A stretch of 64,000 nucleotides of DNA, from assembly GCA_009728235.1 (NCBI GenBank), contig WNZI01000008.1, positions 1-64,000 on the forward strand. Reading direction: 5' to 3'. Positions 1 through 64,000 of this stretch are shown here, piece by piece (positions within the stretch are counted from its first letter, which is position 1; each line of letters begins with the position of its first letter). Both the position numbers and the translations under genes were made by a program. The notes beneath the pieces are model-generated. The model had not been told where the DNA came from and did no database searches. It was given only the letters and a program-made list of their open reading frames with translations. Source of the stretch: Vibrio cholerae (GTDB lineage Bacteria; Actinomycetota; Actinomycetes; Actinomycetales; Micrococcaceae).

Positions 1-47
1 CTGCGGGCGACGCAGCGGCGGAGCGGCTCCGCGTCGCGGCCGGGAGG

Positions 48-950
48 GTGAGGACGGCCGGAGGCTCGACCGCCAGGGCCATCGGCCGGGGCAGCAGTGC
101 GACGCTGCGTCGCATCGGCTCCTGGGACCCCGACCTCGTGCGGCAGTCCGTCGTCACGCTGTGCGCCGTCGCCTGCATCCTGGGATCCGCGGCCGGCGTG
201 GGAGCCTTCGGGGGACCATCGATCAGGGACGCAGCGGGCGGGTTGTTCGCTCCCGATGCGACGCTGCTCGCGCCGTCGTCGTCCGCCTTCTCCATCTGGA
301 GCGTCATCTACGCAGGACTCGTCGCCTACACCGCCTTCCAGTGGCTGCCGTCCCAGCGACGCAGCGAGCGGCAGCAGCGCCTGGGCTGGACGGTCGCGGC
401 CTCGATGCTGCTGAACCTGGCCTGGATCATGAGCGCCCAAGCGGGTCGGCTGACGCTGAGCCTCGTGGTCATCATGCTGCTCTTCTTCGTGCTCCTGGCC
501 GCCGTCCGGACGCTCAACGACCATCCCACCGAGACCCGGCTCGAGGGAGCACTCGTCGACACACCGATCGGCCTGTACCTGGGCTGGGTGCTCGTCGCCG
601 CGGCCGCGAACACGGCGGCGCTCCTCACCGCGGAAGGGACCGATCTCCTCGGCTGGGAGGGCACCACCTGGGCGATCGTCGGGATCGTCGCGGTGCTGGT
701 GACGGCCGCCGTCGTCTGTTCGACGGATCGCGGACGCCTCTCCGTCGCTGCGGCGACGTCGTGGGGTCTGCTGTGGATCGCCGTCGAGCGGGTGCTGGGT
801 CAGCCGTCGGCGGTCGGGGTCGCCTTCGTCGCCGCCCTGTCGATCTTCCTGCTGCTGATCACCGCCGGTTCCCGCCGTCACCGCGTGGACCACGCCTACC
901 GGCGCTGGCTCGCGCGGAGGAGGACGCGCAGCGCGAGCCCCTCGACCTGA
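48..950 (+). CDS. TspO/MBR-like multi-pass membrane protein, possibly incomplete at both ends
   Basis: A polytopic membrane protein with about seven to eight hydrophobic segments. The stretch SAFSIWSVIYAGLVAYTAF near residue 78 resembles the aromatic-rich signature of tryptophan-rich sensory (TspO/MBR) proteins, but the protein is longer than a classical five-helix TspO. Ligand and role are unknown. The GTG start has its purine-rich stretch directly against the codon, and the frame stays open to the left edge, so the true start may lie before the window. The C-terminus is also doubtful. After about position 915 another frame encodes an acidic tail ending GENYEDSRY at 982 with every codon G or C at the third position. 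A one-base deletion there would explain why this frame ends in an arginine-rich tail. Confidence 0.6.
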   Translation: MRTAGGSTARAIGRGSSATLRRIGSWDPDLVRQSVVTLCAVACILGSAAGVGAFGGPSIRDAAGGLFAPDATLLAPSSSAFSIWSVIYAGLVAYTAFQWLPSQRRSERQQRLGWTVAASMLLNLAWIMSAQAGRLTLSLVVIMLLFFVLLAAVRTLNDHPTETRLEGALVDTPIGLYLGWVLVAAAANTAALLTAEGTDLLGWEGTTWAIVGIVAVLVTAAVVCSTDRGRLSVAAATSWGLLWIAVERVLGQPSAVGVAFVAALSIFLLLITAGSRRHRVDHAYRRWLARRRTRSASPST

Positions 951-1009
951 TGGGCGAGAACTACGAGGACTCGCGCTACTAGGCGCCGGACGGGGTCGGC
1001 GCCCGACGG

Positions 1010-1942
1010 CTACTCCTGGTCGCCGACCGTGACGGCGATCTTGCCGCGGACGTGCCCTTCGATACTGCTGCGGAACGCATCTGCCGCGCGTTCCAGCGGG
1101 AAGGACTCGGCGAGGACCGGCTTCACACTGCCCGCCTCGACGAGTTCGGTCAGCGCCAGGAGATCGGCCGGATTCGGCCGCACGAAGACGTAGTGGCCGC
1201 CCTCGTCCTTGACCTCGGCATCGGTCACCGAGGCCACGCGCCCGGGTGTCCGGAGGTGTTCGAGGGACGCCACCCGGTCCTGGCCTCCGACGTAGTCGAC
1301 GACGGCATCGATGCCCTCCGGGGCCAGCTCCGCGAGGCGCTGCGACAGTCCGTCACCGTACGTCAGCGGCTCGGCGCCCAGGGACCGCAGGAACCCGTGG
1401 TTCTTCTCGGACGCGGTGGCCAGGACGCGGGCGCCCCAGGCCTTCGCGATCTGGATGGCGTAGGTCCCGACTCCTCCCGACCCGTTGTGCACCAGGACGG
1501 TCTCGCCCTCGTTCACACCGACCGCCTTCAGTGACTGGTACGCGGTGAGGCCGGCCAGCGGCATGGTGGCTGCTTCAGCCCACGACACGTTCCGCGGCTT
1601 GCGGGCCAGCGCCCGGACGGGTGCCGCGACCTGCTCTGCGAAGGTCCCGAGTCCCACGGTGTCCATACGTGCGTACCCGATCACCTCGTCCCCGGCCTGG
1701 AACTCGGTCACCGCCGGACCGGGCTGCACGACGACACCGGCCAGGTCCCAGCCCGGGATCACCGGGAAGAAGGTCGGCAGCACGCCGTCGAGGTAGCCGG
1801 CCGTGACCTTCCAGTCGACCGGATTGACCGACGACGCACGCACGTCGACGAGGACGGAGTCCGGTCCCACCTTCGGGTCCGGCTGTTCGCCGTACTGGAG
1901 GACGCCGGGATCGCCGTACTGCTCGTAAAACACTGCCTTCAT
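1010..1942 (-). CDS. NADP-dependent quinone oxidoreductase (zinc-less MDR superfamily)
   Basis: A 310-residue medium-chain dehydrogenase/reductase of the quinone oxidoreductase type, predicted to reduce quinones or activated alkenes with NADPH in the cytosol. It has the usual order: an N-terminal GroES-like domain (SSVNPVDWKVTAGY; PGWDLAGVV), then a Rossmann domain with VLVHNGSGGVGTYAIQIAK near residue 150. The structural and catalytic zinc cysteines of alcohol dehydrogenases are absent. I start it at the ATG at 1942 because AGGAGG lies eight bases upstream; the longer frame adds a low-complexity leader with no such site. Substrate is not predictable. It appears to be a single-gene unit. Confidence 0.85.
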   Translation of the reverse strand: MKAVFYEQYGDPGVLQYGEQPDPKVGPDSVLVDVRASSVNPVDWKVTAGYLDGVLPTFFPVIPGWDLAGVVVQPGPAVTEFQAGDEVIGYARMDTVGLGTFAEQVAAPVRALARKPRNVSWAEAATMPLAGLTAYQSLKAVGVNEGETVLVHNGSGGVGTYAIQIAKAWGARVLATASEKNHGFLRSLGAEPLTYGDGLSQRLAELAPEGIDAVVDYVGGQDRVASLEHLRTPGRVASVTDAEVKDEGGHYVFVRPNPADLLALTELVEAGSVKPVLAESFPLERAADAFRSSIEGHVRGKIAVTVGDQE

Positions 1943-2070
1943 GGTGTTCCTCCTCAGGGTGCCCGGCCCGCGGCCGGTGGCTTCAGGGTGTCCATGGGCG
2001 GCAACCTGCACCGCCGTGCACCTATTCCTGTCGCAGGTGGTGCGCGGGGCGACCAGCGGCGGCGTCCCCG

Positions 2071-4914
2071 TCAGCCCGTGTTGCGCATTCCCGCAGCGAC
2101 CCCGTTGATCGTGATCAGCATGGCGCGCTGGAGCTGCCCGTCGGGCTGTCCGCCGTCGGCCTCCGCACGCACCCGCCGCAGCAGTTCGACCTGCAGGTAC
2201 GAGATGGGATCGAGGTACTGGTCGCGGACGGCGAGGGAGCGTTTGAGCACCGGCTGGTTGTCGAGCAGCTGGTGCTCGCCGGTGAGGAGGCGGATCTCGG
2301 CCAGCGTCAGCTCGTACTCCTCGCGGATCACGCCGAAGAGGTGCTGCAGCTCCGCCGGCACGAGGGCCTCGACGTAGTGGGCAGCGATCTCGAGGTCCGT
2401 CTTCGCGAGCGTCATCTCGACGTTGGAGACCACGGTGCGGAAGAAGTGCCAGCGGTCGAGCATCTCCGCGAGCAGCCCCTCATGCCCTGCCTCGCGAGCC
2501 GCGCGCAGCCCTGATCCGACGCCGAACCACCCCGGCACGATCTGCCGCGACTGCGTCCACCCGAAGACCCATGGAATGGCACGGAGCCCACCGAGGCCAC
2601 TGCCGGAGTCGGGCCGCTTCGACGGACGCGAGCCGATGTTGAGCGAGCCGAGCTGCTCCACCGGCGTCGACGCCAGGAAGTAGGCGGGCAGGTCCTCGTG
2701 GTCGATCAGGGAGCGGTACCGGGCGAACGCTGCGTCGGACACGGTTTCCATGACGTCCGCCCAGCGACCGCGATCGTCGTCGGACGTGCGGGGCTCGCGG
2801 TGCAGTGCGGAGCCCTGCATGACGGCCGCAAGGGACAGCTCGAGGTTCTCCCGCGCGAGTGCCGGCAGCGAGTACTTGTCGCTGATGACCTCACCCTGTT
2901 CGGTGAACTTGATCTCCCCCTCCAGCACCCCGTTGGGCTGCGCCAGGATGGCGTCGTAGGTCGGGCCACCACCACGCCCGACGGACCCGCCCCGGCCGTG
3001 GAACAGGCGCAGGCGCACGCCGTGCTTCGCTGCGACGTCCCGCAGGCGCCGCTGGGTCTTGTGGATCTCCCACAGGCTCGTCAGCACTCCGGATTCCTTG
3101 TTCGAATCCGAGTAGCCGAGCATGACCTCCTGCAGGTTCCCGCGCAGGCGCACCACCTTGCGGTACGTCGGGTCGGACAGCAGCGTATCCACGATCTCCG
3201 CCGAGACGCGGAGCTCGTCGACGGTCTCGAGCAGCGGGGCGAATCCGATCCTGGCGAAGGCGCCCGAGTCCGGTCCGCCCGAACCGTTCCCGACGACGTC
3301 GACCAGGCCCGCTTCGCGCGCGAGGACGACGGGTGCGAGGACGTCGTCGGCGCCCCTGGTCATGGAGACGATGTAGGTCTCGATGACGTCGGGGCCGTAG
3401 GTCCCCAGGGCGGAGGCGATCTCCCGGAAGACGTCGAAGGTGCGCCGGGCCCCGTCGTCGAGGGGTGGATGGGAGGTCGCCAGCGGACGCCGGGACGCGA
3501 GTTCGCGGGAGAGCGCCGCGAGGCGGCCGGCCCGGTCCAGCTCGAGGTAGGGCACGTCCAGTTCGCCGAGCCGGTCGGTCAGCTGTGCGACGACGTCGTG
3601 GTGCATGTCCGCATGCTCGCGGATGTCCAGGGTGGCCAGGTGCAGTCCGAAGGACGAGATAACGCGCGACGCCGTGGCGAGTGCTCCGTCCGCAGCGAGG
3701 CCTGCCGCGTGCTCGCGGAGTGAATCCCCCACCAGCTGCAGGTCGGCCAGCACCTGCGCGGTGTCGTTGTAGTCACGTCCGGGCTCATGCGGGGCCTGGT
3801 TCTGCACGCGCGTCGCGGTGTTCAGCAGCTTCGCCTTCACGCAGGTCAGCTTCAGGCGGTACGGTTCCTGCGCGTTGAGCTCGAGGACCCGCTTGTCGAG
3901 GCGCGGGAGATTCGCGAGGTCACGCTCGATGCTCGCCGTCAGCTCGTCGGAAACCCCCACGATCGCGGTGGAGGATGACAGCGAGGAGATCAGCCGGTCG
4001 ATGAAGTGGATCGCGATCCGCACGGCCTGCTGATTCTGGATCTGCAGGATCTCGCGGGTCACGGACGCAGTCACGTTCGGATTGCCGTCGCGGTCGCCAC
4101 CGATCCACGAACCGAAACGCAGGGGTGCCCCCGAAGCCGGAAGCGCGACCCCGTGCTCGGCCAGGAGGTCCGAGAGGTCCTCGAGCAGTTCCGGCATCGA
4201 GGTGGTGAGGATGTCCCCGAGATAGTAGATGGCGTTGCGTGCCTCGTCGATCGGCGTGGGGCGCACCTGGCGCAGCTCGTCCGTCTGCCAGATCAGGTCG
4301 ATCACCTCGGCGAGCCGGCGGTCCTGCCGGCGCCGCTGCTGGGAGCCCTCCACCGTGGTCTCGGCGAGCACGTCGGAGAGCCGGCGCAGCTTGTCGAGCA
4401 CCGAGCGGCGTGAGGCCTCGGTGGGGTGTGCCGTGAACACCGGTCGGACGTCGAGCTGCTGGACCACGTCGGCGAGCGCGTCGGGACCGGCGTCGGTGGC
4501 GATGCGGGTGACGGTCCGTGCGAGCCAGCCGTCCTCCTCGGAGCGGGTCCGGAGCCCCCGCACGCGGTGCACCTGCTCAGCGGCGTTGGCGAGATGGAAG
4601 TAGGCGGCGAAGGCCCGCACCAGCTCGGTCGCCTGGTCGATGGGCAGCGCCGCGAGGAGCTCCCGGACCTGTTCGGCGAGGGCTGCACGCTCGGCCGCGT
4701 CACTGACGCTCCCGGCCTCCTTCGACTGCTTGGTCAGCAGGCGGACGCGTTCCACCAGGTCGAGGAGGTCCTGTCCGTGCTGCCGGACGAGCGACTCACC
4801 GAGCAGGGTGCTGACGCGCCGTACGTCGGCGCGGAGGTCGGAGCTGATGTCTCCTGCGGTCTCGCTGAACTGCTCGGCCGCAGGCACGGGGGACACTTCG
4901 AGGGGCACTGTCAC
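2071..4914 (-). CDS. ppc: Phosphoenolpyruvate carboxylase
   Basis: Carboxylates phosphoenolpyruvate with bicarbonate to oxaloacetate, refilling the TCA cycle. At 947 residues it has full family length. Diagnostic motifs are present in order: [19 protein letters not shown] with the catalytic histidine, [46 protein letters not shown] with the mobile-loop glycines, and [18 protein letters not shown]. The C-terminus ends RNTG where QNTG is usual, a mild substitution. The start is GTG at 4914, with only a weak purine stretch (GCAGG) upstream. The gene stands alone. Confidence 0.97.
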
Positions 4915-5037
4915 GACAGCCTGCTTTCAGGGCATGGAAAACGAGGCGTATGCGGCACTGGATACGACGGATTGCTGTTGGGATACTACCCAGTCCTGTG
5001 GCCTGGGACTCATTCCGTCCGTCATACGGGCACGCTG
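4915..5037. other. Intergenic region upstream of ppc
   Basis: A 123-base gap that must hold the ppc promoter. On the minus strand TAGTAT at 4988-4983 is a possible -10 hexamer, but no convincing -35 partner was found. No hairpin or small gene is visible. Confidence 0.3.
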
Positions 5038-5403
5038 TCAGCTCAGCGGGAGCGCCAGGACGACGACCAGCGAGAGGCCTGCGACGAGCAGCACGGCCGC
5101 GACGGTGCAGGCGACGGCGGCGACGTCAGCCTCGATCCGTTCCGCGCGGATCCCGCGGGCGCTGCTGCGGTACCGATGGGCCTGTGCGGCCACGATGACG
5201 AGAGCAGCAAGCACCGTCAGTGTGGTCAGCACGAGCGGGAACCAGCCGTGGCGGGGCACCCAGCGGAGGAAGAGGACTCCCACGACGACCAGCGCGAGCA
5301 TCGTCCGATTCCACGCCAGGACCGTCCGCTCGGGCTGCAGGCCCGGATCCGCGTGCATCCCGCGCCCGGAGTGCTGTCCGGGCTGCCGCAAGGGCTCGCT
5401 CAC
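5038..5403 (-). CDS. DUF202 family membrane protein, second of a tandem pair
   Basis: A 121-residue integral membrane protein. The PERTVLAWNRTMLALVVVG segment is the DUF202 signature (a short amphipathic R-T-x-L-A-W-x-R-T helix leading into the first of three membrane segments). Function is unknown. It begins at GTG 5403, which overlaps the TGA of the upstream DUF202 gene as GTGA, so the two are very likely translationally coupled; the in-frame ATG at 5358 is an alternative start. Such tandem DUF202 pairs may form hetero-oligomers (inference). Confidence 0.8.
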   Translation of the reverse strand: MSEPLRQPGQHSGRGMHADPGLQPERTVLAWNRTMLALVVVGVLFLRWVPRHGWFPLVLTTLTVLAALVIVAAQAHRYRSSARGIRAERIEADVAAVACTVAAVLLVAGLSLVVVLALPLS

Positions 5404-5864
5404 GACCCGGACAGGACGGCGACGATGACGGCGAGCGCGACGAGTGCGCCGCCGGACGCCAGCACCGGCACGAGGAGCGGAAGGGGCAGGGGCGCCTGCC
5501 GGCGCATCGCCCGTTCGATCCGCAGCCACCGGATTCCGGCGGACAGGGCGAGAACGAGGGCGAGGACGAGAAGGAAGACGGCGAGCGCTGTCCGGACCGC
5601 AGGCACGAACGTGTCGGGGGTGAAGGCCTCCACGGCGATTCCTCCGGCGAGGAGCGCGAGGGCGGTCCGGATCCAAGCGAGGAAGGTCCGCTCGTTGGCG
5701 AGAGTGAAGCGGGGATCAGGCTCGGTACCTCCACCGAGGATCCGCTCCGAGCGCGCTCGACGGCGGTTCCCCTCGGACGAGGATGCCGCAGCCTGTCGAG
5801 GGGACGAGCCGGTCGACGGCCGCCCACCCTCAGGCGTGTCCCGGGCGTTCCTGGAAGAGCTCAC
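5400..5864 (-). CDS. DUF202 family membrane protein, first of a tandem pair
   Basis: A 154-residue membrane protein. The first 45 residues are polar and basic, then comes the DUF202 signature DPRFTLANERTFLAWIRTAL and three hydrophobic segments, the last ending at the C-terminus. No biochemical role is established. I choose GTG 5864 because TACCAT lies exactly six bases upstream, matching the leaderless arrangement seen at other genes here, and because no Shine-Dalgarno sequence is present. The frame stays open much further upstream through the antisense of the acyl-CoA dehydrogenase gene; that extension is a shadow. Confidence 0.75.
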   Translation of the reverse strand: MSSSRNARDTPEGGRPSTGSSPRQAAASSSEGNRRRARSERILGGGTEPDPRFTLANERTFLAWIRTALALLAGGIAVEAFTPDTFVPAVRTALAVFLLVLALVLALSAGIRWLRIERAMRRQAPLPLPLLVPVLASGGALVALAVIVAVLSGS

Positions 5865-5897
5865 GCGCCCATGGTAGGTCGCGGCCCTCGGCTTCTG

Positions 5898-5912
5898 CGG
5901 GCGCAGCGCCCG
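5898..5912. terminator. Short GC hairpin downstream of the acyl-CoA dehydrogenase gene
   Basis: CGGGCGCAGCGCCCG is a compact palindrome in the 125-base gap after the acyl-CoA dehydrogenase stop. It has no T-tract and is only suggestive of a terminator. Nothing else is visible in the gap. Confidence 0.3.
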
Positions 5913-5989
5913 GGTACGCCGAGGTTCCGCCGTCGTCCGGCCGCCGGCACGGGTGGGGCAGGCTGCGCCCAGCGAGCACCCGCGAGGCG

Positions 5990-7153
5990 TCAGGCGAAGG
6001 CCGAGATCCCGGTGAGCGCCCTGCCGACGATGAGGCTGTTGATCTCGTAGGACCCCTCGTAGGTGTAGACGGCCTCGGCGTCGGCGAACACCTTCGCCAT
6101 GCCGTAGTCCGTCACGATCCCGTTCCCGCCGAGGATGCCCCGGCCGAGTGCCACCGTCTCGCGCATGCGCGCCGTCGTGAAGGACTTCGCGAAGGCCGCC
6201 TGCGGCATGTCGGAGGCGCCCTGCTCCTGCAGCTGCGCGATCCGCGCCATGATCCCGATGCTCGCCGTCGTGTTGCCCATCATCGTCACGAGCTGGTCCT
6301 GGATCAGCTGGAAGCCGGCGATCGGCCGGCCGAACTGGTGCCGTTCGACGGAGTACTGCCGAGCGACGTCGAAGGCAGCCAACTGCTGGCCGACCGCCTG
6401 CCAACCGACCAGGATCCGTGAACCCAGCAGCAGTTGCCGGGTGTCGTTGAAGGACTCGATGCCGGCGAACCGGTCCGACTCGGGGATGCGGACATCGGTC
6501 AGCGTGATGTCGGCGTTCTGGACGGTCCGCAGGGCGGTCTTGTTGTCGATGGCGGTGCGGGTCACCCCGGGCAGTGTGGCATCCAGGATGAAACCGCGGA
6601 CTCCTCCCGTCGCGGTGTCCCGGGCCCAGAGCAGCATGTAGTCGCAGAACGTGCCGTTGCCGATCCATCGCTTGGCACCGTTGACCACCCAGGTGTCGCC
6701 GTCGCGCGTGGCGGTCGTCGCCATCCCGCCCGCGACGTCGGATCCGTGCTGCGGCTCCGTGAGAGCGAAGGCGCCCGTGATCTTCAGATCCATCGCGTCC
6801 TGCAGCAGGCGTGCTTTCTGGTCCTCGCTGCCGAACGTGTGGAGGGCCTCGACGAAGAGATCGTGGTGGACCATGAAGAAGGTGGCGATCGACGTGTCCG
6901 CCCGGGTCAACTCGGCTATCACGAACCCGCTGAACAGGTGGCTGTACCCCTGCTGCACGGGCGTGCTGAGGTTGAGCCCCGCGAGCTTGGGCAGGATCTC
7001 GTGGGGGAACTCGGCGCGGTTCCACCACTCGACGGCGTAGGGTGCGACCTCCTTGGCGAGGAAGTCCCGCACGTCCTGCAGCTTCTCCCGCTCGTGGCCG
7101 GCCAGGAGGGACTCGTAGCCGAGGAAGTCGGCGGTGGGTAGTTGGCTCTCCAT
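5990..7153 (-). CDS. Acyl-CoA dehydrogenase, glutaryl-CoA dehydrogenase-like
   Basis: A 387-residue FAD-dependent acyl-CoA dehydrogenase. The motif ITGAFALTEPQHGSDVAGG binds FAD and substrate near residue 135. The C-terminal YEGSYEINSLIVGRALTG carries the catalytic glutamate in the position typical of the glutaryl-CoA/short-chain subgroup. It should introduce a 2,3-double bond into an acyl-CoA and pass electrons to ETF. AAAGGA lies about eight bases before the ATG. It follows the SDR gene by 43 bases on the same strand, so the pair looks like a short operon for branched-chain or short acyl-CoA breakdown. The exact substrate is inference. Confidence 0.88.
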   Translation of the reverse strand: MESQLPTADFLGYESLLAGHEREKLQDVRDFLAKEVAPYAVEWWNRAEFPHEILPKLAGLNLSTPVQQGYSHLFSGFVIAELTRADTSIATFFMVHHDLFVEALHTFGSEDQKARLLQDAMDLKITGAFALTEPQHGSDVAGGMATTATRDGDTWVVNGAKRWIGNGTFCDYMLLWARDTATGGVRGFILDATLPGVTRTAIDNKTALRTVQNADITLTDVRIPESDRFAGIESFNDTRQLLLGSRILVGWQAVGQQLAAFDVARQYSVERHQFGRPIAGFQLIQDQLVTMMGNTTASIGIMARIAQLQEQGASDMPQAAFAKSFTTARMRETVALGRGILGGNGIVTDYGMAKVFADAEAVYTYEGSYEINSLIVGRALTGISAFA

Positions 7154-7196
7154 CGAGCCGTCCTTTCATCGGGACCGGGACCGGTCGGTGCAGTCG

Positions 7197-7981
7197 CTAC
7201 TTCGGAGCCATGCGAATGGCTCCGTCGAGGCGGATGGTCTCGCCGTTGAGCATCTGGTTCTCGACGATGTGCGCGACGAGCGCGGCGTATTCGGCAGGTT
7301 TACCGAGCCGCGAGGGATGGGGGACCTGCGCGCCCAGGGAGTCCTGGGCCTCCTGCGGCAGCCCGGCCATCATGGGCGTCTCGAAGATGCCGGGCGCGAT
7401 GGTGACCACGCGGATGAGGGATCGCGCGAGCTCACGCGCGATGGGCAGGGTCATCGCCGCGACCCCGCCCTTCGATGCAGCGTAGGCGGGCTGGCCGATC
7501 TGCCGTCGAAGGCGGCGACGGAGGCCGTGTTGATGATGACGCCGCGTTCGTCGGAGCCGCCGGCGCCCGTCACCGTCGGAGTGGAGGCGATGGCCTCGGC
7601 TGCGAGCCGGATGACGTTGAAGGTGCCGATCAGGTTGACGCTGACGACCCGGGCGAACTGCTCGAGCGGCAGGACGCCGTCGCGCCCGAGGACCTTGCCC
7701 GGCGTGGCGATCCCGGCGCAGTTGACGACGATCCGCAGCGGCCCGAGGTCGGCAGCGGCTGCGACCGCGGCCTGGACCTGTGCGGGATCGGCTACGTCCG
7801 CGGCGACGAACCGTACGCGCGAGCCGGAGGGATCGAGACCGGCAGCAGCGTCCGCGCCGGCGGACTGCGGGAGGTCGACCAACACCACGGAGGCGCCGTC
7901 CTGGACCAGCTTGCCGGCGGTCGCGAAGCCGAGCCCCGAGGCGCCACCGGTGACGAGGGCTACCGCACCCGAGATGTCCAT
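7197..7981 (-). CDS. 3-hydroxyacyl-CoA dehydrogenase-type SDR, broken by a one-base deletion
   Basis: A short-chain dehydrogenase of the HSD17B10 (3-hydroxy-2-methylbutyryl-CoA dehydrogenase) type. The N-terminal half carries the NAD motif [12 protein letters not shown] and the serine strand [11 protein letters not shown]. The C-terminal half, in the next frame, carries the catalytic YAASKGG and the subgroup-typical ending [14 protein letters not shown]. The two meet at about 7500-7504, where inserting one base (GGC to GGCC) joins them into 261 residues. The start is ATG 7981 with GAAGGA upstream. It oxidises a 3-hydroxyacyl-CoA and leads directly into the acyl-CoA dehydrogenase gene. Whether the break is biological or a sequencing error cannot be settled here; I favour error. 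Confidence 0.85.
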
Positions 7982-8111
7982 GCCTGATCCTTCCGCCAGG
8001 AGGACCGCCGTTGGTCCATCCACGCGCCCAGCGTACTGTGACGTGGCCCACTGCGCACCCGGCGGAGGATTTCCTGCGCATCCTGCCCAACCGGCGAGCA
8101 GGTTCCCTGGC

Positions 8112-8117
8112 TAGGGT
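8112..8117 (+). promoter_or_regulatory. -10 hexamer placing the GH76 gene as leaderless
   Basis: TAGGGT fits the actinobacterial TAnnnT -10 pattern and ends seven bases before the ATG, so transcription would start at or next to the start codon. Inferred from spacing only. Confidence 0.4.
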
Positions 8118-8124
8118 GGGTCAT

Positions 8125-9123
8125 ATGCCCATCCTCGATGAAGCCGCTGCCGCTGCCGCGCGGAGTGTCCGGCACCTGTTCTCGCAGCGCAGCCTCCGGG
8201 TGCCTGGGACACGGCTCGGCGCGATCAGCTTCCCACCACCTGCCGGCCCGAAGAGCCACTGGCACTACTGGTGGCAGGCCCATTACCTCGACTGCCTCAT
8301 GGATCAGCACCTGCGCCATCCCTCGGGCACGGCCCTGAACGAAGCCCGACGGCTGGCCAGGGGGATCTGGCTGCGCAACGGCGGCCGGTGGCGGAACTCC
8401 TACTACGACGACATGGCGTGGCTCGCACTGGCCCTCCAGCGCCTGGACGCGCTGGAGAACCGCCCGCGGCCGCGGCGGAGACTGCGGATCCTCGGCGCGG
8501 CGCTGGACTCCGCCAACACGCCGGATCTCGACGGTGGCGTCTACTGGAACACGACGAGGGACTACAAGAACACGCCGAGTACGGCGCCCGTCGCAATCCT
8601 CCTCGCCCGCGCCGGGGAGCGGGATCGAGCGCAGGAGCTCCTGGACTGGCTGCGCACCCGACTGCACGACCCGGTCTCGGGACTCTACCTCGACGGGGTC
8701 AGGGCCGACGGGTCCGTCGAGCGGACGATCCACACCTACAACCAGGGCACGGTCCTCGGGGCGCTGGTCGCCGTCGGCGGCCCGGAGAACCTCGAGCACG
8801 CGGCGGACCTGGTGGGCGCCGTCGCTCGGGGTGTCGCGGCCGCGGACGGCACGTTGCCGTTGAGGGCGACGGGCGATGCAGGACTGTTCTCGGGCATCCT
8901 CGCGAGGTATCTCGCCGTCGCCGCCCGGGCGACAGGTCTCCGCGCCGACGCCGCTACCTCTGCCCGCCAGCTGCTCGAGGCGACCGCCGGCGCGGTCTGG
9001 GGAGGCCGGCTGCAGGTCGACCATGCCACGCTCCTGTTCCCGCCCCGGGAGGATCCACCGGTCAGCCTGTCCTCCCAACTGCAGGCCTGGATGATCCTGG
9101 AGGCCGAGCGAGTGTCACGCTAG
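8125..9123 (+). CDS. Glycoside hydrolase family 76 protein (alpha-1,6-mannanase-like)
   Basis: A 332-residue (alpha/alpha)6-barrel protein. Aromatic-rich motifs such as HWHYWWQAHYLDCLMDQ near residue 45, the double aspartate of NSYYDDMAWLALAL (the catalytic DD pair of GH76), WNTTRDYKNTPS and YNQGTVLGAL are typical of the family. It would act on alpha-1,6-mannan, the backbone of fungal mannan and actinobacterial lipomannan. No signal peptide is visible, so it is probably cytosolic, which is unusual for a polymer-degrading enzyme. It ends convergent with and overlapping the YdeI-like gene by four bases. Confidence 0.8.
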   Translation: MPILDEAAAAAARSVRHLFSQRSLRVPGTRLGAISFPPPAGPKSHWHYWWQAHYLDCLMDQHLRHPSGTALNEARRLARGIWLRNGGRWRNSYYDDMAWLALALQRLDALENRPRPRRRLRILGAALDSANTPDLDGGVYWNTTRDYKNTPSTAPVAILLARAGERDRAQELLDWLRTRLHDPVSGLYLDGVRADGSVERTIHTYNQGTVLGALVAVGGPENLEHAADLVGAVARGVAAADGTLPLRATGDAGLFSGILARYLAVAARATGLRADAATSARQLLEATAGAVWGGRLQVDHATLLFPPREDPPVSLSSQLQAWMILEAERVSR

Positions 9124-9713
9124 TCGGTCTTCCTGCCCTGCGGATAGAACGTCTCCCCGGCCGCCAGCATCCGGACGAACTTCTCGACGTTCCGTTGCCG
9201 TGCAGCCTCGGTCCTGAGCTGGGTCAACCGGAAGATGAGGGCGTACCGGTTCTGCGAGGACAGGGTGCGGAAGGTCGCGAGCGCGGCGGGATCGGCCTCG
9301 ATCGCCGCCAGCAGCTCGGGTGGCACCTCTGCTGTCGCCGGACCCGCGTAGGCCCGTTCCCAGCGCCCGTCCGCCTGCGCCGCAGCGACCGCCCGCTCTC
9401 CTGCGTCACGCATGCGGCCCTCCTCCCGCAGCCTGTCCACGTACGTGCGGTTGCGGATGGACCAGATACTGCGCGGACCGCGCGGGGTGAAGCGCTGGAA
9501 GTAGCTGTCGTCATCGCGGGATCTGGCCTGGCCGTCGATCCAGCCGAAGCACAACGCCTCGTCCAGTGCCTGAGCATAGGTGAGCAGCGTCGTCGTGCCG
9601 CCCTTCTTGTGCTGGATCAGCCAGACCCCGGGCGAGGAAGCGTGGTTCTCCTCGAGCCAGTGGCGCCACGCTGCGGCGTCGGGCAGCAGGAGTTCGGGCA
9701 GCTCGGCTTTCAT
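9120..9713 (-). CDS. YdeI/OmpD-associated family protein
   Basis: A 197-residue protein of the YdeI/OmpD-associated family, which includes bacteriocin-protection proteins. Family features are the N-terminal AAWRHWLEENHASSPGVWL, the LDEALCFGWIDGQ segment, the FTPRGPRSIWSIRN core and a C-terminal helical part rich in arginine. The biochemical role is not established. TAGTGT at 9725-9720 stands exactly six bases before the ATG and no Shine-Dalgarno sequence is present, so the message is probably leaderless. Confidence 0.8.
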   Translation of the reverse strand: MKAELPELLLPDAAAWRHWLEENHASSPGVWLIQHKKGGTTTLLTYAQALDEALCFGWIDGQARSRDDDSYFQRFTPRGPRSIWSIRNRTYVDRLREEGRMRDAGERAVAAAQADGRWERAYAGPATAEVPPELLAAIEADPAALATFRTLSSQNRYALIFRLTQLRTEAARQRNVEKFVRMLAAGETFYPQGRKTD

Positions 9714-9907
9714 GGGACAACACTAGGGTGCCCGGGAGCCGGGTGGAATCGGTTTGCTGGCATGCTGTGGGGGCCGGACGATCCGCCCGGGCAGTTCGTG
9801 CACCTCCCCGGACCTCGTGCGCGAGGTCCGGCACTGCAGTACCGAAAAGTTCCTCGGCCTGTCCGCGTCCGTGGCGCAGGCCGCCGCACCTACCCCAGGG
9901 AAAGCTG
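9714..9907. other. Divergent intergenic region between the YdeI-like and VOC genes
   Basis: A 194-base gap holding the leaderless promoter of the YdeI-like gene on the minus strand. There is an imperfect inverted repeat around GGACCTCGTGCGCGAGGTCC at 9819-9838, which could be a regulator site or a transcript hairpin ahead of the VOC gene. No gene is visible. Confidence 0.4.
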
Positions 9908-10611
9908 ATGCTCCGTGTCCGGCCCCTCGTCCACACGTCCGACATCCAGGGGTCCGTGCGGTTCCTGCGGGCTCTCGGGCTCCGAGCAGCGGAGGCGCCG
10001 GATCGATCCTCGAAGGTACTCGACGCCGGAAGTGGTCGCGTCGCCCTGCAGTCCTGCGAGCCGCACGCCCGGGAGGACGGCTCGACGGCCCTGGCGTTCG
10101 AGGTCTCCGACGTCGAGGAATTCGCACGCCGGACCATCGAGGCCGGTACCGGCGTCGTGCTGTCGGACGAGGGCCACGGCCGCGCCGGGTCCGTCACGGC
10201 AGGTGACGGCACGTCCTTCCTCGCCGGGGTCGGGCCCCGCGATACGGGTGCGCCGGCGTCGCCCCTGGCGGTGCTCGCGCTCTGGTTCACCCCCGACGTC
10301 GACCAGGGGGCGCAGGTCCTGGAGAACATCGGCGCAAGACCGAGGATCAGTCCGGTTACCGGTGAGTGGTACGACTTCAGCGCCAAGAACGGTGGTCTCG
10401 TCGCTGTGCACGCCGGCAGGCGGACCGCCATCGGACTGGCCTTCGAGTACGACGGCGACGTGCGGGACCTGGTGGCTCCGCTCGCGGCTGCGGGCTCGAG
10501 CCCGTGGTCCTCGACGAGGACCACGGGCGGTCCCTGGGGGTGCGCTCCCCCTGGGGCGCGGAGGTCCGCGTCAACGAGCGGCTGCGGAACATCGGTCCCC
10601 GGATGCGTTGA
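9908..10611 (+). CDS. VOC (glyoxalase/bleomycin-resistance) family protein, broken by a one-base deletion
   Basis: A two-module vicinal oxygen chelate protein beginning MLRVRPLVHTSDIQGSVRFL, with a second module starting near LAVLALWFTPDVDQGAQVL. Members are metal-binding dioxygenases, isomerases or resistance proteins; the substrate is unknown. GGGA lies six bases before the ATG. The natural C-terminus (GLEPVVLDEDHGRSLGV...NIGPRMR) lies in another frame. Adding one C at about 10494 (GGGCTC to GGGCCTC) joins the parts into 234 residues ending at 10611. As written, the frame runs on to 10696 with an arginine/serine-rich tail that is an artefact. Confidence 0.8.
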
Positions 10612-10705
10612 GAGCCGTGCCGGAGGGGCCGGACGGGATTCAGCCACGGGCCGAAGAACCGCGCGCCGCCTGACCGCGGGTGGGGGTCTGCTATAGAACT
10701 GGGGT

Positions 10706-11245
10706 ATGAACGTACGCACTCCTGACCCCAACCCGGGCTGGCTCTCCGAAGATGACCTGTACGAGGCCCGCCGCCGCCTGCCGATGGTGTACGTGGAAGC
10801 CATCCCCGTCCGGTGCGACGCCCTCGGCTACGTCAACGAGGTGGGACTGCTGTTGCAGGCGAACGAACAGGGCGAGATGGTGCGGACCTTCGTCTCCGGT
10901 CGAGTGATGTACCGGGAGACGATCAGGGCGGCCCTGCTGCGGCACCTCGAGAAGGATCTCGGGCCCCTGGCCCTGCCGCAGCTGGCGCCGTCACCGCTGC
11001 CCTTCACGATTGCCGAGTACTTCCCGTCGCCGTCCGAGACCGGACTGACCGACGACCGACAGCACGCCGTCGCGCTCGCTTACATCATCCCGGTGACCGG
11101 CGAGTGCAACCCACGGCAGGACGCCCTCGAGCTCTCCTGGCTGACGCCCTCCGAAGCACTGAGCCCTGCCATCCAGGCCGAGTTCTCCGGGGGACGCGCC
11201 GATCTGCTGCGCCAGGCCCTGGCGCACGCGGGCTGGGGCCGATAA
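10706..11245 (+). CDS. NUDIX hydrolase-like protein (DUF4916)
   Basis: A 179-residue protein matching the actinobacterial DUF4916 group of NUDIX-fold proteins by overall pattern: GWLSEDDLYEARRRLPMVYVEAIPVR at the N-terminus (shown here only as a landmark in two parts, GWLSEDDLYEARRR then LPMVYVEAIPVR), LLRHLEKDLGPLALPQL and WLTPSEA near the C-terminus. The canonical GX5EX7REUXEEXGU NUDIX box is not evident, so hydrolase activity is uncertain. TAGAAC stands six bases before the ATG with no Shine-Dalgarno sequence, again suggesting a leaderless message. Confidence 0.7.
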   Translation: MNVRTPDPNPGWLSEDDLYEARRRLPMVYVEAIPVRCDALGYVNEVGLLLQANEQGEMVRTFVSGRVMYRETIRAALLRHLEKDLGPLALPQLAPSPLPFTIAEYFPSPSETGLTDDRQHAVALAYIIPVTGECNPRQDALELSWLTPSEALSPAIQAEFSGGRADLLRQALAHAGWGR

Positions 11246-11347
11246 CCGGAACCAGGCACCCACCGGACGTCGCGTTACCGTAACGTGATGACGGCGCTTC
11301 GGCGTCGACACGTATCCGGGGGCTAGTGGCAGAGGTTGGGCACGGAC

Positions 11348-13520
<2,173 letters not shown>

Positions 13521-13530
13521 CCGAAGGGGT

Positions 13531-13576
13531 TTGAACGTGTTCAATTCGGCGCTATGCTTCGATCTGAACACGTTCG
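13531..13576 (+). promoter_or_regulatory. TetR promoter with two GAAC-N2-GTTC operators
   Basis: Two copies of the same inverted-repeat site flank the promoter of the tetR gene. GAACGTGTTC at 13533-13542 lies in the TTGAAC -35 element (13531-13536). Its exact reverse complement GAACACGTTC at 13566-13575 covers the expected transcription start. TATGCT at 13553-13558 is the -10 hexamer, with a 16-base spacer. The site centres are 33 bases apart, about three helical turns, so dimers could bind cooperatively on one DNA face. This is the layout expected for autorepression by the adjacent TetR protein. Confidence 0.8.
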
Positions 13577-13586
13577 AAAGGACACC

Positions 13587-14252
13587 ATGCCGGCGCCGAC
13601 AGCGAAGAGCGAAGCGACCAGGGAACTGCTGGTGTCCACCGCGCTTCGACTCTTCCGCGAGGTCGGCTATGAGAAGGCGACCATGAGGGCCATCGCGTCA
13701 GCCGCGAACGTCTCGACCGGAAGCGCCTACTACTACTTCGCGTCGAAGGACGACCTCGTCCACGAGCTGTACCGGACCCTGCAGGAGGAACACCGGGCCC
13801 TCGCACTCCCCCGCCTCGGCGAAGGGCAGAATCTCGGCGAACTCCTCAGGACCGTCCTGCACACCGGCATCGACGTCATGACGCGGTACCACGACTTCGG
13901 CTCCGCCTTCGTCAGCATCGCCATCAAACCGTCTGCCACGACGAGCCCTTTCGGGAGCGAGTCGGCGATCGCGCGAGCAAGGGCCATCACCCTGTTCCGC
14001 ACCGCCCTCGCCCGGTCGAGGCCACAACCGCCGCTCGCCATCCGGGACGATCTTCCCGAACTCCTCTGGTACGCCTACATGGGGATCACGCTCTTCTGGG
14101 TGTACGACTCCTCACCCGACCAGGTCCGCACCCGTCGCCTCATCGACCAGGCGGCGCCACTGATCTCGAACCTCGTGATCCTCTCCCGTCTTCCTGTCGT
14201 GCGGAAGATTGTCGAGGACATCGTGCAGCTGATCCGCGGGACCCGGCAGTGA
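13587..14252 (+). CDS. TetR/AcrR family transcriptional repressor
   Basis: A 221-residue regulator. The N-terminal helix-turn-helix spans about residues 12-58 with the family pattern ATRELLVSTALRLFREVGYE, then TMRAIASAANVSTGSAYYYF and the K-D-D-L helix; the remainder is the variable ligand-binding domain. AAAGGA lies six bases before ATG 13587, so the longer frame from 13554 is rejected. It heads a tight operon: its TGA overlaps the next gene's GTG, and that gene overlaps the epimerase. Together with the operators upstream, this suggests it controls its own operon. The inducer is unknown. Confidence 0.9.
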   Translation: MPAPTAKSEATRELLVSTALRLFREVGYEKATMRAIASAANVSTGSAYYYFASKDDLVHELYRTLQEEHRALALPRLGEGQNLGELLRTVLHTGIDVMTRYHDFGSAFVSIAIKPSATTSPFGSESAIARARAITLFRTALARSRPQPPLAIRDDLPELLWYAYMGITLFWVYDSSPDQVRTRRLIDQAAPLISNLVILSRLPVVRKIVEDIVQLIRGTRQ

Positions 14253-14692
14253 GCGCCGGCGACCCGAGGCCCGACGACGGCAGCGCGGACCGGACGTCAC
14301 GACCTCCACCACGACACCACGTGACCTTCGGGCCGGGAGCCGTCTGTGTCGGTTTCCTCGTGGGCCTCGGGGTCCTCGCGCTCGCCTTCGCCTCGACCTG
14401 GGGTGCCGAGGCGCCGTCGGTCTTCCTCCTCGCGCTCTGGTACGGCCTCGGGGTCGGCGTCCTCACGGGGTTGCCTCTCGGCGTCGTGCTCGGACTCCTC
14501 CTCCGGCCGGTCCGCGACCAGTGGATCCACGTCGCGGTCTTCTTCGCCGTGTTCGCCGCGGCGGCCTTCCTCGTCACCACCCTGCTGTCCCCGTCCACCA
14601 TCGTCCGGGACAGTCTTCCCACCGCCGTCATCATCGGAGGCGCGGCAGCCCTGGCGCGCGCCAGTGCCTGGAAGCTGGTACGCGTGCAATGA
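14249..14692 (+). CDS. Small integral membrane protein in the TetR operon
   Basis: A 147-residue protein with a polar N-terminus of about 28 residues followed by four hydrophobic segments (near residues 30-50, 55-80, 90-110 and 118-135). No family recognised. It starts with GTG inside the TGA of tetR and its own TGA overlaps the ATG of the epimerase, so it is almost certainly co-translated with both. It could be a transporter-like or accessory protein regulated by the TetR repressor; that is context only. Confidence 0.7.
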   Translation: MSAGDPRPDDGSADRTSRPPPRHHVTFGPGAVCVGFLVGLGVLALAFASTWGAEAPSVFLLALWYGLGVGVLTGLPLGVVLGLLLRPVRDQWIHVAVFFAVFAAAAFLVTTLLSPSTIVRDSLPTAVIIGGAAALARASAWKLVRVQ

Positions 14693-15624
14693 GAATCACC
14701 AGGGTCACCATCGCCGGAGCCTCCGGGTTCATCGGCAGTCACCTCGTCCGCAGGTTCCTCGACTCAGGTGTCGAGGTGAGAACGATCGGCCGGTCCGGCG
14801 CCGCCGTCTGGGGGGACACCGATGCTCTCGCCGACGCCCTCGACGGGGCCGACCTCCTGGTGAACCTCGCGGGACGGAGCGTGAACTGCCGCTACAACAA
14901 GGCCAACGCGGACGAGATCTTCTCCTCGAGGGTGGACACCACGGAGGAGCTCGGTCGCGCCGTCGCCCTGTGCCGGTCGACGGGAGGCAAGCCGCCGCCG
15001 GTGTGGATCAACGCCAGCACCGGGACCATCTACCGCCATGCGACCGATCGGCCGCAGACGGAGGACGACGGCGAGCTCGGCACCGGCTTCTCCGTCTCGG
15101 TGGCGCGGGCCTGGGAGCGGGCCCTGGTGGACGCCGACGCCGACCCGATACGGAAAGTGGCTCTGCGGATCTCGATCGTGCTCGGCCCCGGCAGCGTGAT
15201 GACACCCCTCGTGACCCTTGCCCGCGTAGGGCTCGGCGGGCGCATGGGCCCTGGTACCCAGAAGTTCAGTTGGATACACCTCGAGGATCTCTTCCGTGCG
15301 GTCGTCTTCATCGCCGGGACACCATCGATCAGCGGGCCGGTGAACGTCGCGGCTCCCGGGATCGTGACCAACGCCGAGCTCATGGCAGCAATCCGCGGGC
15401 GCCTCTCCGTCCGCGCGGGCCTGCCCACGCCCGCGTGGCTCCTGGATCTCGGCGGGATGATCATCCGCACGGAGCCCGAACTGGTGCTCAAGAGCCGGTG
15501 GGTGTCGCCGCGCATCCTGCTCGATGCCGACTTCGAGTTCACCTACCCCACGCTCCGGCCGGCACTCGAGGACATCCTCTCCCGGAACCGGCTGGCCGCT
15601 CCCGAGCCGGTTCGGGCACACTAG
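14689..15624 (+). CDS. TIGR01777-type NAD-dependent epimerase/dehydratase
   Basis: A 311-residue extended SDR protein. The N-terminal Rossmann motif is TIAGASGFIGSHLVRRFLDSG, split here as TIAGASGFIGSHL and VRRFLDSG; NLAGRSVNCRYN and INASTGTIYRH mark the TIGR01777 (YfcH/Sdr39U1) group. The C-terminal DUF1731-like region (LPTPAWLLDLGGMIIRTEPE, then SRWVSPRILLDADFEFTYP) is intact. Substrates of this family are unknown. The ATG overlaps the preceding TGA as ATGA, making it the third gene of the TetR operon. Confidence 0.88.
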   Translation: MRITRVTIAGASGFIGSHLVRRFLDSGVEVRTIGRSGAAVWGDTDALADALDGADLLVNLAGRSVNCRYNKANADEIFSSRVDTTEELGRAVALCRSTGGKPPPVWINASTGTIYRHATDRPQTEDDGELGTGFSVSVARAWERALVDADADPIRKVALRISIVLGPGSVMTPLVTLARVGLGGRMGPGTQKFSWIHLEDLFRAVVFIAGTPSISGPVNVAAPGIVTNAELMAAIRGRLSVRAGLPTPAWLLDLGGMIIRTEPELVLKSRWVSPRILLDADFEFTYPTLRPALEDILSRNRLAAPEPVRAH

Positions 15625-15628
15625 GGGG

Positions 15629-16456
15629 ATGTCCGACACCCAGACCTCCCCACCCCCAGCCGTCACCCTGACCATCGCCGGATCCGAGGCCACGGGCGGC
15701 GCCGGCGCGCAGGCCGACCTCAAGACGTTCCAGGAGCTCGGCGTCTACGGCATCGTGGCGTTGACCTGCATCGTGTCCTTCGACCCGAAGAACGACTGGC
15801 AGCACCGTTTCGTACCCGTGGACCAGCAGGTCATCGCCGACCAGCTGGAGGCCGTCCAGTCCTGCTATCCCCTCCGCACCGTCAAGCTCGGGATGCTCGG
15901 CACCCCCGCAACCATCGACACCGTGGCCTCCGCCCTGAGGAGCCAGGAATGGGACAACGTGGTGCTCGACCCGGTGCTGATCTGCAAGGGGCAGGAGCCG
16001 GGAGCGGCCCTCGACACCGACCAGGCCCTCAAGGCGAACATCCTGCCGCTGGCCACCTTCGTCACCCCGAACCACTTCGAGGCGGAGTCGCTGTCCGGTA
16101 TCAGCATCGAGTCCCTCGAGGACCTCGAGGAGGCAGCCCGCATCATCCACCGCCAGAGCGGCGCCGTGGTGCTCGCGAAAGGCGGCGTGCGCCTCGAGGG
16201 TCCCGACGCCGTGGACGTCTTCTTCGACGGACAGACCCTCGAGGTCCTGTCCGCGCCGAAGGTCGGCGAGGTCGCGGTCAGCGGCGCCGGGTGCACCCTC
16301 GCGGCGGCCGTTGCGGCCGAACTCGCGAAGGGAGCCACTCCGCTCGATGCCGCCCGCACCGCGAAGGACTTCGTGACGGAGGGCATCCGCAACCGCGTGG
16401 CGTCCAACGCCCCGTTCGACGCCGTGTGGCAGGGTGGCCCCCGATCGTCCCGGTAG
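15629..16456 (+). CDS. pdxK: Pyridoxine/pyridoxal kinase, ThiD-like ribokinase family
   Basis: A 275-residue kinase that phosphorylates vitamin B6 (or hydroxymethylpyrimidine) at a hydroxymethyl group with ATP. It resembles the Bacillus PdxK/ThiD2 type: TLTIAGSEATGGAGAQADLK at the N-terminus, VVLDPVLICKG, FVTPNHFEAESLSG and the anion-hole/catalytic segment VSGAGCTLAAAVAAELAKG, in which the cysteine replaces the usual aspartate as in the PdxK-like kinases. It starts four bases after the epimerase stop, where AGGGGG abuts the ATG, so it may be read through from the TetR operon. The choice between B6 and thiamine pathway is inference. Confidence 0.85.
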   Translation: MSDTQTSPPPAVTLTIAGSEATGGAGAQADLKTFQELGVYGIVALTCIVSFDPKNDWQHRFVPVDQQVIADQLEAVQSCYPLRTVKLGMLGTPATIDTVASALRSQEWDNVVLDPVLICKGQEPGAALDTDQALKANILPLATFVTPNHFEAESLSGISIESLEDLEEAARIIHRQSGAVVLAKGGVRLEGPDAVDVFFDGQTLEVLSAPKVGEVAVSGAGCTLAAAVAAELAKGATPLDAARTAKDFVTEGIRNRVASNAPFDAVWQGGPRSSR

Positions 16457-16472
16457 TGGTCGGAACGGGCCG

Positions 16473-17039
16473 GTGATCCCTCCTGCGGGCGCATCCGGTA
16501 CGGACCCCACGAGTGGTCGGAAGGACGATCGGACGGACTCGGCGCTCACGCGCATGCTGCCCGACGACGACGGGCGCGGGGAGAGCCGCAACCAACGCCT
16601 GGACCGCAACTGGCAGGAGATGCTGCAGGAGCTGCGCGTCATGCAGACGGGAATCCAGATCCTGACCGGCTTCCTTTTGACGTTGCCGTTCCAGAGCCGC
16701 TTCACGGAGCTCGACGACCAGCAGGTGATCGCCTACCTGTGCCTGGTCTGCCTCTCCGCGTTGATCACGATGACGGTGCTCTCCGCCGTGAACCTCCATC
16801 GGGTCCTGTTCGGGTTGAGGGTGAAGGACGCCCTGGTGCACCACACGGGCCGGATCATCCAGATCACCATCGCGATGGTCGGGCTCGTGCTCGCAGGAAC
16901 AGCGGGTCTGATCTTCGACCTCGTGGTCAACCGCCCGGCCGGGCTCATCACCGCCGGGGTCCTGCTGCTTGCGGTGTTACTGCTCTGGGTCGCCTACCCC
17001 CTCGCCGTCCGTCGTCGAGCGGTGCGCGCCCGGACCTGA
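16473..17039 (+). CDS. DUF6328-like four-helix membrane protein
   Basis: A protein of about 188 residues. After a polar N-terminus comes RNQRLDRNWQEMLQELRVMQ, then TGIQILTGFLLTLPFQSRF and three further membrane segments. This pattern matches actinobacterial DUF6328 proteins, formerly annotated loosely as sodium:proton antiporter-like; I know of no demonstrated function. I prefer GTG 16473, preceded by GGAACGGG, over GTG 16434, which lies inside pdxK. It is nearly convergent with the SDR gene (16-base gap). Confidence 0.7.
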   Translation: MIPPAGASGTDPTSGRKDDRTDSALTRMLPDDDGRGESRNQRLDRNWQEMLQELRVMQTGIQILTGFLLTLPFQSRFTELDDQQVIAYLCLVCLSALITMTVLSAVNLHRVLFGLRVKDALVHHTGRIIQITIAMVGLVLAGTAGLIFDLVVNRPAGLITAGVLLLAVLLLWVAYPLAVRRRAVRART

Positions 17040-17055
17040 TCAGGGGCGACGAAGC

Positions 17056-17781
17056 TCAGAGTCTCGCGACGGTCCGGCCGATCGAGTTCGGTGCGATCCG
17101 CAGCATCGCGGGAAGCATCTTCGTCGCGCCGGGCAAAGCCGTCGGCCGGCGGGATCGGAGTGCCTTGAGCGTGGCGGAGGCTACCTCGGACGCGGGAATC
17201 TTCGGCCCCGTGGTGCCGGCGTTCATCGGGGTGTCGGTGGTGGGGGGAAGGACCTCGAGAACGTGGGTACCGCCGGGAGCGAGTTGGCGCCGCAGTCCGT
17301 CCGCGAATCCGTGCAGTCCCGCTTTCACGGCACCGTAGGTGGGAGCGCGGGTGGGTGATACCAGGGCGAAGCCGGAGGTGACGAAGACGATCGCATCCAA
17401 AGCGGGCCAGCGGAGCAGGGCCTCACCGGTCACCTGGATGGGCGCAGTGAGGTTGAGGGCTACTTCCGCTTCGAGATCGGCCGTGGCTCCGGCCTCCGAG
17501 GTGAAATCCCGCTCCACGAAGGTCCCCGCGTTGTTGACGAGGACGTCGAGGTGCCCGAACCGGTCGGCGACGGCGTCCAGCATCTCTTTCCTCGCTGCTG
17601 CCACGGTGACATCCGCCCTGATGGCCAGCGCCCCCGGATGCGCGCGGGAGAAGCGATCGAGCGCCGCTTCCGATCGACCGCAGACGGCCACGGCAGCACC
17701 CTGGCCCAGGAAGGCTTCGGCGAGGCTCAGGCCGATGCCCGAGGTGCCGCCGGTGATGAGGACGACCTGTTGTGCACTCAT
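17056..17781 (-). CDS. SDR-family oxidoreductase (DltE-like) divergent from an HxlR regulator
   Basis: A 241-residue short-chain dehydrogenase. It shows VVLITGGTSGIGLSLAEAF for NAD(P) binding, VLVNNAG, and the catalytic serine and YxxxK in VTSGFALVSP and TYGAVKAG. The pattern resembles DltE/YbbO-type SDRs of unknown substrate. The start is ATG 17781, with AGGGAG about eight bases upstream; longer N-termini in this frame read into the divergent promoter. It is transcribed divergently from hxlR with a shared 90-base control region, so HxlR is its likely regulator. Confidence 0.88.
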   Translation of the reverse strand: MSAQQVVLITGGTSGIGLSLAEAFLGQGAAVAVCGRSEAALDRFSRAHPGALAIRADVTVAAARKEMLDAVADRFGHLDVLVNNAGTFVERDFTSEAGATADLEAEVALNLTAPIQVTGEALLRWPALDAIVFVTSGFALVSPTRAPTYGAVKAGLHGFADGLRRQLAPGGTHVLEVLPPTTDTPMNAGTTGPKIPASEVASATLKALRSRRPTALPGATKMLPAMLRIAPNSIGRTVARL

Positions 17782-17802
17782 GCTGTACTCCCTGTTCCCC
17801 AG

Positions 17803-17831
17803 AGCATTCGCTGGTATAGATTTGTTACCAA
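17803..17831 (-). promoter_or_regulatory. SDR promoter overlapped by a candidate HxlR operator
   Basis: An inverted repeat TGGTA-N9-TACCA at 17812-17830 sits between the divergent SDR and hxlR genes. On the minus strand TTGGTA (17831-17826) and AATGCT (17808-17803), spaced by 17 bases, form a plausible promoter for the SDR gene with the repeat across its -35 and spacer. On the plus strand TATAGA at 17815-17820 could serve hxlR. HxlR proteins bind such operators between divergent genes. Confidence 0.6.
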
Positions 17832-17871
17832 CTGTAGGAAGGGAATCGACACCCCACAAGGAGGCACTGTC

Positions 17872-18243
17872 GTGGAACTAGGTAACCTGAGCGAAACCGC
17901 GGACTGTCAGCGCGCAACAGCGGCACTGGCCAGGGTGGGCGACAAGTGGTCGGTCCTGATCTTCATGCAACTGGAGGCCGAGGCGCGGCGGTTCAGCGAG
18001 TTGAGACGCCGCATCAGCGGGATCTCACCGAAGATGCTGGCATTGACGCTTCGTGGGCTCGAGCGGGAGGGCTTCATCGCGCGGACCGTGTACCCGACGA
18101 AACCGCCGAGCGTCGAATACGCGCTGACGGATCTCGGCCGGGAGATGGTTGTGCCCGTCAGGGCGCTCGGCACCTGGGTACTCGACAATCTGCCCCGCAT
18201 CGAAGCAGAACGGGACCAGTTCGACGCTCGACCCCGGGACTGA
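17872..18243 (+). CDS. HxlR-family winged-helix regulator
   Basis: A 123-residue DNA-binding protein. The conserved N-terminal cysteine (ETADCQRATAALARVGDKWS) precedes the winged helix with FSELRRRISGISPKMLALTL and the wing around VEYALTDLGREM. In HxlR relatives such as YodB and HypR, this cysteine senses electrophiles and disulfide stress, so an oxidative or quinone signal is possible. GTG 17872 has AAGGAGG seven bases upstream. It is divergent from the SDR gene, its probable target. Confidence 0.9.
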   Translation: MELGNLSETADCQRATAALARVGDKWSVLIFMQLEAEARRFSELRRRISGISPKMLALTLRGLEREGFIARTVYPTKPPSVEYALTDLGREMVVPVRALGTWVLDNLPRIEAERDQFDARPRD

Positions 18244-18255
18244 CGTGACGGTGGT

Positions 18256-18272
18256 CGGGCGGGTGCCGCCCG
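18256..18272. terminator. GC hairpin between convergent hxlR and the LytR_C gene
   Basis: CGGGCGG-GTG-CCGCCCG forms a 7-bp stem with a three-base loop in the 32-base convergent gap. No T-tract follows in either direction; it could serve both strands. Confidence 0.5.
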
Positions 18273-18275
18273 GCC

Positions 18276-18959
18276 CTAGGGTGCGGTAGGGGCAGGCGCG
18301 GGCGGTGTCGCCCCCTCCTCGGGAGCGCAGGTCAGCCCCGCGGGCGTGACGTCCACCCCTTCGGGCGGCACGATCCCCGCGTAGGAGGATCCGAGCACGA
18401 CGTCGACCGTGCGATCCTCGCGCTCGTCGGGGACATAGATCGAGTCCGGGATGGTGCGCTGCACGGTGAAGGCGTTGGCCCGGCCACCCTCCCCGGAGAC
18501 GATGACCGCGGTGGCCGCCGTCGAGCCGCCTTCACGATTGCCGATGTCACGGACGGCGAAGGCACGGTCCCTCAACTGGGAGGCCGCCGTCCCGGCCAAC
18601 CCGTCGACGGTGGTGCTGTTGTAGACATTGACCGTGATCGCACTCGGATCCTGGTAGTCGAACGGACCGGCGGGGCAGGTGGAGGTCGGGGCGGGCGAGG
18701 TGTCCGCGGAGCCGATCGTGATCTCACCCCGCGTGATGCCGAGGGCGACGTAGGCCGCTGCTGCCAGCAGTCCGATCAGGAGGACCAGCACGACGCCGTG
18801 ACGCACCCTCCGCATCGTCGCTCGGTGCTGCCGTGCGGCGTCGTCCTCCTCGAACACCGCCCCGAGGTCCGTCTCGGTGACGATGCGATGCCCGTGCCAC
18901 TCGGTGGGATCCCGCTTCGCCTGGGCGCGCTGCAGGCGCGGCGAGTCCTGCTCAGGCAT
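18276..18959 (-). CDS. Membrane-anchored LytR C-terminal-domain protein
   Basis: A 227-residue protein: a cytosolic N-terminus of about 50 residues, one membrane helix (VVLVLLIGLLAAAAYVALG), then an extracytoplasmic LytR_C domain with ITVNVYNSTTVDGLAGTAAS and SIYVPDEREDRTVDVVLGSS, ending in a proline/alanine-rich tail. LytR_C domains are found at the C-termini of LCP cell-wall ligases and alone in actinobacteria; the ligand is not known. The ATG at 18959 overlaps the end of the preceding gene by eight bases, so the two are translationally coupled. Confidence 0.82.
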   Translation of the reverse strand: MPEQDSPRLQRAQAKRDPTEWHGHRIVTETDLGAVFEEDDAARQHRATMRRVRHGVVLVLLIGLLAAAAYVALGITRGEITIGSADTSPAPTSTCPAGPFDYQDPSAITVNVYNSTTVDGLAGTAASQLRDRAFAVRDIGNREGGSTAATAVIVSGEGGRANAFTVQRTIPDSIYVPDEREDRTVDVVLGSSYAGIVPPEGVDVTPAGLTCAPEEGATPPAPAPTAP

Positions 18960-19251
18960 TGAGCACGAGGACTCGCGCGTGCAGGATCGTCCGCTGATGG
19001 AGGGCCGTGCGCACGGCTCGGTGCAGGCCGTCCTCGAGGTACATGACGTCCTTCCACTGCACGACGTGAGGGAACAGGTCACCGAAGAACGTCGAGTCCT
19101 CGGCCAGCAGGGCCTCGAGGTCGAGGGTCGTCTTGGTGGTCACGAGCTCATCGAGCCGCACCTGCCGTGGAGGGACTTCCGCCCAGTCCTTGGGAGTCAC
19201 GTGCCCGTGGTCCGGATACGGCCTGCCGTCGCTCACTGCTTTGAAGATCAC
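18952..19251 (-). CDS. Small conserved actinobacterial protein (VapB-antitoxin-like by annotation custom)
   Basis: A 99-residue protein starting IFKAVSDGRPYPDHG with VPPRQVRLDELVTTKTTLDLEA in the middle (landmarks: PPRQVRLDEL, TKTTLDLE). Close relatives in Arthrobacter are, from memory, labelled VapB-family antitoxins, but there is no toxin gene beside it: the next gene is a LytR_C membrane protein with which it overlaps. I therefore do not call a toxin-antitoxin module. The GTG start is preceded at six bases by TAGGCT (19263-19258), with no Shine-Dalgarno sequence, suggesting a leaderless message. Confidence 0.7.
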   Translation of the reverse strand: MIFKAVSDGRPYPDHGHVTPKDWAEVPPRQVRLDELVTTKTTLDLEALLAEDSTFFGDLFPHVVQWKDVMYLEDGLHRAVRTALHQRTILHARVLVLNA

Positions 19252-19324
19252 TGCTACAGCCTAGGTAATCGCCCGGCCCAATGGAACGCGGCAGCACCGC
19301 GGGCACCATCTCGTGGCCCAATGG

Positions 19325-20233
19325 TTACCCCGGGATCTCGTCGTCGAGCGTGGGATAGGAAGGCTGGGCTCCTGCGCTCCGGACGGCGAAGGCGCCGACG
19401 CGTACCGCGAACCGGACGGCGTCGTCGAGGTTCGCGCCGGTCACGAGTCTCGCGGCGAGCGCTCCGACGAACGCGTCACCGGCGCCGGTCGTGTCGACGA
19501 CCCGGACCCCCGGCGCGGGCACCGCCCGTACCGGGCCGCCCTCCGACACCAGGGCTCCTGCGCCGCCCAGGGTCATCACCACGGAGGCGAATCCGCAGCC
19601 GAGAAGGGCCTCGACGACGGCCTGATGGCCGGATGCCGGGCCACCACCGAGGTGCGTCAGGACCATGGTTCCCTCGTGCTCGTTGACCACGAGCGGATCG
19701 GCTCGCAGCAACACCCCGCGATCGAGGACGATGACGGGCGCCAGGTTCACGATCACGCGCCCGGTCGCCGCGCGCACCGCCTGTTCGGTGGCTTCCGCCG
19801 GCAGTTCGCCCTGGACGACGACGACGGCCGCGCGACCGATCGCGTCCGCCCTGGCATCGACGAGTTCGCGTGACACAGCGGCGTTCGCCCCGGGCAGCAC
19901 CACGATGGTGTTCTCGCCGTCGTCGGACACCGTGACGACAGCCCTGCCCGTGCTGCCACCGGTCCGGCTCACTCCCCGGACATCCGCACCCGCCGCGGCG
20001 AGCGCGGCGAGGGCGACGTCGGCATCGTCGTCGGCCCCCACCGCACCGATCATCGCGACGTCGGCGCCCAGCAGGGCGGCGGCCACCGCCTGGTTGGCGC
20101 CCTTGCCGCCGGGCAGCACCGTCAGCGACCGGCCGATGACGGTCTCCCCGGGCGCAGGGTGCCGTTCAAGGGTCACCACGAGGTCCGCGTTGATGGACCC
20201 GACGACGACGACACCCGGCGACACTGTGCTCAT
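19325..20233 (-). CDS. rbsK: Ribokinase
   Basis: A 302-residue PfkB-family sugar kinase that makes ribose 5-phosphate from ribose and ATP. VVVGSINADLVVTLERHPAPG and VLPGGKGANQAVAAALLGA give the N-terminal sugar-binding signature; VVDTTGAGDAFVGALAARL contains the catalytic aspartate and anion hole. Length is typical. The Shine-Dalgarno sequence is weak. It is divergent from the HAD phosphatase gene. No ribose transporter lies beside it, so the substrate could instead be another pentose or nucleoside-derived sugar. Confidence 0.9.
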   Translation of the reverse strand: MSTVSPGVVVVGSINADLVVTLERHPAPGETVIGRSLTVLPGGKGANQAVAAALLGADVAMIGAVGADDDADVALAALAAAGADVRGVSRTGGSTGRAVVTVSDDGENTIVVLPGANAAVSRELVDARADAIGRAAVVVVQGELPAEATEQAVRAATGRVIVNLAPVIVLDRGVLLRADPLVVNEHEGTMVLTHLGGGPASGHQAVVEALLGCGFASVVMTLGGAGALVSEGGPVRAVPAPGVRVVDTTGAGDAFVGALAARLVTGANLDDAVRFAVRVGAFAVRSAGAQPSYPTLDDEIPG

Positions 20234-20298
20234 TCCCGAAGTCTTCCACGCCGTGTGTGGTGCGGCACCCCGGGTGGAACCGCCGCAGCACTGCGGAA

Positions 20299-20304
20299 CA
20301 TAAT
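20299..20304 (+). promoter_or_regulatory. -10 hexamer of the HAD phosphatase gene (leaderless)
   Basis: CATAAT ends six bases before the ATG. TGGAAC at 20275-20280 is a possible -35 with an 18-base spacer. Transcription would start at the ATG itself. Confidence 0.5.
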
Positions 20305-20310
20305 GGGGGC

Positions 20311-21222
20311 ATGCCTACGGATCCCTCCATCGACGTGTTGCCCGATGTTCCTGCCACCGCTTCCGCCGCCCCTGTCCAGGGCCTCCTGCTCGACGTCGAC
20401 GGTCCGGTCGCCAGTCCCGTGACCCGCACCGTCCCCGCCGGCATCATCACCGACCTGCTCACCCTCGCGACCGCAGGATGGCCCGTGGTGTTCAACACCG
20501 GCCGGTCCGATGCGTTCATCAGGCAGCAGGTCATGGAACCCATGCTCGCCGCGGGCATTCCCGCCGGCATCACCTTCCACGCGGTGTGCGAGAAGGGTGC
20601 CACGTGGTTCTCGTTCACGGCCGACGGGCCGGGCGAGGTCTCCGTCGACCGGGACCTCGCGCTGCCGGTCAGCTTCGCCGACGACGTCCGGGACCTCGTG
20701 GAGGACAAGTACTCGGAACTCATGTTCTTCGACGAGACCAAGCTCGCCATGGTGTCCGTCGAGCAGTCACTCGAAGCGACGAATGCCGACTACCTCGCGG
20801 GCCAGCGATCCTTCGACCAGGATGCCCTCGACATCATGCACAGCCACGACATGGGCGCCTGCCGGCTGGACCGTGAGGAGCCGGACAGCAAGGGCGACAT
20901 CGAGTACCGCGTCGACCCGACGATCATCTCCACGGACATCGAGTCGGTCCGGGTCGGCAAGGATCTCGGCGCCGAACGCGCTCTGACGCTCGTCGCGCCG
21001 TCGATGGAGATCCCGCACAGCTGGCGGACGGTCGGCGACTCCCGCACCGACTACGCCATGGCGGACTACCTGCACGAGCACGGGTTCGACGTCGCGCACG
21101 TGGACGTCCGACCTGCCGACGGCGTCCCCGCGAAGCCGTACCAGGTCCTCACGGAAGGCGCGCTCATCCACGAGGAGGCGGGCGCAGCCTTCCTGGCGCG
21201 CTGCGTCGCCTCCCTGGGCTGA
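20311..21222 (+). CDS. HAD-superfamily phosphatase (class IIB-like)
   Basis: A 303-residue haloacid-dehalogenase-type phosphatase. Motif I is LLLDVDGPVASP with the nucleophile and acid/base aspartates, motif II is VFNTGRS, and motif IV is TVGDSRTDYAMADYL with the metal-binding aspartates. A long cap insertion lies between motifs II and IV, as in Cof/sucrose-phosphatase-type enzymes. The substrate, probably a sugar phosphate, is not predictable. The ATG at 20311 is chosen over the upstream frame because of the leaderless promoter and because the leader sequence is not conserved-looking. Confidence 0.82.
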   Translation: MPTDPSIDVLPDVPATASAAPVQGLLLDVDGPVASPVTRTVPAGIITDLLTLATAGWPVVFNTGRSDAFIRQQVMEPMLAAGIPAGITFHAVCEKGATWFSFTADGPGEVSVDRDLALPVSFADDVRDLVEDKYSELMFFDETKLAMVSVEQSLEATNADYLAGQRSFDQDALDIMHSHDMGACRLDREEPDSKGDIEYRVDPTIISTDIESVRVGKDLGAERALTLVAPSMEIPHSWRTVGDSRTDYAMADYLHEHGFDVAHVDVRPADGVPAKPYQVLTEGALIHEEAGAAFLARCVASLG

Positions 21223-21253
21223 GCCGTCCCGGCACCCTGGATCCTGTCCGCGG

Positions 21254-21757
21254 TCAGGCGGCGGAACCAGCCAGGGCAGCCTCGATAGCGGCGATGACCT
21301 CGGGCGCGTCCGGTTCCACCGTCGGGGCGAAGCGGGCCACCACCTCTCCGTCACCGTCGACCAGGAACTTCTCGAAGTTCCACTTCACCAACCCCGGCAG
21401 CACCCCGTTCCTGAACTTCGTCAGCTGCTGGTACAGCGGGTGCTGGTCCTTGCCCCGGACGTCGCCCTTCGCCAGCAGCGGGAAGGTCACGCCGAAGGTC
21501 GTCGAGCAGAACTCGGCGATCTCGCCGTCGTTCCCCGGTTCCTGCCCCATGAACTGGTTGCAGGGCATACCGAGGACGACCAGACCCCGCTCGCCGTACG
21601 TGCCGTACAGGTCCTCGAGGCCGCCGTACTGCGGCGTGAATCCGCACTTCGACGCGACGTTGACCACCAGGACCGGCTGACCCCGGAACTCGCCGAAGGA
21701 CCTCCGGCTGCCGTCGTTCATCGTGAGGTCGATCCCGTAGAGGCTGGACGAGGACAT
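21254..21757 (-). CDS. Glutathione peroxidase family thiol peroxidase
   Basis: A 167-residue peroxidase. The active-site cysteine lies in VNVASKCGFTPQYGGLEDLY, with cysteine rather than selenocysteine. MPCNQFMGQEPG supplies the conserved glutamine, and KWNFEKFLVD the tryptophan and asparagine of the catalytic tetrad. Actinobacteria lack glutathione, so thioredoxin or mycoredoxin is the likely reductant (known for cysteine-type enzymes of this family). AGGGAG precedes ATG 21757. Its promoter region overlaps the 5-prime part of the divergent MpaB-like gene's control region. Confidence 0.93.
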   Translation of the reverse strand: MSSSSLYGIDLTMNDGSRRSFGEFRGQPVLVVNVASKCGFTPQYGGLEDLYGTYGERGLVVLGMPCNQFMGQEPGNDGEIAEFCSTTFGVTFPLLAKGDVRGKDQHPLYQQLTKFRNGVLPGLVKWNFEKFLVDGDGEVVARFAPTVEPDAPEVIAAIEAALAGSAA

Positions 21758-21932
21758 GGCTGCTCCCTGGTTGATGGTGCCCGTGCTTCGTTCCGCCCGG
21801 CCGTGGGGATGACCGGCTTCCGCGGGCAGGAGCAAATCGGGGCGGGGGTACGTTGAACGGAACGCGGGCCGGTGGGGGCCGCGCGCATGCCGCCGGACCG
21901 GCTGCGAGGTCACCAACAGGATAGGTCGTCGC

Positions 21933-22850
21933 ATGGGAATCATCGACACGTGGAAACTGCAGCTCCGAACCACCTTCACGGACGGTGATCCCACCATCCC
22001 GCAGTGGCAGTTCGAGTTCGAGAAGGGCGACGACGTCGGTTACTTCCCGGTCGGCTCCGCCGTGTGGACGGTCCACAGCTCCATCACCCCCACGGTCGCC
22101 GGGATCCGGGCACTGCTGTTGCAGGCGCTCCACCCGGGAGCCATGGCCGGCGTGCACGCGCACTCGAGTTTCCGTGAGGAGCCGCTCGGTCGCCTCGCCA
22201 ACACCATCCGATGGATCTTCACCGTGACCTACGGTTCCCGGGTCGCCGCGCAGCAGGGCTCGGCCTTCGTGCAGCGGCTGCACACCAGGGTCCACGGCAC
22301 CTACACCGACAGCCTTGGTGCGGAGAAGCCCTACTCGGCAGCGGATCCCGACCTCACGCGCTGGGTGCACCTGGCGTTCACCGATGCGTTCGTGGCCGCG
22401 CACAGGGCCTACGGCGGGCCCATCCCCGGCGGGGCCGACCAGTACGTCGCGGAGTGGGCGCAGGCGGGAGAGCTGATGGGTCTCACCGATCCGCCGCGAT
22501 CGGAGGCCGAGCTCAGGGCGCAGCTCGCGGCGTTCGACCCCGAGCTCACGAACAGCGACCAGGTCCAGGAAGCCCTGACCTACATCCGCCACCCCCCTCT
22601 CCCCCGCTCGCAGCGCCTCGGGTACCGGATCCTGTTCGCGGGGGCGGTGGCCACGCTGGAGCCGAGGCATCGGAGGATGCTCGGCCTCACTCTTCCGTCG
22701 CTCGGGCCGATCCCCCTGCCCATCCGGCCGGCCGTGCGGTTCGTCCTCGGGGTGATCCGTCTGGGCCTCGGTCCCGAAGGGCCGGCGGAGACCGCGGCGA
22801 GGAAGCGCATCCGTCGCGTGACGGGCACCGCCGACCGCTCGGAGGGCTGA
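21933..22850 (+). CDS. MpaB/DUF2236 family oxygenase
   Basis: A 305-residue alpha-helical protein of the oxygenase MpaB (DUF2236) family. Members are heme proteins related to latex-clearing protein. Diagnostic segments are RALLLQALHPGAMAGVHAHS with the conserved histidine, GRLANTIRWIFTVTYG, and WVHLAFTDAFVAAHRAYGG. The substrate is unknown. AGGATAGGT lies just upstream of ATG 21933. It ends in front of a strong hairpin and the convergent tRNA-Ser gene. Confidence 0.88.
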   Translation: MGIIDTWKLQLRTTFTDGDPTIPQWQFEFEKGDDVGYFPVGSAVWTVHSSITPTVAGIRALLLQALHPGAMAGVHAHSSFREEPLGRLANTIRWIFTVTYGSRVAAQQGSAFVQRLHTRVHGTYTDSLGAEKPYSAADPDLTRWVHLAFTDAFVAAHRAYGGPIPGGADQYVAEWAQAGELMGLTDPPRSEAELRAQLAAFDPELTNSDQVQEALTYIRHPPLPRSQRLGYRILFAGAVATLEPRHRRMLGLTLPSLGPIPLPIRPAVRFVLGVIRLGLGPEGPAETAARKRIRRVTGTADRSEG

Positions 22851-22890
22851 CGACAGCAGGACCCCGACGGAAGCCGAGGTCCTGCTGTCG
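22851..22890. terminator. Perfect 13-bp hairpin between the MpaB-like gene and tRNA-Ser
   Basis: CGACAGCAGGACC at 22851-22863 pairs perfectly with GGTCCTGCTGTCG at 22878-22890 around a 14-base loop. It begins directly after the MpaB-like stop codon. No T-tract follows, as is common for actinobacterial terminators. It could end transcripts from both sides. Confidence 0.75.
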
Positions 22891-22900
22891 TGCATCGATG

Positions 22901-22985
22901 CGGAGGATGGGGGATTTGAACCCCCGAGGGCGTGAACCCAACACGCGTTCCAGGCGTGCGCCATAGGCCGCTAGGCGAATCCTCC
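22901..22985 (-). tRNA. tRNA-Ser(GGA)
   Basis: A class II tRNA. The 7-bp acceptor stem GGAGGAT/ATCCTCC closes the molecule. The anticodon stem CACGC/GCGTG holds the loop CTGGAAC, giving anticodon GGA (complement of 22949-22951), which reads UCC and UCU serine codons. A long variable arm GGG-TTCACG-CCC and the T arm GGGGG-TTCAAAT-CCCCC follow. CCA is not encoded. Confidence 0.95.
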
Positions 22986-23094
22986 TGAGATGGAGCAGAC
23001 TCCAGAATACCCATACAACCGGTTCTCGCCGAATCGCGCCGCCCGGCGCCGATTCGTGGCCCCCGGCGGATTCGAACGGCGTGCGGCCACTGTG

Positions 23095-23100
23095 TAGACT
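23095..23100 (+). promoter_or_regulatory. -10 element of the SRP RNA gene
   Basis: TAGACT lies about eight bases before the expected 5-prime end of the SRP RNA; TTCGAA at 23071-23076 is a possible -35 with an 18-base spacer. Confidence 0.5.
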
Positions 23101-23107
23101 ATTTCCC

Positions 23108-23194
23108 GGCCCCTCATGTGGTGTCATCCTGTGAACTCCCCCAGGACCGGAAGGTAGCAAGGGTAAGCGGGCTCTGGCAGGTGCATGGGGGGTC
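23108..23194 (+). ncRNA. ffs: Signal recognition particle 4.5S RNA, small bacterial type
   Basis: The invariant Ffh-binding core AGGACCGGAAGGTAGCAAGG is at 23143-23162, with the GGAA tetraloop at its tip. The outer helix pairs GGCCCCTCATG at the 5-prime end with CATGGGGGGTC at the 3-prime end. The RNA pairs with Ffh to target membrane proteins. The position just upstream of gluQ-dnaX matches the common actinobacterial ffs-dnaX neighbourhood. Exact ends are estimated. Confidence 0.93.
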
Positions 23195-23230
23195 TTCACT
23201 TTAAGCACGCAGGCAGCGGGAGGTTCGGCG

Positions 23231-24184
23231 GTGGCAGACCCGGGTGCCGGTCGCTTCGCGCCCAGCCCCTCCGGACACCTCCACGTCGGGAACCTCCGTA
23301 CCGCCGTCCTCGCCTGGCTGTTCGCCCGATCCACGGGGCGCCGCTTCCTGATCCGGGTCGAGGACCTGGACCGCGTCCGGGCCGGAGCCGAAGCGGATCA
23401 GCTGTCCGAGCTGACCGCCCTCGGGCTCACGTCCGACACACCCGTCGTCCGCCAGAGCGAGCGGACCGACCTCTACGCGCGGGCGCTCAGCGACCTGACC
23501 CGGCAGGGACTCGTCTACGAGTGTTTCTGCACGCGGCGGGACATCGCCGAGGCTGCGAGCGCTCCCCACGCCCGGCCCGGCTTCTACCCCGGCACATGCC
23601 GCGCACTGTCACCCGGCGAACGGGACCGGCGTCGCGCAGTGCGTCCGCCGGCTCTCCGCCTGAAGGCGGACGTCGACAGCTGGAGGGTCGAGGACCTGCT
23701 CGCCGGTACGGTGTCCGCTCCGGTCGACGACGTCGTGCTGCGGAGGAACGACGGCGCCATCGCCTACAACCTCGCCGTGGTGGTGGACGACGCCGCTCAG
23801 GGCGTGGACCAGGTGGTTCGGGGTGACGATCTCCTCGAATCGGCCCCCCGGCAGGCCTACCTCGCAGCGCTGCTGGGATTGGCAGCACCCGTCTACGCCC
23901 ATGTGCCGCTCGCGGTCACGACGGCAGGGCGTCGCTTGGCAAAACGGGACGGCGCTGTGACACTGGAGGACCTTGCCGGGCTGGGCTGGCGCGTGCCTGC
24001 GGTGCTCGAGGTGATCCTGGCCTCGCTCCACCTTCCCGGGCAGTCGCTCGACGCCGCACTCGACGTCTTCGATCCGGGACGGTTGCCCCGGGGTCCGTGG
24101 ATGGTGGACCCCGAGATCCTGTTCTCCACCGCCACCGGCCCGGCACGCACATCGTCAGCACCAACCGATAAGGTTTCTCCGTGA
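23231..24184 (+). CDS. gluQ: Glutamyl-queuosine tRNA(Asp) synthetase
   Basis: A 317-residue paralogue of the catalytic domain of glutamyl-tRNA synthetase, without the anticodon-binding domain. It activates glutamate and attaches it to the queuosine base of tRNA(Asp). RFAPSPSGHLHVGNLRTAV gives the HIGH-like motif, RLAKRDGAVTL the degenerate KMSKS, and CFC...YPGTC the zinc site of this family. GGGAGG precedes GTG 23231. Its TGA overlaps the GTG of dnaX as GTGA. With tgt in the same window, the tail end of the queuosine pathway is covered. Confidence 0.93.
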   Translation: MADPGAGRFAPSPSGHLHVGNLRTAVLAWLFARSTGRRFLIRVEDLDRVRAGAEADQLSELTALGLTSDTPVVRQSERTDLYARALSDLTRQGLVYECFCTRRDIAEAASAPHARPGFYPGTCRALSPGERDRRRAVRPPALRLKADVDSWRVEDLLAGTVSAPVDDVVLRRNDGAIAYNLAVVVDDAAQGVDQVVRGDDLLESAPRQAYLAALLGLAAPVYAHVPLAVTTAGRRLAKRDGAVTLEDLAGLGWRVPAVLEVILASLHLPGQSLDAALDVFDPGRLPRGPWMVDPEILFSTATGPARTSSAPTDKVSP

Positions 24185-27100
24185 GTACAGCCCTCTACCG
24201 CCGCTACCGCCCAGAGACCTTCGCGGACGTCATCGGCCAGGAGCACGTCACCGAACCACTCATGGCGGCCATCGACAAGGACCGCATCAATCACGCCTAC
24301 CTGTTCTCCGGTCCGCGTGGCTGCGGCAAGACCACGTCCGCCCGTATCCTGGCCCGTTGCCTGAACTGCGCGCAGGGGCCGACCTCCACGCCCTGTGGCA
24401 CGTGTGACAGCTGCGTCGAACTCGCCCGGAACGGATCGGGCAGCCTCGACGTCATCGAGATCGACGCTGCGAGCCACGGCGGCGTGGACGACGCCCGGGA
24501 CCTCCGCGAGCGCGCCACCTTCGCACCCGTCCGGGACCGGTTCAAGATCTTCATCATCGACGAGGCCCACATGGTCACGTCGGCGGGATTCAACGCGCTG
24601 CTCAAGATCGTCGAGGAGCCACCCGAGCACATCCTCTTCATCTTCGCGACCACCGAGCCGGACAAGGTCATCGGCACCATCCGCTCACGCACCCACCACT
24701 ACCCGTTCCGACTGGTGCCGCCGGAGCCGCTCATGGCCTACCTGGAGCTGCTCTGCCGCCAGGAGAACGTCCCGGTCGCCCCCGGCGTGCTCTCGCTCGT
24801 GATCCGTGCCGGCGGCGGGTCCGTGCGCGACTCCCTCTCCGTCCTCGACCAGCTGATGGCCGGTGCGGGCGAGAACGGCCTCGACTACGAACTCGCCGTG
24901 TCGCTCCTGGGGTACACGCACGCCACCCTGCTCGACGACGTCGTCGACTCCGTGGCCGCCGGGGACGCAGCAACCGTCTTCAACGCGGTGGACCGCGTGA
25001 TCCAGACCGGGCACGACCCCCGCCGTTTCGTCGAGGACCTGCTCGAGCGGTTCCGCGACCTGATCGTCATCAACGCGGTACCCGAGGGTGCCGCCTCGAT
25101 CCTCCGCGGCGTCCCGGACGACCAGCTGAACCGTATGCGGACCCAGGCGATCCAGCTCGGTGCCGGAGAGCTGTCCCGGGCGGCGGACGTGACGAACACG
25201 GCACTGACCGAGATGACCGGCGCCACATCGCCACGCCTGCACCTGGAGTTGCTGTGCGCACGGCTCCTGCTTCCCGCAGCGGACGCGAGTGTGCGCGGTA
25301 CCCTGGCCCGGGTCGACCGCATCGAGCGACGCCTCGAATACGCCGCCGGCACACCCGCCGAAGGCACTGTCACCGAGGGAACGGACGACGCTCCCCGACC
25401 TCCGGCACGGCCACGCCTCGACGTCCCGAGGACCGCGGAGGAAGCAGCGGCCCGCTGGTCGCTACCCGCCGCTGATCCTGCGGCTCCTGCCGTACCGGCA
25501 GCTGCTCCGGGCGCGACGTCCCCCGCTGCACCAGGGACGTCGCGGGCTCCCTCTCCGGCATCGACGGACTCCTCGCCCGACTGGGGTGCCAGCTGGGGGG
25601 TCTCGACGGATTCGGCGTTCGCCGATCCCGAGGCGGCGGTTCCACCGGCGAAGCAGCCGGGCCGGCGCGGCCGGCCACGCCGGAACAAGCCCGGACGACG
25701 CCGGACAGTCCCGTCCGTCCGGACTTGCCCACCACCGACCAGAGCTCGACGTCCGCCGGGAACCAGGCACGGGACGCCGCCCCGGATTCCGCGCCCGCTC
25801 GGCCTTCCGTGTCCGGCGAGACCTCCGCGCCGGCCCTCGCCGTCCCGGCTGTTCCGGCTGTTCCGTCCACCGCTGCCACACCCTCGGCTGCCCCGTCCTC
25901 TCCATCCGCACCCCCGGCTTCGGCCGCTCCCTCGACCGCCCTGCCCTCCCGCTCCGTGCCGGCCGGCGAGCCGGAAGCACAGCCCACCGCCGGTCAGGGA
26001 CAGCACCGTGAGGCGCCGCAGCAGACGAGCGGAACGGGCCAGGGCCGATCGCAGCAGGAGACACGCCAGCCCGACCCGGGCCAGCAGGGGAAGCAGGCCG
26101 CCTCGGGCGGCAGCATAGAGATGGTCCGGCGGGCCTGGCCCGAGATCATGGACGAGGTGGCACAGATCAAGCGGGCCACGTGGCTCATCGTCAACGTCTC
26201 CGCGAAGCCCCGTTCCTTCGAGGGCAACCAGTTCGTCCTCGCCTTCGCGAACCAGGGAAACGCCATCGGTTTCCAGCGCGGGCCCCACATGGACAACCTG
26301 AAGCAGGCCATCCACAAGGTCCTCGGGCTCACCTGTGCCATCGAGGCGATCCACGACGCCGGTGGAGCGGGTGAGTCGGGCCCAAAAGTACCGGCGGGCC
26401 AGGCGGCCTCGGGCAGTAACCCGGAACCTGCCCGCTCGGTTCAGCCGACTGCCACAGGCAGAGGACAGGCCGTGCCGGGAGGTGGCCGAAGCTCCGATGC
26501 TCCCGCCGACGGGCCAGGCATCGGTACGGGCTCCCGACAGGACCCCGCTCCCACAGTTCCAGGTCGTTCCGCCACGGTGCCGGCGGAGAAGACGCAGGCG
26601 CGACCGGCGTCGGATGCAGCCATGACGTCCGCGACGTCGGGCGCGGCGGAGACGCGAGGAACGCCGGGTCCAACGAAGACGCTCGCAACACCGGGTACAA
26701 CGGAGATGCCCGCGCCGGAGACGCGAGGAACGCCGGACGAGCGAAAGGTGGTAGCGCCGGCCGCAGCGCGGCAGGCAGCTGCACCTGCGGGTGCAGGTGC
26801 GGAACGACCCGCACCGCCGGCACGGCAGAGCGCGGCTCGGGTTCCCGGGCAGCCCGGCCCTGCGGCACGAAAGACCGGGCCGACGGCTCAGGATCCGGCG
26901 CCCGAGGCCGTCGGCGCGTGGGATCCTGCCATGTCCGACGACTCGTGGGCGCTCGTCGAACCTCCCGAGGAGGCCTTCGACCCGGGGCCCGGCTGGACGT
27001 CCGTGCCCGAGGACCCCTCTGCCGTTCCCACGGCCCAGGACACCCGAGCGAGCCACTCCGGGCGGGCATCGACGGTCCCCGCCAGTACCTCACCGACGCC

Positions 27101-27701
27101 TCCTCGCCGAGGCGACGGGTCCGGGCAGCCGACTTCCCGGGACGGGGTCGGATCCCCGGCCCCTCCGGAACCGGCAGTTCGTCGAGCCCCGCAGGCACGA
27201 CGAGTCCCATCGCCGCACGCCCAGCCTCGAGCCCGGTCCTCCAGCCCGACCGCCCGGCAGCGGCAGAATCCCTCGCCCCGCAACCGTCCCGTTCGGTCGT
27301 GTGGAGCCCACCCGAGGGATCGACACCTCCAGCGGAGGCACCCTCACCCTCGCCACCCCCGGGGAGTACGATCGCGCCCGGAGGATGGAAGGGACCCGCC
27401 GCCACCAGCACCCCCGAACCACCCGCTTCCGGCCAGGCCGGCCGCCCCGGAGCGACAGCCGTCGGCGGAGCACGTGCGGCAGAAGCCCGCCAGCCGCTAC
27501 CAGCAGTTGCTCGACGAGGCCGAACGGAAACGCGCCGAGGAAGCAGCATCCGCACGCGGCGCCGTCGACCTGCGCTTCGTCGAGGACGAGCCCAGCGCGG
27601 ACGACGAGACGATCGAGGAATCGGGTCTCGTGGGCCGAACGGCCATCGAGCGGATCCTCAACGGGCGCCTCGTCGACGAGCGCAGCCTCGACGGCCGGTA
27701 G
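24181..27701 (+). CDS. dnaX: DNA polymerase III subunits gamma and tau; reading frame broken in the linker
   Basis: The clamp-loader ATPase of the replicative polymerase. The AAA+ core (residues 1-370) is intact: YLFSGPRGCGKTTSARILAR (Walker A), the zinc site CLNCAQGPTSTPCGTCDSC, FIIDEAHMVT (Walker B) and TIRSRTHHYPF (sensor/arginine finger). A proline/alanine-rich linker follows, then a tau segment (MVRRAWPEIMDEVAQIKRAT, 26120-26350), a second long linker and a conserved tail ending in RILNGRLVDERSL. The N-terminal frame leaves the rest at about 25655; one base restored in CAGCCGG (to CAGGCCGG) joins them. In the second linker the best-looking frame switches at roughly 27150-27180 and back at 27420-27460. 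Net length is one base short of a 1173-residue protein. GTG start overlaps the gluQ stop. Confidence 0.9.
26648..26736 (+). repeat. Two 20-base direct repeats in the dnaX linker
   Basis: An identical 20-base unit (GGAGACGCGAGGAACGCCGG) occurs at 26648-26667 and 26717-26736, 69 bases (23 codons) apart and in frame. It encodes ETRGTP within a low-complexity TPG-rich linker, so it probably arose by slippage or unequal recombination. Confidence 0.75.
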
Positions 27702-27884
27702 GACGCGCTGTCGCTTACGGCCGTCGTGGTGGCGCTCACGTCAGGCGATGACTCGTCCGTGAAGGCCCTTCGGCCACGCTGATGGCGTAACCGCCGCACG
27801 AGCGACGCCCGGGGCAGTCGAGGGCGGACAATGGAGGGGAAGCCCGAAGGGCCCACTCCACCGAACCGCAGAGAAGGAAACACC

Positions 27885-28481
27885 GTGTACGAAGGCGCAG
27901 TGCAGGAGCTGATCGACGAGCTCGGACGCCTGCCCGGGGTAGGCCCGAAGTCGGCCCAGCGGCTGGCGTTCCACATCCTCGAGGCGGACGCCGAGGATAT
28001 GAACCGGCTCGTCACCGCGATCACCACGGTCAAGGAGCGCGTGAAGTTCTGCACCGTCTGCGGGAATGTGGCCGAGCAGGAGAAGTGCGCCATCTGCCGT
28101 GACCCTCGCCGGGACCCGAGCATGATCTGCGTCGTCGAGGAGTCCAAGGACGTGGTCGCCGTCGAACGCACACGATCCTTCCGCGGCAGGTACCACGTAC
28201 TGGGCGGCGCCATCAATCCGATCGCCGGCATCGGTCCTGACCAGTTGCGCATCCGCGAACTGCTGGCCCGCCTCTCGGACGAGCAGGTCCAGGAGATCAT
28301 CATCGCCACCGACCCGAACCTCGAAGGGGAGGCTACGGCGACCTACCTGGTGCGCATGCTCAGGACCATCGGTATCCCGGTGACCCGGCTCGCGTCGGGG
28401 CTGCCCGTGGGCGGAGATCTCGAGTACGCCGACGAGGTCACACTGGGCCGGGCCTTCGAGGGCCGCCGGGTCATGTCCTGA
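27885..28481 (+). CDS. recR: Recombination mediator RecR
   Basis: A 198-residue protein that, with RecF and RecO, loads RecA onto SSB-coated gaps. It has the N-terminal helix-hairpin-helix ([20 protein letters not shown]), the four-cysteine zinc finger [18 protein letters not shown], and a Toprim domain ([33 protein letters not shown]). It starts at GTG 27885 with GAAGGA seven bases upstream. It follows dnaX by 183 bases that hold a possible -10 (GACAAT near 27829), so it may have its own promoter. Confidence 0.96.
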
Positions 28482-28505
28482 GCCAGCAGACGCGTTCCCC
28501 GCCCC

Positions 28506-29654
28506 TCAGGCGATCCGGGTGCCCTGGGCGAGCCGCTTCGCGGGCATCGTGAGGCGGCGGCGGGCCAGCAGCAGCAAGCCTGCGGCAAGTGCCGCCTGGA
28601 CTCCCAGGCCCAAGGGCCAGATCGGCGTTCCCTGCGGCAACGGACCAGCAGCCTGCTGGGACTCCTCACAGGTCTGCTCGACATCCGGGCCTGCCTGCGC
28701 CGCGCGCACCCCCTGGCTGATGGTCTCCATGACACCGGGCGAGTAGTACGAGGACCCATCGCTCGAGTACTGCAACGGTGCCCCTGCGCCGGGGCGGTTC
28801 GGCACCTCCTCGGTGGTGTACGGAACGGCGTCCGCCACCACGACGAAGGGATTGGCGGCGACGATCCAGGTGATGTACTGCGTGGAGGGGACCTCCGCCC
28901 GGTAGGTCTGGGTGACGCACTCCAACTCCGCGTCCGGCGCGGGGACACCGGTGCTGTCGAGGCTGCTCTCCGGATAGGTGTAGTACGACGACGTCATAGT
29001 GCGTTCCTCCATCACCAGCAGGGTACTCAGCCCGAAGACGATCAGTGTCCCGACGGTCAGCAGCGCCACGAGCATGTACGTGCTCACGATGGAGAAGAGC
29101 GGCCGATTGGCGAGCGCGGAGACGCCCACCCCTATCGCGCAGACGACGCCGAGTTCGACGGCGAGCATCAGCAGCGAGACGACGGCCTCCGGAGCGTTCA
29201 CCCCGCCCATGGCCAGCGACCAGAAGATGAAGGGACAGCTGAGGATCAGGAACGCGAGCGACCCCGCCCACGAGGCGAGCCACTTGCCCAGGAGCAGTTG
29301 CCCGGGCGTCAGCAGTGTCACCTGGAGGATGGCCAGGGTGCCGCCCGCGCGGTCGCCGTTGACCGCGTTCGCCGACAGCCCGGGTGAGACCAGGAGCCCG
29401 AAGAGCAGCACGAACCCCACGACGAGGTCGAACAGGATGCCGCCCTCGTTGTAGCTGGTATCGAGGACCGCCGTGGCGAGGACGAAGATGCAGCCGATGA
29501 CGGCGAACCAGATGCCGAGCATCCAGTACCAGCCCTTGCCGCGCAGGCGCTGCTTCGTCTCGAGGGCGAAGACCGTTCGGACTGCTGCGAGGAACGGCAG
29601 TCGGGTGGCGCGCCGGACGGGGCGCGGTATCGGCGGTTCGGTCACGGTGCTCAT
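28506..29654 (-). CDS. ABC-type exporter permease, ABC-2-like
   Basis: A 382-residue membrane protein with six hydrophobic segments: one near residue 45 (WYWMLGIWFAVIGCIFVLA), a cluster of four between 75 and 215, and one near the C-terminus. A large extracytoplasmic insert of about 130 residues with several cysteines and many serines/tyrosines precedes the last helix. This fits an ABC-2-type export permease partnered by the overlapping ATPase gene (ATGA overlap). The cargo is unknown. It is convergent with recR. Confidence 0.82.
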   Translation of the reverse strand: MSTVTEPPIPRPVRRATRLPFLAAVRTVFALETKQRLRGKGWYWMLGIWFAVIGCIFVLATAVLDTSYNEGGILFDLVVGFVLLFGLLVSPGLSANAVNGDRAGGTLAILQVTLLTPGQLLLGKWLASWAGSLAFLILSCPFIFWSLAMGGVNAPEAVVSLLMLAVELGVVCAIGVGVSALANRPLFSIVSTYMLVALLTVGTLIVFGLSTLLVMEERTMTSSYYTYPESSLDSTGVPAPDAELECVTQTYRAEVPSTQYITWIVAANPFVVVADAVPYTTEEVPNRPGAGAPLQYSSDGSSYYSPGVMETISQGVRAAQAGPDVEQTCEESQQAAGPLPQGTPIWPLGLGVQAALAAGLLLLARRRLTMPAKRLAQGTRIA

Positions 29655-30583
29655 AGTCTGTCCGTATCCAGGCTCATGTAGGTTTCCTCGAGGGCGCCGC
29701 CGGCCGGCGCGAATGCGGTGATGACGATGTCGCCCATCACCAGGGTGCGCAGCAGCCAGGACGCCTCGGCGGTGCTGCCGAGCTGGACGAGGAATTCCTC
29801 GCGCCGTGAATCGCCGCGGACCTCGAAGCGGACGCCGTGGCGCCGGAGGGCCTCGGCGAGGGCGGACATCGGTTGCGCCTGCACGTAGTAGCGGCGCGTC
29901 TGGCTGCCGGCTTCGTCGAGGGTCTGACGCTTGACCGACTGCCCGCGGCTCACGAACACCGCCCGGTCGGCGATCTCGTCGAGCTCCGCCAGCACGTGGC
30001 TGGAGACGACGACGGTTGTGCCGTCGGCTGCGAGGGACCGCAGGAGCGACCTCAGTTCCACTCGGGAGCCGGGGTCGAGCCCTGACGCGGGCTCGTCCAG
30101 CAACAGGACCTGCGGATCGTGGATGAGCGCCCTCGCGAGGCTGAGCCTCTGTTGCTGCCCCCTGGACAGCACCCGGGCGGGTTGTCGGCCGAACTCGGTG
30201 AGATTGACCGTGACGAGCAACTCGTCCGCCCTCCGGGAGCAGTCCGCCGCACTCATGCCGTAGAGGGCGCCGAGCATCGTGAGCACCTCGAGGGCCGTGA
30301 GTGATTCCCATACTCCGAGGGTGTCGGGCATCCAGCCGACCCTGCTCCTCACCTCGGCCGGGTGCGTGGCGGGGTCGAACCCGGCGATGCGCACGGTTCC
30401 TGCATCAGGGGCCAGCAGACTCGCCATGATCAGCATCAGGGTCGTCTTGCCGGAGCCGTTGGGACCGATCAGCGCGGTCACCTCTCCGGGAGGGGCCTCG
30501 AAATCGATGTCGCGGATCGCCTGCACCGAGCCGAAACTCCGCGCAACCCCTTCGACAACGATTCCCCCAAATTCGTTGGTCAT
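29651..30583 (-). CDS. ABC transporter ATP-binding protein
   Basis: A 310-residue ATPase. Walker A is [13 protein letters not shown] near residue 40, the signature [15 protein letters not shown] near 140, Walker [14 protein letters not shown] and the H-loop [14 protein letters not shown] follow. A C-terminal extension of about 90 residues is typical of CcmA/NatA-type export ATPases. Leaderless start: TAGCCT at 30595-30590 lies six bases before the ATG. It is translationally coupled to the permease and forms a two-gene export unit inserted between recR and lysC. Confidence 0.9.
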
Positions 30584-30814
30584 GACAAGAGGCTATGCGA
30601 CGACCGCGCCTCCGCGCTGCAGGAGGGCTCCGACACCGCGACGTTCCCGTGGTCCCCATGTGACCGGCGCGTTGGGCCGGTAATCGGCGCGCCGCTACAC
30701 TTGCACCGACGTCGGATCCCTGTCCGCGTAGCCGAGGCGCCGGTGCTGCCGCCCGCGAAGACATTGCCAGAACGGCGGGCCAGCGGCCGGCTACCTTCAC
30801 GAGTGAGCGAGTGC

Positions 30815-32104
30815 ATGAGCCTCATAGTCCAGAAATTCGGCGGGTCGTCCGTCGCCGACGCCGAGGGCGTCAAGCGTGTGGCGCGCCGCGTGGTCGAGAC
30901 GCAGGCAGCAGGACACCAGGTGGTGGTCGTCGTCTCCGCGATGGGTGACAGCACAGACGAACTCCTCGATCTCGCTGCCCAGGTCGGTCCGGCGTCCACG
31001 AATGCCCGCGAGATGGACATGCTGCTGAGCGCGGGCGAGCGTATCTCGATGGCCCTGCTCGCCATGGCCATCCACGGCGTCGGCGCCTCGGCGCAGTCCT
31101 TCACCGGCAGCCAGGCCGGCATGATCACCGATGCCATCCATGGCAAGGCCCGCATCATCGACGTGTCGCCGCACCGCATCCGGACTGCCATCGAGAAGGG
31201 CGACATAGCGATCGTCGCCGGCTTCCAGGGCATGAGCCGGGAGAGCAATGACATCACGACGCTCGGACGCGGTGGCTCCGACACCACGGCGGTCGCCCTT
31301 GCGGCAGCACTGGAGGCCGACGTGTGCGAGATCTACACCGATGTCGACGGCGTGTACACCGCCGACCCGCGCGTCGTCCCCTCCGCGCAGAAGATCGACA
31401 CCATCTCCAGCGAGGAGATGCTCGAGATGGCGGCGTCCGGCGCCAAGATCCTGCACCTGCGCTGTGTGGAGTACGCGCGCCGCTTCGGTGTGCCCCTGCA
31501 TGTCCGCTCCTCGTTCAGCCACAACGAGGGCACCTGGGTGCTGCCCAGCCCCGACGACCAGATCAAGATTCAAGAGGGAGAACCCTTGGAACAGCCCATC
31601 ATCTCCGGCGTCGCCCACGACCGCTCGGAAGCGAAGGTCACCGTTGTCGGCGTACCCGACATCCCCGGCAAGGCAGCCGAGATCTTCGGCATCGTCGCCG
31701 GTGCCAACACCAACATCGACATGATCGTCCAGAACGTGTCGACGCACGGCTCGGGCCGCACCGACATCTCCTTCACCCTGCCGATCGTCGACGGCGCCGA
31801 GGCCCTCGCGGCGCTCGGCGAGGCCCAGCACCGCGTGGGCTTCGAGTCCGTCGAGTACAACGAGAAGATCGGCAAGCTCTCGCTGATCGGCGCCGGCATG
31901 CGCTCCAACCCCGGCGTCTCCTACCGCTTTTTCCGGGCGCTGTCCGATGCCGGGGTGAACATCGACATGATCTCGACATCGGAGATCCGGATCTCCGTGG
32001 TCACGGGTGCGGATCTGCTCGACGCCGCCGTCCGTGCCGTGCACGCGGCCTTCGAACTGGACGGTGAGAGCACCGCGACGGTGTACGCCGGCACGGGCCG
32101 CTAG
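30815..32104 (+). CDS. lysC: Aspartate kinase
   Basis: Phosphorylates aspartate, the first step toward lysine, threonine, methionine and diaminopimelate. The 429-residue protein has the kinase signature [39 protein letters not shown], and [14 protein letters not shown], followed by two C-terminal ACT domains for feedback control ([38 protein letters not shown]). ATG 30815 has only a weak GAG upstream. In many relatives asd follows directly; here a strong terminator and a convergent protease gene follow instead. Confidence 0.96.
31574..32104 (+). other. Likely internal start for the aspartate kinase beta subunit
   Basis: Within lysC, GAGGGAG at 31574-31580 is a strong Shine-Dalgarno sequence five bases before an in-frame TTG at 31586. 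Translation from it gives a 172-residue ACT-only protein beginning [19 protein letters not shown] after the start. Corynebacterium glutamicum and Bacillus make an alpha2beta2 enzyme from exactly this kind of overlapping start, and the C. glutamicum beta begins at the homologous place. Confidence 0.7.
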
Positions 32105-32168
32105 CGACGCCGCAGGAGGCGATGCGTCCACTGCCCGGAAGTGCTTGCGCCACCGAGGGCGGGGAACA

Positions 32169-32208
32169 CGAGAAGGCCGGTGGATCGGATGATCCACCGG
32201 CCTTCTCG
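32169..32208. terminator. Strong bidirectional terminator between lysC and the subtilase gene
   Basis: CGAGAAGGCCGGTGGATC at 32169-32186 pairs perfectly with GATCCACCGGCCTTCTCG at 32191-32208 around a four-base GGAT loop, an 18-bp stem. A TTC stretch follows. It separates two convergent genes. Confidence 0.88.
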
Positions 32209-32243
32209 TTCGATCGGTCAGGCTGAGTCGTTACCCGCCTTTG

Positions 32244-35200
32244 TTACTTGTCGCCCGTCGGCGTCGTGGCTTCACGCGGGCCGGTGAGGAGCTTGTCCGC
32301 GGGGTTGACCGTGGGCAGTTCGACCTGCGCCTGGCCTGCCCCGGTGACGACGACGGCCACGTAGGTGACGCCCGTCGCGCCGGCGAACGAGATCCGACCG
32401 ATGTACGAGCCCGGAGCGAGTCCGGTCCAGTTCAGCGTCACGGCGCCGGTCCTGCCGCTCGCGAGCTGCAGCGGGTTCGGAGTGACGCTTGCGTTGCCCT
32501 CGTTGCCGCCCAGGACCACCGATTCGATGGTGGCAGCCGTGGCTGCTCCACCGGGGCTGTCATAGAGGTTGGCGACGATCCGGTACGTCCCCGGAGCGGG
32601 GTTCGTCAGCGTGATGGTCTCGCTGGACTCCGACGTGGCGACCTGCGTGACCGAGTTGTTCGGATTGACCAGGAACATGTCGAAGTCCGCTGCCGGATCC
32701 GAGGACAGCACCGAGAACCTCGCCAGCGACGTGCCTGCCGGGATGGTGACGGTCTTGAGGGAGTTCGAGGCGTTGTTGCCGAGGACCACCCCTCCGGGGA
32801 CCAGCGAGATGGCGGTGGTGTCCGCCTTCGACAGTCCCTCGAGCTTCATCGGCACCGGGGCATTCGACCCGGAGGTGACGTTGAACGTCCCGCTGCCGTT
32901 GGGACCACCCGAGGTGAACGCAACGTCGGCGGGGGCCACGACGGCCTGCGGACGGACGGCCACCGGGGAGGTGACCTTCTTGCCCTGTCCGGACCACGTG
33001 AGCGAACCCTTGGCGAACTGGCCCGAGGCGGCGCTCTGGTTCTCGAAGGAGACCTTGAACGTGCGGGTCTCGCCGGCTGCGCTGAAGTTGAGGATCGACG
33101 GCGTGACCGTGACCTTCACGCCCGGCACATTGGCGGTTGCCCGGTAGAGGCCTGGCGTCACCGCGGTGACGGTCCGGGTGACCTCGGTCCGGCCGGCCAT
33201 GTTGCCGAGGGCGAACGACGCCACGTTGGTGTCCTTGGCTGCCACGGGCTCGATGCCGTCGATGCCGAGGTCCACTCCGGTGCCCTGGATGAAGCCGAGG
33301 TAGTCGTCGACGTCCTGGTCGTAGACCAGCCCGGGACTGAGGACGGTAGCGGGGTTGATGTGTCCCGCACCGACGGCGAGGACGTCCGTCTCGACGCCTC
33401 CGTTCGCCGTCTTCAGCGGGTAGGCGGTGGTCATCATCGCCGACTTCACGGCTGCCGGGGACCACGCGGAGTTCTTCGCGAGGACCAGCGCTGCGAGTCC
33501 GGCGACCTGTGGTGAGGCCATGGACGTGCCGGAGAGGAAGCCGAACTGCTCACCGTTCGAGCCGACCGTCGAGACACCTGCGAGGACGGCGACACCTGGC
33601 GCCGTGACATCCGGCTTCAGGAGGTCCGAGCCGGCGGCGAGCAGCGGACCGCGCGAGGAGAATCCTGCGACCTGGGGTGCGGGAGGCAGGGGCTTGCCCG
33701 TGGTGTCCGTGGCTGCCAGCGCGACCCTCAGGGCCGGGTTGGCGGCGACCTTCGCCTTGAGTTCGAGGGCCTCAGGAGCATTGACGTGGACCGTCGGCAC
33801 GGCGTGCTGATCGGTATCCGTCGACGAATCGACGAGGTTCACCAGGATCATGCCGACACCGCCGCCGCGGAGGACCTCGGTGCTCTTGGCGACGCGGTCG
33901 ACGACTCCGCGGTCACAGACCACGATCTTGCCGGCAACCTTCGCCGGGTCGAGCGTGTTCGGACCACAGAGGGCCGGGTTCACGGCACCTGCTGCCGCAG
34001 CATCGGCGGCGAGCACCACGGGGCTGGCTGGGACGCCGCTGCGCATGATGGATGCGCCGCGGTACTTGCTGCCGTCCGAGAACTCGGCCGTTCCCTGGAG
34101 CTCGTAGCTGAAGGTGCTGGCGGCGACCGTGGTCATCCAGGGTGCGCCGTGGTTGACGGTGCTGGCCGTCGGACCGGAGTTGCCAGCGGAGGCGGCGACG
34201 AAGATGCCTGCCGACGTCGCGGACAGGAAGGCGAGCGACACGGGGTCGGTCGTCGTGGTGGTGCTGCCGGAGATCGAGTAGTTCAGCACGTCGACGCCGT
34301 CGAGTATCGCCTGGTTGATGGCGTCGATCGCAGCGGAGGAGTAGCAGCCGCCCGTGTCCGGGTTGTCGTCCTCCCAGCAGATCTTGTAGACGGAGATCTT
34401 GGCTTCGGGAGCCACACCGGAGGAGACCCCGAAGTCACGGCCGCCTACGGTCTGCGTGACGTCCGCGTTGCCTGCTGCCGTGCTCGCGGTGTGCGTACCG
34501 TGGTTGTCGATGTCCACGGGGGAGATGACCTCCTCGGGCGCCCGGTTCGCCTCCGGGACGTTCTCGAGGAAGGTATCGGCGAAGTAGCGTGCCGAGAGGA
34601 CCTTGGAGTTGCAGAGGCTGCCGTCGAAGTCCTCACCGGCCTGGCATTCGCCGAGGAAGGTGGAGCCGTCGGCCTTGAGCATGGCGATCTTGCCGCTCGG
34701 ATCGAGGTAGGGCTCCCCGACCGTGGGCTGCTGGTTGCCCTTGAGGGGCTTGACCTTCTTGCCCGCGAAGAAGGGGTTGTCCGGGGCGTAACCGGTGTCG
34801 ATGACGCCGACCACGGTCCCCTTGCCCGCGTTCTTCTTGCCGCCGAACTGGGTCTTCCATGCTCCCTTGCCGCCGTCGAGGCCCAGGAAGTCGATGCTCG
34901 AGTAGTCGGGCGCGTTCTCGACGTCCGGTGCCACGAGAAGGACCTCGTCGCTCTTCGCCAGCTCTACGGCCTGGTCGGAACTGAGGTCGGCGGAGAAACC
35001 GTTGATCGCCGCGGTGTAGGTCCGCTTGATCTCGACGTTCTCCCCGGCCGCGACCTCCTGCTGCTTGGCCTCGAGGAACTGGGAGTACTGCTGGACGTTC
35101 TCCGCCTCGACGTCGAGCTTCTGGCCCTGCTCGGGCTTGGTCTGGGCGATGCCTGCAACGCCGCCCTCATAGGTGGCGATGGGCTTGTCGGCGAGCACCA

Positions 35201-35405
35201 CGATGTACTTGCCGTCGGGGTACTGCGCCGGGTCCAGTTGCTTGGCCGGCGCCTTCTGCGGTACCAGCGCACCGACTGGTGCGGGCGCTGCGAAGGCGAC
35301 GGGCGCTACGGCCGTGGATGTCACCAGTAGCGGCAGACCCAGAACGATTGCCGCGGCAGCGCGCAGTGTGCTGCGCCCCTGCCCGGCTATTCTCCGTTGT
35401 GTCAT
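32244..35405 (-). CDS. Secreted subtilisin-like serine protease (S8 family) with PA domain
   Basis: A 1053-residue exported protease. Residues 1-45 form a signal peptide (basic start, AAAAIVLGLPLLVTSTAVAP core, AFAAPAP cleavage region), followed by an I9-type propeptide (YIVVLADKPIATYEGG). The triad is aspartate in VVGVIDTGYAPDNP, histidine in NHGTHTASTAAG and serine in SGTSMASPQVAGLAAL. A PA domain is inserted between histidine and serine. The last 350 residues are beta-rich, ending in a pre-peptidase C-terminal-like module (YRIVANLYDSPGG). No LPXTG motif or final membrane helix is visible, so it should be released. I start at ATG 35405 to place the signal peptide; the longer frame has no export function. 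Confidence 0.93.
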   Translation of the reverse strand: MTQRRIAGQGRSTLRAAAAIVLGLPLLVTSTAVAPVAFAAPAPVGALVPQKAPAKQLDPAQYPDGKYIVVLADKPIATYEGGVAGIAQTKPEQGQKLDVEAENVQQYSQFLEAKQQEVAAGENVEIKRTYTAAINGFSADLSSDQAVELAKSDEVLLVAPDVENAPDYSSIDFLGLDGGKGAWKTQFGGKKNAGKGTVVGVIDTGYAPDNPFFAGKKVKPLKGNQQPTVGEPYLDPSGKIAMLKADGSTFLGECQAGEDFDGSLCNSKVLSARYFADTFLENVPEANRAPEEVISPVDIDNHGTHTASTAAGNADVTQTVGGRDFGVSSGVAPEAKISVYKICWEDDNPDTGGCYSSAAIDAINQAILDGVDVLNYSISGSTTTTTDPVSLAFLSATSAGIFVAASAGNSGPTASTVNHGAPWMTTVAASTFSYELQGTAEFSDGSKYRGASIMRSGVPASPVVLAADAAAAGAVNPALCGPNTLDPAKVAGKIVVCDRGVVDRVAKSTEVLRGGGVGMILVNLVDSSTDTDQHAVPTVHVNAPEALELKAKVAANPALRVALAATDTTGKPLPPAPQVAGFSSRGPLLAAGSDLLKPDVTAPGVAVLAGVSTVGSNGEQFGFLSGTSMASPQVAGLAALVLAKNSAWSPAAVKSAMMTTAYPLKTANGGVETDVLAVGAGHINPATVLSPGLVYDQDVDDYLGFIQGTGVDLGIDGIEPVAAKDTNVASFALGNMAGRTEVTRTVTAVTPGLYRATANVPGVKVTVTPSILNFSAAGETRTFKVSFENQSAASGQFAKGSLTWSGQGKKVTSPVAVRPQAVVAPADVAFTSGGPNGSGTFNVTSGSNAPVPMKLEGLSKADTTAISLVPGGVVLGNNASNSLKTVTIPAGTSLARFSVLSSDPAADFDMFLVNPNNSVTQVATSESSETITLTNPAPGTYRIVANLYDSPGGAATAATIESVVLGGNEGNASVTPNPLQLASGRTGAVTLNWTGLAPGSYIGRISFAGATGVTYVAVVVTGAGQAQVELPTVNPADKLLTGPREATTPTGDK

Positions 35406-35624
35406 AGGAAGGTAATGCCTCTCATGAAAAGTGCGGATCGGCCAAGACCGTTCCCCCTGCGCTGCGGTCTCCTGGATAGGACCCCCACCTGTGATGACGC
35501 TCACAGACGCCGCAGCGAGGCCAAACTTACCCGAGGCAACACTCTGCGACTACGTGCATCGCGTTCCTCGGCCCAGAAACTACGCAGGGTATTTACCAAT
35601 AGGGGCCGAGGTGATAATAAGAAC
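35406..35624. other. Divergent promoter region between the subtilase and glycosylase genes
   Basis: A 219-base gap with AT-richer patches than its surroundings, holding the promoters of both neighbours. GATAAT at 35613-35618 is a near-consensus -10 six bases before the glycosylase GTG. No small gene or stable hairpin is evident. Confidence 0.5.
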
Positions 35625-36508
35625 GTGCCCGCCGAACTCCTGACCCGTCTCCTCCCCTCCGAAGGGAGCGACCGCGAGCGCCGCCACCACGAACGTGTGG
35701 CGCGGTTCGCCGAGCCCTACCTCGAGCGCCGGTCGCGGAATGCGAAGCACCCGGTGGAGGATTTCCTCTTCACCTACTACAACCAGAAGCCGGGCCGGCT
35801 CCAGCGGTGGCATCCCGGCGCCGGGTCGTCCTGACCGGCGCTGCAGCGATGACCCGCGCGGACTGGAAGTACTACACGAGGTGCGACGACGGAGTCCGCG
35901 TGGACGTGGCCCGTTTCGTCGCAGATCGGAGCGAGGCCGTGGATTTCGCGCGGCTCATCCTCGCCCGGACGGCGGCGCGACCCGCGCAGTTCGGGTGCTT
36001 CGGCCTGCACGAGTGGGCCATGGCCTACCGCTCGGCGGTCAACGGGGTGCGCCATGAATATCTCGAACTGCGCCTCGGCTCCTCCGGGACGGACGACGTC
36101 GTCGAGGCGGCCCGCATCCGCTGTACCCACTTCGACGCCTTCCGCTTCTACACCCCGGAGGCGGTGCCACTGAACGAGCTTGCGCCGACGCGCGAGACCC
36201 AGCGGGATCTCGAACAACCGGGCTGCCTGCACGCCAACATGGATCTGTACAAGTGGGCGTACAAGCTCACTCCCCTCCTGCCGAGCGAGCTGGTGATGGA
36301 CTGCTTCGAGTTGTCCTGGCGTATTCGGACGATGGACATGCGTGCGTCCCCCTACGACCTCCAGGACTGGGGGTACACGCCGATCGCGATCGAGACGACC
36401 GACGGCAAGGCGGAGTACGTCCGACTGCAACGCGGGTTCGCCGAGGAGTCACAGGCTCTCAGGACGCGGCTGCTCGACGAGCTCGACAGGGCCCTCCCAT
36501 TCGCCTGA
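35625..36508 (+). CDS. Predicted 3-methyladenine DNA glycosylase, broken by a one-base deletion
   Basis: A 294-residue (repaired) actinobacterial protein whose relatives are, from memory, annotated as 3-methyladenine DNA glycosylase. The N-terminal piece runs to RLQRWHPGAG in one frame, and VVLTGAAAMTRADWKYYTR continues in another. One extra G at about 35820-35823 (GGG to GGGG) joins them exactly. Conserved-looking parts are KHPVEDFLFTYYNQKPG, LHEWAMAYRS, CTHFDAFRFYTPEA and LHANMDLYKWAYKL. Catalytic residues are not known to me, so the function is tentative. GTG 35625 is leaderless (GATAAT at six bases). Confidence 0.75.
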
Positions 36509-36600
36509 CAGCGGGCGTCCCCCGGAGCCGGGGCCCCGCCGTCGTCCTTCGTCGTGCTTCCACCAGCGGTTACGCTGGAAGGCCAGCCGAAGGGGAGCCC

Positions 36601-37188
36601 ATGACCATCACCGTCCCGCCGACGAACCGATCGAGGCGCGGCGTCCTGCGCCTCGCCGTCCCCTTCGCCGCACTCTCCCTGGCCCTCTCCGCGTGTGCCG
36701 GGGGCGGACCGGCCGCCGAACCGACAGAGCAGGAGACCGCCGTGCAGTCAGCCATCCCCGACCCCACCTCACCTTCCGGTGCCACCCCCACGCCCACGCC
36801 CACTGCGTCGGCATCGGCGTCGGCGTCGGAAGCTCCCGGCGCCGCCGGCACGACGGCGCTGCTGACCGTCGCCATCCAGCAGGACGCTTCCGCGGAACCC
36901 GTGCAGTACACCCTCGAGTGCATCGACGGAGCACCGGGGCCCGCGTCGACCCTGCCGGGCGCCGAGGCGGCATGCGCTGCGCTCGGCCGGCTGGGCACGC
37001 AGTTCTTCACCGCGCGTCCGAGCAAGGACGTCATCTGCACACAGCAGTACGGGGGCCCGCAACGGGCCAGCATCACCGGCACGATCGACGGCACCTCCGT
37101 CCTCGCGTCCTTCGCGCTGACGGACGGTTGCGAGATCTCGCGCTGGGACACGGCACGGGACATCCTGGGCGCTCCGGGCGGGCAATAA
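36601..37188 (+). CDS. Lipoprotein with subtilisin-inhibitor-like (SSI) domain
   Basis: A 195-residue exported lipoprotein. The signal peptide ends in the lipobox LSAC, so it should be anchored to the outer face of the membrane. A threonine/proline/alanine/serine-rich linker to about residue 85 is followed by an SSI-like domain: YTLEC, AACAALGRL, ICTQQYGGPQRASITGTIDG and DGCEISRWD, with the four-cysteine pattern of Streptomyces subtilisin inhibitors. The inhibitory loop differs, so activity is not assured. GGGGAG precedes the ATG. It lies near the subtilase gene, which is suggestive only. Confidence 0.72.
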   Translation: MTITVPPTNRSRRGVLRLAVPFAALSLALSACAGGGPAAEPTEQETAVQSAIPDPTSPSGATPTPTPTASASASASEAPGAAGTTALLTVAIQQDASAEPVQYTLECIDGAPGPASTLPGAEAACAALGRLGTQFFTARPSKDVICTQQYGGPQRASITGTIDGTSVLASFALTDGCEISRWDTARDILGAPGGQ

Positions 37189-37195
37189 TCGCCGG

Positions 37196-37201
37196 TAGAC
37201 T
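37196..37201 (+). promoter_or_regulatory. Candidate -10 of the purSQL operon
   Basis: TAGACT lies in the 130-base gap before purS. No clear -35 was found. No hairpin typical of a purine riboswitch is evident in the leader. Confidence 0.35.
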
Positions 37202-37318
37202 GGGAGGGCAAGCTCGCGGAGCGCCCGTGTCGGACCAGATACGGCGTGAGACGGCACTCCCGGGCTACTGCCGTCAATGCTGGGCCCCCCAGCGCCGCTC
37301 ACGCACAGGAGTTGCCGG

Positions 37319-37579
37319 ATGCCCCGGATCGTTGTCGACGTCATGCCCAAGCCCGAGATCCTCGACCCCCAGGGTAAGGCGATCGCCGGAGCCCTCCCCC
37401 GGATCGGCCTCACCGGTTTCGCCGGCGTCCGCCAGGGCAAGCGCTTCGAGCTGACGGTGGACGGTGACGTCACCGAGGAGGTCCTCGAGCAGGCCCGCCA
37501 CGCCGCCACGACGCTGCTGTCCAACCCCGTCATCGAGGACGTCACGCGCGTGGAGGTCATCGAGGAGGACGGCCAGTGA
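37319..37579 (+). CDS. purS: Phosphoribosylformylglycinamidine synthase subunit PurS
   Basis: An 86-residue small subunit of the three-part FGAM synthase that makes FGAM from FGAR with glutamine and ATP in purine synthesis. The sequence [20 protein letters not shown] and [17 protein letters not shown] fits the PurS ferredoxin-like fold, which bridges PurL and PurQ and helps channel ammonia. CAGGAG lies seven bases upstream. Its TGA overlaps the GTG of purQ. Confidence 0.96.
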
Positions 37580-38372
37580 GCATGTCGAACATCGAGACGC
37601 CCCTCATCGGCGGCCCCCAGCCCGTGGCGTCGGACAACGAGGGCAGTCCACTCGACGGCGTCACCGTCGGTGTCGTCACCTTCCCCGGATCACTCGACGA
37701 CCGCGATGCGGTGCGCGCGGTCCGCCTCGCGGGCGGCAGCGCGGTCCACCTGTGGCATGGCGACCACGACCTGCACGAGGTCGATGCCGTGATCATCCCG
37801 GGTGGGTTCTCCTACGGTGACTACCTCCGGGCCGGTGCCATCTCCCGCTTCGCCCCGCTCATGGAACAGATCGCGGGCGCTGCATCCGGCGGTGCCGATG
37901 CCCTTCCCGTGCTGGGGATCTGCAACGGGTTCCAGGTCCTCACCGAGGCTCACCTGCTCCCGGGGTCGATGATCAAGAACGACAACCTGCACTTCATCTG
38001 CCGGGACCAGCGACTGCGTGTCGAGAACACCGACACGTTCTGGACCTCCGAGTACGCGCAGGGCGAGGAACTCATCATCCCGCTGAAGAACCAGGACGGC
38101 CAGTTCGTCGCGGACAACTACACCCTCGACGCACTCGAGGGTGAGGGCCGCGTGGTCTTCCGCTACGTCGACGGCAACCCCAACGGCTCGCGACGCGACA
38201 TCGCCGGGATCTCCAATGCGGCAGGCAACGTCGTCGGGCTCATGCCGCACCCCGAGCACGCCGTCGAGGCCGGTTTCGGCCCGGATTCGTCAGCCCGCGG
38301 TCCGGTCGAGGTCCGCGGGGGCACCGACGCCTCGGCATCTTCACCTCGGTACTCAAGAAACTGGTGGGCTAA
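37576..38372 (+). CDS. purQ: Phosphoribosylformylglycinamidine synthase subunit PurQ, C-terminus shifted by a one-base deletion
   Basis: The glutamine amidotransferase subunit of FGAM synthase, supplying ammonia to PurL. The class I motifs are present: nucleophile in [19 protein letters not shown] and the histidine/glutamate dyad in [14 protein letters not shown]. The normal ending [14 protein letters not shown] is in another frame. Adding one G at about 38329 (GACGCCTC to GACGGCCTC) restores it and ends the gene at TAA 38370-38372, immediately before the purL GTG. As written, the frame runs to 38376 with an aberrant tail. Loss of function in an essential purine enzyme is unlikely, so I treat this as a sequencing error. 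Confidence 0.93.
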
Positions 38373-40661
38373 GTGACTGCAGAGACAACGTCCAAGAAGT
38401 TCAACATCGACACGGTGGCGCACGCCGAGGCCACTCCCGGCCAGGCGCTGCCCTGGGCGGAACTCGGACTCAAGGAGAACGAGTACCAGCGCGTCGAGGA
38501 AATACTAGGCCGCCGCCCCACCGGCGCCGAGCTCGCGATGTACTCGGTGATGTGGAGCGAGCACTGCTCCTACAAGTCCTCCAAGGTGCACCTGCGGCAG
38601 TTCGGCGAGAAGGTCACCGACGCCATGAAGGAACACCTGCTGGTGGGCATCGGCGAGAACGCCGGCGTCGTCGACATCGGGGACGGCTGGGCCGTGACCT
38701 TCAAGGTGGAGAGTCACAACCACCCCTCGTTCGTCGAGCCCTACCAGGGCGCCGCCACCGGCGTCGGCGGCATCGTCCGCGACATCATCTCGATGGGCGC
38801 CCGCCCCGTCGCCGTCATGGATCCGCTGCGCTTCGGCGCGATCGACCACCCCGACACCGCGCGCCTCGTGCACGGGATCGTCGCGGGCATCGGTGGGTAC
38901 GGGAACTCGCTCGGCCTGCCGAACATCGGCGGCGAGGTGGTCTTCGACTCCGTTTACCAGGGCAACCCGCTGGTCAACGCCCTCGCGGTCGGCGTGCTGC
39001 GCCACGAGGACATCCGCCTCGCGAACGCGTCCGGCACCGGCAATCGAGTGGTCCTCTTCGGCGCGCGTACCGGTGGCGACGGCATCGGCGGAGCCTCCGT
39101 GCTGGCGTCCGAGTCCTTCGATTCCTCGAAGCCTTCCAAGCGCCCCGCCGTCCAGGTGGGCGATCCGTTCGCCGAGAAGGTCCTCATCGAGTGCTGCCTC
39201 GAACTCTTCAAGGCCTCCGTCGTGGAGGGTATCCAGGATCTCGGGGCCGCGGGGATCTCCTGTGCGACGTCGGAGTTGGCGTCGAACGGTGACGGCGGCA
39301 TGCACGTGGAACTCACCAACGTCCTGCTCCGCGACCCTTCCCTGACCCCCGGCGAGATCCTGATGTCGGAGTCGCAGGAGCGCATGATGGCGGTCGTGAC
39401 TCCCGAGAACGTCGGGGCCTTCGAGGCCATCATGGACAGGTGGGCCGTCGAGTACTCCTGGCTCGGCGAGGTCACGGACACCGGCCGTCTCATCATCGAG
39501 TGGGACGGCGAGAAGATCGTCGACGTCGACCCCCGCACCGTCGCGCACGAGGGCCCCGTCTACGAGCGCCCCTACCACCGGCCCGCGTGGCTCGACGGCG
39601 TCCAGGCGGATGTCTTCACCCCCGATCAGCCCGCCGATCTGCGGGAGGCGGTCCTCGAATTGATGGCCTCGCCGAACATGTGCTCGAAGAACTGGGTCAC
39701 GGACCAGTACGACCGCTACGTGCAGGGCAACACGGCCCTCGCCATGCCCGACGACGCCGGCGTGGTCCGTGTCGACGAGGAGACCGGCCTCGGTGTCGCC
39801 ATCTCGACCGACGCCAACGGGCGCTACTCCTACCTCGACCCGTACGAGGGCGCACGCCTGGCTCTCGCGGAGGCGTACCGCAACGTGGCCACCTCGGGCG
39901 CCGAGCCCCTCGCGGTCACGGACTGCCTGAACTTCGGCTCCCCGGAGGACCCCGAGGTGATGTGGCAGTTCGCCGAGACCGTGCGCGGCCTCGCCGACGC
40001 CTGCCAGGAACTCGGCGTACCGGTGACGGGAGGCAACGTCTCGCTCTACAACCAGACCGGCGGCATCGCCATCCACCCGACCCCGGTGGTCGGCGTCCTC
40101 GGAGTGTTCGACGACGTCGCCCGACGCACGCCCTCGGGCTGGCGGGAGGACGGCCAGGCCGTGTACCTGCTGGGCACGACGGCGGCGGAACTGGACGGCT
40201 CCGAGTGGGCCAATCTGCGTGGACATCTCGGAGGACGGCCCCCGGCGCTCGACCTGACGGCCGAGAAGACGCTGGCGGCGATCCTCGTGAACTGCTCGCG
40301 CGACGGCATGATCGACGGTGCGCACGACCTCTCCGAGGGCGGCCTCGCGGCGGCGCTCAGCGAGATGGCGCTGCGCTTCGGCGTCGGCGCCCGGATCGGC
40401 CTCGACGAACTGTGCGAGCGTGACGGGATCGACGCGTTCACCGCACTGTTCAGCGAGAGCCAGGCGCGTGCCGTCGTCAGCGTCCCCCGGTCCGAGGAGG
40501 TGCGCTTCAACGACATGTGCACCGCCCGGAACTTCCCGACCATCCGCATCGGCGTGGTGGACACGGAGAACCAGGCACTCGACGTCCAGGGGTACTTCAC
40601 CCTGCCGCTCGACCTGCTGCGGAAGGCTCACGAGGGAACGCTGCCGAAGCACTTCGGCTGA
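38373..40661 (+). CDS. purL: Phosphoribosylformylglycinamidine synthase subunit PurL
   Basis: The 762-residue synthetase subunit that forms FGAM from FGAR. It is the small-PurL type that needs separate PurS and PurQ. Motifs include [39 protein letters not shown] for ATP/metal binding, [19 protein letters not shown] and [19 protein letters not shown]. The GTG start follows the repaired purQ stop directly, so translation is coupled. The gene ends convergent with the DUF1990 gene. Confidence 0.97.
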
Positions 40662-40700
40662 TTGCCGGGGCCTGCCAGGCGCAGCCTTCGCCGTCCCGGG

Positions 40701-41285
40701 TCAGCGCCCGGGCGGCGGCTCAGCTCCGGCCGCCAGTTCGCGGGCGGCCCGCACGTACCGCGACAGCACGTACCGCTGTGTCAGGCGTGTGATCGGGGAT
40801 GCCACCCGGTACACGATGCTGGCCGGCACACTGTAGGCCGAACAGAGGAAGAGCAGGCGGCCGTCGGTGGTCAGTTCCGCGTAGAAGCCCTCTTCCCCCC
40901 GGACCGGATGACCGGGCAGCGTCCCGTAGCCGAAACCCCCGCGCTGGCCCGGAGTCGCCCGCCCGGTGCCGTCGAGCTGGGCGGCCCTCGACCAGAGCAC
41001 GCGGCACGGGGCCTTGATGCGTGCCGGTCCGACCCCGAACCCCGAGACCACACGGACGCCGGGAGCGGCCCGCGTGGCGTCGGACTCCATCGTGAGCCCG
41101 GCGCGGCGGTGCAGTTCCCACCCGAGGATGCCCTCGGTCAGTGCCTCGAAGGCGGCTGGGGGATCCTCCGTGGCGATCTCGTACGACTCCAGCATCACGG
41201 TGTAGCCGGCGGGCCAGCCACCCTCGAGCGTCTCGGGGAAGGGCCGGTTCGTAGCGCCCCGCTCCGCGTACGTGAACTCCTCCAT
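40701..41285 (-). CDS. DUF1990 family protein
   Basis: A 194-residue protein of the DUF1990 family, whose members are annotated without known function. Typical pieces are EEFTYAERGATNRPF at the start, GILGWELHRRAGL, VWS-type RVLWSRAAQ, GFGYGTLPGHPVRGEEGFYA and SRYVRAARELA near the end. GGAAGGGG lies about six bases before the ATG. No operon partner. The fold resembles START-like proteins in my reading, but that is uncertain. Confidence 0.82.
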   Translation of the reverse strand: MEEFTYAERGATNRPFPETLEGGWPAGYTVMLESYEIATEDPPAAFEALTEGILGWELHRRAGLTMESDATRAAPGVRVVSGFGVGPARIKAPCRVLWSRAAQLDGTGRATPGQRGGFGYGTLPGHPVRGEEGFYAELTTDGRLLFLCSAYSVPASIVYRVASPITRLTQRYVLSRYVRAARELAAGAEPPPGR

Positions 41286-41485
41286 GTGCGCCCCTTCCGT
41301 CCGGCGACGGGAGTTCCGCGCCGGATGCCTGCGATGTCGTCCCCGCAGCGGGGATCCTGTCCCAACCTAGCGGACGGATCACGACCCGCAGACGCGTCGA
41401 TCCGGCGCAGCAGTGGCAGGATGGAGGTCCGGCCCGGCCCGGACGACCCCGTCCGCACCCGATCCGGCAGGGAAGCAGGACGAGC

Positions 41486-42361
41486 ATGGCAGGAACGACG
41501 CCGGACGACGCGCACGGGCGCACCGCGCGCACTCTCGGAGCGGGCAGGGACACCGCGGACAAGGCCGCCGACGCCGCGGAGGAGGCGGCGAACTCCAAGG
41601 GCTTCGAGGTAGCGGCGCGAGCGGGGTACGTAGCCGCGGGAATCCTGCACGTCCTCATCGGTCTCATAGCCCTCGGTCTGGCGCGCGGCGGGTCCGGCAG
41701 CGCAGACCAGAGCGGGGCGATCGGGCAGTTGGCCGGCAGCCCTGGGGGCATGGCGATGCTGTGGTTCTGCTTCATCGGCTGCATCGCCCTCGCACTGTTC
41801 CAGCTCAGTGACGTGTTCTTCGGCGCAAGAGGGCTCAGCGGCAGGCAGAAGGTCACCGCCAGGGTGCGCAGTGGCGCCCAGGCCGCGGTCTACGCAGTCA
41901 TCGGTGGCAGCTTCGGCATGTACGCACTGGGTGGCTCGAGTGACAGCAGCGGAAGCACCGCGTCCCTCAGCGCCTCCCTGATGTCCACCGCCGCCGGTTC
42001 GGTTCTCCTCTTCGCGGCGGGAGTGGGCATCCTCGTCGTCGGCGGATATTTCGTCTACAGCGGTGGCACGCGGCGCTTCCGCCGGAACCTGGCGTCCCTT
42101 CCGGCGGGCGCCCTCGGCCGGGCCGTCGTCGCCCTCGGAACGGCCGGTTATGTCGCCAAGGGCTTCGCGCTCGGAGTCCTCGGCGTGCTCGTCGTGGTCG
42201 CCACGGCGACGAACAACCCGGAGCAGTCCACAGGACTCGACGGCGCCCTCAAGGCCCTGCGGGAGCAGCCCTTCGGCGTCTGGCTGCTCGGCGCCGTCGC
42301 GCTGGGCCTTCTGGCGTACGGCGTCTTCATGGTGGTGCGGTCGAAGTACCAGCGCATGTAG
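41486..42361 (+). CDS. DUF1206 family membrane protein
   Basis: A 291-residue protein with about six membrane segments arranged as three similar pairs. Each pair starts with a G-Y-V-A-x-G-x-x motif: ARAGYVAAGILHVLIGLIAL, then VRSGAQAAVYAVIGGSFGMY, then LGTAGYVAKGFALGVLGVLV. This triplicated layout is the DUF1206 family pattern. Function is unknown. AGGA lies near the ATG. The first 40 residues are polar and probably cytosolic. It is convergent with the CoA-binding protein gene. Confidence 0.85.
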   Translation: MAGTTPDDAHGRTARTLGAGRDTADKAADAAEEAANSKGFEVAARAGYVAAGILHVLIGLIALGLARGGSGSADQSGAIGQLAGSPGGMAMLWFCFIGCIALALFQLSDVFFGARGLSGRQKVTARVRSGAQAAVYAVIGGSFGMYALGGSSDSSGSTASLSASLMSTAAGSVLLFAAGVGILVVGGYFVYSGGTRRFRRNLASLPAGALGRAVVALGTAGYVAKGFALGVLGVLVVVATATNNPEQSTGLDGALKALREQPFGVWLLGAVALGLLAYGVFMVVRSKYQRM

Positions 42362-42364
42362 GTG

Positions 42365-42781
42365 CTACCGACCGAGGGCAGGCGCTTCCATGACGGGACA
42401 CGTGTCCATGACGACGTCGAGCCCCGCCTCGGCTGCACGGCGGGCGGCGCCCTCGTCGACGACACCGAGCTGCAGCCAGACCGCGCGGGCACCGACGGCG
42501 ATCGCCTGATCCACCACGGCGCCCACTCGGGAGGAGTTGACGAAGCAGTCGACGACGTCGATCCCGCCCGGGATGTCGGCCAGTCGCTTGTACCCCTTCT
42601 GCCCGTGGACGTCGTCGCCCTTCAGGCTCACGGGGATGATCTCCATCCCGAGCTCGTCCATCAGGAAGCGCGAGACCCCGACGGCGACCCGACGGGGATT
42701 GTTGGACAGGCCCACCACCGCCCAGCGTCCGGGCTCGGTCAGGAGCCGCCGAATCACCTGCGGATCATTCCGGTGCGCCAT
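42365..42781 (-). CDS. CoA-binding domain protein (YccU type)
   Basis: A 138-residue single-domain Rossmann protein of the CoA_binding family: RWAVVGLSNNPRRVAVGVSR, IPVSLKGDDVHGQKGYKRLA, VDVVDCFVNSSRVGAVVDQA, GARAVWLQLGVVDEGAARRA and DVVMDTCPVME. Members bind CoA or a related nucleotide in vitro but have no assigned role in most bacteria. GAGGGAG precedes ATG 42781. It is divergent from a SAM-riboswitch-controlled transporter, and a paralogue sits in the second SAM-riboswitch operon at 53486. Confidence 0.9.
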   Translation of the reverse strand: MAHRNDPQVIRRLLTEPGRWAVVGLSNNPRRVAVGVSRFLMDELGMEIIPVSLKGDDVHGQKGYKRLADIPGGIDVVDCFVNSSRVGAVVDQAIAVGARAVWLQLGVVDEGAARRAAEAGLDVVMDTCPVMEAPALGR

Positions 42782-42804
42782 GGTCTCTCCCTCGATCTCG
42801 TCCA

Positions 42805-42825
42805 TTTGTTACAGCCTTTGTTACA
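42805..42825. repeat. Two TTTGTTACA direct repeats, 12-base period
   Basis: TTTGTTACA occurs at 42805-42813 and 42817-42825, just upstream of the CoA-binding protein gene and in the shared gap with the SAM riboswitch. It could be a regulator site or promoter part for the minus-strand gene. Confidence 0.45.
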
Positions 42826-42869
42826 CGTACCATTTTGCTCCTGCCGGACCTCGGGCGTTTCATAGGAGT

Positions 42870-43032
42870 GACCATCCCGAGCGGCCGAGAGACCTGGATC
42901 GATGAAGCCGCAGCAACCCTGGTTGCCCGCATCCCCCTGATGCCGGGCAATATCGAGGTTCGAGCCACGGGAACCACCGCTTCCGGTGGCCAAGGCTCGG
43001 ATCGTAGGGTGCTACCGCCAGGACCGATGGAG
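42870..43032 (+). promoter_or_regulatory. SAM-I riboswitch ahead of the sulfur-compound transporter
   Basis: An S-box aptamer. Core elements are GAGCGGCCGAGAGACCTGG, GATGAAGCCGCAGCAACC and GGTGCTACCGCCAGGACCGATGG. The closing helix P1 pairs CCATC at 42872-42876 with GATGG at 43026-43030. The Shine-Dalgarno GGAG (43029-43032) overlaps the 3-prime P1 strand, and the ATG follows at 43038. SAM binding should hide the ribosome site, giving translational repression when SAM is plentiful. There is an extra long arm (around 42945-42990). Confidence 0.9.
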
Positions 43033-43037
43033 ACACC

Positions 43038-43850
43038 ATGACTGCAGTCCTGACACCCCGAAGCACCCGGTCCCACTCCAAGCAGGCCCTCGGAGTGCAC
43101 TTCTCCGGACTCGGACGGAGCTTCGGCCCGTCCGCGGATCGGCACGTGGTGCTCAGGGACGTCACCGTCGAGGTGAAGCCCGGCGAGATCCTCGCGATCC
43201 TCGGCACCAGCGGGTGCGGCAAGTCCACCCTGCTCCGCGCAGCCGCCGGGCTCGACGTCCCCGACAGCGGCGAGGTACTCATCGACGGCACGCCCGTGCG
43301 AGGCATCGACGAACGCTGCTCTGTCGCATTCCAGGAACCGCGTCTGCTCCCCTGGCACACCCTGCAGGCGAACGTCGCGATCGGACTGCCGAAGTCCTCG
43401 AGTGCCAGCGCAGGCAAGGCGAGGGTCCTCGAGCTGCTGAAGCTCGTGGGGCTGGACGCCTTCGCCAAGCACCGGCCCCGCGAAGTGTCCGGCGGGATGG
43501 CGCAGCGCACCTCGCTGGCCCGCGCCCTGGCCCGGAACCCCGGCGTGCTGCTGCTCGACGAGCCGTTCGGTGCGCTCGACGCCCTGACGCGCATCAAGAT
43601 GCAGGATCTCCTGCTCGACATCCATCGGGCACAGCCCACCACCGTGCTGCTCGTCACGCACGACGTCGACGAAGCCCTCCAGCTCGCCGATCGGATCCTC
43701 GTGCTGGGACGCGGTGACGACGACGAGCCCGGATCGACCATCGCCGAACTCGTTCCCGTTCCCGGCCCGCGCCCCCGGAACCGCAACTCGGTGGACCTCG
43801 GGGCCCTGCGCAGTTCACTGCTCTCCCTGCTCGGGGTCACCGGGCACTAG
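43038..43850 (+). CDS. ABC transporter ATP-binding protein, nitrate/sulfonate/taurine type
   Basis: A 270-residue importer ATPase of the SsuB/TauB type. Walker A is ILGTSGCGKSTLLRAAAG, followed by Q-loop CSVAFQEPRLLPW, signature EVSGGMAQRTSLARALAR, Walker B GVLLLDEPFGALDAL and H-loop VTHDVDEALQLADRI. It is the first gene under the SAM riboswitch, which points to a sulfur-containing substrate such as an alkanesulfonate, taurine or methionine precursor rather than nitrate. The binding protein gene follows after 82 bases. Confidence 0.9.
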   Translation: MTAVLTPRSTRSHSKQALGVHFSGLGRSFGPSADRHVVLRDVTVEVKPGEILAILGTSGCGKSTLLRAAAGLDVPDSGEVLIDGTPVRGIDERCSVAFQEPRLLPWHTLQANVAIGLPKSSSASAGKARVLELLKLVGLDAFAKHRPREVSGGMAQRTSLARALARNPGVLLLDEPFGALDALTRIKMQDLLLDIHRAQPTTVLLVTHDVDEALQLADRILVLGRGDDDEPGSTIAELVPVPGPRPRNRNSVDLGALRSSLLSLLGVTGH

Positions 43851-43932
43851 CCCGTTCCCTCCCCACCCGGCACCGCCGTCGTCGGCCGTTGCCGCCCACT
43901 CCTCCCTTTCGCACCTCCATCGAAGGATCACC

Positions 43933-44970
43933 ATGAACCGCCGCGCCCTCCTGCCCACACTCGCCCTCGCCACCGCCCTCTCGCTCGGCCTCACCGGCTG
44001 CATGGCGGGCGAGAACGCCGCCGACACGCAGGCCGCGGCGGATGGCGGCACGCAGGGCGGAACACTCAACATCGACTTCGCCACCTACAATCCGCTGAGC
44101 CTGATCATCAAGGAACAGGGCTGGCTGGAGGACGAACTCGCGGAGCAGGACATCACGGTCAACTGGGTGCAGTCGGCCGGTTCCAACAAGGCGAACGAGG
44201 CCTTGCGCGCCGGGGCCATCGACGTCGGTTCGACCGCCGGCTCGGCGGCCCTGCTCGCGCGATCGAACGGCTCCCCCATCAAGGCCATCGACATCTACTC
44301 GCAGCCGGAGTGGGCTGCCCTCGTGACACTTCCGGATTCCGGCATCACCGGCGTCGAGGACCTGCGCGGGAAATCCATCGCAGCCACCCGCGGCACGGAC
44401 CCGTACTTCTTCCTGCTGCAGGCACTGGAATCCGCAGGGGTCGAGCAGTCCGAGGTCACGATCGAGAACCTCCAGCACGCCGACGGCCGCGCGGCCCTGG
44501 CGAGCGGCGCCGTCGACGCGTGGTCCGGCCTCGATCCGATCATGGCTGCAGCCGAACAGGACGGCGCCCAGCTGTTCTTCCGTGACATCGACTTCAACAC
44601 CTACGGCTTCCTCAACGCCACGGAGGACTTCCTCGCGGAGCAGCCCGACGTCGCGCAGACGGTCGTGAACGCCTACGAGAAGGCCCGGGAGTGGGCGAAG
44701 GCGAACCCGGAGGAGACGGCGGCGATCCTCGCGGAAGTCGCCGCCATCGACCCGGCCGTCGCCAGCTCGGTCATCATCGACCGGACGAACCTCGACGTCG
44801 ATCCCGCTCCGGGCGATGCCCAGCGCAGCGTCCTCGAGAAGATCGGCCCCGTGTTCGTCGAGACGGGCGATGTGAAGAGCCAGGAGGACATCGACGAGGC
44901 ACTGGACACCCTGTTCGACCCCTCCCTCGTCGAGAAGGCCGATCCGGCCTCGATCGGCTCCGGTTCATGA
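43933..44970 (+). CDS. ABC transporter substrate-binding lipoprotein, sulfonate type
   Basis: A 345-residue lipoprotein of the SsuA/NMT1 fold. The signal peptide ends in the lipobox LTGC. The mature part shows LNIDFATYNPLSLIIKEQGW, then NKANEALRAGAIDVGSTAGS and GVEDLRGKSIAATRGTDPYF, typical of aliphatic-sulfonate binding proteins. AAGGA lies five to six bases before the ATG. The TGA overlaps the permease ATG. The substrate is inferred from the SAM riboswitch, not from residues. Confidence 0.88.
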   Translation: MNRRALLPTLALATALSLGLTGCMAGENAADTQAAADGGTQGGTLNIDFATYNPLSLIIKEQGWLEDELAEQDITVNWVQSAGSNKANEALRAGAIDVGSTAGSAALLARSNGSPIKAIDIYSQPEWAALVTLPDSGITGVEDLRGKSIAATRGTDPYFFLLQALESAGVEQSEVTIENLQHADGRAALASGAVDAWSGLDPIMAAAEQDGAQLFFRDIDFNTYGFLNATEDFLAEQPDVAQTVVNAYEKAREWAKANPEETAAILAEVAAIDPAVASSVIIDRTNLDVDPAPGDAQRSVLEKIGPVFVETGDVKSQEDIDEALDTLFDPSLVEKADPASIGSGS

Positions 44971-45845
44971 GTGCGGGGCAGGTGACGGGACGCAGCGTCG
45001 TTCCCCTCAGCTCCGAGGGTCTCGCGGCCACCGGTTCGCCCGTGAGCGCAGCCGGTGGACCCAGGCGGGCCGGACGGGCCGGTGGCACCTCCGGCCGGCG
45101 CCTGGGCATCGTCCTGCTCGGGCTCGTCGTGCCGGCGCTGATCCTGCTGGCGTGGCACCTCAGCACGGCGTCGGGATTCTTCCGGTCGTCGCAGCTGCCG
45201 TCACCTGCCTCGGTCTTCGCAGCCGCCGTCGACCTCGTGGAGCGTGGACAGCTGGCTCCGCACATCCTGATCTCCACCCAGCGCGTCCTTCTCGGGTTCC
45301 TCATCGGATCAGCGCTGGGAGTGGTGGCCGGGGCGTTGCTGGGCCTCTCGCGGATCGCCGACATCCTGCTGACCCCGACCGTGGGTGCCCTCCGGGCCGT
45401 GCCCTCGCTCGCGTGGGTCCCGCTGCTGGTGCTCTGGATCGGTATCAACGAGGACTCGAAGGTCACCCTCATCAGCATCGGCGCGTTCTTCCCCGTGTTC
45501 ACCACGCTGTACCTCGGGTTGCGGCACGTGGACCGGAACCTGGTCGAAGCCGCGCGGGCCTTCGGGCTCAACGGCCTGCGCCTGCTGACCACGGTGCAGT
45601 TGCCCGCCGTCGTACCTGCTCTGTTCTCGGGGCTCCGGCTCGCGCTCGCACAGTCCTGGCTGTTCCTCGTGGCAGCGGAGCTCATCGCGTCGTCGATGGG
45701 GCTCGGGTTCCTCCTCACGGACTCCCAGCAGACCGGCCGCGTGGACCGCATCATCCTCGCGATCATCCTCCTGGCCGTGATCGGCAAGACCACCGACGCT
45801 CTCCTCGGAATCGCAGAACGCTGGGCGGTCCGCCGGTGGGCGTAG
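44967..45845 (+). CDS. ABC transporter permease, sulfonate type
   Basis: A 292-residue SsuC-like permease with six membrane helices after a polar N-terminus of about 45 residues. The EAA-like loop is VEAARAFGLNGLRLLTTVQLP (landmarks: EAARAFGLNG, TVQLPAVVPALFSGLRLAL). ATGA overlap with the binding protein gene and a 10-base overlap with the next synthetase gene show one operon under the SAM riboswitch. Confidence 0.9.
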   Translation: MSAGQVTGRSVVPLSSEGLAATGSPVSAAGGPRRAGRAGGTSGRRLGIVLLGLVVPALILLAWHLSTASGFFRSSQLPSPASVFAAAVDLVERGQLAPHILISTQRVLLGFLIGSALGVVAGALLGLSRIADILLTPTVGALRAVPSLAWVPLLVLWIGINEDSKVTLISIGAFFPVFTTLYLGLRHVDRNLVEAARAFGLNGLRLLTTVQLPAVVPALFSGLRLALAQSWLFLVAAELIASSMGLGFLLTDSQQTGRVDRIILAIILLAVIGKTTDALLGIAERWAVRRWA

Positions 45846-47758
45846 GCACGACGACGGACGCCCTGGAGGAGGCGGACAGGCTGGCGTTCTGGGCGGACCA
45901 GGCCGCCCGGCTCGAGTGGGCCACTCCATGGGACACCCTCCACACCTTCGACAGGGCGACACCCCAGGAGGACGGCTCGCTCAGCGTGCCCGTCATCGAG
46001 TGGTTCGCGGGAGGCACGCTCAACGTCGCCGCGAACTGCGTGGACCGGCACGTCCGTGCAGGTCACGGGGACCGTGTCGCCCTGCACTTCGAGGGTGAGC
46101 CCGGCGACCGGCGTACCGTCACCTACGCCGAACTGCAGGACGAGGTGTCGCGGGCGGCGAACGCGCTGGTGGCCCTCGGCGTCGGCTCGGGCGACCGCGT
46201 GGTCATCTACCTGCCGGTGCTCGTCGAGACGGTGGTCATCACGCTCGCCTGCGCCCGGATCGGAGCCGTCCACTCGCTCGTCTTCGGTGGATTCTCCGCG
46301 GAGGCGCTGCGCTTCCGCGTCGAGGACACCGGAGCCACACTGCTCGTCACGACCGACGGCCAGTTCCGGCGCGGCAAGGCCGTGCCCGTGAAGGACAACG
46401 CCGACACCGCGGTGGCGGGCACCAACAGCATCGAGCACGTGCTCGTGGTCCGGCGGACCGGCTCGGAGGTGAACTGGACCGCCGGGCGGGATGTCTGGTG
46501 GCACGACGTCGTCGACACCGCCTCACCGCACCATGAGCCGCAGGCCTTCGACGCCGAGACGCCACTGTTCATCATGTACACCTCGGGGACGACCGGGAAA
46601 CCGAAGGGCCTCGTCCACACGTCCGGCGGTTACCTCACGCAGGCATCCTGGAGCTTCGAGCACCTCTTCAGCAATCCCGACCCGGCGCTGCGGCAGCTGG
46701 ACGTGCACTGGTGCACGGCCGACCTCGCCTGGGTCACCGCCCACACCTACGAGCTGTACGGCCCGCTGGCCAACGGCGCCACGCAGGTTCTCTTCGAGGG
46801 CACCCCGAACACTCCCCATCCGGGCCGGCACTTCGAGATCATCGAACGGTACGGCGTGACGAGCTACTACACCGCACCCACCCTGGTCCGCTCGCTGATG
46901 GGCTGGTTCCCCGACGGCGTTCCGGAGCACTACGACCTCTCGAGCATCCGGGTGCTCGGCACGGTGGGCGAAGCCATCAATCCCGAGGCGTGGCGCTGGT
47001 TCCGGAGGAACCTCGGTCGGGACGAGGTCCCCGTCGTGGACACGTGGTGGCAGTCCGAGACCGGAGCCACAGTGCTCTCCCCCAGCCCCACCGACGCCGA
47101 TTTCAAGCCGGGTTGCGCCGCTCGGGCCCTCCCGGGAGTGAGCACGCGCATCGTCGACGACGAGGGGACGCCAGTCCCTCCCGGAGTCCAGGGCCTGATC
47201 GTCGTCGACCGTCACGGGCCCGCCATGGCGAGGACGGTCTGGGGGGACCCGCAGCGCTACCTCGACTCCTACTGGCGGAAGTTCGCCGCCGAGGGCTGGT
47301 TCCTCGCAGGCGACGGCGCCAGGTACGACGACGACGGCGACACCTGGATCCTCGGCCGGACGGACGACGTTCTCAATGTCTCCGGACACCGCCTGTCCAC
47401 CATCGAGATCGAATCCGCCCTCGTGGCGCACCCGCTCGTGACGGAAGCGGGCGTGTGCCCCGTGCCCGATGCCCTCACGGGCCATGCGATCGCGGCGTTC
47501 GTGGTCCTCGCAGCGGGAGCCGCTGACGATGCCGACGTCGCGACCGTCCTCCGTGCCCACGTGGCCGACGTCATCGGTCCCATCGCCCGGCCGTCGGCCG
47601 TCGTCGTCGTCCCGGACGTGCCCAAGACCAGGTCCGGGAAGATCATGCGGAGGCTGCTGACGCAGCTGCACGAGAACGCTCCGCTCGGAGACACGACGTC
47701 ACTGCAGAACGAGGGGTGCATCCCCGGAATCCAGGCGGTGCTCGCCGCCCGGCACTGA
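45836..47758 (+). CDS. Acetyl-CoA synthetase-like acyl-CoA ligase in the SAM-riboswitch operon
   Basis: A 640-residue ANL-superfamily ligase of acetyl-CoA synthetase length. It has IEWFAGGTLNVAANCVDRH near the start, the P-loop TSGTTGKPKGLVHTSGGYL, WWQSETGA with the tryptophan that limits the acyl pocket in acetyl-CoA synthetases, WFLAGDGARYDDDGDTWILG and the lysine loop PKTRSGKIMRR. It would activate acetate or a similarly small acid. Its GTG lies inside the permease gene, so it is co-translated with a sulfur-compound importer, which is unusual for acs. It could act on a small carboxylate released from the imported compound; this is inference. Confidence 0.85.
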   Translation: MGVGTTTDALEEADRLAFWADQAARLEWATPWDTLHTFDRATPQEDGSLSVPVIEWFAGGTLNVAANCVDRHVRAGHGDRVALHFEGEPGDRRTVTYAELQDEVSRAANALVALGVGSGDRVVIYLPVLVETVVITLACARIGAVHSLVFGGFSAEALRFRVEDTGATLLVTTDGQFRRGKAVPVKDNADTAVAGTNSIEHVLVVRRTGSEVNWTAGRDVWWHDVVDTASPHHEPQAFDAETPLFIMYTSGTTGKPKGLVHTSGGYLTQASWSFEHLFSNPDPALRQLDVHWCTADLAWVTAHTYELYGPLANGATQVLFEGTPNTPHPGRHFEIIERYGVTSYYTAPTLVRSLMGWFPDGVPEHYDLSSIRVLGTVGEAINPEAWRWFRRNLGRDEVPVVDTWWQSETGATVLSPSPTDADFKPGCAARALPGVSTRIVDDEGTPVPPGVQGLIVVDRHGPAMARTVWGDPQRYLDSYWRKFAAEGWFLAGDGARYDDDGDTWILGRTDDVLNVSGHRLSTIEIESALVAHPLVTEAGVCPVPDALTGHAIAAFVVLAAGAADDADVATVLRAHVADVIGPIARPSAVVVVPDVPKTRSGKIMRRLLTQLHENAPLGDTTSLQNEGCIPGIQAVLAARH

Positions 47759-47777
47759 CTGTTCCGCGTTAACGGAA

Positions 47778-47816
47778 GGAAGCGGCAGGCGCCCCGTCCA
47801 AGCACCTACCGCTTCC
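47778..47816. terminator. Hairpin terminator between the acs-like gene and the NlpC/P60 gene
   Basis: GGAAGCGGCAGG at 47778-47789 pairs with CCTACCGCTTCC at 47805-47816 with one mismatch over 12 bases, loop of 15. It lies between convergent genes and can serve both. Confidence 0.7.
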
Positions 47817-47838
47817 TGCATGTGGTTCGTCCGTGGTG

Positions 47839-48745
47839 CTAGCCCGCAACGCGAACGAAGGATGCTCCCGCGAGGTCCGAGAGCGGGTGCTGCATGGTGG
47901 CATTCACGCCGTTCATCCCGCCGCTGATGACCTGGCCACCGCCGATGTAGATGGCCACGTGACCACCGGTGATCACGAGGTCACCCGCAGCCGGGGTACC
48001 GACAGTGGGACCGAACTGGAAGAACTGCGAGGGACCGAGGTCACCCACGGCGATACCTGCGGCACGCAATGCCTTCTCGACCATCGCGGTGCAGTCCTGG
48101 GTGGTTCCGATCTGCGACTGCGCCGAGCCCACGAGGATTCCGGCGACACCGCTGGCGGCGACATTGCTGGTCTGGGCGGTCGGCGTGATGGCGGCAGAGG
48201 CGAGGTAGACGCCCGAGCCGGGAGCGTCGGAGACGGCAGGTGCCGGGGCGATCGCCGCGGCCTGCTGTACGGGTGCTGCTTCCGCCACGGGCACGGGCAC
48301 GGAGACCGTCTGCGCAGGCTGCGTCGCGCCGGCTGTGGGGATGACGATGGTGTCGCCGGGGAAGATGACCGAGGCCAGCGACAATCCGTTGGTGGCGAGC
48401 ACCGCGGCCAGGTCCACACCGTAGGAGGCGGAGATACCACCGAGGGTGTCACCCGCCACGACGGTGTGCGACGCCGCGGAGGGTGCTGCCGGGGGCCGCA
48501 GGGGCCGCGACTGCCGGGGCCGCGACGGCGGCGGCCACCGACGCGGAGGTGGTGCCCTGCTCGGTGTAGGAGCCGGCGTGTGCGGTGCCGACGGCGCTGA
48601 GGGCGAGGCCCGACGTGACGGCGACGATGGCGACCGGGCGGCCGACCGAGGTGGCGTGTGCCTTCGCTGCGCGGGACAGGCCCTGCAGCGCGAGGTTGCC
48701 GTCGATGTCGGCGCGGTGGCGTGCCGCTGAAGTGTTTCGTGACAT
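47839..48745 (-). CDS. Secreted LysM-NlpC/P60 peptidoglycan hydrolase, broken by a one-base insertion
   Basis: A 301-residue (repaired) cell-wall hydrolase. The N-terminal piece starts at ATG 48745 (GAGAGG upstream) and has an export signal (RPVAIVAVTSGLALSAVGTAHA), then an alanine/proline-rich stretch. The rest is in another frame: a LysM domain (HTVVAGDTLGGISASYGVDL) and an NlpC/P60 domain with the catalytic cysteine in TTQDCTAMVEKAL and histidine in ITGGHVAIYIGGG. Removing one base from the five-G run at 48491-48495 joins them. It should cleave peptide bonds in peptidoglycan stems. A cyclic-di-AMP riboswitch precedes it, as known for actinobacterial cell-wall hydrolases. Confidence 0.87.
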
Positions 48746-48761
48746 TGTTCTGTACCTCTCC

Positions 48762-48960
48762 CATGCCTGCGGGGTGAGCTGTCGGGTTCGGATGGGAGTC
48801 ACCCGGCCGCGAGCAACGCCTGTGGGCGTGCTTGGTGCGGCTTAACCCCGAGGACGCCTGCAGGTGATCCTGCGCGTCCGGTGGAACGAGTGGTTCCCCC
48901 GTCCCTGCCTTCATCTGTGCGAACGTGTCCCGATCGGCGGCAGGGCTCGGCAATCCGTCC
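48762..48960 (-). promoter_or_regulatory. ydaO-type cyclic-di-AMP riboswitch
   Basis: The leader carries the family landmarks in order on the minus strand: GATTGCCGAGCCCTGCCG near the 5-prime end, GGGGGAACCACTC, GGGGTTAAGCCG, GGGTGACTCCCATCCGAACC and the ending CCGACAGCTCACCCCGCAGG. This matches the conserved ydaO consensus (CGAACCCGUCAGCUAACC-GUAGGC). It ends about 16 bases before the ATG, next to the GAGAGG ribosome site. In actinobacteria this class controls resuscitation factors and NlpC/P60 hydrolases, usually turning expression off when c-di-AMP is high. Boundaries are estimated. Confidence 0.85.
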
Positions 48961-49044
48961 GGGAGTGCCCCACGTGGACGGGGGCACCGGACGACCATAA
49001 CTACTGCTCGGACGATTTGTCACATTTCCATAACGCCGCTTACC
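48961..49044 (-). promoter_or_regulatory. Promoter region of the riboswitch-controlled hydrolase gene
   Basis: The stretch upstream of the ydaO riboswitch holds TATGGT and TAGTTA as alternative -10 hexamers near 48997-49005 and TGTGAC near 49020 as a weak -35. No other element is seen. Confidence 0.3.
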
Positions 49045-49281
49045 CTACCCTCCGGCTCGCAAGGACCTCGAGCGGCGGACGGCGGCAATGGTCCCTGCGA
49101 CGCTGAGGGCGAGGAGGACGGCCTGCTGCGCATAGAACCACGCGGTGACCTGCGAGCCGGCGCTGCCCGCGACGAGGAGGATGCTGCTGCCCACGGTGAT
49201 CGTGAGTACGACACCGAGGTACGAGAGCGTCTGCCAGAGCGTCCGCTCCTGCCGTCGGCCGGCCGACTTCCAGCTGTCCAT
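49045..49281 (-). CDS. Small two-helix membrane protein of unknown function
   Basis: A 78-residue protein with a basic N-terminus of about 15 residues, two hydrophobic segments (LSYLGVVLTITVGSSILLVA and FYAQQAVLLALSVAGTIAAV) and a basic end. Family not recognised. TAGGCT at 49293-49288 stands six bases before the ATG, matching the leaderless pattern. It follows the GH6 gene terminator and is probably separate from that gene. Confidence 0.65.
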   Translation of the reverse strand: MDSWKSAGRRQERTLWQTLSYLGVVLTITVGSSILLVAGSAGSQVTAWFYAQQAVLLALSVAGTIAAVRRSRSLRAGG

Positions 49282-49311
49282 CCGTCCAGCCTATGCCGAA
49301 GGCGCGGGGAG

Positions 49312-49342
49312 GGGCGTGCGCAGGAGTCGCCTGCGCACGCCC
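49312..49342. terminator. Terminator of the GH6 gene
   Basis: GGGCGTGCGCAGG at 49312-49324 pairs perfectly with CCTGCGCACGCCC at 49330-49342 around a five-base loop. It begins eight bases after the GH6 stop codon on the minus strand. No T-tract. Confidence 0.8.
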
Positions 49343-49349
49343 GCTTCTC

Positions 49350-50633
49350 CTAGCGTCGCACGGGGGCGCTGGCGTTCGCGAGCAGGTCGAGCGCCTGCTC
49401 CGGGAACCATGCCCCCGCTGCGGGATCCACGCGATCCCATTCGGGGTCGACGCCGCCGTTGTCCGTCAGTCCGCGAGTGCACTCTCCGTCCGACTCCCCC
49501 GGGACCTTGATCCAGAGGAAGGCGTCGGCGAGCTCGTGGCCCGTGTTCGAGGTAGGGACGTAGCCGAGCCCCCGGCTCGGAGGATTGCACCAGACCTGGG
49601 GATCCGGGTAGGACACCGACGGGACCCAGGGCCCCTTGCCGTTGCGGCTGGTGTCGATGACGAAGTGCGCGAGGTCCTCGCTCGACGGCGCGTTGGCCGC
49701 CGCCCCCACGTTCTGCGCGTACCAGGCATCGGTGAGGCCCCAGGTGGAGAAATCGGCGGGTGAGGCCGGGTAGTACTGGCTCGCACAGGAGCCGTACGCT
49801 CCGGGGTCGATCTCGGTGGCGTAGTAGATGCACTGTGAGACCCAGCTGCCGAACTTCAACTGCCGCTCGGTGAGCTCGTAGTTCGAGACGTTGAGGAAGA
49901 AGCCGTCGGCCTTCTGCACGCCGGCCTTCACGAGCCGGTCCGAGATCTCCCCCACTCCCAGCCAGGCGCTGTGCGTGCCATCGAGGTAGACCTTCGTGTT
50001 GGGCAGTGCCTTCAGCCGGTCCACGGCGTAGTTGAGCATCTCGAAGCGTTCGGCCGCGGCGGTTGCGGCGCTGGCTTCCGCCGGCTGGCACCACTCGAGG
50101 TTGCCGTCGAGTCCGCGGTACCACGGGATGATGCCGAGTCCGTCCGGCTCGAGCACCACCATCGCCGCGCGGTCCTGGATGCCTGCTGCGAGCGCATCGA
50201 CCCACGCCTTATAGCCGCCGACGTCGGTCGCCCCGCCGGCCGAGTACTGCGAGCAGTCCCGGAACGGCAGGTTGTAGGCCGCGAGTACCGGGACCTGCTT
50301 CTTGCCGGCGGCCCGGTGGGTGGTGTTCCGCACCTCCTGGGTGACCTTCTTCGGGTCACTGCCGGTGACCCATACCGCCTGCGGCGTCGAGATCATGGCG
50401 CTGAGGCTGTCCGCCCGCGCCCGGTCCCCGGAGGAGCGCAGGTCGGCAATCTGGCGCTGGGCTTCGTGGTAGTGGCTCTGCTTCGGCACGTAGAACTCCG
50501 TGGTCGACTGCCCGGGAGGCGGAGGGCCAGCCTTGCCTCCCTGGGCTGCCGCCGGTAGGGCCGAGAAGGCGGTGGAGGCGAGGATCCCTGCGAGCGCAAG
50601 GGTCGTGGCGCATGTCCTGGAAATGCTGAGCAT
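49350..50633 (-). CDS. Secreted glycoside hydrolase family 6 (endoglucanase/cellobiohydrolase)
   Basis: A 427-residue exported cellulase. The signal peptide is TCATTLALAGILASTAFSAL followed by PAAAQGG. GH6 motifs are VPVLAAYNLPFRDCSQYSAG with the conserved aspartate before the disulfide cysteine, MVVLEPDGLG with the catalytic acid aspartate, VYLDGTHSAW, FFLNVSNYE, FVIDTSRNGKGPW and WIKVPGESDGEC. No cellulose-binding domain is attached. GAGGAG is closer to optimal for the second ATG (50633) than for 50636. A CelR/CebR-type operator lies at its transcription start. Confidence 0.93.
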   Translation of the reverse strand: MLSISRTCATTLALAGILASTAFSALPAAAQGGKAGPPPPGQSTTEFYVPKQSHYHEAQRQIADLRSSGDRARADSLSAMISTPQAVWVTGSDPKKVTQEVRNTTHRAAGKKQVPVLAAYNLPFRDCSQYSAGGATDVGGYKAWVDALAAGIQDRAAMVVLEPDGLGIIPWYRGLDGNLEWCQPAEASAATAAAERFEMLNYAVDRLKALPNTKVYLDGTHSAWLGVGEISDRLVKAGVQKADGFFLNVSNYELTERQLKFGSWVSQCIYYATEIDPGAYGSCASQYYPASPADFSTWGLTDAWYAQNVGAAANAPSSEDLAHFVIDTSRNGKGPWVPSVSYPDPQVWCNPPSRGLGYVPTSNTGHELADAFLWIKVPGESDGECTRGLTDNGGVDPEWDRVDPAAGAWFPEQALDLLANASAPVRR

Positions 50634-50696
50634 CATTGCTCCTCATACGGTGGATGAATGGCTCGAGAGCCCGATCGGCGAGCGCCGCTACCCCCG

Positions 50697-50745
50697 TGGA
50701 AGCGCTCCCACGGTCAGTCTTCGGTGCGTTCCCTCTCTTTGTCAA
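50697..50745 (-). promoter_or_regulatory. GH6 promoter with a CelR/CebR-like operator over the start site
   Basis: TGGAAGCGCTCCCA at 50697-50710 differs by one base from the palindrome TGGGAGCGCTCCCA bound by CelR/CebR, the cellobiose-responsive LacI-type repressors of actinobacterial cellulase genes. On the minus strand TTGACA (50745-50740) is a perfect -35, and AAGACT (50721-50716) is the -10 with an 18-base spacer. This puts the start near 50709, inside the operator. Confidence 0.85.
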
Positions 50746-50839
50746 GGTCTTCAGCACCCTGATGAAGCACGCCGATACCGGCTCCACCTGAGGACACATT
50801 GTTGTTTCTGCAGGATCCCGATGTCACACTCTTGCTTGA

Positions 50840-50942
50840 CCATCCCGAGCGGCTGAGAGATCTGGCTCACTGACGCCGCAGCAACCCTGGCCTCCGCGAT
50901 TCCGCGGCGACAGAAGGGTGCTACTGCCAGACCGATGGAGGA
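50840..50942 (+). promoter_or_regulatory. SAM-I riboswitch ahead of sfnG-metY
   Basis: Core elements GAGCGGCTGAGAGATCTGG, CTGACGCCGCAGCAACC and GGTGCTACTGCCAGACCGATGG match the aptamer at 42870, in a more compact form. P1 pairs CCATC (50840-50844) with GATGG (50934-50938). The ribosome site GGAGGA (50937-50942) overlaps the P1 3-prime strand, and the ATG follows four bases later. This predicts translational repression by SAM. Confidence 0.92.
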
Positions 50943-50946
50943 AACC

Positions 50947-52113
50947 ATGAGCGTCGCCGACCTTTCCACGCCCCTGAAATTCGCCTACTGGGTCCCCAAC
51001 GTCAGCGGAGGTCTGGTGGTCTCGACCATCGAGCAGCGGACCAGCTGGGATTTCGACTACAACCGCACACTCGCCCGCATCGCGGAGGACGCGGGCTTCG
51101 AGTACGCCCTGTCGCAGACGCGCTACGCCGCGTCCTACGGTGCGGACAAGCAGCACGAGGCGACGAGCTTCTCGCTTGCTCTCCTCGCAGCCACCGAGAA
51201 GCTCAAGGTCATCGCCGCCGTGCACCCGGGGATGTGGCACCCGGGCGTGCTCGCGAAATTCATCATCACGGCCGACCACATCTCGAACGGGCGGGCCGCC
51301 GTCAACATCGTCTCCGGCTGGCTCAAGGACGAGTTCGTCAACTTCGGCCTCGAGTGGCTCGAACACGACGAGCGCTACGTCCGCACCGAGGAGTTCATCC
51401 GCGTCCTGCGCGGTCTGTGGACCGAGGAGGGCTACAGCCAGGCGGGTACGTACTACGACATCAACAACTTCACCCTCAGCCCGGCGCCGATCGACGTACC
51501 GGGCCGTCCGCACCCCGAGATCTTCTTCGGCGGCAACTCCACGGCGGCGCAGGCCACGGCCGGCCGAGTGGCCGACTGGTACTTCTCGAACGGCAAGGAC
51601 CTCGAGGGTTTCAAGGAGAACATCGCCGGAGTACAGGCTTCCGCTGCCGAAGCCGGACGCCGCCCCCGCTACGGCCTGAACGGTTTCGTCATCGCGCGGG
51701 ACTCGGAGAAGGAGGCACGGGACACGCTCCGCGAGATCGTCGAAAAGGCACACCGCCCCGCGGTGGAGGGCTTCCGCGCCGCCGTGCAGGAGGCGGGCGC
51801 CTCGACCACCGACGGCAAGGGCATGTGGGCGGATTCGAGTTTCGAGGACCTCGTGCAGTACAACGACGGTTTCAAGACCAAGCTCATCGGGACGCCCGAG
51901 CAGATCGCCGAGCGGATCGTGGAGTACAAGAAGATCGGGGTCAACCTCCTCCTCACGTGCTATCTCCACTTCCAGGAGGAGGTTGCCGCCTTCGGCAAGG
52001 ACATCCTGCCGATCGTCCGCGAGCTCGAGGCGGACGCGGCCCGCAGTGCCGGCGTCGACTTCGATCCCGAATCGACCCTCGCAACCCCCGAACCCAGCAA
52101 GGCAGGTGTCTGA
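50947..52113 (+). CDS. sfnG: Dimethylsulfone monooxygenase, FMNH2-dependent
   Basis: A 388-residue LLM-class flavin-dependent monooxygenase. The opening LKFAYWVPNVSGGLVVSTIE, SRASY-like SQTRYAASYGADKQHEAT and IVSGWLKDEFVNFGLEWLEH fit SfnG, which oxidises dimethylsulfone to methanesulfinate in sulfur scavenging. FMNH2 must come from a separate reductase, not seen here. GGAGGA sits four bases before ATG 50947; the earlier in-frame ATG at 50935 lies inside the riboswitch P1 helix. metY overlaps its stop by one base, linking sulfonate use to methionine synthesis. Confidence 0.92.
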   Translation: MSVADLSTPLKFAYWVPNVSGGLVVSTIEQRTSWDFDYNRTLARIAEDAGFEYALSQTRYAASYGADKQHEATSFSLALLAATEKLKVIAAVHPGMWHPGVLAKFIITADHISNGRAAVNIVSGWLKDEFVNFGLEWLEHDERYVRTEEFIRVLRGLWTEEGYSQAGTYYDINNFTLSPAPIDVPGRPHPEIFFGGNSTAAQATAGRVADWYFSNGKDLEGFKENIAGVQASAAEAGRRPRYGLNGFVIARDSEKEARDTLREIVEKAHRPAVEGFRAAVQEAGASTTDGKGMWADSSFEDLVQYNDGFKTKLIGTPEQIAERIVEYKKIGVNLLLTCYLHFQEEVAAFGKDILPIVRELEADAARSAGVDFDPESTLATPEPSKAGV

Positions 52114-53489
52114 TGGCAGAACGTTCCTTCGGTTTCCGCACGCGCGCACTGCACGCAGGCGGCACGCCCGATGCCACGCACGGCGCCCGGGCCGTCCCGA
52201 TCTACCAGACGACGTCGTTCGTGTTCAAGGACACGAACGACGCCGCGAATCTCTTCGCCCTGCAGAAGTACGGCAACATCTACTCACGCATCGGCAACCC
52301 CACCGTGGCGGCCTTCGAGGAGCGCATCGCCTCCCTCGAGGGCGGTATCGGCGCGGTCGCGACGGCGTCGGGCATGAGCGCGGAGTTCCTCACCTTCGCG
52401 GCGCTCTGCCAGGCGGGTGACCACATCGTCGCCGCCTCGCAGCTCTACGGCGGCACCGTCACACAGCTCGATGTCACGCTGCGCCGGTTCGGCATCGAGA
52501 CGACCTTCGTCCCGGGAACGGACCCGGCGGACTACGCGGCAGCGATCCGCGAGAACACCAAGGCCGTCTACGCCGAGGTCATCGCGAACCCCTCGGGTGA
52601 GATCGCCGACCTCGCCGGACTCGCGAAGGTGGCGCGCGATGCCGGCGTCCCGTTCATCGTCGATTCGACGCTCAGCACGCCCTACCTGGTACGGCCCATC
52701 GAGCACGGGGCGGACATCGTCATCCACTCGGCGACCAAGTTCATCGGCGGCCATGGCACCACGCTCGGGGGCGTCATCGTGGAGAGCGGACGCTTCGACT
52801 GGGGCAACGGCAAATTCCCCATGATGACCGAACCCGTCCCCTCCTACGGCAACATCCAGTGGTGGGCGAATTTCGGCGAGTACGGCTTCCTCACGAAGCT
52901 CCGCACCGAGCAGCTCCGCGACATCGGGCCGTCACTGTCTCCGATGTCCGCCTTTCAACTGCTGCAGGGAGTGGAGACTCTCGCGCAGCGACTCGACGAG
53001 CACCTCGAGAACGCCCAGGCCGTTGCGGAGTGGCTGCAGGACGATCCCCGCGTGGAGTACGTGAATTACGCCGGCCTGCCCACCCATGCCCACCACGAGC
53101 GCGCGAAGACCTACCTGCCGCAGGGACCGGGCTCGGTGTTCAGCTTCGGCATCAGGGGCGGCCGCAAGGCCGGTCAGAAGTTCATCGAGTCCCTCCAGCT
53201 CGCCTCCCACCTCGCCAACGTGGGGGACTCCCGGACACTCGTGATCCACCCCGGCTCGACGACGCACCAGCAGCTCTCGGCCGAGCAGCTCGCAGCGGCA
53301 GGGGTTCCCGAGGACCTCGTGCGGATCTCGGTGGGCCTGGAGGACCTCGACGACATCCTGTGGGACCTCGACCAGGCGCTCGACACCGCGGTGAACGCGT
53401 CCGACGCCGACTTCGACGAGCTCCCGCAGGAAGCTGCCGGCGGGAACGACGAACCGTCGACGACGCGAGCCGTAGGAGTGGGAGCATGA
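52113..53489 (+). CDS. metY: O-acetylhomoserine aminocarboxypropyltransferase/sulfhydrylase
   Basis: A 458-residue PLP enzyme that joins O-acetylhomoserine with sulfide or methanethiol to make homocysteine or methionine. Cys/Met-metabolism motifs are FGFRTRALHAGGTPDATHGA, YSRIGNPTVAAFEERIASLE, VIHSATKFIGGHGTTLGGVI with the PLP lysine and GDSRTLVIHPGSTTHQQLS. The ATG overlaps the sfnG TGA as TGATG. It is the second gene of a SAM-repressed operon. Confidence 0.95.
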   Translation: MAERSFGFRTRALHAGGTPDATHGARAVPIYQTTSFVFKDTNDAANLFALQKYGNIYSRIGNPTVAAFEERIASLEGGIGAVATASGMSAEFLTFAALCQAGDHIVAASQLYGGTVTQLDVTLRRFGIETTFVPGTDPADYAAAIRENTKAVYAEVIANPSGEIADLAGLAKVARDAGVPFIVDSTLSTPYLVRPIEHGADIVIHSATKFIGGHGTTLGGVIVESGRFDWGNGKFPMMTEPVPSYGNIQWWANFGEYGFLTKLRTEQLRDIGPSLSPMSAFQLLQGVETLAQRLDEHLENAQAVAEWLQDDPRVEYVNYAGLPTHAHHERAKTYLPQGPGSVFSFGIRGGRKAGQKFIESLQLASHLANVGDSRTLVIHPGSTTHQQLSAEQLAAAGVPEDLVRISVGLEDLDDILWDLDQALDTAVNASDADFDELPQEAAGGNDEPSTTRAVGVGA

Positions 53490-53986
53490 GCGTGCCGGCA
53501 CCGGAACGCACCTGGGAGGGCCCTTCGGCGCCCGAACGCCTGAGTCTCCTGAGGAATGCACGGTCGGTGGCCATCGTAGGGGCATCGGACAAGCCCTCGC
53601 GGGCGTCCTACTTCGTCGCGACCTACCTCCAGTCCTCCTCGCCCTACCGCCTGTACTTCGTGAACCCGGTGGCCAAGGAGATCCTGGGGCAACCGGCGTA
53701 CGCCTCGCTCAAGGACCTACCCGAGGTTCCCGACGTCGTCGACGTGTTCCGTCGGCACGACGACCTGCCATCGGTCCTGCAGGAGACCCTCGACGTCGGC
53801 GCGAAGACCCTGTGGCTGCAACTCGGCTCATGGCACGAGGACGTGGCGAGGGAGGCCGAGTCGGCTGGGCTCGACGTCGTGATGGACCGCTGCATCAAGA
53901 TCGAGCACGCACGCTTCCACGGTGGGCTGAACCTCGCCGGCTTCAATACCGGCATCATCTCGTCGAAGCGACAGATCACCTCGTAG
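53486..53986 (+). CDS. CoA-binding domain protein in the sfnG-metY operon
   Basis: A 166-residue paralogue of the CoA-binding protein at 42365: RSVAIVGASDKPSRASYFVA, YFVNPVAKEILGQPAYASLK, VDVVDVFRRHDDLPSVLQET and GAKTLWLQLGSWHEDVAREA. It has about 20 extra N-terminal residues and a C-terminal GGLNLAGFNTGIISSKRQ tail. Its ATG overlaps the metY TGA as ATGA. Co-expression with metY under SAM control suggests a sulfur-linked role. It may bind CoA or an adenosyl/phosphopantetheine compound; there is no direct evidence. It ends convergent with and overlaps the last minus-strand gene by 11 bases. Confidence 0.88.
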   Translation: MSVPAPERTWEGPSAPERLSLLRNARSVAIVGASDKPSRASYFVATYLQSSSPYRLYFVNPVAKEILGQPAYASLKDLPEVPDVVDVFRRHDDLPSVLQETLDVGAKTLWLQLGSWHEDVAREAESAGLDVVMDRCIKIEHARFHGGLNLAGFNTGIISSKRQITS

Positions 53987-54575
53987 GCGCACGTTCCGCA
54001 GGCAGTTCCGGCGTCCCGGCAGGGGTGGGCCCGTCCGGCACTTCTGCGGGCACGGGCACGTCCGCAGGAGGATCGAGCGCACGATCGACGTCGCCACCGG
54101 CCGGCACGCGGTGCTCACCCAGGGCGGGTGCGTCGTCGTCCGGCTGACCCGGCCCCTGGTTCCAGCTCGTCAGCGGCGGCTCCACCGTCTCGAAGGTGAC
54201 CGGACCGTCCGCCGTTCCGTCCGTCGTGTCGTCGCTGACGACCACCTCCGCATCGGCGAGGAACAGGGTCATCCACACGTCGTCCGCCCGTTCCGGAGCA
54301 GACAGGAACACCGGATCCTCCTGCAGCGGGACCGCGACACGGAGCCATGACACGGTGCGGTCCGCCGGCGATGCCGACGAGTCCTCGGCCTGCCCTCCCC
54401 GACCATCGGGGGCGCTGCCGCCCTGCGTGCGGGCGGTGTCCTGCTGTCCGTGGGTTCGCCCCGGTTCGCGCTGACCGCTCCTGCCCTGATCGCCCTGGAC
54501 CTGCTCTGCGGCGCCCTGGCTCCGGCTCCTGCCCTGACCGCCCTTCGCCTGCTCCGCCTGACCCTGGCCCTTCAC
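53976..54575 (-). CDS. Low-complexity protein coupled to the putative anti-sigma gene
   Basis: About 199 residues. The N-terminal half is extremely rich in glutamine, glycine and arginine; the second half is an acidic, threonine/proline-rich region with a globular patch (TVSWLRVAVPLQEDPVFLSA, then DDVWMTLFLADAEVVV). No family recognised. Its GTG overlaps the TGA of the gene at 54572 as GTGA. It may be a separate coupled gene, or the continuation of that protein after a frameshift; several genes in this window show such breaks, so I cannot choose. Confidence 0.5.
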   Translation of the reverse strand: MKGQGQAEQAKGGQGRSRSQGAAEQVQGDQGRSGQREPGRTHGQQDTARTQGGSAPDGRGGQAEDSSASPADRTVSWLRVAVPLQEDPVFLSAPERADDVWMTLFLADAEVVVSDDTTDGTADGPVTFETVEPPLTSWNQGPGQPDDDAPALGEHRVPAGGDVDRALDPPADVPVPAEVPDGPTPAGTPELPAERAPTR

Positions 54576-55279
54576 CTCTTCTGTGAGGCCCGGGCGCTGG
54601 CCCGGGCGACGGGCGATCCGGGCACGGTTCCCGGCCCTTCGACCGGTGTCGGCGGTGCGCCGACGGCAGGCGCCGCCGGAGCAGGCGCCTCCACGGGCCC
54701 GGGGGTGGTGGCCGATTGCGGAGCCGCTGAAGTGACCTGCCCGGGCTGAGGACCGGATGCCGGCGGAGCCGCGTGGGCTGATCCTGCCGCAGGTGCCGCA
54801 GCGGCTTCCTCCGCACCCCCTGGAGGAGCAGGAACCGCGGACGGCGATGGAACAGGCGCGATCGGCGGGGCCGGGGGTGTGACAGCGGCAGGGGCGACGA
54901 CCGAGGAGGCCTCCGAGCGTTCCGCGCCCGAGGAATCAGCGGCATCGGCGGCGCGGAAGCGGGAGGCCGAGTCGACGGCGGCGCCCAACCCGTCCGTCAG
55001 GTGCAGCGTCCCTGCCGCAACCCCCGAGATCCCTACCCCCATGGACACGGCGAGTGCCCCCCCGATGAACGTGATGCGGTTCTTCGTCCGACGGCCCTGC
55101 TGTGGCTTGCCGCCGTCGGCCATCAACCGGGCCAGCTCGGCGGATGCCTGTGGTGCCGGTCCGGCGCCGAGCGCCCCGATGTCCTGCAATCCGCGCACCA
55201 GTGCAGGATCCTGGAGGACGCCGGCGTCGTCCAGGAGCTCCAGCACGATGTGGGGCGAGGGAGTAGCCCGATCAGTCAT
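54572..55279 (-). CDS. Single-pass membrane protein, putative anti-sigma partner
   Basis: A 235-residue protein with a cytosolic part of about 65 residues, one membrane helix (ITFIGGALAVSMGVGISGVAA) and an outer region of about 140 residues made of alanine, proline and serine. Its ATG overlaps the TGA of the ECF sigma factor gene as ATGA, the position usually taken by an anti-sigma factor. The HXXXCXXC ZAS motif is absent, so it would be a non-canonical anti-sigma factor, if one at all. Confidence 0.6.
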   Translation of the reverse strand: MTDRATPSPHIVLELLDDAGVLQDPALVRGLQDIGALGAGPAPQASAELARLMADGGKPQQGRRTKNRITFIGGALAVSMGVGISGVAAGTLHLTDGLGAAVDSASRFRAADAADSSGAERSEASSVVAPAAVTPPAPPIAPVPSPSAVPAPPGGAEEAAAAPAAGSAHAAPPASGPQPGQVTSAAPQSATTPGPVEAPAPAAPAVGAPPTPVEGPGTVPGSPVARASARASQKR

Positions 55280-55830
55280 GACGCAATCGATTCGTTGGGT
55301 TGTACGAGTTCCTTCAGCTTGAGCAGTCCCCGCCGCTGCAGCTGCTTGACCGATCCGGACGACTTCCCCAGAATCTCGGCGACCTGGTCGACCGGCAGTT
55401 CCGCGACGATGCGCAGCAGGATCACGTCACGCTGCTCGGCGTTGAGCTGAGCCAGCATCTCGCGCGCACCGCCGACGTCGAGGTTCTCGAGCGCCACTGT
55501 CTCGGCGGAGTCGGACGCTCGTCCGTCACCGTCGGCCTCGTACTCGAGCAGGACCGGTGTCCTCGTCCTCCTCCGTACCTCGTCGACGTATCGCGCGTGT
55601 GCCACGGAGAAGGTGAAGGTCCGCAGGCCCGCCAGCCCTCCGGACACGGTGTCCAGTCTGGAGAACACGGACAGGAAGACTTCCTGGGTCAGGGCTTCGG
55701 GATCGTCCGACCCACGGCCGGCGAAGTACCCCAGGACGCCTGGACTCAGGGCCTGGTAGATCAGGGAGAAAGCCGCCGGTTCACCTGCTTGTGCGCGGAC
55801 GAGCGCATCATCGGGCAGCGGTGGGACCAC
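55276..55830 (-). CDS. ECF-type RNA polymerase sigma factor
   Basis: A 184-residue sigma-70 family protein with region 2 (AFSLIYQALSPGVLGYFAGR, DPEALTQEVFLSVFSRLDT) and region 4 (LNAEQRDVILLRIVAELPVD, then VAEILGKSSGSVKQLQRRGL). AAGGAA lies before GTG 55830. Both downstream genes overlap it in series, which suggests one regulatory unit responding to an envelope signal. Target promoters are unknown. Confidence 0.9.
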   Translation of the reverse strand: MVPPLPDDALVRAQAGEPAAFSLIYQALSPGVLGYFAGRGSDDPEALTQEVFLSVFSRLDTVSGGLAGLRTFTFSVAHARYVDEVRRRTRTPVLLEYEADGDGRASDSAETVALENLDVGGAREMLAQLNAEQRDVILLRIVAELPVDQVAEILGKSSGSVKQLQRRGLLKLKELVQPNESIAS

Positions 55831-55919
55831 GGTTCGTTTCCTTGTTCGGGCGGGACGGCGTCACCATCGTAACCGTTGCATCCCATCCACGGTGGCCCTC
55901 CCCGCCGTTAACGGGAAAG

Positions 55920-55959
55920 GCCGCACCGAGGCCCGTTGGGGGATAAGCCTCGGTGCGGC
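55920..55959. terminator. Terminator downstream of the mmsB-type permease gene
   Basis: GCCGCACCGAGGC at 55920-55932 pairs perfectly with GCCTCGGTGCGGC at 55947-55959, loop 14 bases. Read on the minus strand it is followed by TTTCCC, fitting the end of the chvE-mmsA-mmsB transcript. It also isolates the sigma gene promoter. Confidence 0.8.
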
Positions 55960-56029
55960 TCACATACTGGTAATCGTCGGACGGTCCCGGAAAGTTACGC
56001 TCCTCCGGAGATTTCTTCCCGCTCGCCTG

Positions 56030-57229
56030 CTACTTCAGCGCGTTCGAGGCGCGCCGCTTGTTGAAGACGTCGAATCCGACGGCGAGCAGCAGCACCATGC
56101 CCTTGATGAACTGCTGGTAGTCGATACCGACTCCCAGCAGGGACATACCGTTGTTGAGCACACCCATGATCAGGCCACCGGTGATGGCACCGATCACGGT
56201 ACCCACACCTCCGGTCACCGCTGCACCGCCGATGAACGCTGCCGCGATGGCGTCGAGCTCGAAGAGGTTTCCCGCACCCGGCCCGGCCGAGTTCAGGCGA
56301 CCGGTGAAGATGAGGCCGGCAAGCGCTGCGAGGACACCCATGTTGACGAACAGCATGAAATCCACGCGCTTGGTGTTGATGCCGGACAGCTGCGCGGCCT
56401 GCAGGTTCCCGCCACGGGCGTAGATGTGGCGGCCGAAGACGCTGTTGCTCATCACGGCGCTGTAGGCGACGATCAGGATGCCGAGGACAACGAGCACGAT
56501 GGGCGTCCCGCTACGGGAGCCCGCGAGCAGGTAGGTCAGGCCGAGGATGATGACGGCGATGAATGCGAGCTTGGTGAAGAACCAGGCAGCCGGCTCGTCC
56601 GCCAGCTTCAGGCGGGCGCGCGTCGCGCGGCCGCGGAGCTGGCTGATGACCAGCAACGCCACGGCGACGACGCCGAGGATCACCGTGGTCCAGTCGAGGA
56701 GGTTCGTCTCGGGCGGGAACAGCCCCGGGAAGAGGAAGCCGCCGCCGAGCTGGCGGTACTCCTCGGGGAAGCCGGTGATGCGCTGGTTCTGCAGGACGAT
56801 CTGCGTGAGTCCGCGGAACACGAGCATGCCTGCCAGCGTGACGATGAACGCGGGAATCCCCACATACGCCACCCAGAAGCCCTGCCAGGCACCGACGAGT
56901 GCGCCGATGATCATGGCTCCCAGGAAGGCGGCCCACCAGGAGAAGTTCCACTGCTGGATCATGATGCCGGACATCGCGCCGACGAAGGCCGCGACCGAGC
57001 CGACCGAGAGGTCGATGTGACCGGCCACGATGATCATCACCATGCCGATGGCCAACAGGAGGATGTAGCTGTTCTGCACGATGATGTTGGAGACGTTGTC
57101 CGGTTGCAGCAGCCTGCCGCCGGTGAGCGCCTGGAAGAGGATCACGATCACCAGGAGCGCTACGAAGATGCCGATCTGTCGCAGTCTGCTTGCGAGGAAT
57201 CGTCCCGCATCCGAGAGGGTCGAAGCCAT
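56030..57229 (-). CDS. mmsB: Sugar ABC transporter permease, multiple-monosaccharide type
   Basis: A 399-residue permease of the MmsB/GguB/XylH type with about ten membrane helices. The segment IGMVMIIVAGHIDLSVGSVA is the family signature, and the C-terminal half has HIYARGGNLQAAQLSGINTK and GGAAVTGGVGTVIGAITGGL. It starts seven bases after the ATPase gene. With ChvE and MmsA it imports arabinose, xylose, galactose or glucose; the adjacent ara genes favour L-arabinose. Confidence 0.92.
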   Translation of the reverse strand: MASTLSDAGRFLASRLRQIGIFVALLVIVILFQALTGGRLLQPDNVSNIIVQNSYILLLAIGMVMIIVAGHIDLSVGSVAAFVGAMSGIMIQQWNFSWWAAFLGAMIIGALVGAWQGFWVAYVGIPAFIVTLAGMLVFRGLTQIVLQNQRITGFPEEYRQLGGGFLFPGLFPPETNLLDWTTVILGVVAVALLVISQLRGRATRARLKLADEPAAWFFTKLAFIAVIILGLTYLLAGSRSGTPIVLVVLGILIVAYSAVMSNSVFGRHIYARGGNLQAAQLSGINTKRVDFMLFVNMGVLAALAGLIFTGRLNSAGPGAGNLFELDAIAAAFIGGAAVTGGVGTVIGAITGGLIMGVLNNGMSLLGVGIDYQQFIKGMVLLLAVGFDVFNKRRASNALK

Positions 57230-57235
57230 GTGGGT

Positions 57236-58765
57236 CTAGTCCTTTTCCTTGGTCATGTACTGCATGAGGAGTTCCGGTGTGGCCTGCTCGATGGGGACTT
57301 CCGCGGTGATGCGGCCCTCGGCCAGGGTGTAGATGCGGTCGCAGATGCCGAGCAGCTCGGGAAGCTCGGAGGAGATGACGATGACGGCCTTCCCCGCAGC
57401 TGCGAGGCTGTTGATGATCGTGTAGATCTCGTACTTCGCGCCGACGTCGATGCCACGGGTGGGCTCATCGAGGATCAGCACGTCCGGGTCGGAGAACATC
57501 CACTTGGAGAGGACCACCTTCTGCTGGTTCCCTCCCGAGAGCTTGCCGGTGATCGAGGTGACGGACGGCGCCTTGATGTTCATCGACGTGCGGTAGTCGC
57601 CCGCGACCACTGCTTCCTGTCCGCTGTCCACCCAGCCGCGCTTGGCCAGCTTGCCGAGCGCCGCACCGGAGATGTTCCGCTTGATGTCGTCGATCAGGTT
57701 GAGGCCGTACCGCTTGCGGTCCTCCGTGGCGTAGGCGATACCGTGCCGGATCGCCTCGCTGACCGAGCGCGCCGTGATCGGCGCCCCGTTCTTGTAGAGG
57801 GTCCCGGTGATGTTGGAGCCGTAGCTGCGACCGAAGATGCTCATGGCGAGTTCGGTCCGTCCGGCTCCCATCAGGCCTGCGATACCGACGACCTCGCCGG
57901 CACGGACGTTGATGTTGGCGGCATCCACGATCACGCGCGTGCTCTCCTGCGGGTGGTGCACCGTCCAGTCCTCGACCCGCAGCACTTCCTCACCGATCGA
58001 GGGGGTGCGCTCGGGGTAGCGGCTCGCCATGTCGCGTCCCACCATCCCCTTGATGATGCGTTCCTCGGTGACGGAGCCGTCATGGAGACTGAGCGTCTCG
58101 ATGGTCTGGCCGTCGCGCAGGATCGTCACGGAATCCGCGATCGCGCGGATCTCGTTGAGCTTGTGGCTGATGATGATGCACGTGATGCCCTCGGCGCGGA
58201 GGCCCTTCACCAGTCCGAGGAGGTGCGCGGAGTCCTCGTCGTTCAGGGCCGCGGTGGGCTCGTCCAGGATGAGGAGCTTCACGTTCTTCGAGAGCGCCTT
58301 GGCGATCTCCACGAGCTGCTGCTTGCCGACGCCGATGTCACCGGCACGCACCACGGGGTTGAGATCGAGTCCAACGCGGCGCAGCAGCTTGGCCGCTTCC
58401 ACGTTGGTCTCGTTCCAGTTGATGAATCCGCGCTTCTCCCGCTCGTTGCCGAGGAAGATGTTCTCCGCGACGGAGAGGTAGGGGGACAGCGCGAGCTCCT
58501 GATGGATGATCACGATGCCGGAGTGTTCGCTGTCCCGGATGTCCCTGAACTCCGCGACGGTTCCCTCGAACTCGATGTCGCCGTCGTACGTGCCGTGCGG
58601 GTACACGCCCGAGAGTACTTTCATGAGGGTCGATTTGCCGGCCCCGTTCTCTCCGCAGATGGCATGGACTTCGCCACGCGCGACGTCGAGATGGACGTCC
58701 TGGAGTGCCTTCACGCCTGGGAAGGTCTTGGTGATGCGGCGCATCCGCAGGATGTTTTCCGCCAT
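57236..58765 (-). CDS. mmsA: Sugar ABC transporter ATP-binding protein, two ATPase domains
   Basis: A 509-residue tandem ATPase. The first domain has a full Walker A ([19 protein letters not shown]), [17 protein letters not shown] and [11 protein letters not shown]. The second has the degenerate Walker A of the family ([20 protein letters not shown]), signature [16 protein letters not shown] and [14 protein letters not shown]. This pattern is shared by MmsA/XylG/GguA importers. A stable hairpin separates it from the chvE-like gene upstream. Confidence 0.94.
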
Positions 58766-58818
58766 GGTCGAACCTCGCTTGCTTGAGTGGAGTCCCGGCT
58801 ACGGCCGGGCGAGGTACG

Positions 58819-58860
58819 CACCTGTGGCTCCGCCCGTCATCGGTGCGGAGCCACAAGGTG
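58819..58860 (-). other. Intercistronic hairpin between chvE-like and mmsA
   Basis: CACC-TGTGGCTCCGC at 58819-58833 pairs with GCGGAGCCACA-A-GGTG at 58845-58860, a 15-bp stem with one bulge. It sits just after the binding protein stop. Such hairpins protect upstream mRNA or partly terminate, giving more binding protein than ATPase. Confidence 0.7.
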
Positions 58861-58880
58861 CCAGGGGTGGTGCGGAACGG

Positions 58881-59996
58881 CTACTTGAGCTCGTCCTCGG
58901 TGTAGTAGCCGGTCTCGACGAGCGCGGCCTCGTAGTTGTCGACTGTGACGATCTGCGATTCCAGCAGGTAGGCAGGGACCACCTTGACGCCGTTGTCGTA
59001 CGTCTCGGTGTCGTTGACCTCGGGCTCCTCGCCCTTCATGAGGGCGTCCACCATGGACACGGCCTGCTTGCCGAGCTCGCGGACGTCCTTGAAGATCGTC
59101 GAGTACTGCTCGTCGGCGATGATCGACTTCACGGAACCGACCTCTGCGTCCTGGCCGGTGACCACCGGGAGGTCGCTCTTCGAGTAGCCGCCCGAGGTCA
59201 GCGCCGAGATGATGCCGATGGAGAGGCCGTCATAGGGCGAGAGGACACCCTCGAGGCGCTCTCCGCCACCCACGGTCAGGAGATCCTCCATGCGGTCCTG
59301 GGCGGTGTCGGGAAGCCAGCGGAGGATCGCGGCCTGCTCGAAGCTGGTCTGGCCGCTCGGTACGCGCAGCACGCCGCTGTCCAGGTGCGGCTGGAGGACC
59401 TTCATCGCGCCGTTCCAGAAGAAGGTGGCGTTGTTGTCATCGGGGCTGCCCGCGAAGAGCTCGACGTCGAAGGGGCCCTTGTCGCCGGTCTCGTTGCCGT
59501 CCGCGTCGAGGACCCCGAGTCCGATGAGCAGCGAGGTGGCCTGCTGGACGCCGACCTCCTCGTTGTCGAAGGTCGTGTAGTAGTCGACGGTGTCGGAGTC
59601 GTTGATCAGGCGGTCGTAGGCGATGACGGGGATGTCCTGGCCTTCTGCCTGGTCCAGGACGCTGGTCAGCGTGGTGCCGTCGATCGAGGCGACCACGAGG
59701 GCGCTGACGCCGCCGTTGATCATGTTCTCGATCTGCGAGACCTGGGTGGGGATGTCGTCGTTCGCGTACTGGAGATCCACCTTGTAGCCCAGCTCCTCGA
59801 GCTGGCTCTTGACGTTGTCACCGTCGGCGATCCATCGCTCGGACTGCTGGGTCGGCATGGCGACGCCGATGGTGATGTCCTCAGGTGCCTGCTCCTCGGT
59901 ACCGGTACCGGCACCGCCGCGGCTTCCGCCGCATGCAGTGAGGCTGAGGGTCAGGATGCTGGCGGCCGCGATGCCGGCCAGGTATTTCCGATTCAT
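58881..59996 (-). CDS. chvE: Sugar-binding lipoprotein, ChvE type
   Basis: A 371-residue periplasmic-type binding lipoprotein; lipobox LTAC after [15 protein letters not shown]. The mature part opens [20 protein letters not shown] and contains [36 protein letters not shown] and [20 protein letters not shown], typical of ChvE, which binds several aldoses. It is the first gene of the transporter unit and follows araA by 59 bases, so read-through from the ara genes is likely. Confidence 0.92.
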
Positions 59997-60055
59997 GGTG
60001 GAACTTTCTCTAGTGGAGTTTCCGGCAGCGTCGCCGGCTTTCAGGGGAGTGGTCT

Positions 60056-61570
60056 CTACAGTTTCTGCGCCAGCCGATAGTAGGCGGCGTTCCAGCGTAG
60101 TTCGCGCTGGAAGTCACGGAGCTTCGTGTCGGCGTCGATCCTCAGCAGTTCGACCTCGGCGATGTCCGCGAAGTCCTCGAAGACGTCGAGGCCGATTGCG
60201 GTGGTGAGGACCGTGTGGTGGGCGGCACCGGCACTGAGCCAGGCCGCGGCTGAGGTCTCGAGGCTCGGCTCCGGCTTCCACACTGCGCGCGCGACCGGCA
60301 GGTTGGGGAGCGGGGCATCGGGCGGGACGACCTCGACGGCGTTGGCGGTGAGGCGGAAGCGGTCGCGCATGTCCGACATCGCGACCACGACGCCGGCACC
60401 GGAGTCGGTGTCGAACACGAGGCGTACGGGGTCCTCCTTGCCCCCGATCCCGAGCGGGTGCACCTCCAGGGAGGGCTTCGACGTGGTGAGGGTGGGGCAG
60501 ATCTCGAGCATGTGCGCTCCGAGGATCTTCTCCTCCCCCGGCACCAGGTGGTAGGTGTAGTCCTCCATGAGGGACGCGCCCCCGGGGAGACCCGCCCCCA
60601 TGACCTTGGCGGCACGGACGAGGACGGCGGTCTTCCAGTCGCCTTCGGCGCCGAAGCCGTAGCCCCGCGCCATGAGGCGCTGGACGGCGAGGCCCGGTAG
60701 CTGGCGGAGGGCACCGAGGTCCTCGAAGTTGGTGGTGAACGCTCCGAATCCGCCCTCCTCGAGGAAGGACAGCAGGCCGAGTTCCTGCCGGGCGCCGTAG
60801 CGCAGCGACTCGTGGCGCTCTCCGCCCCTGCGCAGCTCGGGCGCCACGTCGTAGGTCTCCTCGTACTCGGCGACCAGGGCGTCGACGTCCGCGTCGTCCT
60901 GTGCCTCGACCGCGGCGACGAGGTCGTTGACGCCCCAGGTGTTGATCGAGACGCCGAAGCGGAGCTCGGCCTCCGTCTTGTCACCCTCGGTGACGGCGAC
61001 GTTGCGCATGTTGTCGCCGAAGCGGGCGACCTTGAGCTCGTGCACGGCTGCCCAGCCCGCGGCAGCGCGCTGCCAGGACGACACCTTCGCGCAGACATCG
61101 GGGCTCGAGACGTGCCCGACGACGGTCTTCCGGGGCACACCGAGACGGGTCTGGATGTAGCCGAACTCGCGGTCGCCGTGCGCGGCCTGGTTGAGGTTCA
61201 TGAAGTCGAAGTCGATCTCGCCCCACGGCAGCGCCACGTTGATCTGGGTGTGCAGGTGCAGCAGTGGCTTGCGGAGCGCGTCGAGTCCCGCGATCCACAT
61301 CTTGGCCGGGCTGAAGGTGTGCATCCAGGCGATCACGCCGATGGCGTTGTCTGCTGCATTGGCCTCGAGGGCCATGCGCCTGATCGAGGTGGAGTCCTTC
61401 AGCGTCGGCTTCCAGACCACCTTCACGGGCAACCCGGAGGCCTCGAGGATCCGGACGATCTCCTGGGACTGCTCGGCGACCTGCTGCAGGGTCTCCTCGC
61501 CGTAGAGGTCCTGGCTGCCGGTCAGGAACCAGACTTCGTAGGCGTCGAGGGTCGTGCTGAGGGGGCTCAT
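60056..61570 (-). CDS. araA: L-arabinose isomerase
   Basis: A 504-residue isomerase converting L-arabinose to L-ribulose. Family segments include [60 protein letters not shown] and the metal-site glutamates and histidines around [19 protein letters not shown] and [25 protein letters not shown] lies eight bases before ATG 61570, which overlaps the araD stop as ATGA. Confidence 0.96.
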
Positions 61571-62280
61571 GCTGAAGCTCCTGGGGTCGAGGGCTGACCG
61601 TACACGTTCTGGTACCGGTCGAAGAGTGCGTCGATGTGCTCGGACTGGATGCCGGCGGGGGCGCCGAGCTGTCGGGAGATGTGGACGGTGCGGGCGACGT
61701 CCTCGAGCATCACGGCGGCCTTCACGGCGTCCTTCGCGTCCTTGCCGATGGTGAAGGGGCCGTGGCTCTTCATGAGGACGCCCCGCGAGCGGTGGTTCGT
61801 CAGCGTCTCGACGATGCCGCGCCCGATCGAGTCGTCCCCGATGATCGCGAAGGGACCGACCGGGATCTCCCCGCCGAACTCGTCCGCCATCGCCGTGATG
61901 ACGCACGGTATCGCCTCGCCGCGGGCGGCCCACGCCACAGCGTAGGTGGAGTGGGTGTGCACCACTCCCCCGACGTCGGGCATGTTGCGGTACACGTAGG
62001 CATGCGCTGCCGTGTCGCTCGACGGCGAACGCTCCGATCCGGGCGTGCCCTCGATGACGTTGCCGTCGAGATCGCACAGGATCTGGTTCTCCGGCGTCAG
62101 CTCGTCGTAGCTGACGCCGGAGGGCTTGATGACGAACAGGTCGGCTCCGGGCACCCGGCCGGACACGTTGCCACCCGTCCAGACGACGAGGCCGTACCGG
62201 ACGAGCTCTGCGTGGAGGGCCGCGACGTCCTGGCGCACCTTCGCCACGGCCGCTTCGATCTCGGGACTGAAGGTGCTCAT
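61567..62280 (-). CDS. araD: L-ribulose-5-phosphate 4-epimerase
   Basis: A 237-residue class II aldolase-type epimerase that makes D-xylulose 5-phosphate from L-ribulose 5-phosphate. [20 protein letters not shown], the zinc ligands in [15 protein letters not shown] and [18 protein letters not shown] are characteristic. Its ATG overlaps the araB stop and its own stop overlaps araA, so B-D-A are translated together. Confidence 0.96.
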
Positions 62281-64000
62281 GCCGACACCTCCTGGCGGAC
62301 GGGCTGCGCCGTGCGCGCGGCACGGCGCAGGGCCTTGAGCCGGTGCATCACGTCGTTCGCGCCACGCCCGAAGTAGTCGTGCAGCTCGGTGTACTCGCGG
62401 TACAGCGCGTCGTACGCAGCGGCGCGCTCTGCATCGGGGGTATAGGCGGCCCGGTCGAGGCGGCCCATCATCGCGGCAGCCGCGTGGATGTCCTCGTAGG
62501 CGCCGGCGGCGACGGCGGCGTGGATCGCGGAGCCGAGCGCGGGTCCCTGCGAGCTGCCGATCACGGAGATGGGCATGTTCAGCACATCCGCGTAGACCTG
62601 CATGAGGAACGGGTTGCGGATGAGTCCACCGGCGGCCACGAACTCGGTCACCGGGACACCGGATGCATTGAACGTCTCGACGATCTTGCGGGTGCCGAAA
62701 GCCGTCGATTCCAGGAGCGCGCGGTAGACCTCGTGCGGCTTCGTGGCGAGCGTGAGTCCCACGATGGTGCCGGAGAGCTCGTGGTCCACGAGGACGGAGC
62801 GGTTGCCGGAGTGCCAGTCGAGCGCCACCAGGCCGTGGGCACCCACGGGCTCGTGCTGCGCCTGCTCCGTGAGGTACTCGTGCACGCTGAGACCCTGTGC
62901 GGTGGCGGCGTCCTTGATCTCACCGGGCACCTGGTTCGCGACGAACCAGGCGAAGATGTCGCCCACGCCGGACTGGCCGGCCTCGTAGCCGTAGAATCCC
63001 TCGACGATCCCGCCGTCGACGACGCCGCACATGCCCGGCACCTCGCTCAGGCGGTCGGAGTTCATGACGTGGCACGTCGAGGTACCCATGATGGCGACCA
63101 TCTGTCCGGGATCGGTGGCCTGCGCGGCGGGGGCGGTGACGTGGGCGTCCACGTTACCGACGGCGACGGCGATGCCGGACGGCAGCCCGGTCCAGCCCGC
63201 CGCCTCCTCGGAGAGGGAGCCGGCCTTGGATGCGAGGGCCCCGATGGTGTGCTCGACCTTCTCGCGGGCGAATCCGGCGAAGTCCGGGTTGAGCGCCGCG
63301 AGGAATTCCTCGGAGGGGTACGCACCGTCCTGGTAGATGCCCTTGTAGCCGGCCGTGCAGGCGTTGCGCACGTACTCGCCGGTGAGCTGCCAGACGATCC
63401 AGTCGGCCGCTTCCACCCAGTGGTCCATGCGGTCGTACAGCTCGTGGTCCTCCTCGAGCAGCTGGAGGCCCTTGGCGAACTCCCACTCGCTCGAGATGAG
63501 TCCGCCGTAGCGGGGCAACCAGGCCTCACCGCGTTCGGCGGCGAGTTCGTTGATCCGGTTCGCCTGCCCCTGCGCGGCGTGGTGCTTCCACAGCTTCACG
63601 TACGCGTGGGGCCTGCCCTCGTACCCGGGCAGCTCGTTCAGGGGGGTGCCGTCGGCGATGGTCGGCACCATGGTGCAGGCCGTGAAGTCGGTCGCGATGC
63701 CGATGACGTCCTTCGGGTCGATGCCCGCCTCCCGGACGGCTGCCGGCACCGCGGTACGCAGCACGTCGACGTAGTCGGAGGGGACCTGCAGGGCCCACTC
63801 GGGCGGCAGCTGCTCGCCCGTGGCGGCCAGGGTCGAGTCCATGACGGCGTGGGGGTACTCGAGCGTCGAGGCACCGAGTTCGGCGCCGTCGGAGACACGA
63901 ACCACGACGGCGCGGCCTGACAGGGTGCCGTAGTCGACGCCGATGACGTAGGTGGGCCTGGCGGCCTCCTCGGTCGTCGGGTTTGCACCCGGAAGGGAGT
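62277..64000 (-). CDS. araB: Ribulokinase, 5-prime end beyond the window
   Basis: A FGGY-family kinase phosphorylating L-ribulose. At least 574 residues are present. The N-terminal phosphate-binding strand [19 protein letters not shown] lies close to the right edge, and the frame stays open to base 64000 without a start codon, so the start is a few codons beyond. Other motifs are [50 protein letters not shown] and [20 protein letters not shown]. The first cistron of the araBDA operon; its promoter and any AraR-type operator are outside the window. Confidence 0.96.

Follow-up and report, generated by a model that had tools for sequence, protein, structure and literature searches.

A conserved TetR-family repressor probably acts both in cis and in trans on the gene for a TIGR01777/DUF1731 (SDR39U1-type) NAD(P)-binding protein, hereafter the SDR. 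We favour this reading because operators are present or absent jointly with tetR, also at SDR genes that are unlinked to it. With good confidence, we take TetR to repress its own operon and the SDR through TTGAAC-RY-GTTCAA, an operator predicted from sequence comparison and conserved across actinomycetes. The locus lies in a 64-kb stretch of DNA (the window), with the following features.

13531–13544, no strand assigned: predicted operator 1, TTGAAC-GT-GTTCAA, which includes the −35 element TTGAAC (13531–13536) and is conserved among 64 distinct twin operators
13553–13558, plus strand: −10-like hexamer TATGCT, between the operators, with a 16-base spacer from the −35 element
13564–13577, no strand assigned: predicted operator 2, CTGAAC-AC-GTTCGA, at the expected start site
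13577–13582, plus strand: AAAGGA, from its sequence the likely ribosome-binding site of tetR
13587–14252, plus strand: gene for the TetR-family repressor, ATG start, with TetR_N and TetR_C_23 domains and 3c07 as nearest solved structure
14249–14692, plus strand: gene for a small membrane protein, GTG start, of an unannotated family with conserved VRxQ..H and GR motifs
14689–15624, plus strand: gene for the TIGR01777/DUF1731 (SDR39U1-type) NAD(P)-binding protein, ATG start, without YxxxK

As originally predicted, the three genes overlap by four bases at both junctions (GTGA at 14249–14252, ATGA at 14689–14692). The start of the membrane protein (GTG, 14249) is uncertain, since its N-terminal tail varies among relatives. 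Family profile matches place tgt 5′ of the operon (12255–13520) and a pdxK/thiD-type kinase 3′ of it (15629–16456). Across relatives, the gap between tgt and tetR (13521–13586 in the window) measures roughly 70 to 4,400 bases, so the tgt–pdxK interval looks like a site of gene gain and loss. Two families of unknown function, DUF6707 (11336–12223) and DUF6328 (16494–17039), are encoded nearby, and the sole tRNA detected in the window is a tRNA-Ser (GGA; 22900–22985, minus strand). No direct repeats were found close to the operon promoter.

Two sites 33 bases apart had been predicted to flank the promoter, and the sequence agrees: GAACGTGTTC, at 13533–13542, contains part of the −35 element, and GAACACGTTC, at 13566–13575, lies at the start site. 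A generic scan for sigma-70 promoters, which applied stricter rules, listed none at the 5′ end of the operon. Single GAACNNGTTC sites number 3 in the window, against 0.65 expected, and 129 in the 3.75-Mb assembly. As a chance control, 300 Markov sequences, each 64 kb long, gave no pair at 5–35 bases. When the assembly was scanned for the GAAC-N2-GTTC pair, as the original prediction had proposed, the pair at the tetR operon proved to be unique, with no second one elsewhere. Further strict targets in the window's genome were rejected, the sole other TGAACRYGTTCA falling within a gene (L205).

The operator was defined from 64 distinct pairs taken from 70 loci (the window's, L020–L079 and L100–L108), with an RY centre required in the first site only. 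Their flanks give the consensus TTGAAC-RY-GTTCAA: at the two sites, T precedes GAAC in 62/64 and 63/64 and A follows GTTC in 64/64 and 57/64, and the second flanking bases are predominantly T and A/G rather than G and C. The centre of the second site, left free in the selection, is RY in 63 of the 64 pairs. TTGAAC is kept in 55 of these homologous pairs, and a −10-like hexamer with a 14–19-base spacer (most commonly 16) is found in 41, compared with 10.6 expected after shuffling. The two sites had also been described as mirror images, but this proved not to be meaningful. The mirror image is trivial, since either site is palindromic outside its two central bases; the GT/AC combination occurs in just 11 of the 64 pairs, with AC/AC the commonest (20/64). 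Mirror-image pairing was rejected as a separate feature, as the centres vary freely across the homologous pairs.

Spacing within the 64 pairs is 26–35 bases (33 in 27 pairs, 34 in 18) and 26 to 46 bases overall, with 60 in L087; the twin sites of Streptomyces-like tetR operons are 44–45 apart. This variability argues against tight cooperativity. Of 80 named loci, 74 have a pair no more than 1,100 bases upstream of tetR, located either directly before it or, where a membrane gene comes first in the tetR operon, before that gene. Four named loci have a single RY site, among them L024, whose second site has an AG centre, and two (L080 and L081) have none. Outside this 1,100-base upstream stretch GAACRYGTTC occurs as background twice in 76 loci, versus 154 occurrences in all 80. 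In Amycolatopsis, among others, tetR comes after a small membrane gene of another kind, and the operator pair precedes that gene. Neighbouring genes at such distant loci and in Streptomyces-like genomes were called by a home-made GC3 method, which overlooks or truncates genes in genomes of lower GC.

Closer to home, we compared 57 genomes: the window's own, 34 of the genus and 22 of the order. A TetR match was present in 18 and the operator pair in 14, each time at tetR, so that the pair accompanies 14/18 genomes with a tetR match versus 0/39 without (Fisher 4e-10). Of the four genomes with a TetR match and no pair, G003 and G054 have one exact site, G020 has an altered centre and G028 a broken remnant of tetR. 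Comparison across loci and genomes shows the identity of the operator, its conservation and its joint presence or absence with tetR, and strongly supports the autoregulation that had been proposed for this repressor.

A co-occurrence search bore out the expected joint conservation of the three genes only in part. Among the 60 best named loci (L020–L079), an SDR match follows tetR in 58, 2 of these only partial, and a membrane-protein match is found in 8/8 close loci and 29/52 others (2 doubtful). Paenarthrobacter and Pseudarthrobacter have the swapped order tetR–SDR–membrane gene, in a locus still near tgt and often pdxK, and Rhodococcus has a tetR–SDR arrangement. Within the window's genus, an intact tetR match is present in 15 genomes, of which 8 keep the linked SDR. 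Among the others, the SDR is gone in G003, G006 and G027 and reduced to its tail in G012; all four retain the other two genes and one or more operators. Judged from these genomes, the genus is losing the SDR.

The corresponding picture at individual loci of close relatives (L100, L101, L102 and L023) is a decayed or missing SDR, while tetR and the membrane gene persist with one or more operators. In eight relatives the membrane gene is matched and tetR is not (2 of the 8 matches weak, 36% identical), and none of these eight loci contains GAACNNGTTC. In L110 and L111 the membrane gene follows tgt, with pdxK beyond it in L111, and the locus holds no tetR, SDR or operator. Linkage of the membrane gene is limited to Micrococcaceae and distant look-alikes; the wider unit is tetR, its operator and the SDR, often unlinked.

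The usual operon in Streptomyces-like genomes encodes a membrane protein, a DCC1-like protein (39.9 bits against a cut-off of 27.8) and TetR; the Streptomyces cynarae record lists a hypothetical protein, DUF393 and TetR, with twin sites 45 apart. Unlinked SDR genes in these genomes have one site, about 55 bases upstream. Among 121 Streptomyces-like genomes (TetR orthologue at E up to 1e-50, SDR at E up to 1e-60), 93 have the TetR orthologue and 39 the SDR, 33 with tetR and 6 without. An operator lies 37–77 bases upstream of the SDR in 33/33 genomes with tetR versus 0/6 without, even at one mismatch (Fisher 3e-7; G392, one of the six, has a completeness of only 82%). A wider set, comprising 25 of 48 SDR-bearing genomes hand-picked after some operators had been seen and sharing 6 with the Streptomyces-like set, gave an operator before the SDR or the tetR–SDR operon in 18/18 with tetR and 0/7 without. 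On the SDR tree, tetR presence changes five times, with two changes forced by well-supported branches; given so few firm changes, the Fisher values overstate independence. The operator goes with tetR in all independent pairs on this tree, which fall short of the six or more that a sign test needs for significance.

Named records place the operator 54 bases upstream of the SDR in S. canus and Streptomycetaceae NBC_01309 and 53 bases upstream in Nonomuraea. In Nonomuraea gerenzanensis and G296 the operator was found at the SDR and none was found near the TetR homologue, and a partial SDR match in Nocardia farcinica had no operator. The SDR is missing, at the cut-off used, in 60 of the 93 tetR-bearing Streptomyces-like genomes, so it cannot be the sole purpose of the circuit. 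Six Streptomyces-like genomes (G074, G111, G127, G154, G243 and G251) hold 52 strict sites, of which 18 belong to the pair at tetR or to the SDR gene; 22 of the remaining 34 were read, and many are intragenic. In G074, G111 and G243, an operator 20–35 bases upstream marks an unannotated membrane protein of about 173 amino acids, 78–82% identical among the three and, from its sequence context, a probable extra member of the regulon.

L188, 1031–1552: ~173-aa membrane protein
L190, 397–936, minus strand: ~173-aa membrane protein
L203, 1072–1587: ~173-aa membrane protein

Sites at secY and galT in Streptomyces-like genomes were rejected as targets, being intragenic, and records outside actinomycetes had no telling neighbours.

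Other regulators might occupy these sites. That they belong to a KstR-type regulon for cholesterol and lipid catabolism, with KstR rather than the local TetR bound to them, is very improbable. The KstR consensus TnnAACnnGTTnnA does cover the operator, and KstR sites in an excerpt of PMC1995591 include GAACACGTTC and GAACGTGTTC; however, the palindrome given in that excerpt is TAGAAC..GTTCTA, and here it is T that precedes GAAC in 62 and 63 of 64 pairs. KstR was above cut-off in 0 of the 57 genomes, including the 14 with the pair (best 46 versus 280 bits), in a search in which 14 control genomes also gave none and so provided no positive control. The local TetR scores 30.7 against the 280 bits of the KstR profile NF033703 and falls outside that family, and the operators track the local tetR instead. 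A shade less probable again is that these are Rex operators and the module part of NADH/redox control. Streptomyces Rex operators can hold GAACGCGTTC (ATGTGAACGCGTTCACAA at cydA1), but Rex requires TGTGAA..TTCACA, both according to an excerpt of PMC5355995, and the sites here, TTGAAC..GTTCAA, lack the Rex flanks. Rex would not account for tetR and operator being absent together, and Rex-like sites are recognizable as such, namely the one preceding the L216 cydA-like gene and probably those at ndh (gene names from sequence reading). The TGAAC..GTTCA sites before ndh or a cydA-like gene in L185, L192, L204 and L216 resemble Rex operators. Because Rex sites share the core motif, bare-core scans mix two regulons; the sites at ndh and the cydA-like gene fit Rex better and were therefore left out of the target count.

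A different alternative accepts the repressor and takes the membrane protein as its main output in the window's clade, with the SDR a passenger being lost. The four close relatives without an intact SDR, in which the other two genes persist with at least one operator, fit this reading, as do the eight relatives with a membrane-gene match and no tetR. So do the membrane proteins of L107, L109 and L164, which likewise overlap tetR by 4 bases and are distantly similar (hhalign 92%, with one side only 3 sequences). We nevertheless consider it unlikely: the SDR carries the operator across actinomycetes even if unlinked, and homology of the window's membrane family with the Streptomyces-type small membrane protein was rejected (hhalign probability 0.1%).

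The proteins of the window locus were assigned by profile and structure. TetR scores 62.3 bits for TetR_N (cut-off 24) and 80.9 for TetR_C_23 (cut-off 29.1), which places it in the TetR family. Its nearest named homologues, in A. agilis and other Arthrobacter, are 86–89% identical, which assigns the window to an Arthrobacter of the A. agilis group. The window TetR matches 3c07 at 2.3e-48, and recognition-helix residues are very similar among the 9 TetRs compared. The SDR scores 221.1 for TIGR01777 (cut-off 207.35) and 46.1 for DUF1731 (cut-off 27), and is thus a TIGR01777 oxidoreductase of the SDR39U1 type; it falls below the cut-off of the ThyD profile NF050030 (139.3 versus 400). Catalytic YxxxK is the motif of classical and extended SDRs. 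It is absent from the whole window protein, in which a GxxGxxG motif is present as GASGFIG. The family had been described as having no known substrate, and its NCBIfam model is indeed a ‘hypoth_equivalog’. A second TIGR01777 paralogue (G000:C13:22592–23446) is 34% identical, with similar copies in many genomes of the genus.

The membrane protein had been called unrecognized, and no Pfam or NCBIfam family scored above cut-off; a DUF1761 match (E 0.03) was below cut-off and set aside. Q91, H94 and R137 are common to 26 aligned sequences. AlphaFold gives a confident helical model (helices 29–84, 91–113 and 122–139; mean pLDDT 87), for which Foldseek returned no match at E ≤0.001. The best VIA-align Z, 5.7 over 51 residues, is not informative for a helical protein.

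In the proposed circuit, dimers of a classical TetR-type repressor would bind TTGAAC-RY-GTTCAA. At the window locus, two dimers, one over the −35 element and one over the start site, would switch off the promoter that drives TetR itself, the helical membrane protein and the SDR39U1-type enzyme, until a ligand frees TetR from the operators; we infer this binding, repression and release. The pairing of this TetR with its operator is kept across actinomycetes: Micrococcaceae and Rhodococcus have the SDR gene inside the tetR operon, and in Streptomyces-like genomes the operon instead combines tetR with genes for a different small membrane protein and for a DCC1-like thiol-disulfide oxidoreductase, while the unlinked SDR gene would be controlled in trans through a single operator. 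On balance we favour an undescribed actinomycete-wide regulon, in which an orthologous TetR (TetR_C_23) with a fixed operator would control, in cis or in trans, the SDR39U1-type protein, lineage-specific small membrane proteins and the DCC1-like oxidoreductase as parts of one pathway for one metabolite. More tentatively, we guess that the regulon deals with a membrane-associated or lipophilic, redox-active metabolite; the SDR would use NAD(P)H, and the membrane proteins would handle or sense the metabolite.

TIGR01777/SDR39U1 proteins occur in bacteria, animals and plants. The family models used assign them no substrate, and the circuit offers a handle on the role of this enzyme family. As the repressor tracks the SDR gene across actinomycetes, even where unlinked, it may be a natural sensor whose ligand should be near the substrate of the pathway or the stress it meets. 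The circuit would also join several unannotated membrane proteins and the DCC1-like protein to one regulon, and it predicts targets in genetically tractable Streptomyces. It was not found in listings of open-access papers on SDR39U1, on TIGR01777, on TetR with DCC and on TetR with Arthrobacter and epimerase, and no open-access paper was found on DUF1731 or 3c07. Among the TetR autorepressors in the open-access papers searched, TTGAAC-RY-GTTCAA with an SDR/membrane regulon was not found.

Several known systems bear comparison. KstR of mycobacteria shares the operator core AACnnGTT but differs in its TA/TA flanks and in governing lipid catabolism (excerpt of PMC1995591). Like other TetR-family autorepressors, the protein described here has a TetR_N domain and predicted palindromic operators over the −35 element and the start site of its own operon. 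The structure 3c07, which we take to be Streptomyces coelicolor SCO4850, is an orthologue of the Streptomyces-like TetR (E 5e-142), although its entry title says only ‘putative’ TetR regulator. SCO4850 is mentioned in the expression tables of two papers. The SDR aligns over nearly its full length with the nearest structures of the SDR39U1/TIGR01777 family, 3oh8 and 4b4o, the latter identified as SDR39U1 in the structure search; it differs in that the window member is apparently under a dedicated repressor.
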